Source: Eubacteriaceae bacterium
GTDB taxonomy: Bacteria; Bacillota; Clostridia; Eubacteriales; Eubacteriaceae
NCBI GenBank assembly: GCA_017405085.1
Contig: JAFRBB010000019.1
Span: 1 to 48,473, forward strand
Reading direction: 5' to 3'
DNA: 48,473 nt
Part shown: positions 1 to 48,473 of the stretch, piece after piece
Layout: each line of letters starts with the position of its first letter
How positions within the stretch are numbered: position 1 is the stretch's first letter
Notes under the pieces: generated by a model
Databases searched by the model: none
What the model was told of the DNA's origin: nothing
The model's input: only the letters and a program-made list of their open reading frames with translations
Position numbers and translations under genes: made by a program

Positions 1-29
1 GATATGCCGTTTTTGTAAAAGGGGATCCG

Positions 30-260
30 ATGGACTGGCACTATGAATTAACAAAAAAAGGTAAGAACTATTTTGATAAACTGAACAAAAGAAATAATGT
101 TTTAGTAAAACGTCTTGTTAAAGCCAACAGACATGTGAATAACAAAGCCGTAGAAGAAGAAATAGATGATTTTCTTAGAAAGCATGAAGATTACGATGTC
201 GAAAAAGAATTGTCCGAAGATATGTATCATGCTTATTTGACATTGTATGTACCGGTATAA
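30..260 (+). CDS. small hypothetical protein (76 aa)
   Basis: Unrecognised 76-residue protein. The ATG at 30 is preceded by an AAAAGGGGAT ribosome site, and the gene is closed by a hairpin terminator at 273, so it is probably real. The product is highly charged (many Lys, Glu and Asp), with no membrane segment or signal peptide, and is predicted mostly helical. Its AT-rich codon use resembles the small gene at 12644 more than the housekeeping genes. By composition it could be an immunity-type protein or a remnant of a mobile cassette, but nothing in the sequence proves a function. The upstream context is outside the window. Confidence 0.55.
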   Translation: MDWHYELTKKGKNYFDKLNKRNNVLVKRLVKANRHVNNKAVEEEIDDFLRKHEDYDVEKELSEDMYHAYLTLYVPV

Positions 261-272
261 ATAACGTTTGTT

Positions 273-296
273 AAGCGCCTTCCGAGGTGCTTTTTT
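273..296 (+). terminator. intrinsic terminator after the 76-aa gene
   Basis: Stem AAGCGCCT / AGGTGCTT (one G-U pair) with loop TCCG, followed by a run of T, starting 12 nt after the stop codon at 260. Confidence 0.8.
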
Positions 297-325
297 ATTG
301 GAAAGATGACGTCAACCATGGATAT

Positions 326-356
326 AGCCACCAGATAGCGGTGGCTTTTGTGTTTT
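326..356 (+). terminator. second hairpin, terminator-like
   Basis: Perfect 7-bp stem AGCCACC / GGTGGCT with loop AGATAGC, followed by TTTGTGTTTTTT. It lies 30 nt after the first terminator and may be a back-up terminator or the end of a gene lost from this spot. Confidence 0.55.
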
Positions 357-490
357 TTGGTTTGTTTTTGGGGTCTTACGCCTAACGGCGGCCCTTATCA
401 TCAGACCGGCTTTGCCGGCCAGCTTCTTTTCCCTAGGGGACAAGAAGCCTTTTTGGAAGTAGGGCGTTGAGGGTCGGGGCGCCTGCCCGG

Positions 491-550
491 ATTAATGATG
501 GATAATTAATGATTAATGATTCAGGTAAAAACTCGATAAATCGAGTTTTT
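491..550 (+). repeat. AT-rich microrepeat plus hairpin terminator (composite copy 1)
   Basis: ATTAATGAT-type microrepeats (491-521) are followed at once by a 10-bp perfect stem AAAAACTCGA / TCGAGTTTTT with a TAAA loop (527-550). The same arrangement (ATTAATGATTA units, then a gene-end hairpin) recurs at 23327-23392 (inverted), 26841-26904 and 28005-28047. Confidence 0.6.
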
Positions 551-780
551 ATTGGGGTTTTTAGAAGGGGATTGGGGGGGCTTTGTCACACTGGCGTGCG
601 GAGCCCCTCATCACGATACGGATAAAATCCAGTGGGCAGGCGGCCTGGGACGGTATCTGTTTCAGCATTGCCAATATTCACTTTTCCTTGCATGCGTCTT
701 ACGTTGTCGATTCCGCCTTCGCTTATGTCTTATCACATTCAACACCAAAAGATATCTAATATTTTTCTTTGTCCAATTAA
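551..780. other. intergenic stretch, no gene supported
   Basis: About 230 bases between the hairpin at 527 and the hppA terminator. An open frame here has no ribosome site and its translation has no protein-like pattern. I see no gene, only sequence of unknown role. Confidence 0.5.
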
Positions 781-818
781 AAAAACACCGTTAATCCCGA
801 GGGACTAACAGTGTTTTT
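781..818 (-). terminator. hppA terminator, possibly bidirectional
   Basis: Long inverted repeat with arms AAAAACAC..GTTA..TCCC and GGGA..TAAC..TGTTTTT around a GAG loop. On the minus strand it follows the hppA stop and ends in a T-run. Confidence 0.75.
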
Positions 819-837
819 GTTCGTGGGTTTTAATTGT

Positions 838-2811
838 TTAGAGCAGGCTTCCGATAGAGAGGAAAAGCGGTGCGAAGACCAAAGAGACAACGGTCATGAG
901 CTTGATCAAAATGTTGATAGACGGACCGGAAGTATCTTTGAAGGGGTCACCGACGGTATCGCCGACAACGGCCGCTTTGTGGGCTTCGCTGCCTTTGCCG
1001 CCGAAGTTTCCGCTTTCGATGAATTTCTTGGCGTTATCCCAGGCACCACCGGAGTTGGACATGAAGATGGCCAACAGCACACCGGTGACCAGGGCGCCTG
1101 CCAGCATGCCGCCTAAAGCGTCGGTGCCGAGAATGAGACCGACAGCGATGGGCGCGGCAGCGGCCAAAATGCCGGGGATGATCATTTCGTGAAGGGCAGC
1201 GACGGTGGAGATGGACACGCAGGTTTTGTAATCGGGTTTGCTGGTGCCTTTTAAGATGCCTTCATCTTCACGGAATTGGCGGCGGACTTCTTCAATCATT
1301 TTGCTGGCCGCCTTAGAAACTGATTCCATCGTGATGGCGGAGAAGAGGAAAGTCAGCATCCCGCCGATGAAAAGACCGACGATGACTTTCGGGGTCAAAA
1401 TATTGATGGCATCAAGGCTGACAGCCTGAGCGTAGGAAACGAAAAGGGCCAAAGCGGTGAGGGCCGCGGAACCGATGGCAAAACCTTTTCCGATGGCGGC
1501 GGTGGTGTTGCCGACGGAGTCAAGGGTATCGGTGATTTCGCGGACGCTTTCATCAAGACCGCTCATTTCGGCAATCCCGCCGGCGTTATCGGCGATGGGA
1601 CCGTACGCGTCAACGGCGATGGTGCTGCCGGTGGTGGCGAGCATACCGATGGCGGCCAGAGCGATACCGTAAAGACCGGCGGTCATATAGGCGACCATGA
1701 TCCCGATGACGATGAAAATGATCGGAATCGCGGTGGAGTTCATCCCGACGGCAAGACCGGAAATGATGTTGGTTCCGGAGCCGGTTTGAGATTCTTCGGC
1801 GATGTGTTTGACAAAACGATATTTATCCGACGTAAAGACTTCCGTGGCCTGACCAATGATAAAGCCGACCACCAGGCCGCTGATGACGGCGAAAGCGGGG
1901 TTGTACTGACCGAAGAACATGTTGCTGAAGACCACCGACGCGATGATGACGATGATATACGCGACATAGCTGCCCATGTTGAGGGCTTTTTGCGGATTGC
2001 CGCCGTCTTTTCCGCGAACGAAGAACGTTCCGATGATGGAGGCGATGACGCCGCATCCGGCCAGAACCAGCGGGTAGAAAGCACCGGCTTGCTGATAGGT
2101 GAGCACGCCGAGGGTGAGGGCGGAGACCAGCGCGCCGACATAGGATTCAAAAAGGTCAGCGCCCATACCGGCGACGTCGCCGACGTTGTCCCCGACGTTA
2201 TCGGCGATAACCGCGGGGTTGCGGGGATCGTCTTCGGGAATATTGTTTTCGACTTTACCGACGAGGTCAGCGCCGACATCGGCCGCTTTGGTGTAAATCC
2301 CGCCGCCGACACGGGCGAAAAGGGCGACACTGGAGGCGCCGAGGCTGTAACCGAAAAGAATGTCGGTGTTACCCGTGAGCAGATAGATCACCGAGCAGCC
2401 CAAAAGGCCGAGCCCGACGACGGACATCCCCATGACGGCGCCGCCGTGATAGGCGATATTCAGTGCCTTGGGCATGCCGGATTCTCTGGCGGCGTTGGCG
2501 GTGCGAACGTTGGCTTCAGTGGCGACACGCATACCGAAATAGCCGGCCAGGGTGGAGAAAATGGCGCCGACGACAAAGCAAACGGCGGTTAGCCAGTTGC
2601 CGATGCCGATGCCGATTAAGAAAAATAGGACGACGACAAAGATGACAAGAATTTTGTATTCCGAATAAAGGAACGCGGAAGCGCCTTCACGGATGGCGGC
2701 CGCGATTTCCTTCATGCGGTCGGTGCCTTCGGATTCTTTGCGAACCTGCATCGCGAAAACAACCGCGAAAATCAACGCGATAACCGCGGCAACGGGGACC
2801 AGATACATCAT
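838..2811 (-). CDS. hppA: K+-stimulated membrane pyrophosphatase, Na+/H+ pump
   Basis: Integral membrane pyrophosphatase that hydrolyses cytosolic PPi and exports Na+ or H+, saving energy in anaerobes. It is about 657 residues with some 16 hydrophobic helices, which is normal for the family. Visible motifs include the Asp-rich substrate site ([11 protein letters not shown], then [19 protein letters not shown] near residue 200) and [15 protein letters not shown] near the C-terminus. The segment [14 protein letters not shown] has Ala where K+-independent enzymes carry Lys, which in this family marks the K+-dependent class; whether the pumped ion is Na+ or H+ is inference. I chose ATG 2811 because AAAGAGAGG lies 9 nt upstream; the frame is open a further 30 codons without a site. 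The gene is monocistronic and divergent from mrp. Confidence 0.95.
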
Positions 2812-2859
2812 GTAAAAATGCCTCTCTTTCTGACGGAAAAACCGTACCTGTGATGATGT

Positions 2860-2879
2860 AAAAAGACAAGTGTCTTTTT
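2860..2879 (-). promoter_or_regulatory. leader hairpin of hppA
   Basis: Perfect 9-bp inverted repeat AAAAAGACA / TGTCTTTTT with a 2-nt gap, about 50 nt upstream of the hppA start. On the minus strand the second arm ends in a T-run, so it could act as an attenuator-like terminator or an operator. Its role is not proven. Confidence 0.4.
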
Positions 2880-3115
2880 CTATAATGTTAAAGTGTATCA
2901 TAATGAGAAGGCGCTAACAATTCTATATTTTGACTATTAATGAGATTATTTTTGCAAAAATGAAAGGAAAATCATCATGCAATCCTTTTAAAATGCAAGG
3001 ATTTCAAGAAGGTTTTCGTTTTTTGCGTTCACCTTCGTTGTCTGCGGGACAAAAATGACCCGGCGGGACAATCGATAAAAAGGGGATGGGTATGGGAAAT
3101 TGACGCATTTGTTCT

Positions 3116-3143
3116 TTGTTTGAGGGGCGGTTTATGGTATGAT
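3116..3143 (+). promoter_or_regulatory. candidate promoter of the mrp operon
   Basis: TTGTTT (3116-3121), 16-nt spacer, TATGAT (3138-3143), upstream of the ribosome site AAAGGAAG that serves ATG 3180. It matches a sigma-A-like promoter moderately well. Confidence 0.45.
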
Positions 3144-3179
3144 AAAAAAATCATTTAAAATAAAGGAAGTGAAATCACC

Positions 3180-4034
3180 ATGAGTGAAAAATGTACAAGC
3201 GATTGCGGTTCCTGCGGAAAAGATTGCGCGGACCGCACCAAACCCCAATCCTTTCAGGTTGCGCCCAACCCGAACAGCCATGTCAAAAAAGTCATCGGTG
3301 TCATCAGCGGCAAAGGCGGCGTCGGCAAATCGACGGTCACCGCGGAGCTCGCCGTGGCCTTCAGACGCCGTGGCCTTCAGGTTGGGATTATGGACGCCGA
3401 CATCACGGGACCGTCCATGCCCAAGGCCTTCGGCCTGACGGAGATGGCCGTCGGGACCGGACAGGGGCTCTATCCCGTTAAAACCAAAACAGGCATCGAT
3501 GTGATGAGCATGAATTTGCTCCTGGAAGACGCGACGGACCCCGTTGTGTGGCGAGGCCCGGTTATCGCCGGGGCCGTCAAACAATTCTGGTCCGATGTCA
3601 TTTGGGAATACGAGGATGTGCTTTTGGTGGACATGCCCCCGGGAACCGGCGACGTGCCCTTGACGGTGTTTCAATCGTTGCCGGTGGACGGTATTATCAT
3701 TGTCACGTCGCCCCAGGATCTGGTGACATTAATTGTGGAAAAGGCGGCGAAAATGGCTAAAATGATGAACGTGCCGGTGTTGGGCATCGTCGAAAATTAC
3801 AGCTATTTGACCTGTCCCGATTGCGGCAAAAAAATTCCCGTCTTCGGCGAGAGCAAGATCGACGCCGTGGCGGCGGATTTTGACATGAAAGTCCTCGGAA
3901 AGCTGCCCTTAAATCCCAAGGTGGCGGCGCTGATGGACGCCGGAGCCATTGAGGACATCGACGACGCGGATTTACATCTGGACGAGGCCGTTGCCGCCGC
4001 GGATGTCCAATCCTCCGCGGAAAGTCTGGTTTAA
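3180..4034 (+). CDS. mrp: Mrp/NBP35-type P-loop ATPase (Fe-S carrier)
   Basis: Cytosolic SIMIBI-class ATPase of the Mrp/ApbC/NBP35 family, known to bind and transfer Fe-S clusters. The N-terminus carries clustered cysteines (CTSDCGSCGKDC, residues 5-16) as in NBP35-type proteins. The deviant Walker A motif is GKGGVGKST (about residues 44-52), followed by DADITGPS and VDMPPGTGD, and a CPDC pair near residue 215 matches the conserved CxxC that bridges a cluster. Length of 284 is typical. The start is fixed by AAAGGAAG upstream. The stop overlaps the next gene's ATG by 1 nt, so it heads a tightly coupled four-gene operon. Identity as an Fe-S carrier is from family knowledge. Confidence 0.93.
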   Translation: MSEKCTSDCGSCGKDCADRTKPQSFQVAPNPNSHVKKVIGVISGKGGVGKSTVTAELAVAFRRRGLQVGIMDADITGPSMPKAFGLTEMAVGTGQGLYPVKTKTGIDVMSMNLLLEDATDPVVWRGPVIAGAVKQFWSDVIWEYEDVLLVDMPPGTGDVPLTVFQSLPVDGIIIVTSPQDLVTLIVEKAAKMAKMMNVPVLGIVENYSYLTCPDCGKKIPVFGESKIDAVAADFDMKVLGKLPLNPKVAALMDAGAIEDIDDADLHLDEAVAAADVQSSAESLV

Positions 4035-4912
4035 TGAAGATGAAACAGGTTTCGGCGCCGCGCCGCCGGGTCGCGGCCATTCACGATATTTCCGGCTTCG
4101 GCAAATGCTCGCTGACAGTGGCGCTGCCGATTTTGTCGGCGGCGGGCATCGAGACGGCCTGTATGCCGACGGCGGTGCTCTCCACCCACACCGGCGATTT
4201 TGAGGGCTTTACCTATCGTGATTTAACATCGGATTTAACGCCCTTCGGCGAGCATTGGGCGTCTCTCGGCATGCGCTTTAACGCCATTTACACCGGTTTT
4301 TTGGGCTCGCCCGATCAGGCCGCCGTTATCTCTAGGTTTATCGATCGCTTTCAGGACGGCAAAACCCTCGTTTGCGTCGATCCCGCCATGGCCGATGGCG
4401 GCAAACTCTACAAAGTCTTTGACGAGGGGATGATCCCGGCGATGCGAAGCCTTTGCGCCAAGGCCGATGTCCTCATGCCCAACATGACCGAAGCAGCCTT
4501 TCTTTTGGGCGAGCCTTACCAAGAAGGTCCCTACGACGCGGCGACCATTGACAATATGGTGAGAGGGCTTTCCGCCATGGGACCGAGGCAGGTGGTGCTT
4601 ACCGGCGTCTATTTTGACGAAAATGAACTGGGCTGCGCCTGCTATGACGCGAAAACCGATGACGTGACCATGGTCCTCGGCAAACACATTCCGAAACATT
4701 TTCACGGCACCGGCGATGTCTTCGCGAGCTTTCTCATCGCGGCCCTGTTAAACGGCTATGACTTAAAAGCCGCCGCGGATTTTGCCGTCACCCTCACCCG
4801 GGAATCCATTGAGGCAACTGTCGCCATCGGCACCGACCCCCGGGAAGGGGTGGCCTTTGAGGATGTGCTTTCGCGCATGATGACCATGCTTGCCGAAAAG
4901 AGGTCCGCATGA
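4034..4912 (+). CDS. pdxY: pyridoxal/pyridoxamine kinase (PdxY/PdxK type)
   Basis: Ribokinase-fold kinase that phosphorylates pyridoxal, pyridoxamine or pyridoxine to make the PLP cofactor. It shows the N-terminal AAIHDISGFGKCSLTVALP segment, STHTGDF in the substrate lid area, PNMTEAAFL, and the GTGDVFAS anion-hole/catalytic Asp motif near residue 228. Length of 292 fits. It overlaps mrp by 1 nt and the next gene by 4 nt (ATGA), so translation is coupled. Which vitamer is preferred cannot be told from sequence. Confidence 0.9.
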   Translation: MKMKQVSAPRRRVAAIHDISGFGKCSLTVALPILSAAGIETACMPTAVLSTHTGDFEGFTYRDLTSDLTPFGEHWASLGMRFNAIYTGFLGSPDQAAVISRFIDRFQDGKTLVCVDPAMADGGKLYKVFDEGMIPAMRSLCAKADVLMPNMTEAAFLLGEPYQEGPYDAATIDNMVRGLSAMGPRQVVLTGVYFDENELGCACYDAKTDDVTMVLGKHIPKHFHGTGDVFASFLIAALLNGYDLKAAADFAVTLTRESIEATVAIGTDPREGVAFEDVLSRMMTMLAEKRSA

Positions 4913-6546
4913 GCGCCTCCGCCCGCGGTAAAAAACAACTCTCCCGGTTTCTGCCGTTTTTGATGGTTGCCTTGGCGGCGGCTGCAGCGGTGTTGCCGCT
5001 GTTTTTTTTCAAAGGCATTCCCTTCGGTGACGATTTGGATTTTCATCTGGGACGGCTCACTTCCATTGCCGAATGCTTAAAAGCGGGCAATCTCAGACCC
5101 GGAGTCTATCCGAAATATTTCGGCGGGATGGGCTACGGCCTCGGTCTATTCTATCCGGGATTTTTTCTCTATCCTTTCGCGGCGTTAACCCTGGGGGGTC
5201 TATCGGTCATCGACGCCTACAAGCTGTGGATGATCACCTCGGTGATCGCCGCGGGAGCCGCGATGTTTTTTGCCGTAAGAAGGCTGGGCTACGACGCCCC
5301 GGCGGCGGCATTGTCGGCGCTGTGCGTCATGCTCTCCTCTTATCATACGACGGATCTTTATATTCGAAACGCCTTCGGGGAAGTGATGGCTTTTGTGTTT
5401 TTGCCGTTAATCATCGCCGAGGTCCTGCGCGTCATCGACGGCAAAGGCAATCCCGCCGTTTTGGCTTTTTTTGCCGCCGGGATGCTCTTGTCCCATGTGC
5501 TGAGCGCCGTGATGACCGCTTTATTGTGCGCCGTCTTAATCCTAACCAAAATACGGGACACGCGCCGGAAGACCCTGGTCGATTTCGGACTCGCGGCGCT
5601 TCTGGCCCTGGGGATGGCTGCGGTGTTTGTGATTCCTTTTACCGAACAATATTTGAGCTCGCCTGTTTGGGGCGATACCGGTCTTTTGGGAAGTATTGAT
5701 AAGTGGGCGGTGCCGGTTCAAAACGCTTTTCTCGCGCTGCCGACGGATCTCGGAAACAATTTTACCCCGCCTGCCGGCATCGGCATCGGCCTTGTGGCCG
5801 TGGGCATTTTGGGTCTTATTTTCGGAGACGGAACCATCAGACGTCTATCGGTGATTGCCTTTGTCTTTTTGTTTTTGTCAACAAATCTTTTTCCGTGGAA
5901 GGTCTTGGCTCCCGCGCTGGGAACCCTTCAGTTTCCCTGGCGGCTCTATCTCATCGTGACGGTGTGTTTTTGCCTGGGTGCCGGGCCCGTCGGGGAGCGC
6001 ATCGCCGTGAGCCGCAATGTCTATACCTTTGCCCTTGCCGCCGTAATGATGGTTTCTTTTGCCATCAATGCCCACGCCTTGGTGACGACGAAAATCGATG
6101 AGACGGCCAACAGCCACCCCTATTTTCCGGCGGGCTGTGAATATCTTCCCCAGGGCGCGAATTACGGCGATATCATGGCCAAATCGCAAAATCCCGAGCC
6201 GTCCTTTTCGTGGCAGGGCAGTGCCGGCCGGGTGTTTGTTCTCGACGCCGGGGAGATCACCCTTCCGGTTATCTATTATCCCGGCTACACGGCCAAAGCG
6301 GGCGGCAGGCAGCTCGCCGTGGGCCGAACCGCCGACGGTTATGTCACGGTAAACACCGAAGGCCTTCCTCCCGGTGAAGAAGTAAGCCTGACCTATCCGG
6401 GAACGTGGCTTTTCCGCGCGGCGCCGTGGTTGTCGATTGCCGCGCTGTTAGTCACCGTTATCGTCGCCTTCGAGCGGGATTCCGGCGCCTTTGGCGCGAT
6501 AGTGGCAAAACTCCCCTTTGGGAGAAGGAGAAGAAAGCGGACATGA
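4909..6546 (+). CDS. polytopic membrane protein, GT-C / PTPS-related type
   Basis: 545-residue membrane protein with about 10-12 hydrophobic segments. The first long loop has GDDLDFHLGRL (about residues 39-50) followed by KYFGGMGYGLGLFYPGFFLYP. This resembles the '6-pyruvoyl-tetrahydropterin synthase-related' membrane family and the GT-C fold of lipid-phosphate-sugar-dependent glycosyltransferases. The C-terminal third is a soluble, probably extracytoplasmic domain, then a last helix and a basic tail (RRRRKRT). It overlaps pdxY by 4 nt and the next GT by 4 nt. A role in cell-envelope glycosylation is inferred from fold and neighbour; donor and acceptor are unknown. Confidence 0.75.
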   Translation: MSASARGKKQLSRFLPFLMVALAAAAAVLPLFFFKGIPFGDDLDFHLGRLTSIAECLKAGNLRPGVYPKYFGGMGYGLGLFYPGFFLYPFAALTLGGLSVIDAYKLWMITSVIAAGAAMFFAVRRLGYDAPAAALSALCVMLSSYHTTDLYIRNAFGEVMAFVFLPLIIAEVLRVIDGKGNPAVLAFFAAGMLLSHVLSAVMTALLCAVLILTKIRDTRRKTLVDFGLAALLALGMAAVFVIPFTEQYLSSPVWGDTGLLGSIDKWAVPVQNAFLALPTDLGNNFTPPAGIGIGLVAVGILGLIFGDGTIRRLSVIAFVFLFLSTNLFPWKVLAPALGTLQFPWRLYLIVTVCFCLGAGPVGERIAVSRNVYTFALAAVMMVSFAINAHALVTTKIDETANSHPYFPAGCEYLPQGANYGDIMAKSQNPEPSFSWQGSAGRVFVLDAGEITLPVIYYPGYTAKAGGRQLAVGRTADGYVTVNTEGLPPGEEVSLTYPGTWLFRAAPWLSIAALLVTVIVAFERDSGAFGAIVAKLPFGRRRRKRT

Positions 6547-8408
6547 ATAAGCTAGCCAGTTTAACCCGAAAACAAGGCGCCGTGATCGTCATGGTGATCA
6601 CGGTGCTCTATGCCTTCGCCGCCTTTTTCAGTCTGGGCGAGACCGGCTCTCCCCAAAGCTACGCCTATTTGGACGAGGAGACCCCTTTCGCGGTTTTTAA
6701 GACGGAACAGGCGCCGAAATATCTCGATTTTTATCCGACGTTCAACGACAATAGCAAATATGTCCACGTAATCGTGGAGGGCTCCTCCGACGGACAGCGC
6801 TATGTTCCGGTGTTTAACACGGACCTTCAAAAGGAAGGCTATTTCGCCGCGATGATCTGGTATCATGTTCCTTTGGATACAACGGAGAACATGCGGTTTT
6901 TCCGGGTGAGAAAAAACGACTATTGGAACCGGCTGGTCATCGCCGAGATCGCTTTCGAGGATGGGGAGGGGCATATCCTCGCTGCGACGCCCGCGGATGA
7001 CTTGGCGAAGAAGATGCTCGACGAACCGCAAACAGTCAGACAGCAATCAACGAATAAAAATTCCGCTATTTTTGACGAGAGTTATTTCCCGTCCTCCGCC
7101 GCTGAAATGCAGGACGGGCGCGCCGCCGCGGAGATGGATCATCCGCCTTTCGCCAGACTGATCATCGGCATCGGGATGTCCCTGTTCGGCAGAAATCCTT
7201 TCGGCTTTCGGGGGACCCAGGTGATCTTCGGCATTGTGATGATTCCGCTTCTCTATTTGTTTGCCCTTAAACTTTGGGGAAAGGTCTGGCCGGGGCTTCT
7301 TGCGGCGCTGCTGCTCGCTGTGGATTTCATGCACTATACCCAAACCAGGCTCGGCACCCTTGACGCTTATCTCGCGGTGTTTATCCTGCTGATGTTTTTC
7401 TTTCTCTATGCCTATCATCTTGAGACTCACCGGGTGAAGCGGCGGCTTTATCTGCTTGGCTCGGGCCTTTTTACGGCCTTTGCCGTCAGCACCAAATGGT
7501 CGGGATGCTACGCCGCTCTCGGCCTTGCGGTTTTGTATTTTTATTGGCTTTTTTCCGATGTGGCGGCCGACCGGGATAAACTCAGCGTTTATCTCGTCGA
7601 CAGCCTTTGGTGCGTGGTCTTTTTTATCGGGATTCCGGCCTTGGTGTATTTGCTGTCGTATATTCCGTACCGGGCAACTCTTGAGGATCCCGGATCGCTT
7701 TTGCAGGTGGTTGTCGATCACACGAAAACGTTGCTTGCTTATCACACCGGCGCGAGCACCTATAACAATCATCCCTATTCGTCCCGGTGGTGGACGTGGC
7801 TTTTGGCCCTCAAGCCCGTGTTTTATTATTGGGACAAGGCGGCGGATATCCGCATTTACGCGGCGGGCAATCCCATGGTGTGGGGTCTTGGCCTCCTCGG
7901 CGTTGTCTTCGCGCTCATCCGCGGCATCGCCAAAAGACAAGATGGCCTTCTCACCATTGCGGTGGCTTATTTCAGCCAGCTGATCCCCTGGTTTTTTATC
8001 GGACGGGATACGTTTTTATATCATTATTATCCCATGGTCGCCTTTCTTATTCTCGGGGTCTGCGCCATGTTTGAGGACGGCGTTCGCACAAAATCCCTGG
8101 CGGGATGGCATCGGGGGACTGTTCTCTGTTTTACGGTGCTTTCGGGTGCGGCCTTCTTCGCGGCCTTTCCCTATACCTATGGTTTGCCGCTTTCGGCGAC
8201 AGCCTATGACGCCATCCGGATTACGCTGCTCGTCATCGGCCTGTTGATGATGGCCTTTTATTTTGGACTTCGGCTCACCGACTGGCTGATGGTAAGCCCC
8301 GAGCGTGACGAGCGGCGCATGAGCGAGGAACAGCCGTTCCGAGCGGATGTTTTCGAGCAAAGCGAGAAAACTGACCAAAAAGACAAGTCAAAACCCAACG
8401 GAGCATGA
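6543..8408 (+). CDS. PMT-type (GT39-like) membrane mannosyltransferase
   Basis: GT-C glycosyltransferase of the dolichyl/polyprenyl-phosphate-mannose protein transferase type. After one N-terminal helix comes an unusual soluble insert (about residues 35-150) resembling a beta-sandwich, then FDESYF (about residue 175) matching the catalytic Asp-Glu loop and DHPPFARL (about 198), the classical HPP motif. About ten further helices follow. I chose ATG 6543, which overlaps the upstream stop (ATGA) and sits behind a GGAGAAGGAG site. The last 37 residues, from SPERDERR onward, are translated from repeat island A and are probably not native to the family. Substrate is unknown. Confidence 0.85.
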   Translation: MNKLASLTRKQGAVIVMVITVLYAFAAFFSLGETGSPQSYAYLDEETPFAVFKTEQAPKYLDFYPTFNDNSKYVHVIVEGSSDGQRYVPVFNTDLQKEGYFAAMIWYHVPLDTTENMRFFRVRKNDYWNRLVIAEIAFEDGEGHILAATPADDLAKKMLDEPQTVRQQSTNKNSAIFDESYFPSSAAEMQDGRAAAEMDHPPFARLIIGIGMSLFGRNPFGFRGTQVIFGIVMIPLLYLFALKLWGKVWPGLLAALLLAVDFMHYTQTRLGTLDAYLAVFILLMFFFLYAYHLETHRVKRRLYLLGSGLFTAFAVSTKWSGCYAALGLAVLYFYWLFSDVAADRDKLSVYLVDSLWCVVFFIGIPALVYLLSYIPYRATLEDPGSLLQVVVDHTKTLLAYHTGASTYNNHPYSSRWWTWLLALKPVFYYWDKAADIRIYAAGNPMVWGLGLLGVVFALIRGIAKRQDGLLTIAVAYFSQLIPWFFIGRDTFLYHYYPMVAFLILGVCAMFEDGVRTKSLAGWHRGTVLCFTVLSGAAFFAAFPYTYGLPLSATAYDAIRITLLVIGLLMMAFYFGLRLTDWLMVSPERDERRMSEEQPFRADVFEQSEKTDQKDKSKPNGA

Positions 8409-8822
8409 CGAGGGGCGCTTGAGTGAGGGACCGCTGTCCCGAACGTAAGTGAGCATCCAAATCTATGATTTGGCCCCTGCGAACTTATCGAGCGAAGCGG
8501 GTGGAGATGTTTTCGAGCAAAGCGAGAAAACTGCCCAAAAAGACAAGCCGATCGCATTTTGCTTTAGAACCTCTCCGACGCCCCGCTCATGCAAGCATGA
8601 CTGTTCGCCTTTAAACAAGCAACCTGCCCAAAGTAAGCCGTGCACCTCATGCCCTTCGGGCATTTCGGTCGGGCGTGCGCCCTATATTCTTTCACAGGCT
8701 CAGAGCGCCCAGATCATGCAAGCATGACTGTTCGCCCTGAACCAGTGAAAGTCTGCACGGCTTACTTTTACGAAAATCTGTGATTTGGCTCATGCGAACT
8801 TATCGAGCGAAGCGGGTGGAGG
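8296..8822. repeat. mosaic repeat island A
   Basis: About 530 bp built of modules also found in islands B (22421-22890) and C (28100-28615): the unit with GTTTTCGAGCAAAGCGAG (at 8349 and 8509), the unit with GCGTAAGTGAGCATCC and CTTATCGAGCGAAGCGGGTG, and a roughly 190-bp module with CATGCAAGCATG, GCCCTTCGGGCATTTCGG and GTGAAAGTCTGCACGG (8586-8775). The last module occurs in island C in the opposite orientation. No transposase or terminal inverted repeat is visible. The island begins inside the 3' end of the PMT gene and fills the convergent gap before proC. Confidence 0.8.
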
Positions 8823-8859
8823 GGAGGCCCGCGCCCGGCGTTCGGGATTTTTTTACAAA

Positions 8860-8882
8860 AAAATCCGGAAGAACCGGATTTT
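8860..8882 (-). terminator. proC terminator
   Basis: Perfect 9-bp stem AAAATCCGG / CCGGATTTT with a 5-nt loop. On the minus strand it is followed by a T-run, 34 nt after the proC stop. Confidence 0.85.
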
Positions 8883-8915
8883 GATGCTGACTTATATTTT
8901 TTTACCATAGGGTTT

Positions 8916-9719
8916 TTACAGCGCCTTAGACCGCGCCACACATTGGTCCACGGCGTCGATGACCGCGTGACGAAAGCCGTCTTTTTCCAAAGCGGCCACC
9001 GCGGCGATGGTGGTGCCGGCGGGGGAGCAGACCATATCTTTGAGTTCCGCGGGATGTTTGTCTAAGTCTAAGACCATTTTGGCGGAGCCGAGCACGCTTT
9101 GGGCCGCGAAGTGATAGGCCTGGGCCCGGGGCATGCCGGCAGCCACGGCGCCGTCGGCCAAAGCCTCAATGAACATGAACACAAAGGCCGGGGAGGAACC
9201 GCTGACGGCGACAACGGCGTCCATCAGGTGCTCCGGCACGATTTCCGCCTCGCCGAAGCTCGCGAACAGGGCTTTGACGGCGTCGGTTTCCGCCGCGCTG
9301 ACGTTGGCGTTGGGGGAGAGGGCCGACATGCCTTCGCCCACCATAGCCGGGGTGTTGGGCATGGCGCGGATGAGTTTGATGGGGCGTCCGAAACGTTGTT
9401 CGGTGACGTCGATGCTTTGTCCCGCGGCAATGGTGACGATGACGGCGCCGGGCATGACATCATTGCGGATTTCCTCAATGACCGCCGGATAGACTTGGGG
9501 CTTGACGGCAAGAAATAGGATATCGGACCCTTTGGCGACATCCGAATTGCCTCCGGCGGCGCGAATCCCGACGGATTTGGCAAAGCCGTGGGCTTTGACG
9601 CTGTCGGCATCAGAGACGATGATGCTCTCCGGCGCCGCGGCGTGGTGAAAGACCATTCCGCGAATCATGGCCTGGGCCATATTGCCGCAGCCGATAAAAC
9701 CGATGGTTTGCTGTTCCAT
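8916..9719 (-). CDS. proC: pyrroline-5-carboxylate reductase
   Basis: Final step of proline synthesis: reduces 1-pyrroline-5-carboxylate to proline with NAD(P)H, in the cytosol. The 267-residue length is typical. It has the N-terminal Rossmann motif GFIGCGNMAQAM, then AVKPQ, RAMPNTPA and a C-terminal dimer domain with the family signature region around CSPAGTTIAAV. The ATG at 9719 has AAAGAGAGGTATTTTC upstream. It is a single gene convergent with the PMT operon and divergent from the ABC permease, with no proA/proB nearby. Confidence 0.96.
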   Translation of the reverse strand: MEQQTIGFIGCGNMAQAMIRGMVFHHAAAPESIIVSDADSVKAHGFAKSVGIRAAGGNSDVAKGSDILFLAVKPQVYPAVIEEIRNDVMPGAVIVTIAAGQSIDVTEQRFGRPIKLIRAMPNTPAMVGEGMSALSPNANVSAAETDAVKALFASFGEAEIVPEHLMDAVVAVSGSSPAFVFMFIEALADGAVAAGMPRAQAYHFAAQSVLGSAKMVLDLDKHPAELKDMVCSPAGTTIAAVAALEKDGFRHAVIDAVDQCVARSKAL

Positions 9720-9773
9720 GAAAATACCTCTCTTTATTTGGTGTTAATGTCAATTTCTTTGTGATTTTGCCTT

Positions 9774-9779
9774 ATTATA
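9774..9779 (-). promoter_or_regulatory. candidate -10 box of proC
   Basis: Perfect TATAAT on the minus strand about 55 nt upstream of the proC ATG. The -35 region is a poor match (ATGAAC, 17-nt spacing), so only the -10 is proposed. Confidence 0.4.
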
Positions 9780-9956
9780 GCATAAAACATCGGGCGGTTC
9801 ATCGGAAAAGGGAATATGTGTTCGCGGTGAGGCGCGATCAATCTTAACGTCTGATTAAAGCATTGACCGGGCTAATCGATTTTTTAAGATTTCTTGCCTA
9901 TGATAAAACCCATCATTTACGGCGTAAAAGAAATACTCAAAGAGAAGGGTTGGTTT

Positions 9957-11489
9957 ATGTTTATCATTAAAAACGCTTGGCGCAATATCATGCGCGCGAA
10001 AGGGAGAAGCGTTTTAATCGGCATGATTGTGACGATGATCGCTTTTTCGGCCTGTATCGGGTTGTGTATCAGACAATCGGCGCAAACAGCGCGAACCAAT
10101 GCGCTCAACAATATGACAATTACCGCGGAAATTTCTCCGGATCGTGAAAAAGCAATGGAAAAAAGCGCGGATGGCGGACGTGTTGATCCGAGCAAAATGA
10201 GAGAGGCGATGGCTCCTGAATTGAGCCTTGAGGAGCTTGAGAAGTATAAAGCGGCCGAGTCTGTCAAGGATTTTTATTATTCGTTGTCCGCGTCTTTAGA
10301 TGCTTCCGGGAATACGAAAGCGTATCCACCCTCAAACAGCGAAAGCGCCGCTCAAAACGCCGCCGGCGCCAATGCCGGAAACACCGAAAAAGGCGGCAAA
10401 TCCGGCAGAATGGCCGAAGGTGATTTCGCTGTCACCGGTTATTCTTCCGATACGGCGATGACCGATTTTACAAACGGCAATTATCAAATCACATCCGGCA
10501 AAATGTTTGAACAGGGCAAAGCCGACAATACAGCTGTGATTTCCGATGAGCTGGCATCCTATAATCATGTGAAGGTCGGCGACAGCATCACCCTTTGTCA
10601 TCCGAATAACACCGCCGAACAGTTTACGCTGAAAATCAGCGGTATCTACCATAACGAGAACGCTTCTTCCGAAGCCCAAGGCGGCGGACGAGGCATGCGT
10701 GTCGATCCCGCGAATCGGATTTTTACCAGTTATCAAACGTTGAAGGCGATGACCGACGCTTCGGCGAAAACATCGGGCGATCACGCGTTGAACGGCCGTT
10801 TGACCGGAACGTATGTTGTCGGGGATGTCGCCGGGTATGAAAATTTTAAAAATCAGGTGAAGACCCTCGGCTTGTCCGATCAATACACGGTGAATTCCTC
10901 GGACTTGATGGCTTATGAGCGTCAGGCGGCGCCGCTTAACAATCTGTCGACTATCGCCGGATACGGTTTAATTGTGCTGTTGGTGCTCGGCGCGGTGGTT
11001 TTGGTTGTGATGAATATCTTCAGCACCCGTGAAAGAAAGTACGAAATCGGCGTCATGAGCGCCATCGGTATGAAAAAGCATAAACTCGCGATGTTATTTG
11101 TTAGTGAAATATTGATGATTACCCTCATTGGCAGCGTCATCGGCGGCGGGATTGGCGCCGCGGTGTCCGTTCCGGTGACCAACGCGTTGTTATCGGCGCA
11201 AACGGCTAGCGACATGGGCGGCCGAGGGGGATCTTTTGGAAGAGATATCAACAAAGGCCCCGACCAAACTCAAAATAACGGCGGCGACGCCGGCTCACCC
11301 CAAACGGCGCCGGGCGGCTCCGGGGGGTCTTCCGGCCAAAGGATCACCCAGGTGGAAAGCGCTGTCAATTTGACAGTCCTCATTGAACTTTTGGGCATTT
11401 CGCTTCTGCTGGCGATGGCTTCGGGCATGGTTTCGGTCATCTTCATTACCAGGTACGATCCGATTACGATTCTGTCCGAGCGGGACTAA
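9957..11489 (+). CDS. ABC transporter permease (FtsX/MacB type)
   Basis: About 510-residue permease with one N-terminal helix, a large extracytoplasmic domain (about residues 45-325) and three C-terminal helices, as in MacB/FtsX-type mechanotransmission or peptide/antibiotic exporters. The cytoplasmic loop NIFSTRERKYEIGVMSAIGM is the characteristic FtsX-domain segment. A Gly/Asn/Gln-rich insertion (GGSGGSSGQ region) sits between the last two helices. I chose ATG 9957, preceded by AGAAGGGT; an earlier in-frame ATG at 9894 lacks a site. It pairs with the ATPase gene 18 nt downstream. Cargo is unknown. Confidence 0.88.
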   Translation: MFIIKNAWRNIMRAKGRSVLIGMIVTMIAFSACIGLCIRQSAQTARTNALNNMTITAEISPDREKAMEKSADGGRVDPSKMREAMAPELSLEELEKYKAAESVKDFYYSLSASLDASGNTKAYPPSNSESAAQNAAGANAGNTEKGGKSGRMAEGDFAVTGYSSDTAMTDFTNGNYQITSGKMFEQGKADNTAVISDELASYNHVKVGDSITLCHPNNTAEQFTLKISGIYHNENASSEAQGGGRGMRVDPANRIFTSYQTLKAMTDASAKTSGDHALNGRLTGTYVVGDVAGYENFKNQVKTLGLSDQYTVNSSDLMAYERQAAPLNNLSTIAGYGLIVLLVLGAVVLVVMNIFSTRERKYEIGVMSAIGMKKHKLAMLFVSEILMITLIGSVIGGGIGAAVSVPVTNALLSAQTASDMGGRGGSFGRDINKGPDQTQNNGGDAGSPQTAPGGSGGSSGQRITQVESAVNLTVLIELLGISLLLAMASGMVSVIFITRYDPITILSERD

Positions 11490-11507
11490 GCGAAAGGAGC
11501 ATTCACT

Positions 11508-12203
11508 ATGGACGTGCTAAAACTCAATCATGTCAGCTTCGCCTATGGCGCGCAACCCATTTTCGAAGGGATTGACTATGCTTTTGAGGATCATAAAATC
11601 TACGCGATTGTCGGCCGCTCCGGGGAAGGCAAGACGACGCTGCTCTCGGTGATGAGCGGTTTGGCCGAGCCTTCATCGGGAGACATCACGGTGAACGGCA
11701 ACCCGATCGGTGGCTGCGATAAATATGAATACCGCAGCAGAGACGTCGGGGTTATTTTCCAAAATTTCAATTTGTTGACCAAGTTGACAGCGGCGGAAAA
11801 TGTCGCGTTTTCCATCGAGTTGTCTGAGCAAAACGACCGCGGCGGAAAGAAATCAAGTCAGGATGCCATTTCTCAAAAGGCTTACGATTTGCTAAGTCAA
11901 ATGGGGCTTTCCCGGGATGAAGCGGACAGACGCGTGCTCAAGCTCTCCGGCGGACAACAGCAACGGGTGGCCATCGCGCGGGCGTTGTCCTATGGGGCCG
12001 GTATTATTCTGGCCGATGAACCGACAGGAAATTTGGATCAAGCGACCCAAATGGAGATTATGGAACTTTTCAGACATCTGGCGGACGAGGGAAAATGCGT
12101 CATTATCGTGACGCACAGCGCCACCATTGCCGAACAGGCCGATGTCTGTGTTGATTTGGCGGCGCTCAAGCAAGCGGGAGCGGCGCGGGGTCAGGAACAA
12201 TGA
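11508..12203 (+). CDS. ABC transporter ATP-binding protein (MacB/LolD type)
   Basis: 231-residue nucleotide-binding subunit. Walker A is GRSGEGKTT (Glu at a position more often Ser/Ala), the Q-loop lies in VIFQNFNLL, the signature is LSGGQQQRVAIARAL, and Walker B is IILADEPTGNLD followed by a switch His in VTHS. The PTGNLD pattern is typical of MacB/LolD-type ATPases, matching the FtsX-type permease just upstream. Ribosome site AAAGGAG lies before ATG 11508. Together the two genes make one transporter. Confidence 0.95.
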   Translation: MDVLKLNHVSFAYGAQPIFEGIDYAFEDHKIYAIVGRSGEGKTTLLSVMSGLAEPSSGDITVNGNPIGGCDKYEYRSRDVGVIFQNFNLLTKLTAAENVAFSIELSEQNDRGGKKSSQDAISQKAYDLLSQMGLSRDEADRRVLKLSGGQQQRVAIARALSYGAGIILADEPTGNLDQATQMEIMELFRHLADEGKCVIIVTHSATIAEQADVCVDLAALKQAGAARGQEQ

Positions 12204-12212
12204 TGACAATTA

Positions 12213-12237
12213 AAAATCGCCTTCGGGCGGTTTTTTT
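12213..12237 (+). terminator. terminator of the ABC operon
   Basis: Stem AAAATCGCC / GGCGGTTTT (one wobble) with TTCG tetraloop, followed by T's, 10 nt after the ATPase stop. Confidence 0.9.
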
Positions 12238-12275
12238 GAGGATAAAACGCGAACAACTGCCGATGCACAGCCAAT

Positions 12276-12641
12276 ATGCGGGCGAGAGCCTCGTTGGATG
12301 AAAGTGATTTAGAATGACTGAAGCAACTGGCCAAGCTCTATGGTCTGGATAAAACGAAGGATTTTGATGACTTCAAGAAAAAGTATTTGAAATCAAGCGA
12401 GCATCTTGGTAAAATAGCAATGGATCTTCAACTCTTTGCTCGCAAGAGTAAAGATTTTGACACCATTCGATTGTCAAAAAAGGAATACGCCATAGTGATG
12501 CATGAGTTTAATACGAATATGTCCGAAGATCAAAGAAAAAGGAAAATTGTCAGCAAGGCGATAGGGAATTATGTTTACACAATAGAGAACAATGGTTTTA
12601 ATGATTATCGCATTATTGGCAAAATTCCCATAGAGGAATAA
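12276..12641 (+). pseudogene. C-terminal remnant of a phage-derived or polymorphic toxin
   Basis: One frame reads as protein through an in-frame TGA at 12315-12317: MRARASLDESDLE, stop, then LKQLAKLYGLDKTKDF and onward without a break to 12641. The later part includes MDLQLFARKSKDFDTIRL and ends with an NGFNDYRIIGK segment. No ribosome site precedes the possible starts (TTG 12387, ATG 12420). The layout (helical phage-head-like end, an LQLFA hinge, then a small C-terminal domain and a small gene 2 nt downstream) is what polymorphic or MuF-type phage toxin tips with immunity genes look like. It is probably a displaced toxin tip lacking its N-terminal carrier. The toxic activity is not recognised. 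Confidence 0.55.
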
Positions 12642-12643
12642 AA

Positions 12644-12841
12644 ATGAACGAATCGAAAACATTAGAGAAGAAATTAAAACTCATTGCTGATGATAAAGAC
12701 TTTATTTTTTGTGTATCCCATATGTTGAAAACAAAAGAAGACGTAGAAGAAGTTATTTATTATATTGATAACGGTGAAGATGTCTCATACGAAAACATTA
12801 TTTTACTTACACTATGGCTAAACAAAAAAAGAAAAAAGTAA
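12644..12841 (+). CDS. small acidic protein, probable immunity/antitoxin partner
   Basis: 65-residue cytosolic protein starting 2 nt after the toxin-remnant stop, with AGAGGAATAAAA as ribosome site. It is rich in Asp, Glu and Lys, with DVEEVIYYIDNGEDVSYENI in the middle and a basic tail. Small size, charge and placement directly after a C-terminal toxin domain suggest an immunity protein, kept intact while the toxin reading frame is broken. No family is recognised, so the role rests on context only. Confidence 0.5.
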   Translation: MNESKTLEKKLKLIADDKDFIFCVSHMLKTKEDVEEVIYYIDNGEDVSYENIILLTLWLNKKRKK

Positions 12842-13161
12842 AAATCATAGTGATTTACAATAACAATGACCTGAACAAGTCGTTAAAAGGTTCTTTTTTA
12901 TTGTCAACATTCACCGGGAATGGTATTAAACATCCGATTCCAAATCGTGGTTAGTCCACGATAAATAGCCCATCATCTAAGATGAAAATGAATTTTTTTC
13001 ATGGAAGCAGTACAGCGTGATAAGGTCTTCGTTTGATTGGAAAAACGATTCGAAAATCAATTTGTGGAAGCGAACCATTCATCGTACAAACAAAAGCAAC
13101 AGCCGGTTGCTTGAAATTCCGATTGTTTTGTAATAGAGTAAAAAACGAGGGAGGTGTTTTG
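12842..13161. other. intergenic stretch, no gene supported
   Basis: About 320 bases between the small gene and the XRE regulator. A weak hairpin with a T-run lies near 12880-12900. TTGCTT, 17 nt, GTAATA before 13140 is a weak promoter candidate for the regulator. Nothing else was recognised. Confidence 0.4.
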
Positions 13162-13926
13162 ATGAAGACAAAAGAAATCATATATGAGTTAAGGACGAAA
13201 AACGGACTGTCCCAAGATGAGCTGGCGGAAAAAATCCACGTGACCCGGCAGGCAGTGTCCCGCTGGGAAACCGGAGATACCCTGCCGAATACCGAAACGC
13301 TCAAATTGCTTTCGGGATTGTTTAACGTGTCCATCAATACGCTGCTGGGCTCACCGCGTCAACTCATCTGTCAATGCTGCGGCATGCCGCTGGAAGATAC
13401 AATCATCGGGAAAGAAAAAGACGGCACGTTGAATGAAGATTATTGCAAATGGTGCTACGCGGACGGACAGTATACCTACCATGATATGGATGATTTGATT
13501 GACGTGTGCATTCCTCACATGGTCAAAGAGGGCTTCACGGAAGAACAGGCGCGCGCTTACATGAAACAAAAACTGCCGACGCTCGACTATTGGAAACGAT
13601 ATGAGGAACTGAGTGATGACGGACAATTTGAAGCCTTCAAAAAACAGCTCATCAATGAAATCAACGATCTCCAAATAGAAGGCATGCCGAAAGTTGAAAG
13701 CCTCAACGCCCTTGTCGGAAGCTATGTCAATCTGGCCTATCCGCTGCCGAACGGGGGAAACGCTAAATTTCTCGATGACGGAACAACCTATCTCGGCAAT
13801 CAACTGGAATCGGAATTTGACGGTGAGCGTTGCTTCGGCGTATTGGCAAACATGGATTTCATTTTGGTGAGCACATATGAAGCAGAAGGAAATAATCCCG
13901 AGCTCGTATTATTTAAAAAGAGATAA
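13162..13926 (+). CDS. XRE-family regulator with zinc-ribbon domain
   Basis: 254-residue cytosolic protein. Residues 5-60 form a Cro/CI-type helix-turn-helix (LSQDELAEKIHVTRQAVSRWE). Next comes a zinc-ribbon-like region with CQCCGMPL and DYCKWCYADG (four cysteine positions), a helical segment, and a C-terminal region of unknown fold. This architecture (HTH plus 'putative zinc ribbon') is common in Firmicutes, but ligand and targets are unknown. I chose ATG 13162 because GAGGGAGGTG precedes it; the frame is open upstream without a site. It is a single gene closed by a strong terminator. Confidence 0.85.
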   Translation: MKTKEIIYELRTKNGLSQDELAEKIHVTRQAVSRWETGDTLPNTETLKLLSGLFNVSINTLLGSPRQLICQCCGMPLEDTIIGKEKDGTLNEDYCKWCYADGQYTYHDMDDLIDVCIPHMVKEGFTEEQARAYMKQKLPTLDYWKRYEELSDDGQFEAFKKQLINEINDLQIEGMPKVESLNALVGSYVNLAYPLPNGGNAKFLDDGTTYLGNQLESEFDGERCFGVLANMDFILVSTYEAEGNNPELVLFKKR

Positions 13927-13947
13927 GCAATTAGCGGATTGATTGGT

Positions 13948-13979
13948 CGCCGGCATTCGTGCCGGCGGCTGTTTTTTTT
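13948..13979 (+). terminator. terminator of the XRE gene
   Basis: Perfect 8-bp stem CGCCGGCA / TGCCGGCG with TTCG loop, then GGCTG and eight T's. Confidence 0.9.
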
Positions 13980-14000
13980 GTGTGGAACATGAATAAATCC

Positions 14001-14048
14001 TTGACAGGCTAACGGCCTATAGCTACAATATAGCTAATAAACGTTAGC
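14001..14048 (+). promoter_or_regulatory. promoter with probable TetR operator
   Basis: TTGACA (14001-14006), 17-nt spacer, TACAAT (14024-14029), close to the sigma-A consensus. The inverted repeat GCTAACG (14008-14014) / CGTTAGC (14042-14048) brackets the -10, and TATAGCTA occurs twice (14018 and 14029). This geometry suits autorepression by the TetR protein encoded 21 nt downstream. Confidence 0.7.
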
Positions 14049-14068
14049 AAATGATTTAGGAGATAACC

Positions 14069-14656
14069 ATGACCACCAAAGAAAGAATATTGGAAGAAGC
14101 GTTGACGCTTTTCGCGCAAAAGGGATATGACGGGACAGGCGTTGATATGATCGCCGGACGCGTCGGCATCAAAGGCCCGTCGCTCTATAAGCATTTCAAA
14201 GGGAAAGAAGACATTCTCAATGCCCTTATCGACAACGCGGAAGCCAGATACGAGGATTTTTTCGGTTCGGAAAAAAACGTCGGCACAATTCCCGAAACCA
14301 AAGAAGCGTTTATCCGTATGACGATGGACAGAATCGCTTTTACCATGCGCGACCCGATGATTCGAAGAATCCGAAGGTTTTTGGTTCAAGAACAGTTTCG
14401 CAATGACAGACTTGCCGAAATCACAACGCGGCATCAATTGGAAGGCGTCCAGCGGATGTACGCGAAAATCATCAAAGCGATGATGGACAAGGGTCTGTTT
14501 ATCAAAGACGATCCGGAGCTTTTGGCGACAGAGCTGGCATCGCCCGTTGTTCTATGGGTCGCGAAAGCGGACCGACAGACCCAATTTGAACAGGAAATCA
14601 TTAAAAGCATCGAGAAATATATTCGACACTTTTGCGATGTGTATATGAAGGAATGA
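14069..14656 (+). CDS. TetR/AcrR-family transcriptional repressor
   Basis: 195-residue regulator. The N-terminal helix-turn-helix (residues 3-48) reads TKERILEEALTLFAQKGYDG and ends with SLYKHFKGKEDIL, a standard TetR pattern. The C-terminal ligand-binding region is helical and not assignable. Ribosome site TTAGGAGAT lies before ATG 14069. It is likely autoregulated through the inverted repeat just upstream, and forms an operon with the GNAT (6-nt gap) and yjdF (overlap). The inducer is unknown. Confidence 0.93.
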   Translation: MTTKERILEEALTLFAQKGYDGTGVDMIAGRVGIKGPSLYKHFKGKEDILNALIDNAEARYEDFFGSEKNVGTIPETKEAFIRMTMDRIAFTMRDPMIRRIRRFLVQEQFRNDRLAEITTRHQLEGVQRMYAKIIKAMMDKGLFIKDDPELLATELASPVVLWVAKADRQTQFEQEIIKSIEKYIRHFCDVYMKE

Positions 14657-14662
14657 GCGACA

Positions 14663-15214
14663 ATGATTTTACGAACAAAACGCCTGATACTACGCCCTTG
14701 GGAAGAGGGGGACGCGGAGAATTTATATGCGTACGCGAAGGATGAACGTGTCGGACCCATTGCCGGATGGCCGGTTCATACAAGCGTAGAGAATAGCCGT
14801 GAGATTATCAAAACGGTTTTGTCGAAGCCGGAAACTTACGCGGTCTGTTTGAAAGAAAACCCCATCGCGATTGGCTGCGTCGGTTTGACGATTGGCAAGG
14901 AGAGTAATTTCGTGCTGCCGGATACGGAAGGTGAAATCGGCTATTGGATCGGTGTGCCGTATTGGGGGCAGGGTTTGATTCCCGAGGCGACAAGCGAATT
15001 GATTCGACACGCTTTTGAGGATTTGCGTCTGACTACGCTATGGTGCGGCTATTTTGACGGCAATGAAAAGTCAAAGCGAGCCCAGGAAAAATGCGGCTTT
15101 ACTTATCATCACACAGATAAAGAGATAGAATGGAAGCTGATGAACGATATTCGCACCGAGCACGTTACACGGCTGACCAAAGAAGAATGGGAAAGCTTTT
15201 TCAAAAGACAATGA
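14663..15214 (+). CDS. GNAT-family N-acetyltransferase (RimJ/RimL type)
   Basis: 183-residue acetyl-CoA-dependent acetyltransferase. It starts with [18 protein letters not shown], typical of RimJ/RimL-like GNATs. Motif A/acetyl-CoA binding is around [18 protein letters not shown], and the conserved [13 protein letters not shown] segment is near residue 135. It is the second gene of the tetR operon. Its stop overlaps the ATG of yjdF (ATGA), so the two are translationally coupled. Substrate is unknown; resistance-type modification is possible given the TetR neighbour, but this is inference. Confidence 0.9.
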
Positions 15215-15648
15215 AGGTCGAGAAAAACAAAATCATTGAGACAAAATCGATGCTGACTGTTTTCTTTGAAGAGCCGTTTTGGGTCGGTGTGTTCGAGGAG
15301 CTTGACGACGGCAAGCTTGCTGTCTGCAAAGCCGTTTTCGGCGCGGAACCGACGGACGCGGAAATATATGATTTTGTTCTAAAACACTACCATCAGTTAC
15401 AGTTCAGCGCCCCCGAAAATGTCGACATCAAACAAAAAGCGGACAACCCGAAGCGCCGCAAACGAAATGCCCGAAAACAACTTCGGGAAAGCGGCATCGG
15501 AACCCGATCACAGCAGGCTTTGCAAAAGCAGTACGAAGCAAACAAAATGGAGCGCAAGAGACAATCCCGCGAACAAAAGGAAGCGGAAAAGAAGCGGTTG
15601 TTTGAATTAAAACAGCAAAAGCGCAAGGAAAAACACAGAGGTCATTAG
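15211..15648 (+). CDS. yjdF: YjdF-family protein (DUF2992)
   Basis: 145-residue protein. The N-terminal half is a compact domain ([19 protein letters not shown]), and the C-terminal half is very basic and helical, rich in Lys, Arg and Gln, with a probable coiled coil or nucleic-acid-binding character. This matches the YjdF family, which in other Firmicutes is often preceded by an azaaromatic-binding riboswitch. No riboswitch-like leader is visible here; instead the gene is coupled to the GNAT under the TetR promoter. ATG 15211 is set by the ATGA overlap. Confidence 0.8.
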
Positions 15649-15719
15649 AGGAATGCATGTTTATCGCATGCATCGCACTGTGATCATTTAAAAAATGACA
15701 AGAATGATAGGAGGCATCA

Positions 15720-16415
15720 ATGAAAACAGTTATTGTTCACGGTCAGAGTCATCGAGGCTCGACGTATCATATTGCCAATCTGTTGGCAGATCAAATCGGA
15801 GGAGAAAAAACCGAATTTTTTTTACCGAGGGATTTCGGATCGTTTTGCTGCGGCTGCGCGAAATGCTTTATGGTGGATGAGACAAAATGCCCGCATTATG
15901 ACAAGCTCGCGCCCATCACACAGGCCCTTGATGAAGCGGATGTGATTATTCTGGCAAGTCCGGTGTATGTTTATCACGCGACAGGGTCGATGAAAGCGTT
16001 TTTGGATCATTATGGTTATCGTTGGATGGTGCATCGTCCTAATGAAAAGATGTTTAAAAAACAAGGGGTTTGCATTTCCACCGCGGCAGGAGCCGGAATG
16101 AAATGGGCCAATAAGGATATGGCAGACAGTTTGTTTTTTTGGGGCGTTGCCAAAATCTACAAATACGGCATCGCCGTCTCGGCTGTCAATTGGGAAAGCG
16201 TTCCCGAAAATAAGAAACGGCGCATCGAAAAAGCGACGGAATCCATCGCGAAGCGGATTATCAAACGGAAAGATCACGTAAAACCTGGTTTGAAAACAAA
16301 AGGTTTTTTTCATCTCATGCGGATGCTGCAGAAAAAAGGTTGGAACGAAGTCGATGTGGATTACTGGAAACAAAGGGGATGGAACGATAAAAATCGGCCA
16401 TGGCAATCTAATTAA
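15720..16415 (+). CDS. NAD(P)H-dependent oxidoreductase, FMN-reductase fold (intact copy)
   Basis: 231-residue flavoprotein of the NADPH-dependent FMN reductase/iron-sulfur flavoprotein type. GQSHRGSTYHIA (residues 6-17) is the FMN phosphate loop. A cysteine cluster CCGCAKCFMVDETKCPHYD (residues about 43-61) resembles the compact Fe-S or redox Cys motif of iron-sulfur flavoproteins. SPVYVYHATGSMKAFLDHYG is the flavin-binding segment. Ribosome site ATAGGAGG. A second copy at 22902 keeps the first about 75 codons at high identity but carries a 317-bp deletion. Electron partner unknown. Confidence 0.88.
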   Translation: MKTVIVHGQSHRGSTYHIANLLADQIGGEKTEFFLPRDFGSFCCGCAKCFMVDETKCPHYDKLAPITQALDEADVIILASPVYVYHATGSMKAFLDHYGYRWMVHRPNEKMFKKQGVCISTAAGAGMKWANKDMADSLFFWGVAKIYKYGIAVSAVNWESVPENKKRRIEKATESIAKRIIKRKDHVKPGLKTKGFFHLMRMLQKKGWNEVDVDYWKQRGWNDKNRPWQSN

Positions 16416-16471
16416 GCATCTTATTTTTAGATTTGCTTTATGTAATCTTCATGGGCGAAGCGGGTGGTGAA

Positions 16472-17245
16472 ATGAGTTTAAGCATCATGACAATCAATAG
16501 CGTTGTCCTTGAAAAAGATATGAACATAGCCGTTTATTGCCCAAATGGCTATGAAAACACCGCGTTACCTGTTTTGTATTTTCTTCACGGCAGAAGCGGA
16601 AACGAAACGCTGCTCGAGCAACTGGGCATCGATAAGCTTTCCGACAGATTGATTGATTCCGGAATCATTAAGCCTATGATGATTGTATGCCCCAACATGG
16701 ATAACAGTCGAGGGATCAATTCATCTGATACTTATTGTGAGATTGCGGGAAAGTACGGCACCGTGCACAAAGGGATGTATGAGGATTATCTTCTTCATGA
16801 AGTCATTCCGTATATCGAACGACGCTTTTGCGCCGATCAAAGCCGTGGCGGACGATTCATCGGGGGCATCTCATCGGGAGGTTACAGCGCGCTGAGTATT
16901 GGATTGCGGCACAGTGATTTGTTTTCAAAAATCGGCGGCCATATGCCGGCAATCGATCTGTCTTATGAAGATGAGGATGAACCCTACTTTACTGATAAAG
17001 CAATGTGGCTGAGATACGATCCTGTTGCCATCGCGGAAAAAGGCATTTTTCATAATATATCGGTATTTCTTGATGATGGAAAAGATGATGAGGGGCAATT
17101 TTACCGAACCTGCGAAAAATTGACGGCTGTTCTTAAATCACAGGGCGCAGATGTTCAATTCTATCTGTTTGACGGTCATCACGATCAAAACTATGTGTTG
17201 TCGCATCTTCATCAGTATTTGTTATTTTACGGGGGAAATCAATGA
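16472..17245 (+). CDS. alpha/beta-hydrolase, esterase D type
   Basis: 257-residue cytosolic esterase-like hydrolase. The strand-turn VLYFLHGRSGNE gives the oxyanion region, GGISSGGYSAL holds the nucleophile Ser (GxSxG type, about residue 138), an acid lies in the VFLDDGKDDE region, and DGHHDQNYV supplies the His. It resembles the S-formylglutathione hydrolase/esterase D group. I chose ATG 16472 behind GGGTGGTGA. Its stop overlaps the next gene (ATGA). The bases just upstream (16455-16467) match 13 bp of the dispersed repeat, possibly a coincidence. Substrate unknown. Confidence 0.82.
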   Translation: MSLSIMTINSVVLEKDMNIAVYCPNGYENTALPVLYFLHGRSGNETLLEQLGIDKLSDRLIDSGIIKPMMIVCPNMDNSRGINSSDTYCEIAGKYGTVHKGMYEDYLLHEVIPYIERRFCADQSRGGRFIGGISSGGYSALSIGLRHSDLFSKIGGHMPAIDLSYEDEDEPYFTDKAMWLRYDPVAIAEKGIFHNISVFLDDGKDDEGQFYRTCEKLTAVLKSQGADVQFYLFDGHHDQNYVLSHLHQYLLFYGGNQ

Positions 17246-17838
17246 ATCATGTTGTATTGTACATTCATGGCAAAGGGGGCAATGCCTCAGAGAGCGCGCG
17301 TTACAAACCGCTGTTTCCCGGGTGTGATGTGACCGGCTTAGATTATCAATCCTCAACGCCTTGGGAAGCCGGAGCGGAGATTTTCGCCGCTGTTCAAGCA
17401 TTGAAAGCGCAATATGCGCATGTGATTCTGATCGCCAACAGCATCGGCGCGTATTTCAGCATAAACGCGGGAATCGACTCGCTCATCGAAAAGGCGTATT
17501 TCATTTCACCGATTGTCGATATGGAGGGGCTGATTGCTGATTCAATGATGCGGGCGACTGTCACCGAAACCGAATGAAAAACAAAAGGCGTTATTCCCAC
17601 TGCGTTCGGTGAAGATTGGTCATGGACGTATCTTTGTTATGTCAGAACGCATCCGATCAAATGGGATGTTCCGACGGCCATTCTCTATGGCGGAAAGGAT
17701 CAGCTTACATCGCTTGATACGATTCAGGCATTCGCGGCGCGTCATCACGCCAAACTGACAATGATGGAAAACGGCGAACATGGGTTCCAACCCGACGAAC
17801 AAATGCGTTTTTTGGAAAACTGGATAAAAGGAGAATAA
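17242..17838 (+). pseudogene. alpha/beta-hydrolase broken by an in-frame TGA
   Basis: The first 111 codons encode a small hydrolase N-terminus (VVLYIHGKGGNASE, then LIANSIGAYFS with the nucleophile Ser). TGA at 17575-17577 stops the frame, yet the same frame then continues for 86 sense codons with clear hydrolase sequence: TYLCYVRTHPIKWDVPT, ILYGGKDQLTS (catalytic acid) and ENGEHGF (catalytic His), ending at TAA 17838. The total of about 198 residues fits a normal small hydrolase, so a single nonsense mutation is the simplest reading. The truncated product would lack two catalytic residues. It is coupled to the upstream esterase. Confidence 0.8.
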
Positions 17839-17839
17839 C

Positions 17840-18336
17840 ATGATGAAGCCTGCGATTATATATGATTCCATGAGCGGCAACACCGCTTATGTCGCGGAGT
17901 TATTGAAAAAACAACTTGATTCGGAAGCGACGCTGATTGAGATAAAACCCGTCAAAGCTTTTCCCGACAGCGGATTCAAAAAGTTTTTTTGGGCGGGAAA
18001 AGCGCTGTCATGGGAGAAAAACCCAAGCTTTGTGATGATCCATTTGATCCGGATGAGTACGATCAAATCATGATCGGTTTTCCTGTGTGGGCGGGCAGAA
18101 TCGCGCCGCCGATCCGCACTTTTGTCGAAGATAACAAAACCGCGCTTGGTCAAAAAAGGATAGCCGCCTTCGCTTGCCAGTCAGGTTCCGGAGCTGAGAA
18201 AGCCCTTGACGGTTTAAAGAAATTGATCGGTATGACGGATTTTCAATCAGAGATGATTTTAATTGATCCCAAAGAAAAACCGAATAAAACGAACGAAGAT
18301 AGCATTGACGCTTTTTGTGAAGTGATCAAATCATGA
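17840..18336 (+). pseudogene. flavodoxin broken by a one-base frameshift
   Basis: Ribosome site AAAGGAG and ATG 17840 open a flavodoxin: IIYDSMSGNTAYVAELL is the FMN phosphate loop. The frame is lost at the AAAA run at 17998-18001, where one extra A would restore KFFWAGKSAVMGEKPKL. The remainder is read in another frame to 18336 and contains IMIGFPVWAGRIAPPI and a normal flavodoxin C-terminus. The full product would be about 165 residues. It is either a real frameshift mutation or a base-call error in a homopolymer. It follows the hydrolase pseudogene by 1 nt. Confidence 0.8.
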
Positions 18337-18360
18337 TGATGACATGCGTTAGAACAAGCT

Positions 18361-18423
18361 GAAAAGCGTTATTTTATGCCATGACACGAATCGTGTCGCC
18401 CATGTGACGGCGCGACGCTTTCT
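18361..18423 (+). other. imperfect hairpin region
   Basis: Inner palindrome GACACGAATCGTGTC (18383-18397) within an outer pairing of AAAAGCG and CGCTTT, followed by a T-rich tract. It may be the terminator of the flavodoxin unit or an operator before the PAP2 gene; I cannot decide. Confidence 0.35.
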
Positions 18424-18478
18424 CTTTTTTTCGGTCTGTGCTATTTTCAAATCAACTCATTTGAAAGGACGGACGCGT

Positions 18479-19144
18479 ATGAAAGAGAGAAAATATTTTA
18501 TCATGAGCGCCGCATCGCTAATCGCCTTTACGCTTTGGACCGTGCTGATGATGAATGTCGATGGTCAGGCGGTCGGCCCCAGAAATTCAAAGGTCGGGCT
18601 TGCCACATTTAACACATGGTTTCATCAGCTCACGGGCGTGCGTATGACGTTGGTCACCATTACCGATTGGCTTGGTTTAGTGCCCATCGCGGTTTGTTTG
18701 TGCTTCGGCTGTTTGGGGCTTTATCAGTTGATCAAGCGAAGAAGCCTACGAAAGGTTGACTTGGACATCCTTTTATTAGGAGCTTATTACATTCTGGTGA
18801 TTATCGGATATCTGATTTTTGAAATGATCCCGATCAATTACCGTCCGGTACTAATCGACGGATTTTTGGAGGCATCTTATCCTTCTTCCACGACACTGTT
18901 GGTGTTGTCCGTGATGCCGACCCTTGTTTTTCAAATCAAACGCAGATGCGACAACAAAAACATCAGGACGTTTATCATCATCCTCGTTGTTGTTTTCTCG
19001 GTTTTCATGGTTGTCGGAAGGCTGGTTTCGGGGGTTCACTGGGCGACGGATATCATCGGATCGGTTTTGCTGAGCTTTGGGTTGTTCTACCTTTATAAAG
19101 GCGCTGCAACGACCGTAGATATGAGGAGTCACCATGGAGTTTAA
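18479..19144 (+). CDS. PAP2-superfamily membrane phosphatase
   Basis: 221-residue membrane protein with about six helices. Conserved elements: NYRPVL (end of motif 1), ASYPSSTTLLVL in place of the usual PSGH (motif 2), and GRLVSGVHWATDIIGS (motif 3, with Arg, His and Asp). Family members dephosphorylate lipid phosphates such as undecaprenyl-PP or phosphatidic acid at the outer membrane face. The Lys of motif 1 and His of motif 2 are not seen, so activity may be altered or belong to a PSST-type subgroup. ATG 18479 has TGAAAGGA upstream. It overlaps the next gene by 11 nt. Confidence 0.78.
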   Translation: MKERKYFIMSAASLIAFTLWTVLMMNVDGQAVGPRNSKVGLATFNTWFHQLTGVRMTLVTITDWLGLVPIAVCLCFGCLGLYQLIKRRSLRKVDLDILLLGAYYILVIIGYLIFEMIPINYRPVLIDGFLEASYPSSTTLLVLSVMPTLVFQIKRRCDNKNIRTFIIILVVVFSVFMVVGRLVSGVHWATDIIGSVLLSFGLFYLYKGAATTVDMRSHHGV

Positions 19145-19739
19145 TGAAAAATTACAGGAATTGAGAAAAAACCAAGGACTCACGCAGGAGGAATTGGCGC
19201 AGGCAATCTTTGTCTCCAGAACAGCGGTATCCAAATGGGAATCCGGCAGAGGATACCCCAACATCGATTCTCTCAAAGCGCTTGCTGATTATTTCTCGGT
19301 GACTGTCGATGAATTGATTTCACCGGATGAAATCATCACCGCGGCGGAAGACGAAAAACGGGAGCTGATTGGACAATACACATCTCTCATCTGTTACGCT
19401 TTAGATGTTTTGACGGCTTTGCTTTTGTTTATTCCCATCTTTGGAAACGGCTCCGATTCTCCGTTGACGGTATCCTTGTTTGCTCTCACCGGCACGCGGT
19501 TATGGATAAAGATTGTTTACGCCATCGGCATTAGCGTTATTGTGTTAAACGGTGTTTTCGGCGTTGTGATTGACCGGCTAGAAAAGCCATTATGGGATAA
19601 GCAACGTTTGACGGTAAGTGTCGCGTTATCGGTTTTCATTTGCCTGATTTTTATCATGACCCGACAGCCTTACGCGGGGGTATTTTGCTTTGCCGTGTTG
19701 ATGATGAAAGGCTGGTTGCTATTAAGGAGGAACGTGTGA
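19134..19739 (+). CDS. XRE-family regulator with membrane domain
   Basis: 201 residues. Residues 4-60 form a Cro/CI helix-turn-helix (GLTQEELAQAIFVSRTAVSKWESGRGYPN, quoted in part: LTQEELAQ and AVSKWE). Residues about 85-200 hold four hydrophobic helices. This HTH plus transmembrane layout is frequent in Firmicutes membrane-tethered regulators. Ribosome site GAGGAGTCACC before ATG 19134 lies inside the PAP2 gene end, and the stop overlaps the GTG of the methyltransferase. Signal and targets are unknown. Confidence 0.82.
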   Translation: MEFNEKLQELRKNQGLTQEELAQAIFVSRTAVSKWESGRGYPNIDSLKALADYFSVTVDELISPDEIITAAEDEKRELIGQYTSLICYALDVLTALLLFIPIFGNGSDSPLTVSLFALTGTRLWIKIVYAIGISVIVLNGVFGVVIDRLEKPLWDKQRLTVSVALSVFICLIFIMTRQPYAGVFCFAVLMMKGWLLLRRNV

Positions 19740-20452
19740 ATTACCCTTTATCTGATAAATATATGACCGATGATTTGATGGCCAAAATCATGGGTCCGAA
19801 TCCAATTAAACTCGAAGAGGAGCTATTGACAGATCATCAAATCCCAAAAGGCGCGACTGTCTGCGATCTCGGCAGCGGGCAAGGACTGACCAGCGTGTTT
19901 TTGGTGAAAGAATACGGCTTTAAAGTCTACGCGGCCGATTTGTGGAGCGATCCCGGAGAAAACCGTCGATTCTTTGCTGCCATGGGTTTGAATGAGGAAC
20001 AGATTATTCCCGTTAAAGCCGACGCGGAGAACCTGCCGTTTGAGAAAGGATTTTTTGACGCTGTTGTGTCCACCGATTCGTATAATTATTTCGGGCGCGA
20101 CCCGAATTATCTCGATGATAAGCTGTTGCCGTTTGTCAAATCGAAGGGACTCATTTATATCACGGTTCCCGGCATGAAAAAGGATTGTCATGATCATCTG
20201 CCGTCTGAACTGTTGTTGTCCTGGACACCCGAACAGCTCGACTATCTGCATGATGTCAGCTATTGGAAGAATATCGTTGCGCAGTGTAAGGGCGCAGAGG
20301 TCATAGAAGTTTCTGAGATGGCCTCTGATGATGAGGTATGGGCTGATTGGCTCAAGCAGGAAAACAAATTCGCGGTTAATGACCGTAGATCAATGGAAGC
20401 GGGCGGCGGAAAATATTTGAATTTCATCAAAATCGTTTTGAGAAAAAGGTAA
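19736..20452 (+). CDS. SAM-dependent methyltransferase (class I)
   Basis: 238-residue Rossmann methyltransferase. Motif I is VCDLGSGQGLTSVFL (about residue 43), then VYAADLW, ADAENLPFEKGFFDAVVSTDSY (motif II/III area) and a C-terminal LNFIKIVLRK strand. GTG at 19736 is the start because AAGGAGG lies 5 nt upstream and it overlaps the upstream TGA; the frame extends further back but into the previous gene. Ubiquinone/menaquinone or small-molecule methylation types are possible; substrate unknown. Confidence 0.85.
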   Translation: MNYPLSDKYMTDDLMAKIMGPNPIKLEEELLTDHQIPKGATVCDLGSGQGLTSVFLVKEYGFKVYAADLWSDPGENRRFFAAMGLNEEQIIPVKADAENLPFEKGFFDAVVSTDSYNYFGRDPNYLDDKLLPFVKSKGLIYITVPGMKKDCHDHLPSELLLSWTPEQLDYLHDVSYWKNIVAQCKGAEVIEVSEMASDDEVWADWLKQENKFAVNDRRSMEAGGGKYLNFIKIVLRKR

Positions 20453-20458
20453 TGATTA

Positions 20459-21022
20459 ATGAAAACACTGAATACCATCCAAACCCTTTCCAAAATCGGA
20501 AAAATTTTTAGCAAGGTCCTATTTATTTTATGTGTGATTGGCGGAATCTTTTGTCTTGTGGGAATCCTTGAAATTTCGTTTGTTCACAATGGACTGAAAA
20601 TCGGCGGGGTGACAATCCACAGCATTATCGAGCAGAGCGGGGCAATCGACAAAAGCACTTGGTATGGTGTGATGGCAACGGGGATTGTGCTGTGCGCCGG
20701 TGAGGCGGTGCTCTGCAAGATCGCGGAAATGTATTTTAAAAATGAGTTGGAAGCGGGAACGCCTTTTACTTTTGACGGCGCGAAGGAACTGATGAGACTT
20801 GGTATCTTCACGATTTGTATTCCGCTGGGAACCGACATCGTTGTCGGCATCATTTCCTCTGTTATCGGCCGCGCTTACCAACTAACGAACGTTTTAGACA
20901 TTAATCATTCCGCGCAAATCGGATTAGGTGTCATGTTTATTGTAACAAGCTTATTGTGCCGATACGGCGCGGAAATCATTCAACAACACAAAGGAGTCCA
21001 ACATGAAAATTCTGGTTCTTAA
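20459..21022 (+). CDS. DUF2975-like membrane protein
   Basis: 187 residues with about four hydrophobic helices (20-38, 64-82, 110-135 and 148-165 roughly). It ends with LLCRYGAEIIQQHK, which matches the typical RYGAEL ending of DUF2975 proteins. Such proteins usually precede a small XRE regulator; here the next gene is instead a flavin reductase whose start lies inside this gene. Function unknown. Confidence 0.7.
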   Translation: MKTLNTIQTLSKIGKIFSKVLFILCVIGGIFCLVGILEISFVHNGLKIGGVTIHSIIEQSGAIDKSTWYGVMATGIVLCAGEAVLCKIAEMYFKNELEAGTPFTFDGAKELMRLGIFTICIPLGTDIVVGIISSVIGRAYQLTNVLDINHSAQIGLGVMFIVTSLLCRYGAEIIQQHKGVQHENSGS

Positions 21023-21689
21023 CGGAAGTCCAAAAGGGGAAAAAAGTGATACCATGCACATCACCCGCGCCTTTTTGGAGGGGATGAATGACGTTTCGGC
21101 CAATGATATTCAGACGATTCACGCGGCTTTTCGGCATATCGACTATTGCGCCGGCTGCTTTACCTGCATGAAAAACGGCGGGGAGTGTGTTCACCATGAC
21201 GATATGCGGGAAATATTGGATGAGATTCTTGACAGTGATCTGCTCATTTGGAGTTATCCGCTGTATTGTTACGGCATGCCCGCGCCGCTCAAAGCGCTGC
21301 TTGACCGCACGCTGCCGCTGTCAAGTATGGCGATGCGGAAGGTCGGCGAGCGGTATGAGCATGTTTCCCAGGCGGATTTCAGCCGTTTGCGTTATGTGAT
21401 GATCTGCGGCTGCGGATTCCCGAACAGCAAACACAATTTCGAGCCTGCCGCGGCGCAGTTCAAATTGTGTTTTCCGGGTAATCACACAATCATTACCGTC
21501 CCTGAAAGTCCGATGTTTAACGCGCCTGAAGCCAAATCAGTGACAGAACCCCGGCTTGAGTTAATCAAAAAAGCCGGCAGAGAATTTGCGGGAAATGGAA
21601 AAATTGCCGAGGATTTGATGAAAGTCATCACGTCTCCGATGATTCCCGAGGATCAGTACGCTAAGATTGTCAACGGAACCGTGGAATAA
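21003..21689 (+). CDS. NAD(P)H-dependent flavin oxidoreductase
   Basis: 228-residue flavodoxin-fold oxidoreductase. LVLNGSPKGEKSDTM is the FMN loop, CAGCFTCMKNGGECVHHDDM (residues about 49-68) is a Cys cluster as in iron-sulfur flavoproteins, and SYPLYCYGMPAPLKALLDR is the flavin-binding segment. The C-terminal part carries further Cys near CGCGF. Ribosome site AAGGAGTCCAAC. It overlaps the DUF2975 gene by 20 nt. Third flavoprotein type in this region; electron partner unknown. Confidence 0.87.
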   Translation: MKILVLNGSPKGEKSDTMHITRAFLEGMNDVSANDIQTIHAAFRHIDYCAGCFTCMKNGGECVHHDDMREILDEILDSDLLIWSYPLYCYGMPAPLKALLDRTLPLSSMAMRKVGERYEHVSQADFSRLRYVMICGCGFPNSKHNFEPAAAQFKLCFPGNHTIITVPESPMFNAPEAKSVTEPRLELIKKAGREFAGNGKIAEDLMKVITSPMIPEDQYAKIVNGTVE

Positions 21690-21786
21690 GCCTGAAAGCA
21701 TGATCAATATTATTTTTTTAAGGATTCTCTTGACAACAATATAGATGAAAAAGCGAAACACGCAAAACATGAAGGAGTTGTCTAAA

Positions 21787-22183
21787 ATGAAAAAAACGTA
21801 TCCTATCGTTATGACACAGGGAAAAGATTTTATCGTGGTATTTATTCCTGATTTCAACATCAATACCCAGGGCAAGGATGTTCCGGAAGCAATCGAAATG
21901 GCGAAAGATGCAATTGGACTAATGGGAATTGATATGCAGGACGACGGCGAGTCCTTGCCGGAAGCGTCGAGCATTGCAAGCATACAATCCAACACACCGT
22001 CTGGCGCGATCGTTTCATTGGTTGACGTTGATTTTTCTCAGTATCGGAGAAAGAAACGAGTGTCGTGAAGAAAAATTGCGCCTTTCTTTCATGACTTAAT
22101 TTTAAGCTGAAGGAGCCGGTGTGAATGTCTCCGCCGTTTTGCAAGCAGTACTTAAAAGAGAAATGAATATCACATCACCTTAA
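21787..22183 (+). pseudogene. hicB: decayed HicB-family antitoxin
   Basis: ATG 21787 with AAGGAGTTG upstream opens a HicB N-terminal domain (TYPIVMTQGKDFIVVFIPDF, then AIEMAKDAIGLMGIDMQDDG), read to a TGA at 22066-22068. The C-terminal DNA-binding part survives in pieces: KKNCAFLS, a TGA at 22092 where Trp is expected, LNFK in the frame starting at 22068, then AEGAGVNVSAVLQAVLKREM in the frame starting at 22106, ending at 22183. Two frameshifts and one nonsense change are needed to join them. No hicA toxin is seen on either side. Confidence 0.78.
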
Positions 22184-22233
22184 TCCTTTTGAATAATACA
22201 AGAGTAAGAATAAAAAGAACGGATTATGAAAAA

Positions 22234-22264
22234 AGCTTCACGTTTGACGGCGTGGGGCTTTTAT
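22234..22264 (+). terminator. hairpin after the hicB remnant
   Basis: Stem AGCTTCACG / CGTGGGGCT with two G-U pairs and an 8-nt loop, followed by TTTTATTT. Confidence 0.6.
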
Positions 22265-22420
22265 TTAGAGTTGATGTATCGGTTTATCAGTTGGTGTATT
22301 AAGAAAACAGTTGGTGTATTAATTGGTGGATCGTTTGACTAATTGATCAGCGAAAAAAATATTTAGTCAACACTGAATTCAGCGTTAAAAAAAGATAACC
22401 CCAGGTACATAGGGAAGCCG
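22265..22420. repeat. short direct repeats in an AT-rich spacer
   Basis: CAGTTGGTGTATTAA occurs at 22288 and 22308 (20-bp period), with a partial third unit AATTGGTGG directly after. No gene is supported here. Confidence 0.5.
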
Positions 22421-22890
22421 TTCACCTCATGCCCTTCGGGCATTTCGGTCGGGCGTAAGCCGCGAGCCTCTTACTTTGCGGTTAAAGCGTTAACTCTTTG
22501 CCGTGAAACAACTTCCGCAGCGGCGTTATCTCAGCCCGGCAAATATTGGCGGCGCTTGAGTGAGGGCGAAAGCACGAACGGATGTTTTCGAGCAAAGCGA
22601 GAAAACTGCCCAAAAAAGACAAGTCAAAACCTAATGGAGCATGACGAGCGGCGCTTGAGTGAGGAACAGCCGTTCCGAGCGTAAGTGAGCATCCAAATCT
22701 ATGATTTGGCCCATGCGAACTTATCGAGCGAAGCGGGTGGAGATGTTTTCGAGCAAAGCGAGAAAACTGCCCAAAAAGGGACAAGTAAAACATTTTCCGC
22801 AGTAGAACCTCACGGCACCCCGCTCATGCAAGCATGGCGGTTCGCCCTGAACCAGTGAAAGGCTGCACGGCTTACTTTTTCGAAAATAAT
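22421..22890. repeat. mosaic repeat island B
   Basis: About 470 bp with the same modules as islands A and C: GCCCTTCGGGCATTTCGG (22433), the TAAGCCGCGAGCCTCTTACT / CAGCGGCGTTATCTCAGC module (22457-22558, shared with island C), GTTTTCGAGCAAAGCGAG (22584 and 22745), the GCGTAAGTGAGCATCC unit (22678) and the CATGCAAGCATGGCGG / CTGCACGGCTTACTTTT end. It stops at the ribosome site of the deleted flavoprotein copy. Confidence 0.8.
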
Positions 22891-22901
22891 AGGAGAAATC
22901 A

Positions 22902-23277
22902 ATGAAAACAGTGATTGTTCACGGTCAGAGTCATCGAGGCTCGACGTATCATATTGCCAATCTGTTGGCAGATCAGATCGGAGGAGAAAAAACCAAATTT
23001 TTCTTACCGAGAGATTTCGGATCGTTTTGCTGCGGCTGCGCGAAATGTTTTATGGTCGATGAGAAAAAATGCCCGCATTACGATAAGCTCGCGCCCATCA
23101 CACGGGCCCTTGACGAAGCGGATTATCAAACGGAAAGATCACGTAAAACCTGGTTTGAAAACAAAAGGCTTTTTTCATCTCATGCGGATGCTGCAGAAAA
23201 AAGGTTGAAACGAAGCCGATGTGGATTACTGGAAACAAAGGGGATGGAACGATAAAAATCGGCCATGGCAGTCATGA
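22902..23277 (+). pseudogene. second copy of the 15720 flavoprotein, internally deleted
   Basis: The first about 220 bp are nearly identical to 15720-15941. At GAAGCGGAT the sequence jumps to the equivalent of 16250, losing 317 bp. The 9-bp GAAGCGGAT occurs at both deletion ends in the intact copy (15933 and 16250), so slippage or recombination between direct repeats explains it. As 317 is not a multiple of three, the frame is lost. The C-terminal remnant also has TGA where the intact copy has Trp in KKGWNE. Homology starts at the ribosome site and ends near the stop, so the duplication covered just the gene. Confidence 0.9.
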
Positions 23278-23326
23278 AGATAACTCAACACGGCGGAGGC
23301 GAAGCTCGGCTTAAAAACAAAAAATA

Positions 23327-23392
23327 GAAACTCGGCAATGCCGAGTTTCATCCAGAATTATTCATTATTCATTATTAATTATTAATTATTAA
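23327..23392 (-). terminator. tRNA-Lys terminator with AT-rich repeat (composite copy 2)
   Basis: Perfect 10-bp stem GAAACTCGGC / GCCGAGTTTC with AAT loop (23327-23349). On the minus strand it is followed by a T-rich run, and preceded by ATTAATAATGAATAAT microrepeats (23352-23392). Same layout as copies 1, 3 and 4. Confidence 0.75.
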
Positions 23393-23394
23393 AA

Positions 23395-23471
23395 TGGTGG
23401 GCCATCAGGGACTCGAACCCTGGACACCCTGATTAAGAGTCAGGTGCTCTAGCCAACTGAGCTAATGGCCC
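23395..23471 (-). tRNA. tRNA-Lys (CTT)
   Basis: 77 nt with encoded CCA. The acceptor pair is GGGCCAT / ATGGCCC, the D-arm is AGCTCAGTTGG, the anticodon loop CTCTTAA gives CTT, and the T-arm is GGGTTCGAGTCCC. Transcribed on the minus strand away from DUF1836. Confidence 0.95.
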
Positions 23472-23557
23472 GTGCCGTTTGGACTTTCATTATTATAGGC
23501 GAAAGCCCGAAAAAATGCAAGGCTTTTTTTAAATGTTTCGAAGGTAAAGAAAAAAGT

Positions 23558-24028
23558 TTATGATTCAAGATGCTGAAAGGCATCATTTAAATAAACCCGG
23601 CGGGCCGCAGCGCGGACAACGGTATGAATGAGGCCGAGACGTTCGGTGAGGTTGTCTTCTTTTTCGGAAAATACGTCGATGATGGCTTTTTCCGAGGCAG
23701 CGCAAAAATCGTCATAAGCCCGGTCAAAGGGCTCGCCGTCAAAAAGCAGCGACGAAAAACTGCGGATGTCATCCATGGTCAAAACCGATTTGGCAAAGGC
23801 CACCACGATGATCCGGGCGATGAGGGCGCGGCCGTATTGCTTGCGGACGGGCTTGTCCACCAGTCCCTGTTTGACATAATTGCTGATCATCGACGCGGTG
23901 ATCTCAGGCAGTCCCAGGGGAGAAAAAATGTCGTTGATGTATTTAACCACCTGTTTTAAATAAAGGCCGACATCGGGAATTTCCGAGTATCGGGGCAAAT
24001 GAAAAGCGGAAATGATCGCGGGATCCAT
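23558..24028 (-). CDS. DUF1836 protein
   Basis: 156-residue protein starting MDPAIISAFHLPRYSEIPDVG, then LYLKQVVKYINDIF and ITASMISNYVKQGLV, the typical DUF1836 pattern. The middle looks like a MerR-like winged-helix DNA-binding segment, so a regulatory role is probable but not proven. AAGGAGGAAATC precedes ATG 24028. It is divergent from the hemolysin-III gene across a region with repeated ATCGGTTA boxes, which are candidate binding sites for it. Confidence 0.85.
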   Translation of the reverse strand: MDPAIISAFHLPRYSEIPDVGLYLKQVVKYINDIFSPLGLPEITASMISNYVKQGLVDKPVRKQYGRALIARIIVVAFAKSVLTMDDIRSFSSLLFDGEPFDRAYDDFCAASEKAIIDVFSEKEDNLTERLGLIHTVVRAAARRVYLNDAFQHLES

Positions 24029-24107
24029 GATTTCCTCCTTCAGTTTTAAGATTCAAACTGACCACAGTATAGCCAATCAACGAAAAGATGTCAATCACAA
24101 ACGCATG

Positions 24108-24185
24108 ATCGGTTATAGAAAAACCGTTGACAAGATCGATATGATCGGTTAAAATTAACCCATAATCGGTTATTTAAAAACCGAT
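24108..24185 (+). promoter_or_regulatory. hlyIII promoter with ATCGGTTA operator boxes
   Basis: TTGACA (24127-24132), exact 17-nt spacer, TAAAAT (24150-24155). ATCGGTTA is repeated at 24108, 24144 and 24165. The third copy forms an inverted repeat with AACCGAT (24179-24185). The boxes overlap and follow the promoter, as expected for repressor sites. Confidence 0.7.
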
Positions 24186-24214
24186 ATAAAGCTATTGATT
24201 TAATGGAGGTTATT

Positions 24215-24928
24215 ATGATTGCCACCAGCACATCACTTCATCCAATAAAACCGCAGGTCCAAACGTCAAAAGGCCGTTTTCATGTCAAGGATCCGGGTTC
24301 GGCGCTGACCCATTTCATCGGGTTTGTCCTGGCTATCGCCGCGACGCCTTTTTTGCTCATTGTCGCGGCGTCCCATGGCATGGATACGCCTGCGATGATG
24401 TCCCTTTCCGTGTTTATGTTATCCATGATTGCCCTTTACGGCGCCAGCACGGCCTATCACACCTTTGACGTGAGTCCGCGGGTCAACAAAGTCCTCAAAA
24501 AAATCGACCACACGATGATCTTTGTGCTCATTGCCGGCACCTACACGCCGATTTGCGCCGTGACGCTGTGGCAGGGCGCGGGGCCGTGGATGCTCGCTTT
24601 GGTGTGGGGGATCGCCCTGGCGGGATTTATTTTCAAGCTGTTTTGGGTGACTTGTCCCAAATGGGTCTCCTCGGTGCTTTATATCGCCATGGGATGGGTT
24701 TGCCTTTTCGCTCTGCCGCAAATCGTGTCGGGACTCGGTATGACCGGGTTTTTATGGCTCCTCATAGGCGGCATTCTCTACACCGTCGGCGGCGTGATCT
24801 ACGCGTTGAAATTTAATGTATTCGGCGGGAAATATCCCTATTTCGGCTCCCATGAAGTGTTTCACTGCTTTGTCCTCGCCGGCAGCTTTTGCCATGTGAT
24901 GACGATGATCACGGGCGTGATCGGATAG
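24215..24928 (+). CDS. hemolysin III family (PAQR-type) membrane protein
   Basis: About 237 residues and seven hydrophobic helices. The hallmark metal-binding features are visible: DPGSALTHFIGF (first His), STAYHTF (second conserved segment) and a C-terminal SHEVFHCFVLAGSFCH with the two His. Length and order match the hemolysin III/YqfA family, which shares the PAQR fold. The first ATG in the frame (24203) lies in the ribosome site, so I use ATG 24215 behind GGAGGTT. Physiological role in bacteria is unclear despite the family name. Confidence 0.93.
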   Translation: MIATSTSLHPIKPQVQTSKGRFHVKDPGSALTHFIGFVLAIAATPFLLIVAASHGMDTPAMMSLSVFMLSMIALYGASTAYHTFDVSPRVNKVLKKIDHTMIFVLIAGTYTPICAVTLWQGAGPWMLALVWGIALAGFIFKLFWVTCPKWVSSVLYIAMGWVCLFALPQIVSGLGMTGFLWLLIGGILYTVGGVIYALKFNVFGGKYPYFGSHEVFHCFVLAGSFCHVMTMITGVIG

Positions 24929-24961
24929 CGTTCACCGGGGATGACGCCTTCGGGACGGCTT

Positions 24962-26614
24962 TTAATTTCCCGTCAGATGATAGTCATAGGATTTTGATTC
25001 CTCGCGGACGCTTTGAACCGACGCGGCTCTCGCCACGGCGTGAATGACGGTTTTGATATATTCCGTTTTCCAAGACGTGCGGTTTTCGATGGTCTGTATG
25101 TCCACACTCACTGTGGGTTTTCCCACGCCTTGCGCTTCGGCAAGGGCTGTCACCCGCGCTTTCGCGGCATCCGCCGCAAAGGCAACGGCGGTGTCTTTGT
25201 CCGAAAAGGACGCGGTCTCTCCCATGATATGGGCGACAAATCCGTCGTTTTCCTCATCGGGGCGGACCAACGCCGTGGCGCGTTCCTCCACGGCGGCAAC
25301 GGCGGCTCCGACGGCGGCGGCCACTTCGTGGTGCTCGGGGATGATCGCGTCCCGGCCGGTTCTGTCCCTCAAATTGTGATACCAGCTTCCCGCCGGCGCG
25401 CCGATGGCCAGGACAGGATAGGCGAGATCAGCATAGGCCTTAAGCACATCCTCGTCAATGCGCCGGTAAACCAAATTTTTCAAATCGGATAAAAGGGTCT
25501 TAGGATCGCTTCCGCAGGCTTCGGCTTGGGCGTCCAGGGCCTTTTTTGCTTTTTTTGTGTCCCAACGGGAAAGCTCTCCCGAAAGATGCAAAATATCCGT
25601 CGGTGTGAGCACCGGCGCGGCCTCCGCGTCTGCCCGGCGGCAGGCGGGGGTTACTCGGGCGGGGGTGAGGACCGGTTTGCCGTTGTCTAGGACAATGGCC
25701 GAGTCGCCGCCGAGACCGGTGGTGGTCAGTTTGGCCGAATCCACATGGGTCTGCCAGCGGCCGACCTTGGCCCCGACGGGGGAGAGGGTCAGGCTTCGAT
25801 TCGTGACGATGCCCGTGTCGGTGGTGGTGCCCCCCATGTCCGCCACGATGGCATTGTCGGCGCCGGAGAGGGTCACCGCGCCGATCATGCTGGCGGCGGG
25901 TCCGGAAAGAATGGTCTCCACCGGTTTTTCCTTGATGAAATCCAGGGTGGCCAGATGGCCGTCGCCCTTGACGATGAATACCGGGGCGGTGATTTTTTTG
26001 GCGTCAAGAGCCCGAATGACGGCCTCGATAAAGTCATGGATAATGGGAATCAGCCCCGCGTTTAACACGGCGGTGACGGTGCGGTCGTGAAAGCCCAGTT
26101 GTCCCGACAGGGCATGGGCGCAGATGACAGGCGCCGTCGTTTTGTTCTCGATCATGGCTTTCACGGCCAGTTCGTGGCTGTTGTTGCGGGTGCTCATCAT
26201 GCCGGAGACGGCAAAAGCTTCCGCGTGGGGAAGCAGGGCGTCGATGGCCTTTTCGGCGGCGTCCTCATCCAGAGGCATCAGTTCCTTTCCTTTAATGCCG
26301 ATTTTTCCGGCAACGCTTTTTACCCACGGTGTCGGCAAGGGGTCTTTCGGTTCGGCGCCGATGGCGATCAAACCGACGGGACGGCCTTTGCCCTCCACGA
26401 TGGCGTTGGTGGCCAGGGTGGTGGAGAGGACGATTTTGTCAATGACCTCAGGCTCGTCAAAATCCAAGGCGTCCAGCACCGCCGAGACGCTCTCGGACAG
26501 ATCGGCGTGAACCGTCGGGGTTTTGGCTTTGGTTAAAACAGTGTTTCGGCTATTGTCATAGATGACGCCGTCGGTAAAAGTACCGCCGGTGTCAATTCCA
26601 AGTACGATTGACAT
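24962..26614 (-). CDS. hydantoinase/oxoprolinase family protein (HyuA-like)
   Basis: 550 residues. The N-terminus MSIVLGIDTGGTFTDGVIYD and VLSTTLATNAIVEGKG are hallmarks of the ATP-dependent hydantoinase/5-oxoprolinase A subunit, with an actin-like ATPase fold. ADMGGTTTDTGIV (about residue 258) is a second phosphate-binding motif. It lacks the HyuB partner domain and no B-subunit gene is adjacent, so the reaction is uncertain; it may act alone in amide or lactam hydrolysis or have another ATP-driven role. AAAAAGGA lies upstream of ATG 26614. Confidence 0.88.
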   Translation of the reverse strand: MSIVLGIDTGGTFTDGVIYDNSRNTVLTKAKTPTVHADLSESVSAVLDALDFDEPEVIDKIVLSTTLATNAIVEGKGRPVGLIAIGAEPKDPLPTPWVKSVAGKIGIKGKELMPLDEDAAEKAIDALLPHAEAFAVSGMMSTRNNSHELAVKAMIENKTTAPVICAHALSGQLGFHDRTVTAVLNAGLIPIIHDFIEAVIRALDAKKITAPVFIVKGDGHLATLDFIKEKPVETILSGPAASMIGAVTLSGADNAIVADMGGTTTDTGIVTNRSLTLSPVGAKVGRWQTHVDSAKLTTTGLGGDSAIVLDNGKPVLTPARVTPACRRADAEAAPVLTPTDILHLSGELSRWDTKKAKKALDAQAEACGSDPKTLLSDLKNLVYRRIDEDVLKAYADLAYPVLAIGAPAGSWYHNLRDRTGRDAIIPEHHEVAAAVGAAVAAVEERATALVRPDEENDGFVAHIMGETASFSDKDTAVAFAADAAKARVTALAEAQGVGKPTVSVDIQTIENRTSWKTEYIKTVIHAVARAASVQSVREESKSYDYHLTGN

Positions 26615-26693
26615 ATGGTTTTAAGTTCCTTTTTGTATTTCTATGATAGACTTAAGCCATATTTTAACACAAAGACGCACAGGAGAGGAAAAA

Positions 26694-26840
26694 ATGAAAG
26701 AAAAAACACGTAATCTCATCGGCGGCGGATTGCTTGCCGTATTCACATTGATGATCGCTTTGGGCGCTGCCCGGGGAGAAATCGCGGCAGTGATGGCCAA
26801 AGCCTGCGCCATCTGCCTGCAGTGCATCGGGATTGGATAA
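26694..26840 (+). CDS. CD1871A-type CXXC microprotein
   Basis: 48 residues. One membrane helix (GGGLLAVFTLMIALGAA) is followed by RGEIAAVMAKACAICLQCIGIG, ending in a CxxC that sits after a second hydrophobic stretch. This matches the small clostridial 'CD1871A family CXXC motif' proteins. AGGAGAGGAAAAA precedes ATG 26694. Such microproteins are commonly beside NapH-like 4Fe-4S membrane proteins, and one follows here, so an electron-transfer or maturation link is inferred. The CxxC could bind metal or carry disulfide chemistry. Confidence 0.72.
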   Translation: MKEKTRNLIGGGLLAVFTLMIALGAARGEIAAVMAKACAICLQCIGIG

Positions 26841-26908
26841 AATAATTAACGATTAACGATTAATGATTAATAATTGTGGAAGAAATCCGGCCGAGTCGGA
26901 TTTCTATT
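26841..26908 (+). terminator. AT-rich repeat plus hairpin (composite copy 3)
   Basis: ATTAACGATTAACGATTAAT units, then stem GAAATCCG / CGGATTTC with a 7-nt loop (26882-26904). The flanks AGGAAGAAATCC-like sequence is shared with copy 4 at 28005. It follows the CXXC microprotein gene. Confidence 0.65.
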
Positions 26909-26977
26909 TGGGTTTTTGCTGTTCATCAGTTCAAGCTTTTTGTTTTATCTCTATCTTTTTGATGATGAGAGCTGTAA

Positions 26978-27026
26978 TGAATTTATCCGCGTTTATCTGC
27001 GGTATCTGCGAGAGACCATCATAGTC
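26978..27026. repeat. dispersed TTATCCGCG/TCTGCGAGAGAC repeat, copy 1
   Basis: About 49 bp carrying ATTTATCCGCG, ATCTGCGGTATCTGCGAGAG and a GACCATCATAGTC end. A diverged second copy lies at 28660-28704. It is located 70 bp upstream of the NapH-like gene, in its leader. Confidence 0.6.
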
Positions 27027-27095
27027 GCGATTAGCCGAAACCCATAAAACAGGTGAAAAGCCACCGAGCACAAAAAGGCTCCCTTGATATGAACA

Positions 27096-28010
27096 ATGAA
27101 AGATTTCGGAAACAACATGAACAAAACAACACACATCAACAGATTTCGGTTATGGTGTCAAATTGCCTTTGTCGCCGTCACCAACGGGTATATCGCCGGA
27201 TTCGCTAAAGGAGAAATTTTTAGCGGGCCATCAAAAGCCCTTTGTGTGCCGGGGCTTAATTGCCATTCTTGCCCCGGCGCTCTGTTCGCTTGTCCTGTGG
27301 GCGCCCTTCAGGCGGTGCTGGGAAGCCGCGCTTTTGACTTTTCACTGTACGTTTTCGGCATCCTCGGTGTTTTCGGCACGGTGTTCGGGCGGTTCATCTG
27401 CGGGTGGCTTTGTCCGTTCGGACTGGTTCAGGATTTGCTCGGGAAAATTCCCGTTCCCTTCAAGCGGAAAACCCTGCCCGGTCACAAAATCCTTTCCTAT
27501 TTAAAATATCTTGTTCTTTTGATCTTGGTCATCCTCTTGCCGATTTTTGTCAGAAGCGCCATGGGGCAGGGCGAACCTTGGTTTTGCGCTTATCTGTGTC
27601 CGTCGGGAACCCTTTTCGCGGGGATTCCGCTCCTTGCGCTCAAAGGCGATTTGCGCGGCTTTATCGGCGGGACCTTTTTTTGGAAACTCGGTGTGCTCAT
27701 CGTGGTTTTGATTCTCAGCACAGTGGTCAACCGGCCTTTTTGTCAATATCTTTGTCCGTTGGGCGCGCTCTACGGCCTGTTTAATCCCATCGCGCTCTAT
27801 CGCTACAAAGTGGAAGAACATTGCGTGGATTGCGGCGCTTGTCAAAAGACCTGTCCCTTTGACATCGACGTTTCACAAACGCCAAACAGCGCGGCGTGCA
27901 TCCGCTGCGGCGCCTGTCAAAAGGCCTGTCCGACGGGAGCCATTACCTCGACCTTTGATGCTTTAAAGAAAAATATAACGCCTTCCAAGTCCGTCGACCC
28001 TGATGAATGA
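27096..28010 (+). CDS. NapH-like 4Fe-4S membrane protein
   Basis: About 304 residues with around five membrane helices. It has CGWLCPFGLVQDL and CAYLCPSGTLFAG / CQYLCPLGALYG, the NapH/RnfB-neighbour-type Cys pairs facing the membrane, then two C-terminal ferredoxin-like 4Fe-4S motifs (CVDCGACQKTCPFD and CIRCGACQKACPTG). Such proteins move electrons between quinone-like carriers or flavoproteins and Fe-S proteins. ATG 27096 or 27117 both lack a clear ribosome site; I show the longer form. It is separated from the CXXC gene by a composite terminator. Confidence 0.87.
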   Translation: MKDFGNNMNKTTHINRFRLWCQIAFVAVTNGYIAGFAKGEIFSGPSKALCVPGLNCHSCPGALFACPVGALQAVLGSRAFDFSLYVFGILGVFGTVFGRFICGWLCPFGLVQDLLGKIPVPFKRKTLPGHKILSYLKYLVLLILVILLPIFVRSAMGQGEPWFCAYLCPSGTLFAGIPLLALKGDLRGFIGGTFFWKLGVLIVVLILSTVVNRPFCQYLCPLGALYGLFNPIALYRYKVEEHCVDCGACQKTCPFDIDVSQTPNSAACIRCGACQKACPTGAITSTFDALKKNITPSKSVDPDE

Positions 28011-28047
28011 TGAATGATTGAGGAAGAAATCCGGCGAGCCGGATTTC
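28005..28047 (+). terminator. AT-rich repeat plus hairpin (composite copy 4)
   Basis: GAATGATGAATGATTGAGG microrepeat, then a 10-bp stem GAAATCCGGC / GCCGGATTTC with 2-nt tip (28026-28047). It overlaps the NapH-like stop, and no long T-run follows, so it may work as an RNA-stability hairpin instead. Confidence 0.6.
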
Positions 28048-28099
28048 AAATTGGAATCAGCTTACGTCGAAGCAACAAGGCTCCCCCCTCGGGAGAGGG

Positions 28100-28615
28100 T
28101 AAGCCGCGAGCCTCTTACTTTGCGGTTAAAGCGTGATCTCTTTGCCGTGAAACAACTTCCGCAGCGGCGTTATCTCAGCCCGGCAAATATTGGCGGCGCT
28201 TTAGCGAGGAACAGCCGTTCCGAGCGTAAGTGAGCATCCAAATCTATGATTTTCGTAAAAGTAAGCCGTGCAGACTTTCACTGGTTCAGGGCGAACAGCC
28301 ATGCTTGCATGATCTGGGCGCTCTGAGCCTGTGAAAGAATATAGGGCGCACGCCCGACCGAAATGCCCAAAGGGCATGAGGTGCACGGCTTACTTTGGGC
28401 AGGTTGCTTGTTTAAAGGCGAGCCGCCATGCTTGCATGAGCGGGGTGCCGTGAACCGTCGGAAGGCTATAGGGCGCACGCCCGACCGAAATGCCCGAAGG
28501 GCATAAGGTGCAAGGCTTACCCATGCGAACTTATCGAGCGAAGCGGGTGGAGATGTTTTCGAGCAAAGCGAGCAATCTGACCAAAAAAGACAGGTGTAAC
28601 CCAAACCTCTTTTTC
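28100..28615. repeat. mosaic repeat island C
   Basis: Starts with the TAAGCCGCGAGCCTCTTACT module shared with island B, then the GCGTAAGTGAGCATCC unit. The roughly 190-bp module (28252-28450) follows as the reverse complement of 8575-8775. It ends with CTTATCGAGCGAAGCGGGTG and GTTTTCGAGCAAAGCGAG (28555). A further degraded CAAAGCGAGAAAACTGCCC piece is at 28743. Confidence 0.8.
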
Positions 28616-28659
28616 TCGCTGATAACGCTGATTCACGCAGATCAAGAAATAAATACAAT

Positions 28660-28704
28660 ATTTATCCGCGATCATCTGCGTCATCTGCGAGAGACGATGA
28701 CAGT
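28660..28704. repeat. dispersed TTATCCGCG/TCTGCGAGAGAC repeat, copy 2
   Basis: About 45 bp matching the 26978 copy (TTTATCCGCGATCATCTGCG, then TCATCTGCGAGAGACGATGA). It lies just after repeat island C. Confidence 0.6.
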
Positions 28705-28853
28705 CCTTATTTATTAATTTGGCTCACGTGAACTTATCCGTATCAAAGCGAGAAAACTGCCCAAGAAAGAATAGCGAAAAGCTTTGCTTTTTAGCCGGAC
28801 TGAGGGGTTTTCTTGCGAAAACCTCACTTACCATGTTATTCTACCATTCGTCA

Positions 28854-28882
28854 TTGACATCCCCCGCAAGTTGTGATAGTAT
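28854..28882 (+). promoter_or_regulatory. tRNA-Gly promoter
   Basis: Perfect TTGACA (28854-28859), exact 17-nt spacer, TAGTAT (28877-28882), 15 nt before the mature tRNA. Confidence 0.75.
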
Positions 28883-28897
28883 TCTAATGTTGCAAGT

Positions 28898-28971
28898 GCG
28901 GGTGTAGCTCAATGGCAGAGCCCCAGCTTCCCAAGCTGGTCACGAGAGTTCGATTCTCTTCACCCGCTCCA
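28898..28971 (+). tRNA. tRNA-Gly (CCC)
   Basis: 74 nt with encoded CCA. The acceptor pair is GCGGGTG / CACCCGC, the anticodon arm is CCAGC TTCCCAA GCTGG giving CCC, and the T-arm has GTTCGATTC. Confidence 0.95.
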
Positions 28972-28986
28972 AAGAAGGGATCAAAG

Positions 28987-29009
28987 GCGGTACTTCGGTA
29001 TCGCTTTTT
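28987..29009 (+). terminator. tRNA-Gly terminator
   Basis: Stem GCGGTAC / GTATCGC (one wobble) with TTCG loop, followed by five T's. Confidence 0.85.
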
Positions 29010-29118
29010 CATTTTTCTTTTAAAAATTTCAATTCATTTTAGGTCTTTGAATAAAAACTGAAAAAAACCCGTTCAAGGCTTTTCATTCGTCTCTTTATCT
29101 GATAAACTATCATTTAAA

Positions 29119-29284
29119 GATAGAGGCGCGTGTTTCATCAGTCCCCAATCGGACCAAAGCAGAAAGGGAAGAGGGTTGGCAAAAGGGGAACATGCCGAAG
29201 AGGTTCGGTTTCTGCTCCCGAGTCTCTGGGCTTATTGTTAAGAGCAATAAGACTGTCACTTATCCCATAAGTGGAGCGCTATCC
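29119..29284 (+). ncRNA. lysine riboswitch (L-box)
   Basis: About 165-nt aptamer just upstream of asd. Recognisable conserved parts are AGAGGCGCG at the 5' side, GCCGAAGAGGTTCGG in the upper arm, GCAATAAGACTGTCAC, and GTGGAGCGCTATCC at the 3' side. The P1 stem is closed by GATAG (29119) and CTATC (29279). Known L-boxes bind lysine and shut off lysine synthesis or transport, matching the asd-dapA-dapB-lysC genes downstream. Confidence 0.92.
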
Positions 29285-29306
29285 TACCGTGTTTTTTTCG
29301 TGTAGC

Positions 29307-29334
29307 GGATAGCCGGCTCCATGCCGGTTTTTTT
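29307..29334 (+). terminator. riboswitch terminator (expression platform)
   Basis: Stem CCGGC / GCCGG with a 5-nt loop followed by seven T's. GGATAGC (29307) is complementary to GCTATCC (29278), so it can pair with the 3' strand of P1. Lysine-dependent switching between these alternatives is the expected mechanism. Confidence 0.8.
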
Positions 29335-29363
29335 CATACAAATGGTTAGGAGGTCGATTGTAA

Positions 29364-30365
29364 ATGAAAAAATATAATGTAGCCGTCGTCGGCGCGACGG
29401 GACTCGTCGGCACCATGATGCTCAAGGTGCTGGCCGAACGTCATTTTCCGGTGAATAATCTGTATCCAATGGCGTCATATCGCAGCGCCGGAAAAAAAGT
29501 AGAATTTGAAGGAAAAGAATATACCGTCGAGGAATTAAAGCCCGAATCGTTCGATAAGGATATCGATATCGCGCTGTTTTCGGCAGGCGGCGGCACCAGC
29601 AAAACTTTCGCGCCGGAAGCGGCGAAGCGCGGCGTCATCGTCATTGACAATAGCTCGGCCTGGCGGATGGATCCCGAGGTGCCGCTGGTGGTGCCGGAGG
29701 TCAATCCCGAAGACTTAAAGCATCATCATAACATCATCGCCAATCCCAATTGCTCCACCATTCAGGCCATGCTCCCCTTAAAGGCCGTCCAAGACGCCTA
29801 CGGCATCAAACGCATTGTCTATTCAACCTATCAGGCCGTCTCCGGCGCCGGGGTTCAGGCTGTGGCGGATTTAAAAGAGGGCATCAAGGGCGAAGCGCCC
29901 AAGAAATTCCCATATCCCATCGCTTACAATGTATTGCCTCACATCGACGATTTTTTAGACAACGGCTACACCAAAGAAGAAATGAAGATGATCAACGAAT
30001 CGCATAAAATTCTTCATGATGATACGATTGCGATTACAGCGACAACGGCTCGCGTACCCGTGTTTTTCGGCCACTCCGAAAGCATCAACGTTGAGCTTGA
30101 CAAACCCTTCGGCGACGTGGAAGAACTGAAAGCCTGCATGGGCGCCATGAAAAACTGCGTGGTGGTGGACAATCCCGCCGAGCTGGCTTATCCCATGCCC
30201 ATTGACGCCGAAGGTCATGACGAGGTGTATGTCGGCCGGATCCGCCGCGATTTTTCATTGGAAAACGGATTTAATTTCTGGTGTGTCGCCGACAATATCC
30301 GCAAAGGGGCGGCGTCCAACGCCGTGCAAATCGCGGAATCCCTCGCGGAACAGAATTTGATTTAA
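29364..30365 (+). CDS. asd: aspartate-semialdehyde dehydrogenase
   Basis: 333 residues. It makes aspartate-4-semialdehyde from aspartyl phosphate with NADPH, the branch point to lysine/diaminopimelate, threonine and methionine. GATGLVGTMML is the NADP-binding loop, SAGGGTSKTFAPEAA follows, IANPNCSTIQ holds the catalytic Cys, and the substrate His is in the ARVPVFFGHSE region. Ribosome site TAGGAGG. First gene of the riboswitch-controlled operon. Confidence 0.97.
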   Translation: MKKYNVAVVGATGLVGTMMLKVLAERHFPVNNLYPMASYRSAGKKVEFEGKEYTVEELKPESFDKDIDIALFSAGGGTSKTFAPEAAKRGVIVIDNSSAWRMDPEVPLVVPEVNPEDLKHHHNIIANPNCSTIQAMLPLKAVQDAYGIKRIVYSTYQAVSGAGVQAVADLKEGIKGEAPKKFPYPIAYNVLPHIDDFLDNGYTKEEMKMINESHKILHDDTIAITATTARVPVFFGHSESINVELDKPFGDVEELKACMGAMKNCVVVDNPAELAYPMPIDAEGHDEVYVGRIRRDFSLENGFNFWCVADNIRKGAASNAVQIAESLAEQNLI

Positions 30366-30368
30366 TCG

Positions 30369-30385
30369 AAGCGGAAAATCCGCTT
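30369..30385 (+). other. intercistronic hairpin asd-dapA
   Basis: Perfect 7-bp stem AAGCGGA / TCCGCTT with AAA loop between asd and dapA. There is no T-run, so it probably sets RNA processing or stability. Confidence 0.45.
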
Positions 30386-30406
30386 ATTCTAAAAAGGAGA
30401 AACAAC

Positions 30407-31294
30407 ATGTCAACGATTTTTACGGGTAGCTGTGTGGCCATGTGCACCCCATTTAAAGATGGAGCCGTCGATTTTGACGCGATGCGCCGCCTCATCGATT
30501 GGCACATCACCGAAGGCACCGACGCGCTGTTGATTTGCGGAACAACCGGCGAAAGCTCCACCCTTGATGATGCCGAGCATCGCGAGGTTTTAGCCAAAGC
30601 CGGAGAAATGATTGACGGCCGCGTGCCCTTTGTCGCCGGCACTGGCAGCAACGATACCGCCTATTCCGTCGATTTGACCCGATACGCCAAAAACTGCGGC
30701 GCCGACGGAGCGCTGGTCATCAACCCCTACTACAACAAAACCTCTCAGGAAGGCATTTACAGACATATCGCGACCGTTGCCGAAGCCAATCCCGATATGC
30801 CGATTATTGTTTACAACGTTCCTGGAAGAACAGGATCCAATATTGCGCCTGCAACGCTCAAACGTCTGGCCGAAATAGATAATATCAGCGCTGTCAAAGA
30901 AGCCAGCGGTTCCATCAGTCAAATCGCGGAAATTATCGAAATCTGTCCCGACGATTTTACGGTTTACAGCGGCAACGACGATCAAACCCTGCCGATTATC
31001 GCTCTGGGCGGCAAAGGCGTCATTTCCGTCACGGCCAATATCCTGCCCAAAGCGGTCCACGACATGACGATGGCCTGCTTAAACGACGATATGCCGAAAG
31101 CCCGGGAATTGTTCAGAAAAATCAACCCCGTCAACCGCGCGATGTTTTTCGAATCCAATCCGATTCCCGTCAAAACCGCCATGCGCCTGATGGGACTTGA
31201 TAGCGGTGAGCGCCGTCTGCCGTTGGTGGAAATGGGCGAAGCTAACGAAGCGCGGATGGTTGAGGTGTTGAAAGCGTACGGAGGCATTTTATAA
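30407..31294 (+). CDS. dapA: 4-hydroxy-tetrahydrodipicolinate synthase
   Basis: 295-residue aldolase-type enzyme condensing pyruvate with aspartate semialdehyde. CGTTGESSTL (about residues 44-53) is the family signature, YYNKTSQEG and IIVYNVPGRTGSNI hold the catalytic Tyr region, and AVKEASG contains the Schiff-base Lys. ATG 30407 has AAAAGGAG upstream; the frame is open further upstream within asd without a site. Confidence 0.97.
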   Translation: MSTIFTGSCVAMCTPFKDGAVDFDAMRRLIDWHITEGTDALLICGTTGESSTLDDAEHREVLAKAGEMIDGRVPFVAGTGSNDTAYSVDLTRYAKNCGADGALVINPYYNKTSQEGIYRHIATVAEANPDMPIIVYNVPGRTGSNIAPATLKRLAEIDNISAVKEASGSISQIAEIIEICPDDFTVYSGNDDQTLPIIALGGKGVISVTANILPKAVHDMTMACLNDDMPKARELFRKINPVNRAMFFESNPIPVKTAMRLMGLDSGERRLPLVEMGEANEARMVEVLKAYGGIL

Positions 31295-32047
31295 ATGAAA
31301 AAAGTACTCTTATCCGGCGCCGCGGGCGTCATGGGACAATTTGTCCGCGAGGCTGTTGCGACCGCAGATGATTTTACCATTGTCTGCGGATTCGATGCCA
31401 AAGCCGATCCCGACGCTGATTTTCCCATCTACTCTGATCTCGACGAATGCGATGAGGATGTGGATGTCATCATTGACTTTTCGCATTTTTCCGCCTTCCG
31501 AGCCATCTTTGACTATGCCGTCTGCAAAAAAATTCCCATTGTCATTGCCACAACGGGATTATCCGAAGAAGACATGGCCGCCGTTAACGAAGGGGCCAAA
31601 GTGATTCCCGTGTTTAAAACGGCCAATATGTCCCTGGGTGTCAACGTCATGGCCAAGGTATTAAAGGACATTTCGGAAACCCTCAAAGCCTATGACGTCG
31701 AGATCATCGAAAAGCATCACCATCGCAAGGTCGACGCTCCCAGCGGCACCGCCATTCTCCTCGCCGACGCCGTGAATGACGGACTTAGCGAAAAACGGGA
31801 ATTCACCTACGGCCGTCACGGACGGGACGCCAAACGCGATGTCTCGGAAATCGGCATTCACGCCGTGCGCGCCGGCACCATCGCCGGAGAGCATACGGTG
31901 CTTTACGCTGGTGATGACGAGCTCATCGAAATCAAACACACGGCCTTATCCCGCAAGATTTTCGCCAACGGAGCCTTGACGGCCGCCCGTTTTCTCGCGG
32001 ATCAAAAGCCCGGTTTATACACCATGGAAAACGTCATCGGCCAATAA
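31295..32047 (+). CDS. dapB: 4-hydroxy-tetrahydrodipicolinate reductase
   Basis: 250 residues, starting directly after the dapA stop. LSGAAGVMGQFV is the NAD(P)-binding loop, DVIIDFSHFSAFRAI and VIATTGLSEEDM follow, and EKHHHRKVDAPSGTA is the substrate/catalytic His-Lys motif. It reduces the DapA product toward tetrahydrodipicolinate. No dapL/dapD-type genes follow here, so the later steps are elsewhere. Confidence 0.97.
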   Translation: MKKVLLSGAAGVMGQFVREAVATADDFTIVCGFDAKADPDADFPIYSDLDECDEDVDVIIDFSHFSAFRAIFDYAVCKKIPIVIATTGLSEEDMAAVNEGAKVIPVFKTANMSLGVNVMAKVLKDISETLKAYDVEIIEKHHHRKVDAPSGTAILLADAVNDGLSEKREFTYGRHGRDAKRDVSEIGIHAVRAGTIAGEHTVLYAGDDELIEIKHTALSRKIFANGALTAARFLADQKPGLYTMENVIGQ

Positions 32048-32178
32048 CCGGAATGGCTCATCACGTGTTGTTCACCCGGTTGATTCATTGAGATGTCATG
32101 ACCATTTCCCGTCACGGATTTCAAAAGCGAATCATCCGACATGAGATTCTTTAAAACATCACATCCTATTTTATTATT

Positions 32179-33384
32179 ATGAAAAATATCATTGTACAAA
32201 AATACGGCGGGACCTCAATGGGGACCATCAGCCGGATTCAGAATGTGGCGAAGCGCATCATCGCCAAAAAAGAAGAAGGGTATAAAATGGTCGCCGTGGT
32301 GTCCGCCATGGGAAAAAGCACCGACGAATTGGTCGCCATGGCCTATCAAATTAACCCGAAACCGCCGAAGCGGGAAATGGACATGCTGCTTGCCACCGGT
32401 GAGCAGGTGTCGATTTCCATGTTGTCGATGGCCCTGGATCAAATGGGATACGACGCCATTTCCTTCACCGGGCCCCAGGTCGGCATCCGCACCGTCGGTC
32501 TTCACGGCCGCGCCCGGATTATGGACATTGACACCACCAAAATCACCCAGGCGCTGGAAGACGACAAAATCGTCATTATCGCGGGTTTTCAAGGGGTCAA
32601 TGAACACGACGACATCACCACGCTGGGGCGGGGCGGCTCCGATACCAGCGCCGTTGCCCTCTCCTGCGTGCTCCAATGTCCCTGTGAAATCTATACGGAC
32701 GTGGACGGCATTTACGGCGTGGATCCGAGACTCTATCCGCCGGCCAAAAAACTCGATCGCGTCAGCTATGAGGAAATGCTCGAGATGGCCAGTCTCGGCG
32801 CCGGCGTGATGCATACCCGCGCCATTGAGCTCGGCAGCAAATATAACGCCGATCTCTATGTGGCCTCCAGCATTCACGATATTCCCGGAACCCTCATTTG
32901 TCACGGGGCGGCGGAAAAGGAAAAGCCGATCACCGGTCTCGCGGTGGACGAAGGCGAATTCATGATTTCCATGCGCAAAGTGCCTTTTGACATCAATGTC
33001 ACGTCGGCATTTTTTGCCGCTGTTGCGGGAAAAGGCGTCAACATCGACATGATTTCTCAAACGTCGCGCATCGACGGGAAAATTCATATCTCGTTCTCGG
33101 CGCCGATGGAGGATTATGACACCGTCGAAGCCATTTTAAGGGAATTCGAGGAAGAATATCCCGAAGTGCAGGTCACCATCGACACCGACGTGGTCAAGCT
33201 GTCCGTTGTGGGTATCGGTATGAAATCCCAGACCGGTGTGGCATCCAAATATTTCAAAATTCTGTCCGATCAGCATTTCCCAATTCTGATGGTCACGACA
33301 TCGGAAATCCGCATATCCTGTCTGATCCCCTCACCGGCCAAAGAACGCGCAGTGATGGCGGTTGCCGACGCGTTTGATTTATAA
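32179..33384 (+). CDS. lysC: aspartate kinase
   Basis: 401 residues. It phosphorylates aspartate, the first step of the pathway. MKNIIVQKYGGTSMGT is the N-terminal nucleotide-binding signature, then TTLGRGGSDTSAVALS, and YTDVDGIYGVDPR is the substrate/regulatory segment. Two C-terminal ACT domains (about residues 260-401) give feedback control. No ribosome site is visible before ATG 32179 although the conserved N-terminus fixes this start. It sits 131 nt after dapB. A separate ACT protein follows. Confidence 0.96.
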   Translation: MKNIIVQKYGGTSMGTISRIQNVAKRIIAKKEEGYKMVAVVSAMGKSTDELVAMAYQINPKPPKREMDMLLATGEQVSISMLSMALDQMGYDAISFTGPQVGIRTVGLHGRARIMDIDTTKITQALEDDKIVIIAGFQGVNEHDDITTLGRGGSDTSAVALSCVLQCPCEIYTDVDGIYGVDPRLYPPAKKLDRVSYEEMLEMASLGAGVMHTRAIELGSKYNADLYVASSIHDIPGTLICHGAAEKEKPITGLAVDEGEFMISMRKVPFDINVTSAFFAAVAGKGVNIDMISQTSRIDGKIHISFSAPMEDYDTVEAILREFEEEYPEVQVTIDTDVVKLSVVGIGMKSQTGVASKYFKILSDQHFPILMVTTSEIRISCLIPSPAKERAVMAVADAFDL

Positions 33385-33397
33385 GGAGAGTTAAGCC

Positions 33398-33895
33398 ATG
33401 GACAATATTGAACAACATTCCGTCGACGGACTTACCATTGACTGCGAAAGTTTGATTATTTCTCTGCGCCGTGTGCCGTTCAACGCCTTCATCATGAGCC
33501 GGTTGCTTTCCGATCTTGCGGACGCCGGGATCAACGTGGATCTGATCAGCCGGACAGCGCCGGCAAAGGATACGTTTGATGTTTCGGTCATTTTGCCGGA
33601 AAAGGAACTGCCGAAGGTTCGCGACATTGCCAACAATCTGGGCAATGATTATAAAGATATCGGCATCAAAATCAACAAAAGCATCACAAGGCTCAATCTT
33701 CACGGCATCGGCATGCGCACCCAGTCCGGTGTCGCGGCTAAATTTTTGAAGGTTTTTGCCGATAATGATATCCAGGTGCTGATGATCACCACATCGGAAA
33801 TTTGTATTTCCTGCGCCGTGCGGAATGAGGACGCCAAAAAAGCCGTCGACGCGGTCCGATCCCGTTTTCGTCTGGACGATTATGTCGGCATGTGA
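33398..33895 (+). CDS. stand-alone ACT-domain protein, aspartokinase beta-like
   Basis: 165 residues homologous to the regulatory half of LysC just upstream: shared MISMRKVPF/LIISLRRVPF start, VDLISRTAP, LHGIGMRTQSGVAAKFLKV and VLMITTSEICISC match the LysC ACT pair. It has no kinase domain, so it looks like a separately encoded beta-type regulatory subunit. In organisms such as Bacillus subtilis the beta subunit comes from an internal start of the same gene; here it is a second gene. AAGGAGAG precedes ATG 33398. A lysine-binding or LysC-partner role is inferred. Confidence 0.83.
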   Translation: MDNIEQHSVDGLTIDCESLIISLRRVPFNAFIMSRLLSDLADAGINVDLISRTAPAKDTFDVSVILPEKELPKVRDIANNLGNDYKDIGIKINKSITRLNLHGIGMRTQSGVAAKFLKVFADNDIQVLMITTSEICISCAVRNEDAKKAVDAVRSRFRLDDYVGM

Positions 33896-33926
33896 TGGGC
33901 ATGACAACAAAATCAATCCATTTACC

Positions 33927-33968
33927 AAAAGCTGTACGCCTTCTTTAGATCAGGCGCGCGGCTTTTTT
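33927..33968 (+). terminator. terminator of the lysine operon
   Basis: Imperfect stem AAAAGCTG..CGCC and GGCG..CGGCTTTT with a T-run, 32 nt after the ACT gene stop. Confidence 0.7.
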
Positions 33969-34124
33969 TATTTTAGAATGCATTGAAACAAAACAATGCG
34001 TTGAAACAAATTGTAAATTTTTAGTAAACAACGCTTGAAATAACCTTAAAATCGCATGTGTTTCGATGGATTTGTGATAAAATAATTCGAAATCCATTTT
34101 ATAAGAAAAAAAGGGAATATTCCA

Positions 34125-37100
34125 TTGAAGAAATCAATTTTCACTAAAATCGGGGAAAGACTTCGAAACAAACCGGATAAGAAAACCAGATCGTCCGCTG
34201 AGGTTCGAAGAAAACAGACATTGAATCCAAAGGATGAGGGCAAAACGAAAGTCGCAAAGCTTGACCGGGATTTAGAGCCGGCGATTGCCGAAGAAAAAGG
34301 ATTGTCCGAATCCGATGCCAAGGATACAGAGCAAGATTTGGCCCAATCCGCGCCTTTGACGGAGGTGACGGCTGAGCCGGCTTCGGATCAGCTGTCCGAA
34401 AAATCTTTTGAGCAAGAAACACCCCTTGAATCAGACGCAGACAACGAGGAAGAGGGCTTAAGGGAATTAGATGCCGAAGATGAAACGGAGAAGGAGAGCG
34501 ATCATTTTGAAGCGCCCGCCGATGCCGCAAGTCCAATCGAAGAAGCCGCTTTGCCCGAGGTTATTCATGACGAATCCGACGACACCGAAAATTACGATTA
34601 TGATTTCGCCCCAAATTTGGATGACGACATGGAAATGAAAGAAGCGTCAGCGATGTCCGGCACGCGAGATAGCGGCAAGGCCAAGGATGTTTCGGAGGAT
34701 TTACCGGATTCGGAAAAAGAAGAGGCGGAAGAAGACCGTGCATCATCGGATAAAAGTCAGGAGGATGACGACGGGAAAACAGATGATAAAGCGGAAAAGA
34801 CTGAAGTCACGCCTGAAATAGAATCCGACGGAACACAGGACGACAGGGCAATCGAAGACGAAAATAAAGAGACAGAAGAGGTTGACGGGCCGGCCGAAGC
34901 ATCAAAAGATCATGACGATTCATCGGTCTTCGGCAAAGACGATGACGAACATGAAAACATTGATGCCGCCGTTACAGAACCGGAAAATGTCTCTGATGAA
35001 GCAGCCCAAGACGAAGATATCGCGGGTAAAACCCAAAACGATGACGCCGGCGCGGATGATGTCAAAGATGACGGCAGCTCAAAGACCGATGAGGCCGGCG
35101 AGACTGACGATGTTAACGCGGAAGAGGACATCAAATCGGAAGACACCGAAAAATCTATCGATGAAACCGAAGAGGCCGAGGCAAGCTCAGACGAGGCCGA
35201 AGATGAGATTGACGTTGAAGCCGATGAAAGCGTCGAGACTGACGATGTCAACCCAGAAGAAACAGAATCGGAAGCCGCCGAGACGCCCGCGGAGGAAATC
35301 GAAAAGGCCGAGGCAAGCTCAGACGAGGCTGAAGATGAGATTGACGTTGAAGCCGATGAAAGCGCCGAGACTGACGATGTCAACCCAGAAGAAACAGAAT
35401 CGGAAGCCGCCGAGACGCCTTCGGATGAAACCGAAGAGGCCGAGGCAAACTCAGACGAGACTGAAAATGATGTTGACATTGAGTCCGAAGAATCAATCAC
35501 GGATGACGACGGCGGCTTAGGAGAGGATATAAAATCGGAAGACGCCGAAAAGCCCGAGGATGAAACCGAAGCGGTTTCAATCATCGCTGAAGCTGCCGAC
35601 GATGTCAAAGACCATGACGCTGATCAATCCGAAAGCGCCGATGATCTATCCGAGGATGTCAAAGCCGATGATGACCAATGTGAATCTGACGTAACATCGG
35701 ATCACGGGGAAGAATCGCCGGACGACACCGAGGCCGAAAGCGCGGAAGCGTCGGATGAATCAGAGCCTGCCGGCGCGCCGGAGGACACCCAATTCAGTGA
35801 ATCGAACGAGGATATTAAAGCGGAGGACGACAATCAAAGTCCCTCCGATGAAATAACAGAAGCCCCCGATGATTTTGACCGACCGGAGGATGAAATCGAG
35901 AAAGAATCGGATTTAACGCAGGCATCCCCAGACGGGAAAGACCCCGAAGCGCAAGACGCGGCGGAAGAAGCAGCGGAGGACGAAAGTCAAAGTCCCTCCG
36001 ATGAAACAACAGACGCTCAGGCGGGGGAACCCGAAGAAGATATCTTAAGCGAAGTCGCGGCTTCCCGTGAAGCTGAAGATGTTTCTCACGACGAGCATTC
36101 CGAAGACGGGATCAGTGAGCCGACGGAGGAACTGCCGATCATTTCCGGCGCGATGTTGGGCGCCGCGGCGGCGGTGTCCGGGCTTGAAAACGATGAGACC
36201 GAGCATAGCGTCGCCCTTTCCGATGAGGAACTCGCGGCATTGGCCGAGGCCGAATCCGAACCCAAGTCAGAAACCGAAACCGGCGAAACAGAAGCGGCAC
36301 AAGATCAAGACGCTTTATCAGAATCTTCTCAACATGAGCCGGTTCACGAAGCGGATGTCGCCGATTTCTTCGCGGTTCCGGAGGTGCCGGAGAAAGACGC
36401 GATATCACCACAGACGGAAAAGGCAGAAGATCAAACCGAGGTTTTGCCCGTATCCGGCGCCGAAGATCAAACCGATCAGCCGGATGACGCCGCCCGGGCC
36501 GGCAGGGTGATTGATCTGTCCGAGCCCGATGAGGAATCGGAAGCCAAATCGACAAGCGATGATAAAAAAGATCAGCCTGCCGAAAAACCCCAAAAGAAAA
36601 AGACAGGCAAAGTTGTTTTCGGCATTTTGGCGGCCATCGTCGGCGTTTTGGCCATTTGCTATGCCGGCGGATGCTTTTTCTATCAAAACCATTTCTTCTT
36701 CGGCACAAAGATCAGCGGCGTCGACGCGTCAAATAAGACGGCCCAAGCCGTTGAAAACAGCATCGAAAAAGACGCCAAAGATTATAAACTGACCCTGAAG
36801 GAACGGGAAAATCAGAGCGAAACCATCGCGGCGAAGGATATCGGCCTTCGTTATTCCGATGATAATCCCGTTCAAAAGGCGCTGGATAAGCAGAATCCGT
36901 TCAAATGGCCCCTTGCCGTTCTCGGCATCAACGACGATGAATTGCCGACAGTGTATGAATATGACGAAGCCAAGCTCAATAAAAAAATTCAAAGCCTCAA
37001 TGCCGTCAGTTCAATGGTCAACGCGGAAAACGCCCATCCTGTCTACAGTGACGGTCAGATTATCATTAAGGGCATGATTCAGGGCAATGAGGTGGATCCG

Positions 37101-37979
37101 AAAGCCTTGACCGACGCGGTCAAAAAAGCCATTGCCAAGGGCGATGAAACCCTCGATCTGGAAGCGAACAAAATCTATAAAAATCCGACTTACGGCGAGG
37201 ATGCCCAGGAAGTTGAAGCCGCCAAAAAAGTGATGGAAGGCTATCTGAAATCCGAAATCACCTATACCATCGGCGAAACGAAAGAAGTTTTGGGTAAAGA
37301 TCAGTTCGGCCCGTGGCTTAAAACCGATGAAGGGATGAATGTGTATATCGATCAAGTTCAAGCGGCGGATTGGATTCATCAAAACCTCGGCGCGAAATAT
37401 GATACGGCCTGGGGCGAACATGATTTTAAAAACAGCGCCGGTCAGCAAATGAAAGTGGAAGGCGGCAATTACGGTTGGGAGATTGACGAGGCGGCAGAGC
37501 TGGATCAATTGATGGCATTGATTCCCAGCGGTCAGAAAAATACCCATGAACCCGCTTGGGCGCAAACCGCTCTTGCCGGCAAAGGAACCCATGCCGATAT
37601 CGGCAACACTTATATCGAAATCAGTTTAGGCTCACAGCATATGTGGTGTTACAAAGATGGCAAACTGGTGATTGACACCGATGTGGTGACCGGGGATGTT
37701 AATCTTGGACGCGGAACGCCGGCAGGTGTCTTTTACATCTACAGTATGCAGGAAAATGCGACGTTAGTCGGCGAGGACTACCGCACGCCGGTGGCCTATT
37801 GGATGCCCTTTAACGGCGGCGTCGGCATTCACGATTCCACCTGGCGCGGCGCCAGCGAATACGGCGGTACAACCTATATGGGCAACGGCTCTCACGGATG
37901 TGTGAATACGCCGCTGGACGTGGTTGCCGTGATTTTTCAAAACGCGGATGTGGGCGAACCCGTTGTGGTGTATTATTGA
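34125..37979 (+). CDS. L,D-transpeptidase with a very long acidic N-terminal region
   Basis: 1284 residues from TTG 34125 (AAAAAAGGG upstream). Residues 1-825 are low-complexity, dominated by Glu, Asp, Ser and Ala, with a basic start (KKSIFTKIGERLRNKPDKK) and a 132-bp/44-residue tandem repeat. Near residue 826 KPQKKKTGK precedes one membrane helix (about 828-850), so the acidic part is predicted cytoplasmic. Residues about 855-1150 resemble a peptidoglycan-binding-type domain. Residues about 1158-1284 are a YkuD domain with SHGCVN, catalytic Cys about 1259 and His about 1257. The enzyme would cross-link or anchor peptidoglycan outside, while the tail stays inside; the tail's role is unknown. 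Confidence 0.85.
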   Translation: MKKSIFTKIGERLRNKPDKKTRSSAEVRRKQTLNPKDEGKTKVAKLDRDLEPAIAEEKGLSESDAKDTEQDLAQSAPLTEVTAEPASDQLSEKSFEQETPLESDADNEEEGLRELDAEDETEKESDHFEAPADAASPIEEAALPEVIHDESDDTENYDYDFAPNLDDDMEMKEASAMSGTRDSGKAKDVSEDLPDSEKEEAEEDRASSDKSQEDDDGKTDDKAEKTEVTPEIESDGTQDDRAIEDENKETEEVDGPAEASKDHDDSSVFGKDDDEHENIDAAVTEPENVSDEAAQDEDIAGKTQNDDAGADDVKDDGSSKTDEAGETDDVNAEEDIKSEDTEKSIDETEEAEASSDEAEDEIDVEADESVETDDVNPEETESEAAETPAEEIEKAEASSDEAEDEIDVEADESAETDDVNPEETESEAAETPSDETEEAEANSDETENDVDIESEESITDDDGGLGEDIKSEDAEKPEDETEAVSIIAEAADDVKDHDADQSESADDLSEDVKADDDQCESDVTSDHGEESPDDTEAESAEASDESEPAGAPEDTQFSESNEDIKAEDDNQSPSDEITEAPDDFDRPEDEIEKESDLTQASPDGKDPEAQDAAEEAAEDESQSPSDETTDAQAGEPEEDILSEVAASREAEDVSHDEHSEDGISEPTEELPIISGAMLGAAAAVSGLENDETEHSVALSDEELAALAEAESEPKSETETGETEAAQDQDALSESSQHEPVHEADVADFFAVPEVPEKDAISPQTEKAEDQTEVLPVSGAEDQTDQPDDAARAGRVIDLSEPDEESEAKSTSDDKKDQPAEKPQKKKTGKVVFGILAAIVGVLAICYAGGCFFYQNHFFFGTKISGVDASNKTAQAVENSIEKDAKDYKLTLKERENQSETIAAKDIGLRYSDDNPVQKALDKQNPFKWPLAVLGINDDELPTVYEYDEAKLNKKIQSLNAVSSMVNAENAHPVYSDGQIIIKGMIQGNEVDPKALTDAVKKAIAKGDETLDLEANKIYKNPTYGEDAQEVEAAKKVMEGYLKSEITYTIGETKEVLGKDQFGPWLKTDEGMNVYIDQVQAADWIHQNLGAKYDTAWGEHDFKNSAGQQMKVEGGNYGWEIDEAAELDQLMALIPSGQKNTHEPAWAQTALAGKGTHADIGNTYIEISLGSQHMWCYKDGKLVIDTDVVTGDVNLGRGTPAGVFYIYSMQENATLVGEDYRTPVAYWMPFNGGVGIHDSTWRGASEYGGTTYMGNGSHGCVNTPLDVVAVIFQNADVGEPVVVYY

Positions 37980-38016
37980 TATGATACAAACGAATAAAAA
38001 AGGATGAAAATCAGAA

Positions 38017-38047
38017 AAAGAAATCCGTTTTCGCGGGTTTCTTTTTT
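38017..38047 (+). terminator. L,D-transpeptidase terminator
   Basis: Stem AAAGAAATCCG / CGGGTTTCTTT (one G-U) with TTTTCG loop, followed by T's. Confidence 0.85.
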
Positions 38048-38201
38048 CTTTGGTATTAACCAATAACCCCCCGCTATGCCGGGGGAACCATCATTTTCAA
38101 AAGGACGCTTTCAATCAAAAAACGTCAAAAAGGCTATCTGGATACCCAGCACCCTTTTTGACGCGCAGTGATCGTCAAGATGATAAAAAAAAACAAAAAA
38201 A

Positions 38202-38288
38202 TGGTGCCGAAGGAGGGACTCGAACCCTCACGGTATTGCTACCAACGGATTTTGAATCCGTCACGTCTGCCAATTCCATCACTTCGGC
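38202..38288 (-). tRNA. tRNA-Leu (CAA)
   Basis: 87 nt with encoded CCA and a long variable arm, as in Leu tRNAs. The acceptor pair is GCCGAAG / CTTCGGC, the anticodon loop TTCAAAA gives CAA, and the T-arm has GGGTTCGAGTCCC. Confidence 0.93.
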
Positions 38289-38299
38289 ATCATTCGATT

Positions 38300-38858
38300 A
38301 CGGTATTTATCTTACCATAACATGTTGGGTATTTCAAATGTTTTTTTATGATATTCTAAATTATTTTGGATGGGATCATCGTCACACAAGGAAGCGAAGA
38401 CAAAGGGATTGATCCAAGCCCCGGACGGCACTTGGTTTATATCTTAAAGCCCCGTCACTTGTTTAGACAGGATCAGTCCATATTCGCGGCGTATCGGTTT
38501 GATGATGCGGTGATATGGGGTTCTCGCATTAAACGGCTGAGCCCTATTTGATTTAACGAATGCGGCTCGGTCCATTGGTGATTGGATTTTGATCGGTCAA
38601 CAGGCACGCTCTGTTTGAAAAGCCGCCTATCTTGATGATGTCCCGATTGCCGGTTGATGATCAATATGCGACGCATTTATCCGATATGACGGGGTTGTCT
38701 CTTTGATCAATGCTCGTATGACATTGCGTTTTACATGCTTTTACAATATGATTTAAGACTAACTGTCCAACCGGAGATTGATCGATTCAAATCGTTTCGT
38801 GAATCAACGATCCAACCCTTGATGGATCTTTCCCGTTATCTTCGCGAAAGCCGTCATG
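38300..38858. other. intergenic stretch with possible decayed coding sequence
   Basis: About 560 bp between tRNA-Leu and the EIIA gene. One plus-strand frame reads YDLRLTVQPEIDRFKSF and ESTIQPLMDLSRYLRESRHA before a stop near 38873. An adjacent frame reads FEKPPILMMSRLPVDDQYAT. The pieces look protein-like but are split by stops and shifts. I recognise no family and no RNA, so this is only a weak pseudogene candidate. Confidence 0.35.
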
Positions 38859-39347
38859 CTATTCGTAGATCGTGACCCAATAGAGCGGTTCGCCGGCGCG
38901 AACCTCACCGGACGCGATGAGGGAGATCTCCGTTTTTGAGCTGTCGGGTTCCGTCACGGTGATGAAGGCGTCCATGGATTTGGCGTTTTTTTCAAGGAAG
39001 TCAAGGTCGAGTTCCATGAGGATATCGCCTTTTTTCACAGTCTGACCGTTTTCGACAAACACGTTGAAGCCTTCGCCGTTTAGCGCGGCGGTATCGATTC
39101 CGACATGCAGGAGCAGCCTGATCCCTTCCTCCGTTTCCAAGCCGACGGCATGTTTGGTGCCGGATACGAATAGGACGGTTCCGTCACAAGGCGCGGCGAC
39201 GGTCTTTTCCTTGGGCGTGATCATCGCGCCGTCGCCGATCATTTTTTCCGCGAAGGCTTGATCGCCGGCTTCTGTGATGGGGGCCGATCGGCCTGTCATC
39301 GGGCTGTAGATGACGCGTTTTTTTGAAATGGTTTGTCTTTCATTCAT
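38859..39347 (-). CDS. crr: PTS glucose-type EIIA protein
   Basis: 162 residues. It is a cytosolic phosphocarrier: GTKHAVGLETEEG carries one His and LLLHVGIDTAALNGEGF the phosphorylated His of the EIIA-Glc family; FVENGQTVKKGDIL is also typical. AGGAGCGC precedes ATG 39347. It stands alone, with no EIIB/EIIC nearby, so it likely serves several transporters. Any regulatory role, as for enterobacterial Crr, is not shown here. Confidence 0.9.
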   Translation of the reverse strand: MNERQTISKKRVIYSPMTGRSAPITEAGDQAFAEKMIGDGAMITPKEKTVAAPCDGTVLFVSGTKHAVGLETEEGIRLLLHVGIDTAALNGEGFNVFVENGQTVKKGDILMELDLDFLEKNAKSMDAFITVTEPDSSKTEISLIASGEVRAGEPLYWVTIYE

Positions 39348-39725
39348 GCGCTCCTGATGGATGGCGGGTCATTGGTGATGGCGGTCAACCCGGTTTCACC
39401 GCCCTCGGGTCAAGGTTTTCTCCGGGCAAACCGCCGGGATGAGCTGATGCTTTTTGAGCCAAAGGAAAAACTGCCCAAGGCCGGGCCCCGCCCCGCGTCA
39501 GGCCGGTTCTTCGGGTGTCTGTTGATTTTGTCAACATTCACTTTCAAAATGGCCGGCCAATGTCTTTGCACTGTAAGCGGGTCTGAGAGGTGCTTAAAAG
39601 AACAGATTACGCCAATTTTTTCTTCGATCGCTTTTGATTAGAGAACAACTTTTGTATCGAATTTCTTTCTTGACAGATTGAAAAAACCTTTTTGCTATGG
39701 CGTTTAGTCTATTTTGATGATCGGT
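39348..39725. other. intergenic stretch with a possible degraded repeat piece
   Basis: About 380 bp. At 39452-39480 the sequence TTTTTGAGCCAAAGGAAAAA CTGCCCAAGG resembles the TTTTCGAGCAAAGCGAGAAAACTGCCCAA unit of the mosaic repeats with changes, so it may be an old copy. No gene is supported. Confidence 0.35.
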
Positions 39726-41009
39726 TTAATTGTTTTCCTTGTGATGATAAGCATCTAAAATTTGCTCCGCGATGTCCTCCGCGGATCGGTTGTCTGTGTT
39801 GACGGTGAGGGGAAAGCCGCTGTAGAAGGGTTGCCTTTCGTCAAGCATGGTTTGAATTTTCGCCCGGAGATCCGCCGCCTTCGACAGCAGGGGTCGGGTA
39901 GTGTCGTCTGCGAGGCGCTTCGCGATGACGTCCGGACTCGCGGTTAAATGGACGGTGAAGGCGTTGTTTTTCAGTAGCCCTCGATTGTCTTCCCGGAGGA
40001 CGATGCCGCCGCCAGTGGCGATGATCTGTCCCTTTGTTTTGAGAGCATCACGAAGGACAATGTGCTCCAACAGCCTGAAGGCGGCTTCTCCGTCTTGTTC
40101 AAAGATGTCGTTGATGGTTTTACCGGCCAGGGCTTCCACGCGTTCATCGGTGTCGATGAAGGGCATGCCGGTCCTTTGCGATAAAAGGCGAGAAACGGTG
40201 GTTTTTCCCGTTCCCATATAACCGATTAGCGCGATGTTTTGCCGCGGGTGATCCTCGGGCGCAGGGGTCGGTTGCTCCGGCGCGTCTTCCGCGTGAAGCA
40301 AATGTCTGATGGTTTGGATTTCGGACGGGGCAAGCTGTCCCGGCGCGGAGGCTTTTTCCGGCGCGGCAAAGGTGACGGACCCGCCGAAGAGCTCGGGCAC
40401 CGCTCGGACGACGGCGCCGCCTTCGCGCATCATGGTGAAGATGATCGGTTTGTCGGTCCTCTCGCTAAAGGGGAGGACCACCGACGCCGCCCGTCGGACG
40501 TCGTCCGGCCGCGCGGCGGTCAAGGCGATTTTGATGACGTCGGGGGACCGGCTGTCCATCTTTTCGAGCAAGGCGCTGAGTTCGCTTGGTTCAGGGGTTT
40601 TTTGAAAATGATGATAGGAGAGGATCAGCCCTGTTTTTGTGTTTTGCTTCGCGCGGTCAATTTCGTCAAGATAGGTATCCGAGTTGGACGATTCGGTGTC
40701 GATATAGTCGCAAAGGCCGGAGGCCAGCACGGTTTTGACGGCGGCCAGGCGGGTTTGGTCGTCGGTTGGGGTGAGGCCGCCTTCGGCGGGGCTTCGGTAG
40801 GTGTAGATGATGCCGGTGCCGGGGGCGCGCTCTCGCAGGGTCCGCAGGACGGCGACATCGTCGATGGGGCCGTGTATGGCGTCGCGCCGCCATTCGATGA
40901 AATCGGGATGATGGCGAAGGGCTTTTTGATGGTCGAGGATGAGGTCGTCCATGTTGGGGGCGGTTAAAGGGACGCACAGGGCAAAGGTGTTTTTGTTTAT
41001 TTTTTTCAT
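39726..41009 (-). CDS. aroDK: AroD-AroK fusion (3-dehydroquinate dehydratase / shikimate kinase)
   Basis: About 427 residues. Residues about 1-225 are a type I dehydroquinase: SYHHFQKTP has the catalytic His and SPDVIKIALTA the Schiff-base Lys. After a Pro/Glu-rich linker (about 225-260), residues about 260-427 are a shikimate kinase: GYMGTGKTTVSRLL (Walker A), DTDERVE, GGGIV and TRPLL (lid). It combines two non-adjacent shikimate-pathway steps. TTG at 41045 would add 12 residues; I prefer ATG 41009, though neither has a strong site. It is the last gene before the pilin operon on the same strand, starting about 26 nt inside the PilX-like gene's end region. Confidence 0.9.
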   Translation of the reverse strand: MKKINKNTFALCVPLTAPNMDDLILDHQKALRHHPDFIEWRRDAIHGPIDDVAVLRTLRERAPGTGIIYTYRSPAEGGLTPTDDQTRLAAVKTVLASGLCDYIDTESSNSDTYLDEIDRAKQNTKTGLILSYHHFQKTPEPSELSALLEKMDSRSPDVIKIALTAARPDDVRRAASVVLPFSERTDKPIIFTMMREGGAVVRAVPELFGGSVTFAAPEKASAPGQLAPSEIQTIRHLLHAEDAPEQPTPAPEDHPRQNIALIGYMGTGKTTVSRLLSQRTGMPFIDTDERVEALAGKTINDIFEQDGEAAFRLLEHIVLRDALKTKGQIIATGGGIVLREDNRGLLKNNAFTVHLTASPDVIAKRLADDTTRPLLSKAADLRAKIQTMLDERQPFYSGFPLTVNTDNRSAEDIAEQILDAYHHKENN

Positions 41010-41034
41010 GGTTTTTACTTTAAGCCAAAATGTG

Positions 41035-41487
41035 TCAATACTCAAGTAAAAAATTGAAATTTTTTGGTTTTCGCGTCATAGGATCAATTTCAGCCGTTCC
41101 GGAAAAAGTTTTTTTAAAATTCCGGACTTGAGCGGTGATAGTAATTTGCCTTAAGTTATCAGAAACCCGGGCTACTTTGATTTCATAGGTGCTGTTGTCC
41201 GAAAGTTTGACGATACCGTTTGTGCCTTTATATTCACAGTCGCTTTCCAAATTGGATTTGCAGATTTCGATGGCGCTTTCTCCTGCAATCAGACAGTGTT
41301 CATAGTGAAGATAGTCAGCGTCTTTTTTGACATTTAGCGCGGATTGGGAAAGCGTCAATGCGGCAATTCCCAATGATATGGACAGAATAATTAACACAGT
41401 GGGCAGGACGAATCCTGCGTCATTGGACGGTGATGTTTTGATTGTTTCCCGGATAAATAAAAGTATATTTTTCATCGTTTGTCTCAT
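41035..41487 (-). CDS. minor pseudopilin, PilX/GspK-like
   Basis: About 150 residues. One hydrophobic N-terminal helix after DAGFVLPTVL resembles a prepilin signal, though the usual Glu at position 5 is not seen. The rest is a beta-rich soluble domain with two Cys (HYEHCLIAGE and EICKSN). I use ATG 41487; ATG 41475 is also possible and the ribosome site is weak. It overlaps the previous gene and is the last pilin-type gene of the operon. Confidence 0.65.
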   Translation of the reverse strand: MRQTMKNILLFIRETIKTSPSNDAGFVLPTVLIILSISLGIAALTLSQSALNVKKDADYLHYEHCLIAGESAIEICKSNLESDCEYKGTNGIVKLSDNSTYEIKVARVSDNLRQITITAQVRNFKKTFSGTAEIDPMTRKPKNFNFLLEY

Positions 41488-41944
41488 CTTTGAATCGCAT
41501 GGTGAGGGTGAGCTTTCCGGTCGGATGATTGTCATTCACTTCCGCTTGAAAGTCAAAGCGCGTCAGGCCATCGGCCAATTGTGAGGTGCTTCCCGGACCG
41601 ATGGATGACAAATCGGATTTGGTTTTATGACGCATCAAGACACCGTTATTTAGTGTATAAAAATTATAATAACCTTGTGACTCCATATCCCGTAAGTAGA
41701 CGACACCGTTATATATCCGGATGGAATTGCTCATTTCGATTTGCTTTTGAAGATGGATAATGACGCGTCTTTGGGTGAGCCCTTGAGTTATGTCCGTGCG
41801 CATGGTCCTTGCCGCCATTGAGGAAAAGGCGGCGACGTTCAAACACAGGACGGCAATCATCGCGACCATCGCCAGTGAAATGATGAGTTCCACCAAGGTA
41901 TAGCCGTCATCTGTCACAAGTAAACGGTGCTTAAATAGACGCAA
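41420..41944 (-). CDS. minor pseudopilin, PilW-like
   Basis: 174 residues. DDGYTLVELIISLAM is a type III prepilin signal with Gly before the cleavage site and Glu at +5, then one helix and a beta-rich domain. TTG at 41944 is the start, supported by CAGGAGGAAAGC upstream. It overlaps the downstream PilX-like gene. Assembly into a pilus or competence pseudopilus tip is inferred from the neighbours. Confidence 0.8.
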   Translation of the reverse strand: MRLFKHRLLVTDDGYTLVELIISLAMVAMIAVLCLNVAAFSSMAARTMRTDITQGLTQRRVIIHLQKQIEMSNSIRIYNGVVYLRDMESQGYYNFYTLNNGVLMRHKTKSDLSSIGPGSTSQLADGLTRFDFQAEVNDNHPTGKLTLTMRFKDETNDEKYTFIYPGNNQNITVQ

Positions 41945-42300
41945 TAGCTTTCCTCCTGTTGATTTTTAGTAGTAAATATAATTGTGATGAGATATAGATT
42001 ATCTTTTTCCTTCGTAACTAAACATCGGCAATTATGGTAATGAGAGCAGACCTGTGCGGCTGTTTGGGAGACGGCTTCAGGCGTTGTAGCATGATTTGCT
42101 TTAGCGTTTGACCGGATTTCGGCATAAAGAGTTGATAATTGGGAGCTGATCTTATTATTTGTTTCGGATAATGTTTTTGCTCTCAAGCCGACGGCGGTCA
42201 TGCCGAGTAGGGCAGACAATCCCAAGGCCAATATGGAAAGCGAAATAATCGCTTCGGTGAGGGTACTGCCTTCTTCTTGTTTAAAAAATTTTATCAGCAT
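41914..42300 (-). CDS. minor pseudopilin, PilV/GspI-like
   Basis: 128 residues. EEGSTLTEAIISLSILALGLSAL shows a prepilin-like helix with Glu +5, although Ser follows Gly at the cut site. The C-terminal domain contains a CSHYHNCRC cluster. ATG 42300 comes 8 nt after the upstream stop with no strong site, so coupling to the previous gene is likely. Confidence 0.75.
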   Translation of the reverse strand: MLIKFFKQEEGSTLTEAIISLSILALGLSALLGMTAVGLRAKTLSETNNKISSQLSTLYAEIRSNAKANHATTPEAVSQTAAQVCSHYHNCRCLVTKEKDNLYLITIIFTTKNQQEESYCVYLSTVYL

Positions 42301-42308
42301 AGTATTTA

Positions 42309-42791
42309 TTAAGGTGTTAGATAAATCCGTCCCGTCACCGGCTGTATAACCAAATATCGATATCTGCCGGAACGGGAAAAAAGCTTGAAGGTCGCGCCGG
42401 TCTCCACAGTACCCATTACCGAAAAATAGATTTTCTTTCCAGTAAAATCTGCTTCAGGCATATCAGATTTGATGGTTGAGTGGGATAAGGCCAAGCGTTT
42501 GGATGTCGTGTAATCATCGCCAACAGGGTCCTGATAATAAAGGCTGTCTTGCGTCAACATGATCCATCGCTGATGGCCCGACATTAAGGCACCGTCGCGG
42601 CTTTGATAAATGGCGCTTAGGATGTTTTCGCATTCTGAATTGAATAAAGCGTCGTCCATTTGTTTTAAAATCTGTGATGATAATCCGATGCAGGTCGATG
42701 TGATGATGCCGATGACGAGGATGGTGACAATGGCTTCCGGCATGGTAAAACCATCCTCTCGGTCCCAAAAAGATGAACGGTTTTGATTCAT
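42309..42791 (-). CDS. minor pseudopilin, GspH/FimT-like
   Basis: About 160 residues. REDGFTMPEAIVTILVIGIIT is a prepilin signal with Glu +5, then a beta-rich domain. I use ATG 42791, 19 nt after the upstream stop; the frame could open further upstream but would run through the previous gene. Cargo is unknown. Confidence 0.75.
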   Translation of the reverse strand: MNQNRSSFWDREDGFTMPEAIVTILVIGIITSTCIGLSSQILKQMDDALFNSECENILSAIYQSRDGALMSGHQRWIMLTQDSLYYQDPVGDDYTTSKRLALSHSTIKSDMPEADFTGKKIYFSVMGTVETGATFKLFSRSGRYRYLVIQPVTGRIYLTP

Positions 42792-42810
42792 TTTTTTATA
42801 TGTTTTCTTT

Positions 42811-43194
42811 CTATTCGCTGATCGAGACTTTTCCAGTTGAGGGGTCATAGAGGAATTGTTTGCCCTTTTGCTCTGTTACAATTATTTCATTTTTGATATA
42901 TCCTTCATTGTGCAGTTTGGTGACAAGTTCATTAAAGGCGGCGTTGCCGGATCCGGATACCGCCGGCAAATTTCCGTTGACGGCCCTGTAAGTTTCTACA
43001 GCGCTTTCTACGATATTTTTGTTTGAATTGTCCGCGGTGCGGTTGGCGCTCGATAAAATATTTGTGAATGTGGGAACCGCGATGGCTGCCAAAACACCCA
43101 GGATAGCAAGGACGACGATGAGCTCCGTGAGGGTAAAGCCGTCGTCACGATGGGAAAGATGATGGAATTTTTTGAATGTGTTTTTGTCAGACAT
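42811..43194 (-). CDS. major pseudopilin, ComGC/PilA-like
   Basis: 127 residues. DDGFTLTELIVVLAILGVLAA is a textbook class III signal (Gly|Phe cut, Glu +5), followed by a small alpha-beta domain ending in SISE. ATG 43194 has TAGGAGG upstream. It is likely the main subunit of the pilus or competence pseudopilus. Confidence 0.9.
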   Translation of the reverse strand: MSDKNTFKKFHHLSHRDDGFTLTELIVVLAILGVLAAIAVPTFTNILSSANRTADNSNKNIVESAVETYRAVNGNLPAVSGSGNAAFNELVTKLHNEGYIKNEIIVTEQKGKQFLYDPSTGKVSISE

Positions 43195-43261
43195 TATTAA
43201 AAACCTCCTAAATAAAAATTGATTATTCTGACTTCTTGACCTTTTGATTTGCTGACCGGGG

Positions 43262-44407
43262 TTAAATTAAATCGGCATAGCCGTTATATATTTGATAGAT
43301 CGGCATCATGATGGACAGGATGATGAACATCACGACGAGACCAACCAAAACCAACACAAGGGGTTCGAAGATTGTCATGATGATTTTCAAGCGACGCTTT
43401 CCTTCCGCCGAATAGTGCCCTGCAATGTTGTTTAAAGCGGTGCCCATTGAACCGCTGTTTTCACCAACACGTAGAATTTGATAAAAATCATTTTGGATGA
43501 TTTGGCTCATTTTAAGACTTTCCGATAAAAGCATTCCTTGTTTGACGCGGTCACAAGCTTGTAGAAAAACGCTGCGTAAAGCAATGTTTTGAATAACATC
43601 TGAAACAATTTGAAGCGAAACGATGATTTCTATGCCGCGATCCTGTAATATTGCCAAAGCTTTCGCGAATCGGAGACATTCAAAATAGTAGATGGTTTTT
43701 CCGATAACCGGTATCCTCAGAAGCAACTTATCACGCATGCGAATCAATTTTCCGTTTTTTGGCGACAAACGAAAAGCTAAAAACAGGAAGATAACACATA
43801 GTAAAATCATTGGAAGCAAATATTTGATAAGAGTGCCGATATGCAAAAGGATTCGCGTAAGGAGCGGTATATCCGAGCCCATTGACTCAAAAATCGAGAC
43901 AAAAACCGGCACGACGCTCACCAGGAGAAAAGTAATGACCGCCAGGGAAATGCACAAAACAATGATGGGATAGAGCAGAATTTGTATGAATTCATCTTTA
44001 AAATCTGCTTCTTCTTCGTAATACGACGATAAGTCAGAGAGGATTTTATCAAGACTGCCACCCAGTTCGCCCGTTTTGAGCATACTGATAAAAAAGGGCG
44101 TGAAGCTTGCGGGAAAACGGGAGAAGGCATCGGAGATGCTGCGGCCGCTTTGGATAAGTTTGATGATGGTATCGAGATTTTTTTGAAAGCGTCGATGTCT
44201 GTCATCTCCTTTCAGGATGTCAAGGGTTGTAACGATATCAACACCGGAGCTTAAAAGAAGACTAAAATGAGAGGCAAAGACAGCTAAATCTCGTGTCGAA
44301 ACGCGACCTATTTTAAAAACTCTGTAAAATATATTACGTAAAGAATTATTCCCGGACTTTTCTTTGGTATTTGACTTATGAATTGATGATGCTGATGCCT
44401 TCGGCAT
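43262..44407 (-). CDS. inner-membrane platform protein, ComGB/PilC/GspF-like
   Basis: 381 residues with about three membrane helices and the duplicated GspF domain: FASHFSLLLSSGVDIVTTLDIL and a second FAKALAILQDRGIEII-type unit, ending with VLVLVGLVVMFIILSIMMPIY. It anchors the pilus machine. ATG 44407 lies inside the upstream ATPase gene (32-nt overlap). Confidence 0.88.
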   Translation of the reverse strand: MPKASASSIHKSNTKEKSGNNSLRNIFYRVFKIGRVSTRDLAVFASHFSLLLSSGVDIVTTLDILKGDDRHRRFQKNLDTIIKLIQSGRSISDAFSRFPASFTPFFISMLKTGELGGSLDKILSDLSSYYEEEADFKDEFIQILLYPIIVLCISLAVITFLLVSVVPVFVSIFESMGSDIPLLTRILLHIGTLIKYLLPMILLCVIFLFLAFRLSPKNGKLIRMRDKLLLRIPVIGKTIYYFECLRFAKALAILQDRGIEIIVSLQIVSDVIQNIALRSVFLQACDRVKQGMLLSESLKMSQIIQNDFYQILRVGENSGSMGTALNNIAGHYSAEGKRRLKIIMTIFEPLVLVLVGLVVMFIILSIMMPIYQIYNGYADLI

Positions 44408-45581
44408 AGGACGTTTCTCCTTTTAAGATCATTCTTCTGATGCTATCGGCAAGAGGCGTAAATGACACGCCATTTTCGGATGTGGTGTTTTGATGTGGTG
44501 CGTTTGTCGGTTGTCCTTTGGAAAAAGATAATACCTCAAATACTGCTCGCCTGTGATGATAACCGGTCTGACGACAGTGCTCGCACCCTACAGTCTCAGC
44601 AATGGTAGTCGGGCTTTTTAGATTTAGTGACTTGGTCTCATAGGGAGTGGTCATGCGACTTTTTTTGCATTTCGGACAAAGAAGCCGAACCAGTCTTTGA
44701 GAAACCACGCCTGCCAACACATCGTTGATTAAATAAGCGGGAACATTGAGATCGGTCAGCCGATCGACGGTTAAGAATGATGAACGGGTGTGTAAGGTCG
44801 AGAATACCAAATGGCCGGTTAAGGCAGCCCGACATGCAGCTAAAGCGGTTTTTTCATCACGTATTTCACCGATCATAATCACGTTGGGATCTTGTCTTAA
44901 AATCGCACGAAGGCCATTGTCGTAAGAAAGATTTGCCTTTTCGTTGACCTGCATTTGATTGATGCCTGGCATTTGAATCTCGATGGGATCCTCAATGGTT
45001 GTGATGTTGATTCCGGCATTGTTCAAGGCATTTAACATAGAATAGACGGTTGTGGATTTACCGCATCCGGTAGGGCCTGATACCAGAATCAGACCTTGTT
45101 TTTTTGCGAGCATTGTCGTGATTTTGCGATAGTCAATTTCGTTAAATCCCAATGTATTCAGTGCTCTTATATACCGTGAGGCATCAAGTAGCCTTATGGC
45201 AATTTTCTCACCAAAATAAGTTGGAAGTGTGGAGACACGGATGTTAACTCGTCTGCCTGCAATTTTCTGTCCGAAGCTACCATCTTGGGGAAGACGTTTT
45301 TCCGCGATATCCATTTTGGACAGGATTTTAATTCGGGTAATGAGACCATCTGCATGATGTTTGTCGATGTTGCGCAATGAATAAAGTTTGCCGTCGATGC
45401 GCATTCTCACGCGAAAGGTTTCTGTGTCCATGGGTTCAATGTGGATATCTGAAGCGCCGGCAGAGACGCCTTGCTGGATGAGATTGTCGGTCATTTGGAT
45501 AAAACGGGTATCTTGCAGACTTGGTTCCGTTTGATATCCATCGGGTTTGATGGTTGTTTGTTTACCTAGAAATAGTGCCAT
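44376..45581 (-). CDS. secretion ATPase, ComGA/PilB/GspE-like
   Basis: 401 residues. GASDIHIEPMD opens the N2-type domain, SGPTGCGKSTTVYSML is Walker A, IRDEKTALAACRAALTGHLVFSTLHT holds the Asp box/Walker B and His box, and LVRLLCPKCKK with CEHCRQTGYHHR is the tetra-Cys zinc site. It drives pilus assembly. GTG 45587 is possible, but ATG 45581 has AAGGA at better spacing. It is the first gene of a six-gene pilin operon (ATPase, platform, four or five pilins). Confidence 0.93.
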   Translation of the reverse strand: MALFLGKQTTIKPDGYQTEPSLQDTRFIQMTDNLIQQGVSAGASDIHIEPMDTETFRVRMRIDGKLYSLRNIDKHHADGLITRIKILSKMDIAEKRLPQDGSFGQKIAGRRVNIRVSTLPTYFGEKIAIRLLDASRYIRALNTLGFNEIDYRKITTMLAKKQGLILVSGPTGCGKSTTVYSMLNALNNAGINITTIEDPIEIQMPGINQMQVNEKANLSYDNGLRAILRQDPNVIMIGEIRDEKTALAACRAALTGHLVFSTLHTRSSFLTVDRLTDLNVPAYLINDVLAGVVSQRLVRLLCPKCKKSRMTTPYETKSLNLKSPTTIAETVGCEHCRQTGYHHRRAVFEVLSFSKGQPTNAPHQNTTSENGVSFTPLADSIRRMILKGETSYAEGISIINS

Positions 45582-45780
45582 GTTCACAAATCCTTAAAAT
45601 GAATTGATGATTCATTCTAAATAATGAATCTTGTTTACATTATTATAAATTAAAAAACTTTCATAAGCAAGTTACGTTTGTAAATCTATTGGTTGATCGT
45701 GACGGATGCCCGAAGAAGCTATTTTTTGTCGCAAAATTTCATCGCTTTAACAACAAACCGAAACAAATTTCAAATAAATC

Positions 45781-45809
45781 TTTACATGGGCGTTACATTT
45801 TGTTATAAT
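45781..45809 (+). promoter_or_regulatory. promoter of the CHAP protein gene
   Basis: TTTACA (45781-45786), exact 17-nt spacer, perfect TATAAT (45804-45809), about 50 nt before ATG 45859. Confidence 0.75.
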
Positions 45810-45858
45810 GCGGTTGAAGAAAAGATGAAATGAAAATTTTATAAGTTTGGAGGAATTG

Positions 45859-48252
45859 ATGAAACCTTTTAAAAAATTGAATATTGAATGGCGGCGGATC
45901 ATCTGCTTCGCGCTGATCGCGGCGTTGGTGCTCGGCTCTTCGGGGATCACCGCTTTCGGCGCCGACGGCGCGTCCGGCACGGACACGTCCGGGGGCGCGG
46001 TGCTGACCGACGCGGAAGGCATGTTCACCTATGAGGTGAGCGCTTCTCCCTTTATCGGGCAGAACGGCACGGTGACAGTCAAAAAAGCGGCGGAAACCCG
46101 GCAGCCCGATGACCCGGCCTACGGCTATTTTGTCATTCCCGAAAAGGTGGCGGTCGATGCCGGAACCTTCGATGTCACGGCCATTGACGCCGAAGCCTTC
46201 GGCGATGTGACGGAGATCAAGGGCGTGGTCATTCCCGATTCGGTCACCGAAATCGCGGAGACGGCTTTCGCGCTCAAGTCCGCCGGGGAACAAAAGGCAT
46301 CGCCGGAAGGTCAAGCCCTTTTGTCTTCCGAAGAAAAGGCGGCGGCCTCTGCCGAAAACACCGCGTCGGCGGGCGAGGCTTCAGCGGACGGTCAAAGCGC
46401 CCCGGACGCGAAAGTGGCGGGTGAGCCTGCCGCGATGAATCGTCAGATTCCGATTTACTGCAATGAAGGCAGCGCGGCCAAAGCCTTTGCCGAAGCCCAA
46501 GGCTGCGAGGTGAAAACCGACGCGCCTAAAATCGTGACGGCTGCCGACACCTTCAAAGTCGGAGAAATGATGGCCGCCGACTTGGATAAACCGTCGTTTA
46601 TCGGCGCCGATGCCGAGGTCACGTGGTCTGTCTCCGATGAAGCCATCGCAACGATTGATGAATCGGGGAACATCACCGGCGCCGCGCCGGGCGAGGTGAC
46701 GGTCACGGCCGAAATGAACGGACTCACCGCGTCTAAAACGGTGACCATCGAAGCGGCTGACGCGGCCGAAACCGGCAATCCCGCGGCGAAGGACGCTCAG
46801 ACGATTCCCGATAGCGAGGTGGTCCTCCAAGGACAGATTCAGGCGGGCCCGGCCATTACGTATCAAACCCATGTTGAAAATGTCGGCTGGACAGATCGCG
46901 TGACCAACGGGGTCGTCTCCGGACAGCCCGGGTCGGGTCTTCGCGTTGAAGCCCTTCGAATCGGTGTCGACAACGCCGCTGATTTGGGCGTGACCTATCA
47001 AACCCACGTTCAAAATATCGGATGGCAGGATTGGGTGAACACCGGCGAACAGGCCGGCACGACGGGCCAAGCCCTTCGGGTGGAAGCCTTCAGAATGAAA
47101 TTGACCGGCGGCAGCGCCGATAAATACAGCGTCTGCTACCGCGTGTATGTGCACAATTACGGCTGGCTCAATTGGGTCAAAGACGGGGAGACCACCGGCA
47201 GCACCGGGATTTCCCATCAAATCGAGGGGATTCAAATTGTCCTCCGGGATAAAAACGCCGCGGCTTTAACCGCGGACAAGCTCAGCTTTTTGGACGCCGA
47301 GACGGTCAGAGCGTCAACAGAGCTCACCTATCGTTCTCACGTCAGCGATATCGGATGGCAGGATTATGTGTCCGAAGGCCAGATGACCGGCACCACCGGC
47401 CAGAGCAAACGCATCGAAGCCTTTGACGCGAACCTGTCGGGGCTTTTGGTCACGGATCAAATTCAATATAAAAGCTATGTCTACGAACAGGGATGGCAGG
47501 ATTGGGCCGAAGCCGGTGCCATGACCGGCACCACGGGTCAGGGCCGTCAGATGCAGGCCATTCAAATTCAGCTCACCGATTCAGCGGAACGCATTTACGA
47601 TGTGTATTACAGGACCCACGTCGAAAATATCGGCTGGATGGGCTGGGCCAAAAACGGTGAAAACGCCGGAACCACAGGCTCGAAAAACCGCATCGAAGCC
47701 ATCGAAATTAAGTTGGTTCCCAAATTCGGCGAGGCGCCCGGCAGCACGGAAGACGCCTATCGCGAAATTCACGATATCAACTATATCGAGCGCATTGTCA
47801 ACTGCGCCAACAGCCAAGTGGGCTATATTGAAGTCTTCGATTGGACCAAATACGGTCAATGGTACCAAGACCTCTTCAACGCCCCCGGCTTCTCCACCAC
47901 CGAGTGGTGCGCGATGTTTGTCTCGTGGTGCGCCAGCGAATCCGGTGTGCCGCAGCACATTTTCCCGTATCACGCCTATTGCCCCACCGGCAGACAATGG
48001 TTTATCAACCGAGGATTATATCAACGAAACGGCTATGTGCCCAAAGCCGGTGATGTGGTTTATTTCGACTGGGATTATGACGATGAAGTCGATCATGTCG
48101 GGCTTGTGGTCGGGTATGATCCGTCGACCGGTCATGTGACGACGGTGGAAGGCAATACCGGTAACGGACCCGGTGTCGAACGCCATGCTTATCCTTACAA
48201 CTGGGGATATATCAATGGTTTCGGCATTCCGCAATACAATGAAATCCGATAA
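45859..48252 (+). CDS. secreted cell-wall protein: Big2, six ChW repeats, CHAP
   Basis: About 797 residues with an N-terminal signal peptide (KPFKKLNIEWRR, then a hydrophobic core, cut near AFGA). Residues about 40-190 are of unclear fold. A Big2-like domain follows (DKPSFIGADAEVTWSVSD, ATIDESGNITGAAPGEVTV). Then six ChW (hydrophobic W) repeats (YQTHVENVGW, YQTHVQNIGWQDW and others, each about 45 residues) lie between about residues 330 and 620. The C-terminal CHAP domain has TTEWCAMFVSWCAS (catalytic Cys) and DHVGLVVG (His), so it is probably a peptidoglycan amidase or endopeptidase. GGAGGAATTG precedes ATG 45859. It may act on wall turnover or cell separation. Confidence 0.9.
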   Translation: MKPFKKLNIEWRRIICFALIAALVLGSSGITAFGADGASGTDTSGGAVLTDAEGMFTYEVSASPFIGQNGTVTVKKAAETRQPDDPAYGYFVIPEKVAVDAGTFDVTAIDAEAFGDVTEIKGVVIPDSVTEIAETAFALKSAGEQKASPEGQALLSSEEKAAASAENTASAGEASADGQSAPDAKVAGEPAAMNRQIPIYCNEGSAAKAFAEAQGCEVKTDAPKIVTAADTFKVGEMMAADLDKPSFIGADAEVTWSVSDEAIATIDESGNITGAAPGEVTVTAEMNGLTASKTVTIEAADAAETGNPAAKDAQTIPDSEVVLQGQIQAGPAITYQTHVENVGWTDRVTNGVVSGQPGSGLRVEALRIGVDNAADLGVTYQTHVQNIGWQDWVNTGEQAGTTGQALRVEAFRMKLTGGSADKYSVCYRVYVHNYGWLNWVKDGETTGSTGISHQIEGIQIVLRDKNAAALTADKLSFLDAETVRASTELTYRSHVSDIGWQDYVSEGQMTGTTGQSKRIEAFDANLSGLLVTDQIQYKSYVYEQGWQDWAEAGAMTGTTGQGRQMQAIQIQLTDSAERIYDVYYRTHVENIGWMGWAKNGENAGTTGSKNRIEAIEIKLVPKFGEAPGSTEDAYREIHDINYIERIVNCANSQVGYIEVFDWTKYGQWYQDLFNAPGFSTTEWCAMFVSWCASESGVPQHIFPYHAYCPTGRQWFINRGLYQRNGYVPKAGDVVYFDWDYDDEVDHVGLVVGYDPSTGHVTTVEGNTGNGPGVERHAYPYNWGYINGFGIPQYNEIR

Positions 48253-48282
48253 CCGCTTATCGGTTTTACGATAAAACAAACA

Positions 48283-48314
48283 AAAACGGCCTTGGACGTG
48301 TCCAAGGTCGTTTT
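48283..48314 (+). terminator. terminator of the CHAP gene
   Basis: Long stem AAAACGGCCTTGGAC / GTCCAAGGTCGTTTT (one G-U) ending in T's. A smaller hairpin AACCG / CGGTT lies directly after the stop at 48251. Confidence 0.85.
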
Positions 48315-48351
48315 GTATATGGCAACAGGCGCCTAGTGTATTACTTTTCAA

Positions 48352-48473
48352 TTAGTTGGACATTTCTAATAATGTCTCGGCTTTGACTGATTCAGCAGGA
48401 TCAATGTCGCCCAAGTGCCACGTCCAGTGAAACACGACCGGTTCGGCATTGATCTCATCAAAATAGGTGTAAA
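48352..48473 (-). CDS. partial gene, C-terminal 40 codons (unknown)
   Basis: The minus-strand frame runs in from the right edge to TAA at 48352. The visible end reads FDEINAEPVVFHWTWHLGDI and DPAESVKAETLLEMSN. No family is recognised. The rest of the gene is outside the window. Confidence 0.55.
   Translation of the reverse strand, partial: YTYFDEINAEPVVFHWTWHLGDIDPAESVKAETLLEMSN

Follow-up and report, generated by a model that had tools for sequence, protein, structure and literature searches.

Why should an L,D-transpeptidase (Ldt) carry 829 residues ahead of its membrane helix? The question is raised by one gene in the window, by which we mean the entire 48,473-nucleotide contig from a Eubacteriaceae bacterium (JAFRBB010000019.1) that was analyzed. 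Cross-links made by Ldts are not blocked by most beta-lactams, and little is understood of how the cell positions or controls the activity of these enzymes from within. An initial annotation had reported an Ldt with a large acidic tail and had ended the tail at 36600. This was correct to within a few codons: the tail is residues 1-829, or positions 34125-36611 (Table 1).

The gene is a single open reading frame that begins at a TTG codon and encodes 1284 amino acids (34125-37979, + strand). No in-frame ATG was found upstream of this start. The preceding gene stops at 33895, and the gap of 229 bases suggests that the Ldt gene forms its own transcription unit. (The preceding gene, at 33398-33895 on the + strand, encodes a stand-alone ACT-domain protein of 165 amino acids and lies 13 bases behind a complete aspartate kinase of 401 amino acids. 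The small protein resembles the kinase's own ACT part and is perhaps a separate regulatory subunit. On the other side of the Ldt gene, at 38202-38288 on the - strand, is a tRNA-Leu (caa) gene; an open reading frame that overlaps it on the opposite strand, 38050-38412, is probably spurious.) The long frame of the tail is not a product of chance, because it runs without a stop, the tails of orthologues have dN/dS below 1, codon choice is mixed, and an intact enzyme lies alongside. Except for one 132-bp unit, the mixed codon choice means that the tail is not a simple nucleotide repeat.

Table 1. Features of the Ldt gene and the basis for each
Feature	Residues	Position	Strand	Basis
Shine-Dalgarno-like GGGAA and TTG start codon		34111..34127	+	Read directly; GGGAA is about 9 bases upstream of TTG
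Basic N-terminal head, net +11	1-45	34125..34259	+	Composition
Acidic low-complexity region, net -249, predicted disordered	46-798	34260..36518	+	Composition, charge-hydropathy
Tandem repeat within acidic region, 132-bp (44-aa) unit, 2.4-3.1 copies		35160..35571	+	Tandem Repeats Finder
Hydrophobic patch ELPIISGAMLGAAAAVSGL	669-687	36129..36185	+	Insertion score +6.1 vs. -1.25 for the helix
Membrane-proximal motif AGRVIDLSE, recurrent in relatives	792-800	36498..36524	+	Leave-one-out profile scan (p=0.0003 for the window's tail)
Lys-rich neck preceding the helix	813-829	36561..36611	+	Sequence reading; K/R counts
Single transmembrane helix	~830-848	36612..36668	+	Flat Hessa scale, -1.25 at 830
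PG_binding_4 domain (PF12229)	900-1008	36822..37148	+	53.7 bits, above Pfam cut-off
YkuD L,D-transpeptidase domain (PF03734)	1162-1282	37608..37970	+	69.7 bits vs. cut-off of 23.4

Judging by its domains, the folded part of the protein is an ordinary enzyme of the Ldt_fm/LdtCd1 type, with a single helix, a PG_binding_4 domain, and a C-terminal YkuD domain, and it is predicted to form 3-3 cross-links. Both domains score above the Pfam cut-offs and lie where the initial annotation had put them, in the last third of the protein. The SHGC active site is intact (SHGCVN at residues 1256-1261, with Cys1259), and its His and Cys are invariant in our alignment (A1). The catalytic domain and the domain before it are shared with Ldt_fm of Enterococcus faecium (PDB 1zat; profile match 9.5e-72, positions 207-453), which is also anchored by a transmembrane helix. 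There are profile matches to other solved L,D-transpeptidases as well, and the fold of the enzyme is already fixed by 1zat and 6fj1.

Two other YkuD proteins are worth describing. The genome's second one (L002, contig C14, 22275-22631) has a long array of Trp-rich repeats before its catalytic domain, and these repeats resemble clostridial ChW repeats. In one Ldt homologue (L027, match at 1501-2883), the GSHGCVNTP site reads GTDGDVDVP, so that the catalytic His and Cys are lost; this is possibly a dead enzyme, and it keeps an acidic tail of 60 residues (net -16) despite the loss.

The initial annotation had also proposed that low-complexity sequence is followed by a Lys-rich stretch and one membrane helix, and that the tail lies in the cytoplasm by the positive-inside rule. 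Both proposals agree with our results. On the flat Hessa scale, residues 830-848 are the only predicted insertion. K/R are more numerous in the 15 residues leading up to the helix than after it in 99 of the 101 homologues (mean of 5.2 vs. 0.9). As the enzyme is necessarily outside the membrane and there is a single helix, the tail would be in the cytoplasm. An external tail would be expected if, for example, the patch at 669-687 were a second helix. Only one stretch is more hydrophobic than the patch, but we rejected it as a membrane helix on its predicted insertion energy (+6.1, the next best after the helix). It also has no positive flank, and given the charge pattern of the homologues, we consider an external tail hardly credible.

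In composition, the acidic region of the tail is 38.4% D/E, 5.3% K/R, and 1.3% aromatic, while the extracellular part is ordinary (net -26). On a charge-hydropathy plot, the extracellular part falls on the folded side, and the tail lies deep in the disordered region. Five or more D/E never occur in a row, and no stretch of 30 residues contains more than 17 of them. The basic head holds a possible amphipathic stretch, IFTKIGERLRN, whose hydrophobic moment (0.66) is the fifth highest among all segments of the tail. The units of the 132-bp repeat differ from each other in codons, and tandem duplication of this unit accounts for part of the tail's extreme length.

We compared the tail to those of orthologues from the same family and order and of 80 named clostridial homologues, and we measured every tail. 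(We took the first ATG as the start of each homologue, and a few tail lengths may be overestimates for this reason.) The tails range from 3 to 829 residues, and the window's Ldt has the longest. The median for relatives is 26.5 amino acids, and many are short. Length and charge are linked: none of the 53 tails of under 30 residues are net negative, while 30 of the 32 tails of at least 60 residues are. We refer to this as the length-charge rule.

Overall, 32 of the 104 clostridial enzymes compared have a tail that is both at least 60 residues long and net negative. On a tree of the 104 enzyme domains, this label requires 13 changes, 11 of which are forced by starred branches, while shuffled labels require about 27. 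In the window's clade (SH-aLRT of 88), 13 of 14 rows carry the label. By this reconstruction, the acidic tail dates from the origin of the clade or close to it, and elsewhere on the tree there were repeated gains or losses. Every one of the nearest relatives has an acidic tail, with lengths of 80-442 amino acids. (In the nearest, L005, at 56% identity, the contig ends inside the tail, and the 105 residues present are a lower bound.) The initial annotation had named tail-less orthologues, together with a chance expansion, as the case against its reading; the nearest relatives do not fit that case, although tandem duplication did contribute to the tail's length. Compared in this way, the tail in the window is the most extreme case of a recurrent and little-studied pattern, and not a one-off oddity.

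The tails evolve quickly. Across six species pairs with measurable values, dN/dS is 0.17-0.34 in the tail and 0.04-0.09 in the enzyme part, and these values are rough, as some pairs have high levels of synonymous change and low-complexity sequence is hard to align with certainty. Values that are below 1 but above those of the enzyme part speak for a tail that is translated and weakly constrained, that is, under relaxed but purifying constraint. For the greater part of the 829 residues, no alignment is possible, even with the nearest relatives. Among four relatives that form a quartet (L009-L012), there are conserved islands in the first ~100 aligned columns (GLFE[KR] and VN.RLRERSFEIAE), and the remainder drifts.

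A candidate for a conserved motif in the window's tail lies close to the membrane. The counterparts of AGRVIDLSE are VGAKLDLSQ in L005, FGATLNLDY in L006, EGRTIDLGA in L008, and AGEVLTFEE in L013; in several genera, the motif AG[RE][VT][IL][DNT][LF] is 25-45 residues upstream of the helix. Leave-one-out profiles gave p=0.0047 for L005 and p=0.11-0.13 for L006, L008, and L013, and combining all five sequences, including the window's, gives 2e-5 (Fisher). The motif was the best match in four of the five scans. We consider it a good lead and not proof, because we first picked it by eye, before profile scoring, and because the best match in L006 is at another site. The motif is absent from the L009-L012 group.

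Other motif searches gave less. The RLRE motif of the L008/L010/L012 group was not significant in the window's tail (p=0.32), nor was a pairwise search of this tail against the class A PBP tail (p~0.27); a search against the MltG tail gave p~0.03, uncorrected. PASTA kinases (L208-L226) have a juxtamembrane motif, approximately [SGD][LV]F[KHRQ][VI]E, that is conserved in most members of the family. We rejected an LF motif common to this juxtamembrane region, MltG, and the Ldt tails, as a profile built from the kinases only gave p=0.4 (Fisher) for the Ldt tails. (The loose pattern [LIV]Fx[DEKR] had looked enriched, judged after the fact.)

More broadly, charged cytoplasmic tails are common on the wall enzymes of this bacterial family. 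The genome's class A PBP has a tail of 234 residues of mixed charge. In the same family, class A PBPs (L148, L149, L153-L156) have cytoplasmic tails of 200-240 residues with recurrent short motifs: FSFxxFxG, VG[AS][TA]IE[NT]L, and, adjoining the helix, GLP[KRS][KR]. Within the family, long tails of class A PBPs and MltG are of either sign, while 14 of 14 Ldt tails are negative (p=0.0002, in a test that ignores kinship), which hints at a preference for acidic charge that is specific to Ldt.

We favor, tentatively and at slightly under an even chance, a cytoplasmic, disordered tail of motifs plus spacer that docks or regulates an enzyme of the Ldt_fm/LdtCd1 type. The protein would be a type II membrane-anchored Ldt whose enzyme part cross-links peptidoglycan outside the membrane, and the tail would be an extended, disordered acidic chain in the cytoplasm. 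Close to the membrane, and probably at the N-terminal end as well, short conserved motifs would bind a cytoplasmic partner or be phosphorylated, and in this way the cell could bring the enzyme to sites of growth or division or hold it in check there. The role of the acidic filler would be to keep the chain extended and soluble, and its length would be free to change by duplication. The sequences themselves show the anatomy, the homology, the recurrence of acidic tails, the length-charge rule, the relaxed but purifying constraint, and one recurrent motif; we infer the topology, the disorder, and the docking of the tail. In favor of this reading are the inherited and recurrent acidic tails, the length-charge rule, the negative sign shared by the Ldt tails, the dN/dS values, the conserved islands, the membrane-proximal motif, a PASTA Ser/Thr kinase in the genome (L203, 577 amino acids, with an HRDIKP kinase motif and PASTA domains), and the precedents described below. 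The membrane-proximal motif lends modest support to docking, which the initial annotation had listed among several possible roles. Counting against the reading are the many short-tailed relatives, the failure to find a DivIVA/GpsB hub in this genome, the unenriched LF motif, the choice of the membrane-proximal motif by eye and its absence in L009-L012, and the large share of the tail that does not align.

The strongest rival to docking is that the tail is a loosely constrained expansion: a soluble acidic spacer that the cell tolerates, lengthened by slippage and tandem duplication, with little role other than being harmless, so that only a short membrane-proximal part matters. We see this as a serious possibility, if a doubtful one. 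The 132-bp repeat fits with it, as do the many indels, a dN/dS that exceeds the value for the enzyme part by a factor of about 3-5, and tail lengths that vary from under 10 to 829 amino acids in one family. Acidic disorder is also generally tolerated better than basic or hydrophobic filler, and the long tails of both class A and class B PBPs in the window's genus suggest a lineage-wide habit. Against it are the presence of the acidic tail in nearly the whole clade and again elsewhere on the tree, a charge sign that is specific to Ldt and not to PBP-A or MltG tails in the same genomes, a dN/dS well below 1, and the conserved islands.

Another explanation is electrostatic: the acidic Ldt tail might pair with basic disordered tails under the membrane and thereby gather the machinery for wall synthesis. 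In both species of the window's genus, the class B PBP (L119, L120) has a tail of 119 amino acids with a net charge of +31, compared to 16-37 amino acids and +5 to +14 in the rest of the family, and the genome's LCP protein has a long basic tail. Also, the tail lengths of Ldt and PBP-A are correlated in the family (rho 0.65, p 0.016, 13 genomes, ignoring kinship), but this weakens with about one genome per genus (p 0.07) and disappears across the order (rho 0.33, p 0.17), and relatives with acidic Ldt tails of 200-344 amino acids have PBP-A tails of just 7-16 amino acids. We find pairing improbable, and we make no claim of co-expansion of the two tails, which was seen within the family only and without correction for kinship. 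Alternatively, a polyanion on the inner face of the membrane, repelled by the nucleoid and the crowded membrane, might bias the enzyme towards the nucleoid-free septum or poles. The acidity of long tails in general would fit, as would a net charge of about -240 confined to a single face of the membrane, but the conserved motifs would be left unexplained and we found no published case in open-access papers; we judge such positioning quite improbable. The initial annotation had also suggested a sponge for Mg2+/Ca2+ or polycations, and the acidic chain might instead act during its own synthesis, as a Mg2+-dependent sensor of translation that destabilizes the ribosome. The very high acidic content is the attraction of both ideas. 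By our reasoning, though, a single membrane protein offers too few sites to buffer cellular Mg2+, and the lack of long D/E runs and the basic head that precedes the acidic part argue against a sponge and a sensor alike, so we think that both are very improbable. The same annotation's suggestions of a condensate-forming tail and of a size-sensing tether found no support.

A bolder version of the docking reading is that clostridial Ldts repeatedly evolved long acidic tails in the cytoplasm, by which wall cross-linking is tied to a cytoplasmic hub other than GpsB/DivIVA, via a short membrane-proximal motif and perhaps also via pairing of opposite charges with the basic tails of class B PBP and LCP proteins. 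We regard this version as unlikely. If it is true, there is a cytoplasmic layer of control over 3-3 cross-linking. The recurrence of the tail, the link between its length and charge, and the presence of one or more recurrent motifs give a concrete handle on the control of Ldts.

The closest known Ldts are Ldt_fm and LdtCd1. LdtCd1 of Clostridioides difficile has the same kind of architecture, with a transmembrane helix, PG_binding_4, and YkuD, and Ldt_fm is described as anchored by a transmembrane helix; the excerpted parts of the review that covers them mention transmembrane helices and PG4 domains in L,D-transpeptidases but no large cytoplasmic domain (PMC12729407). In L045, a homologue whose record is titled C. 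difficile CD160, the tail is 19 residues long, vs. 829 in the window's Ldt. The initial annotation had called such a tail foreign to known L,D-transpeptidase designs. This was too strong, as acidic tails of 60-440 amino acids recur across the Clostridia, but we found no description of them in open-access papers, and their recurrence and the length-charge rule appear to be undescribed in that literature.

The nearest precedents for docking come from other wall proteins. In PBPs whose mini-domains are bound by GpsB, a short cytoplasmic motif adjoining the membrane recruits wall enzymes (PMC6335420). We rejected the window's Ldt as a client of GpsB: on reading its tail, we saw no SRxxR(R/K) client motif, and the genome, which is 96% complete, has no match to the DivIVA/GpsB family (PF05103) at E<=0.001. 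MapZ of Streptococcus pneumoniae is similar to the window's Ldt in that it is bitopic and has a disordered N-terminal cytoplasmic domain (residues 1-159) with a positive start; this domain contains short functional motifs, and the protein is a kinase target (PMC7055233). MapZ belongs to another protein family, its outer part is not an Ldt, and its tail is shorter. MltG of Enterococcus faecalis is, like the window's Ldt, a bitopic wall enzyme with an extended disordered cytoplasmic segment (PMC12369325). It is a different enzyme, and its segment is phosphorylated under the control of a PASTA kinase; phosphorylation of the window's tail is a candidate mechanism. Finally, PonA1 has a phosphorylated cytoplasmic tail, and deleting this tail altered the rate of elongation while localization was unchanged (PMC4483258), so a "docking" tail need not be one that positions its enzyme.
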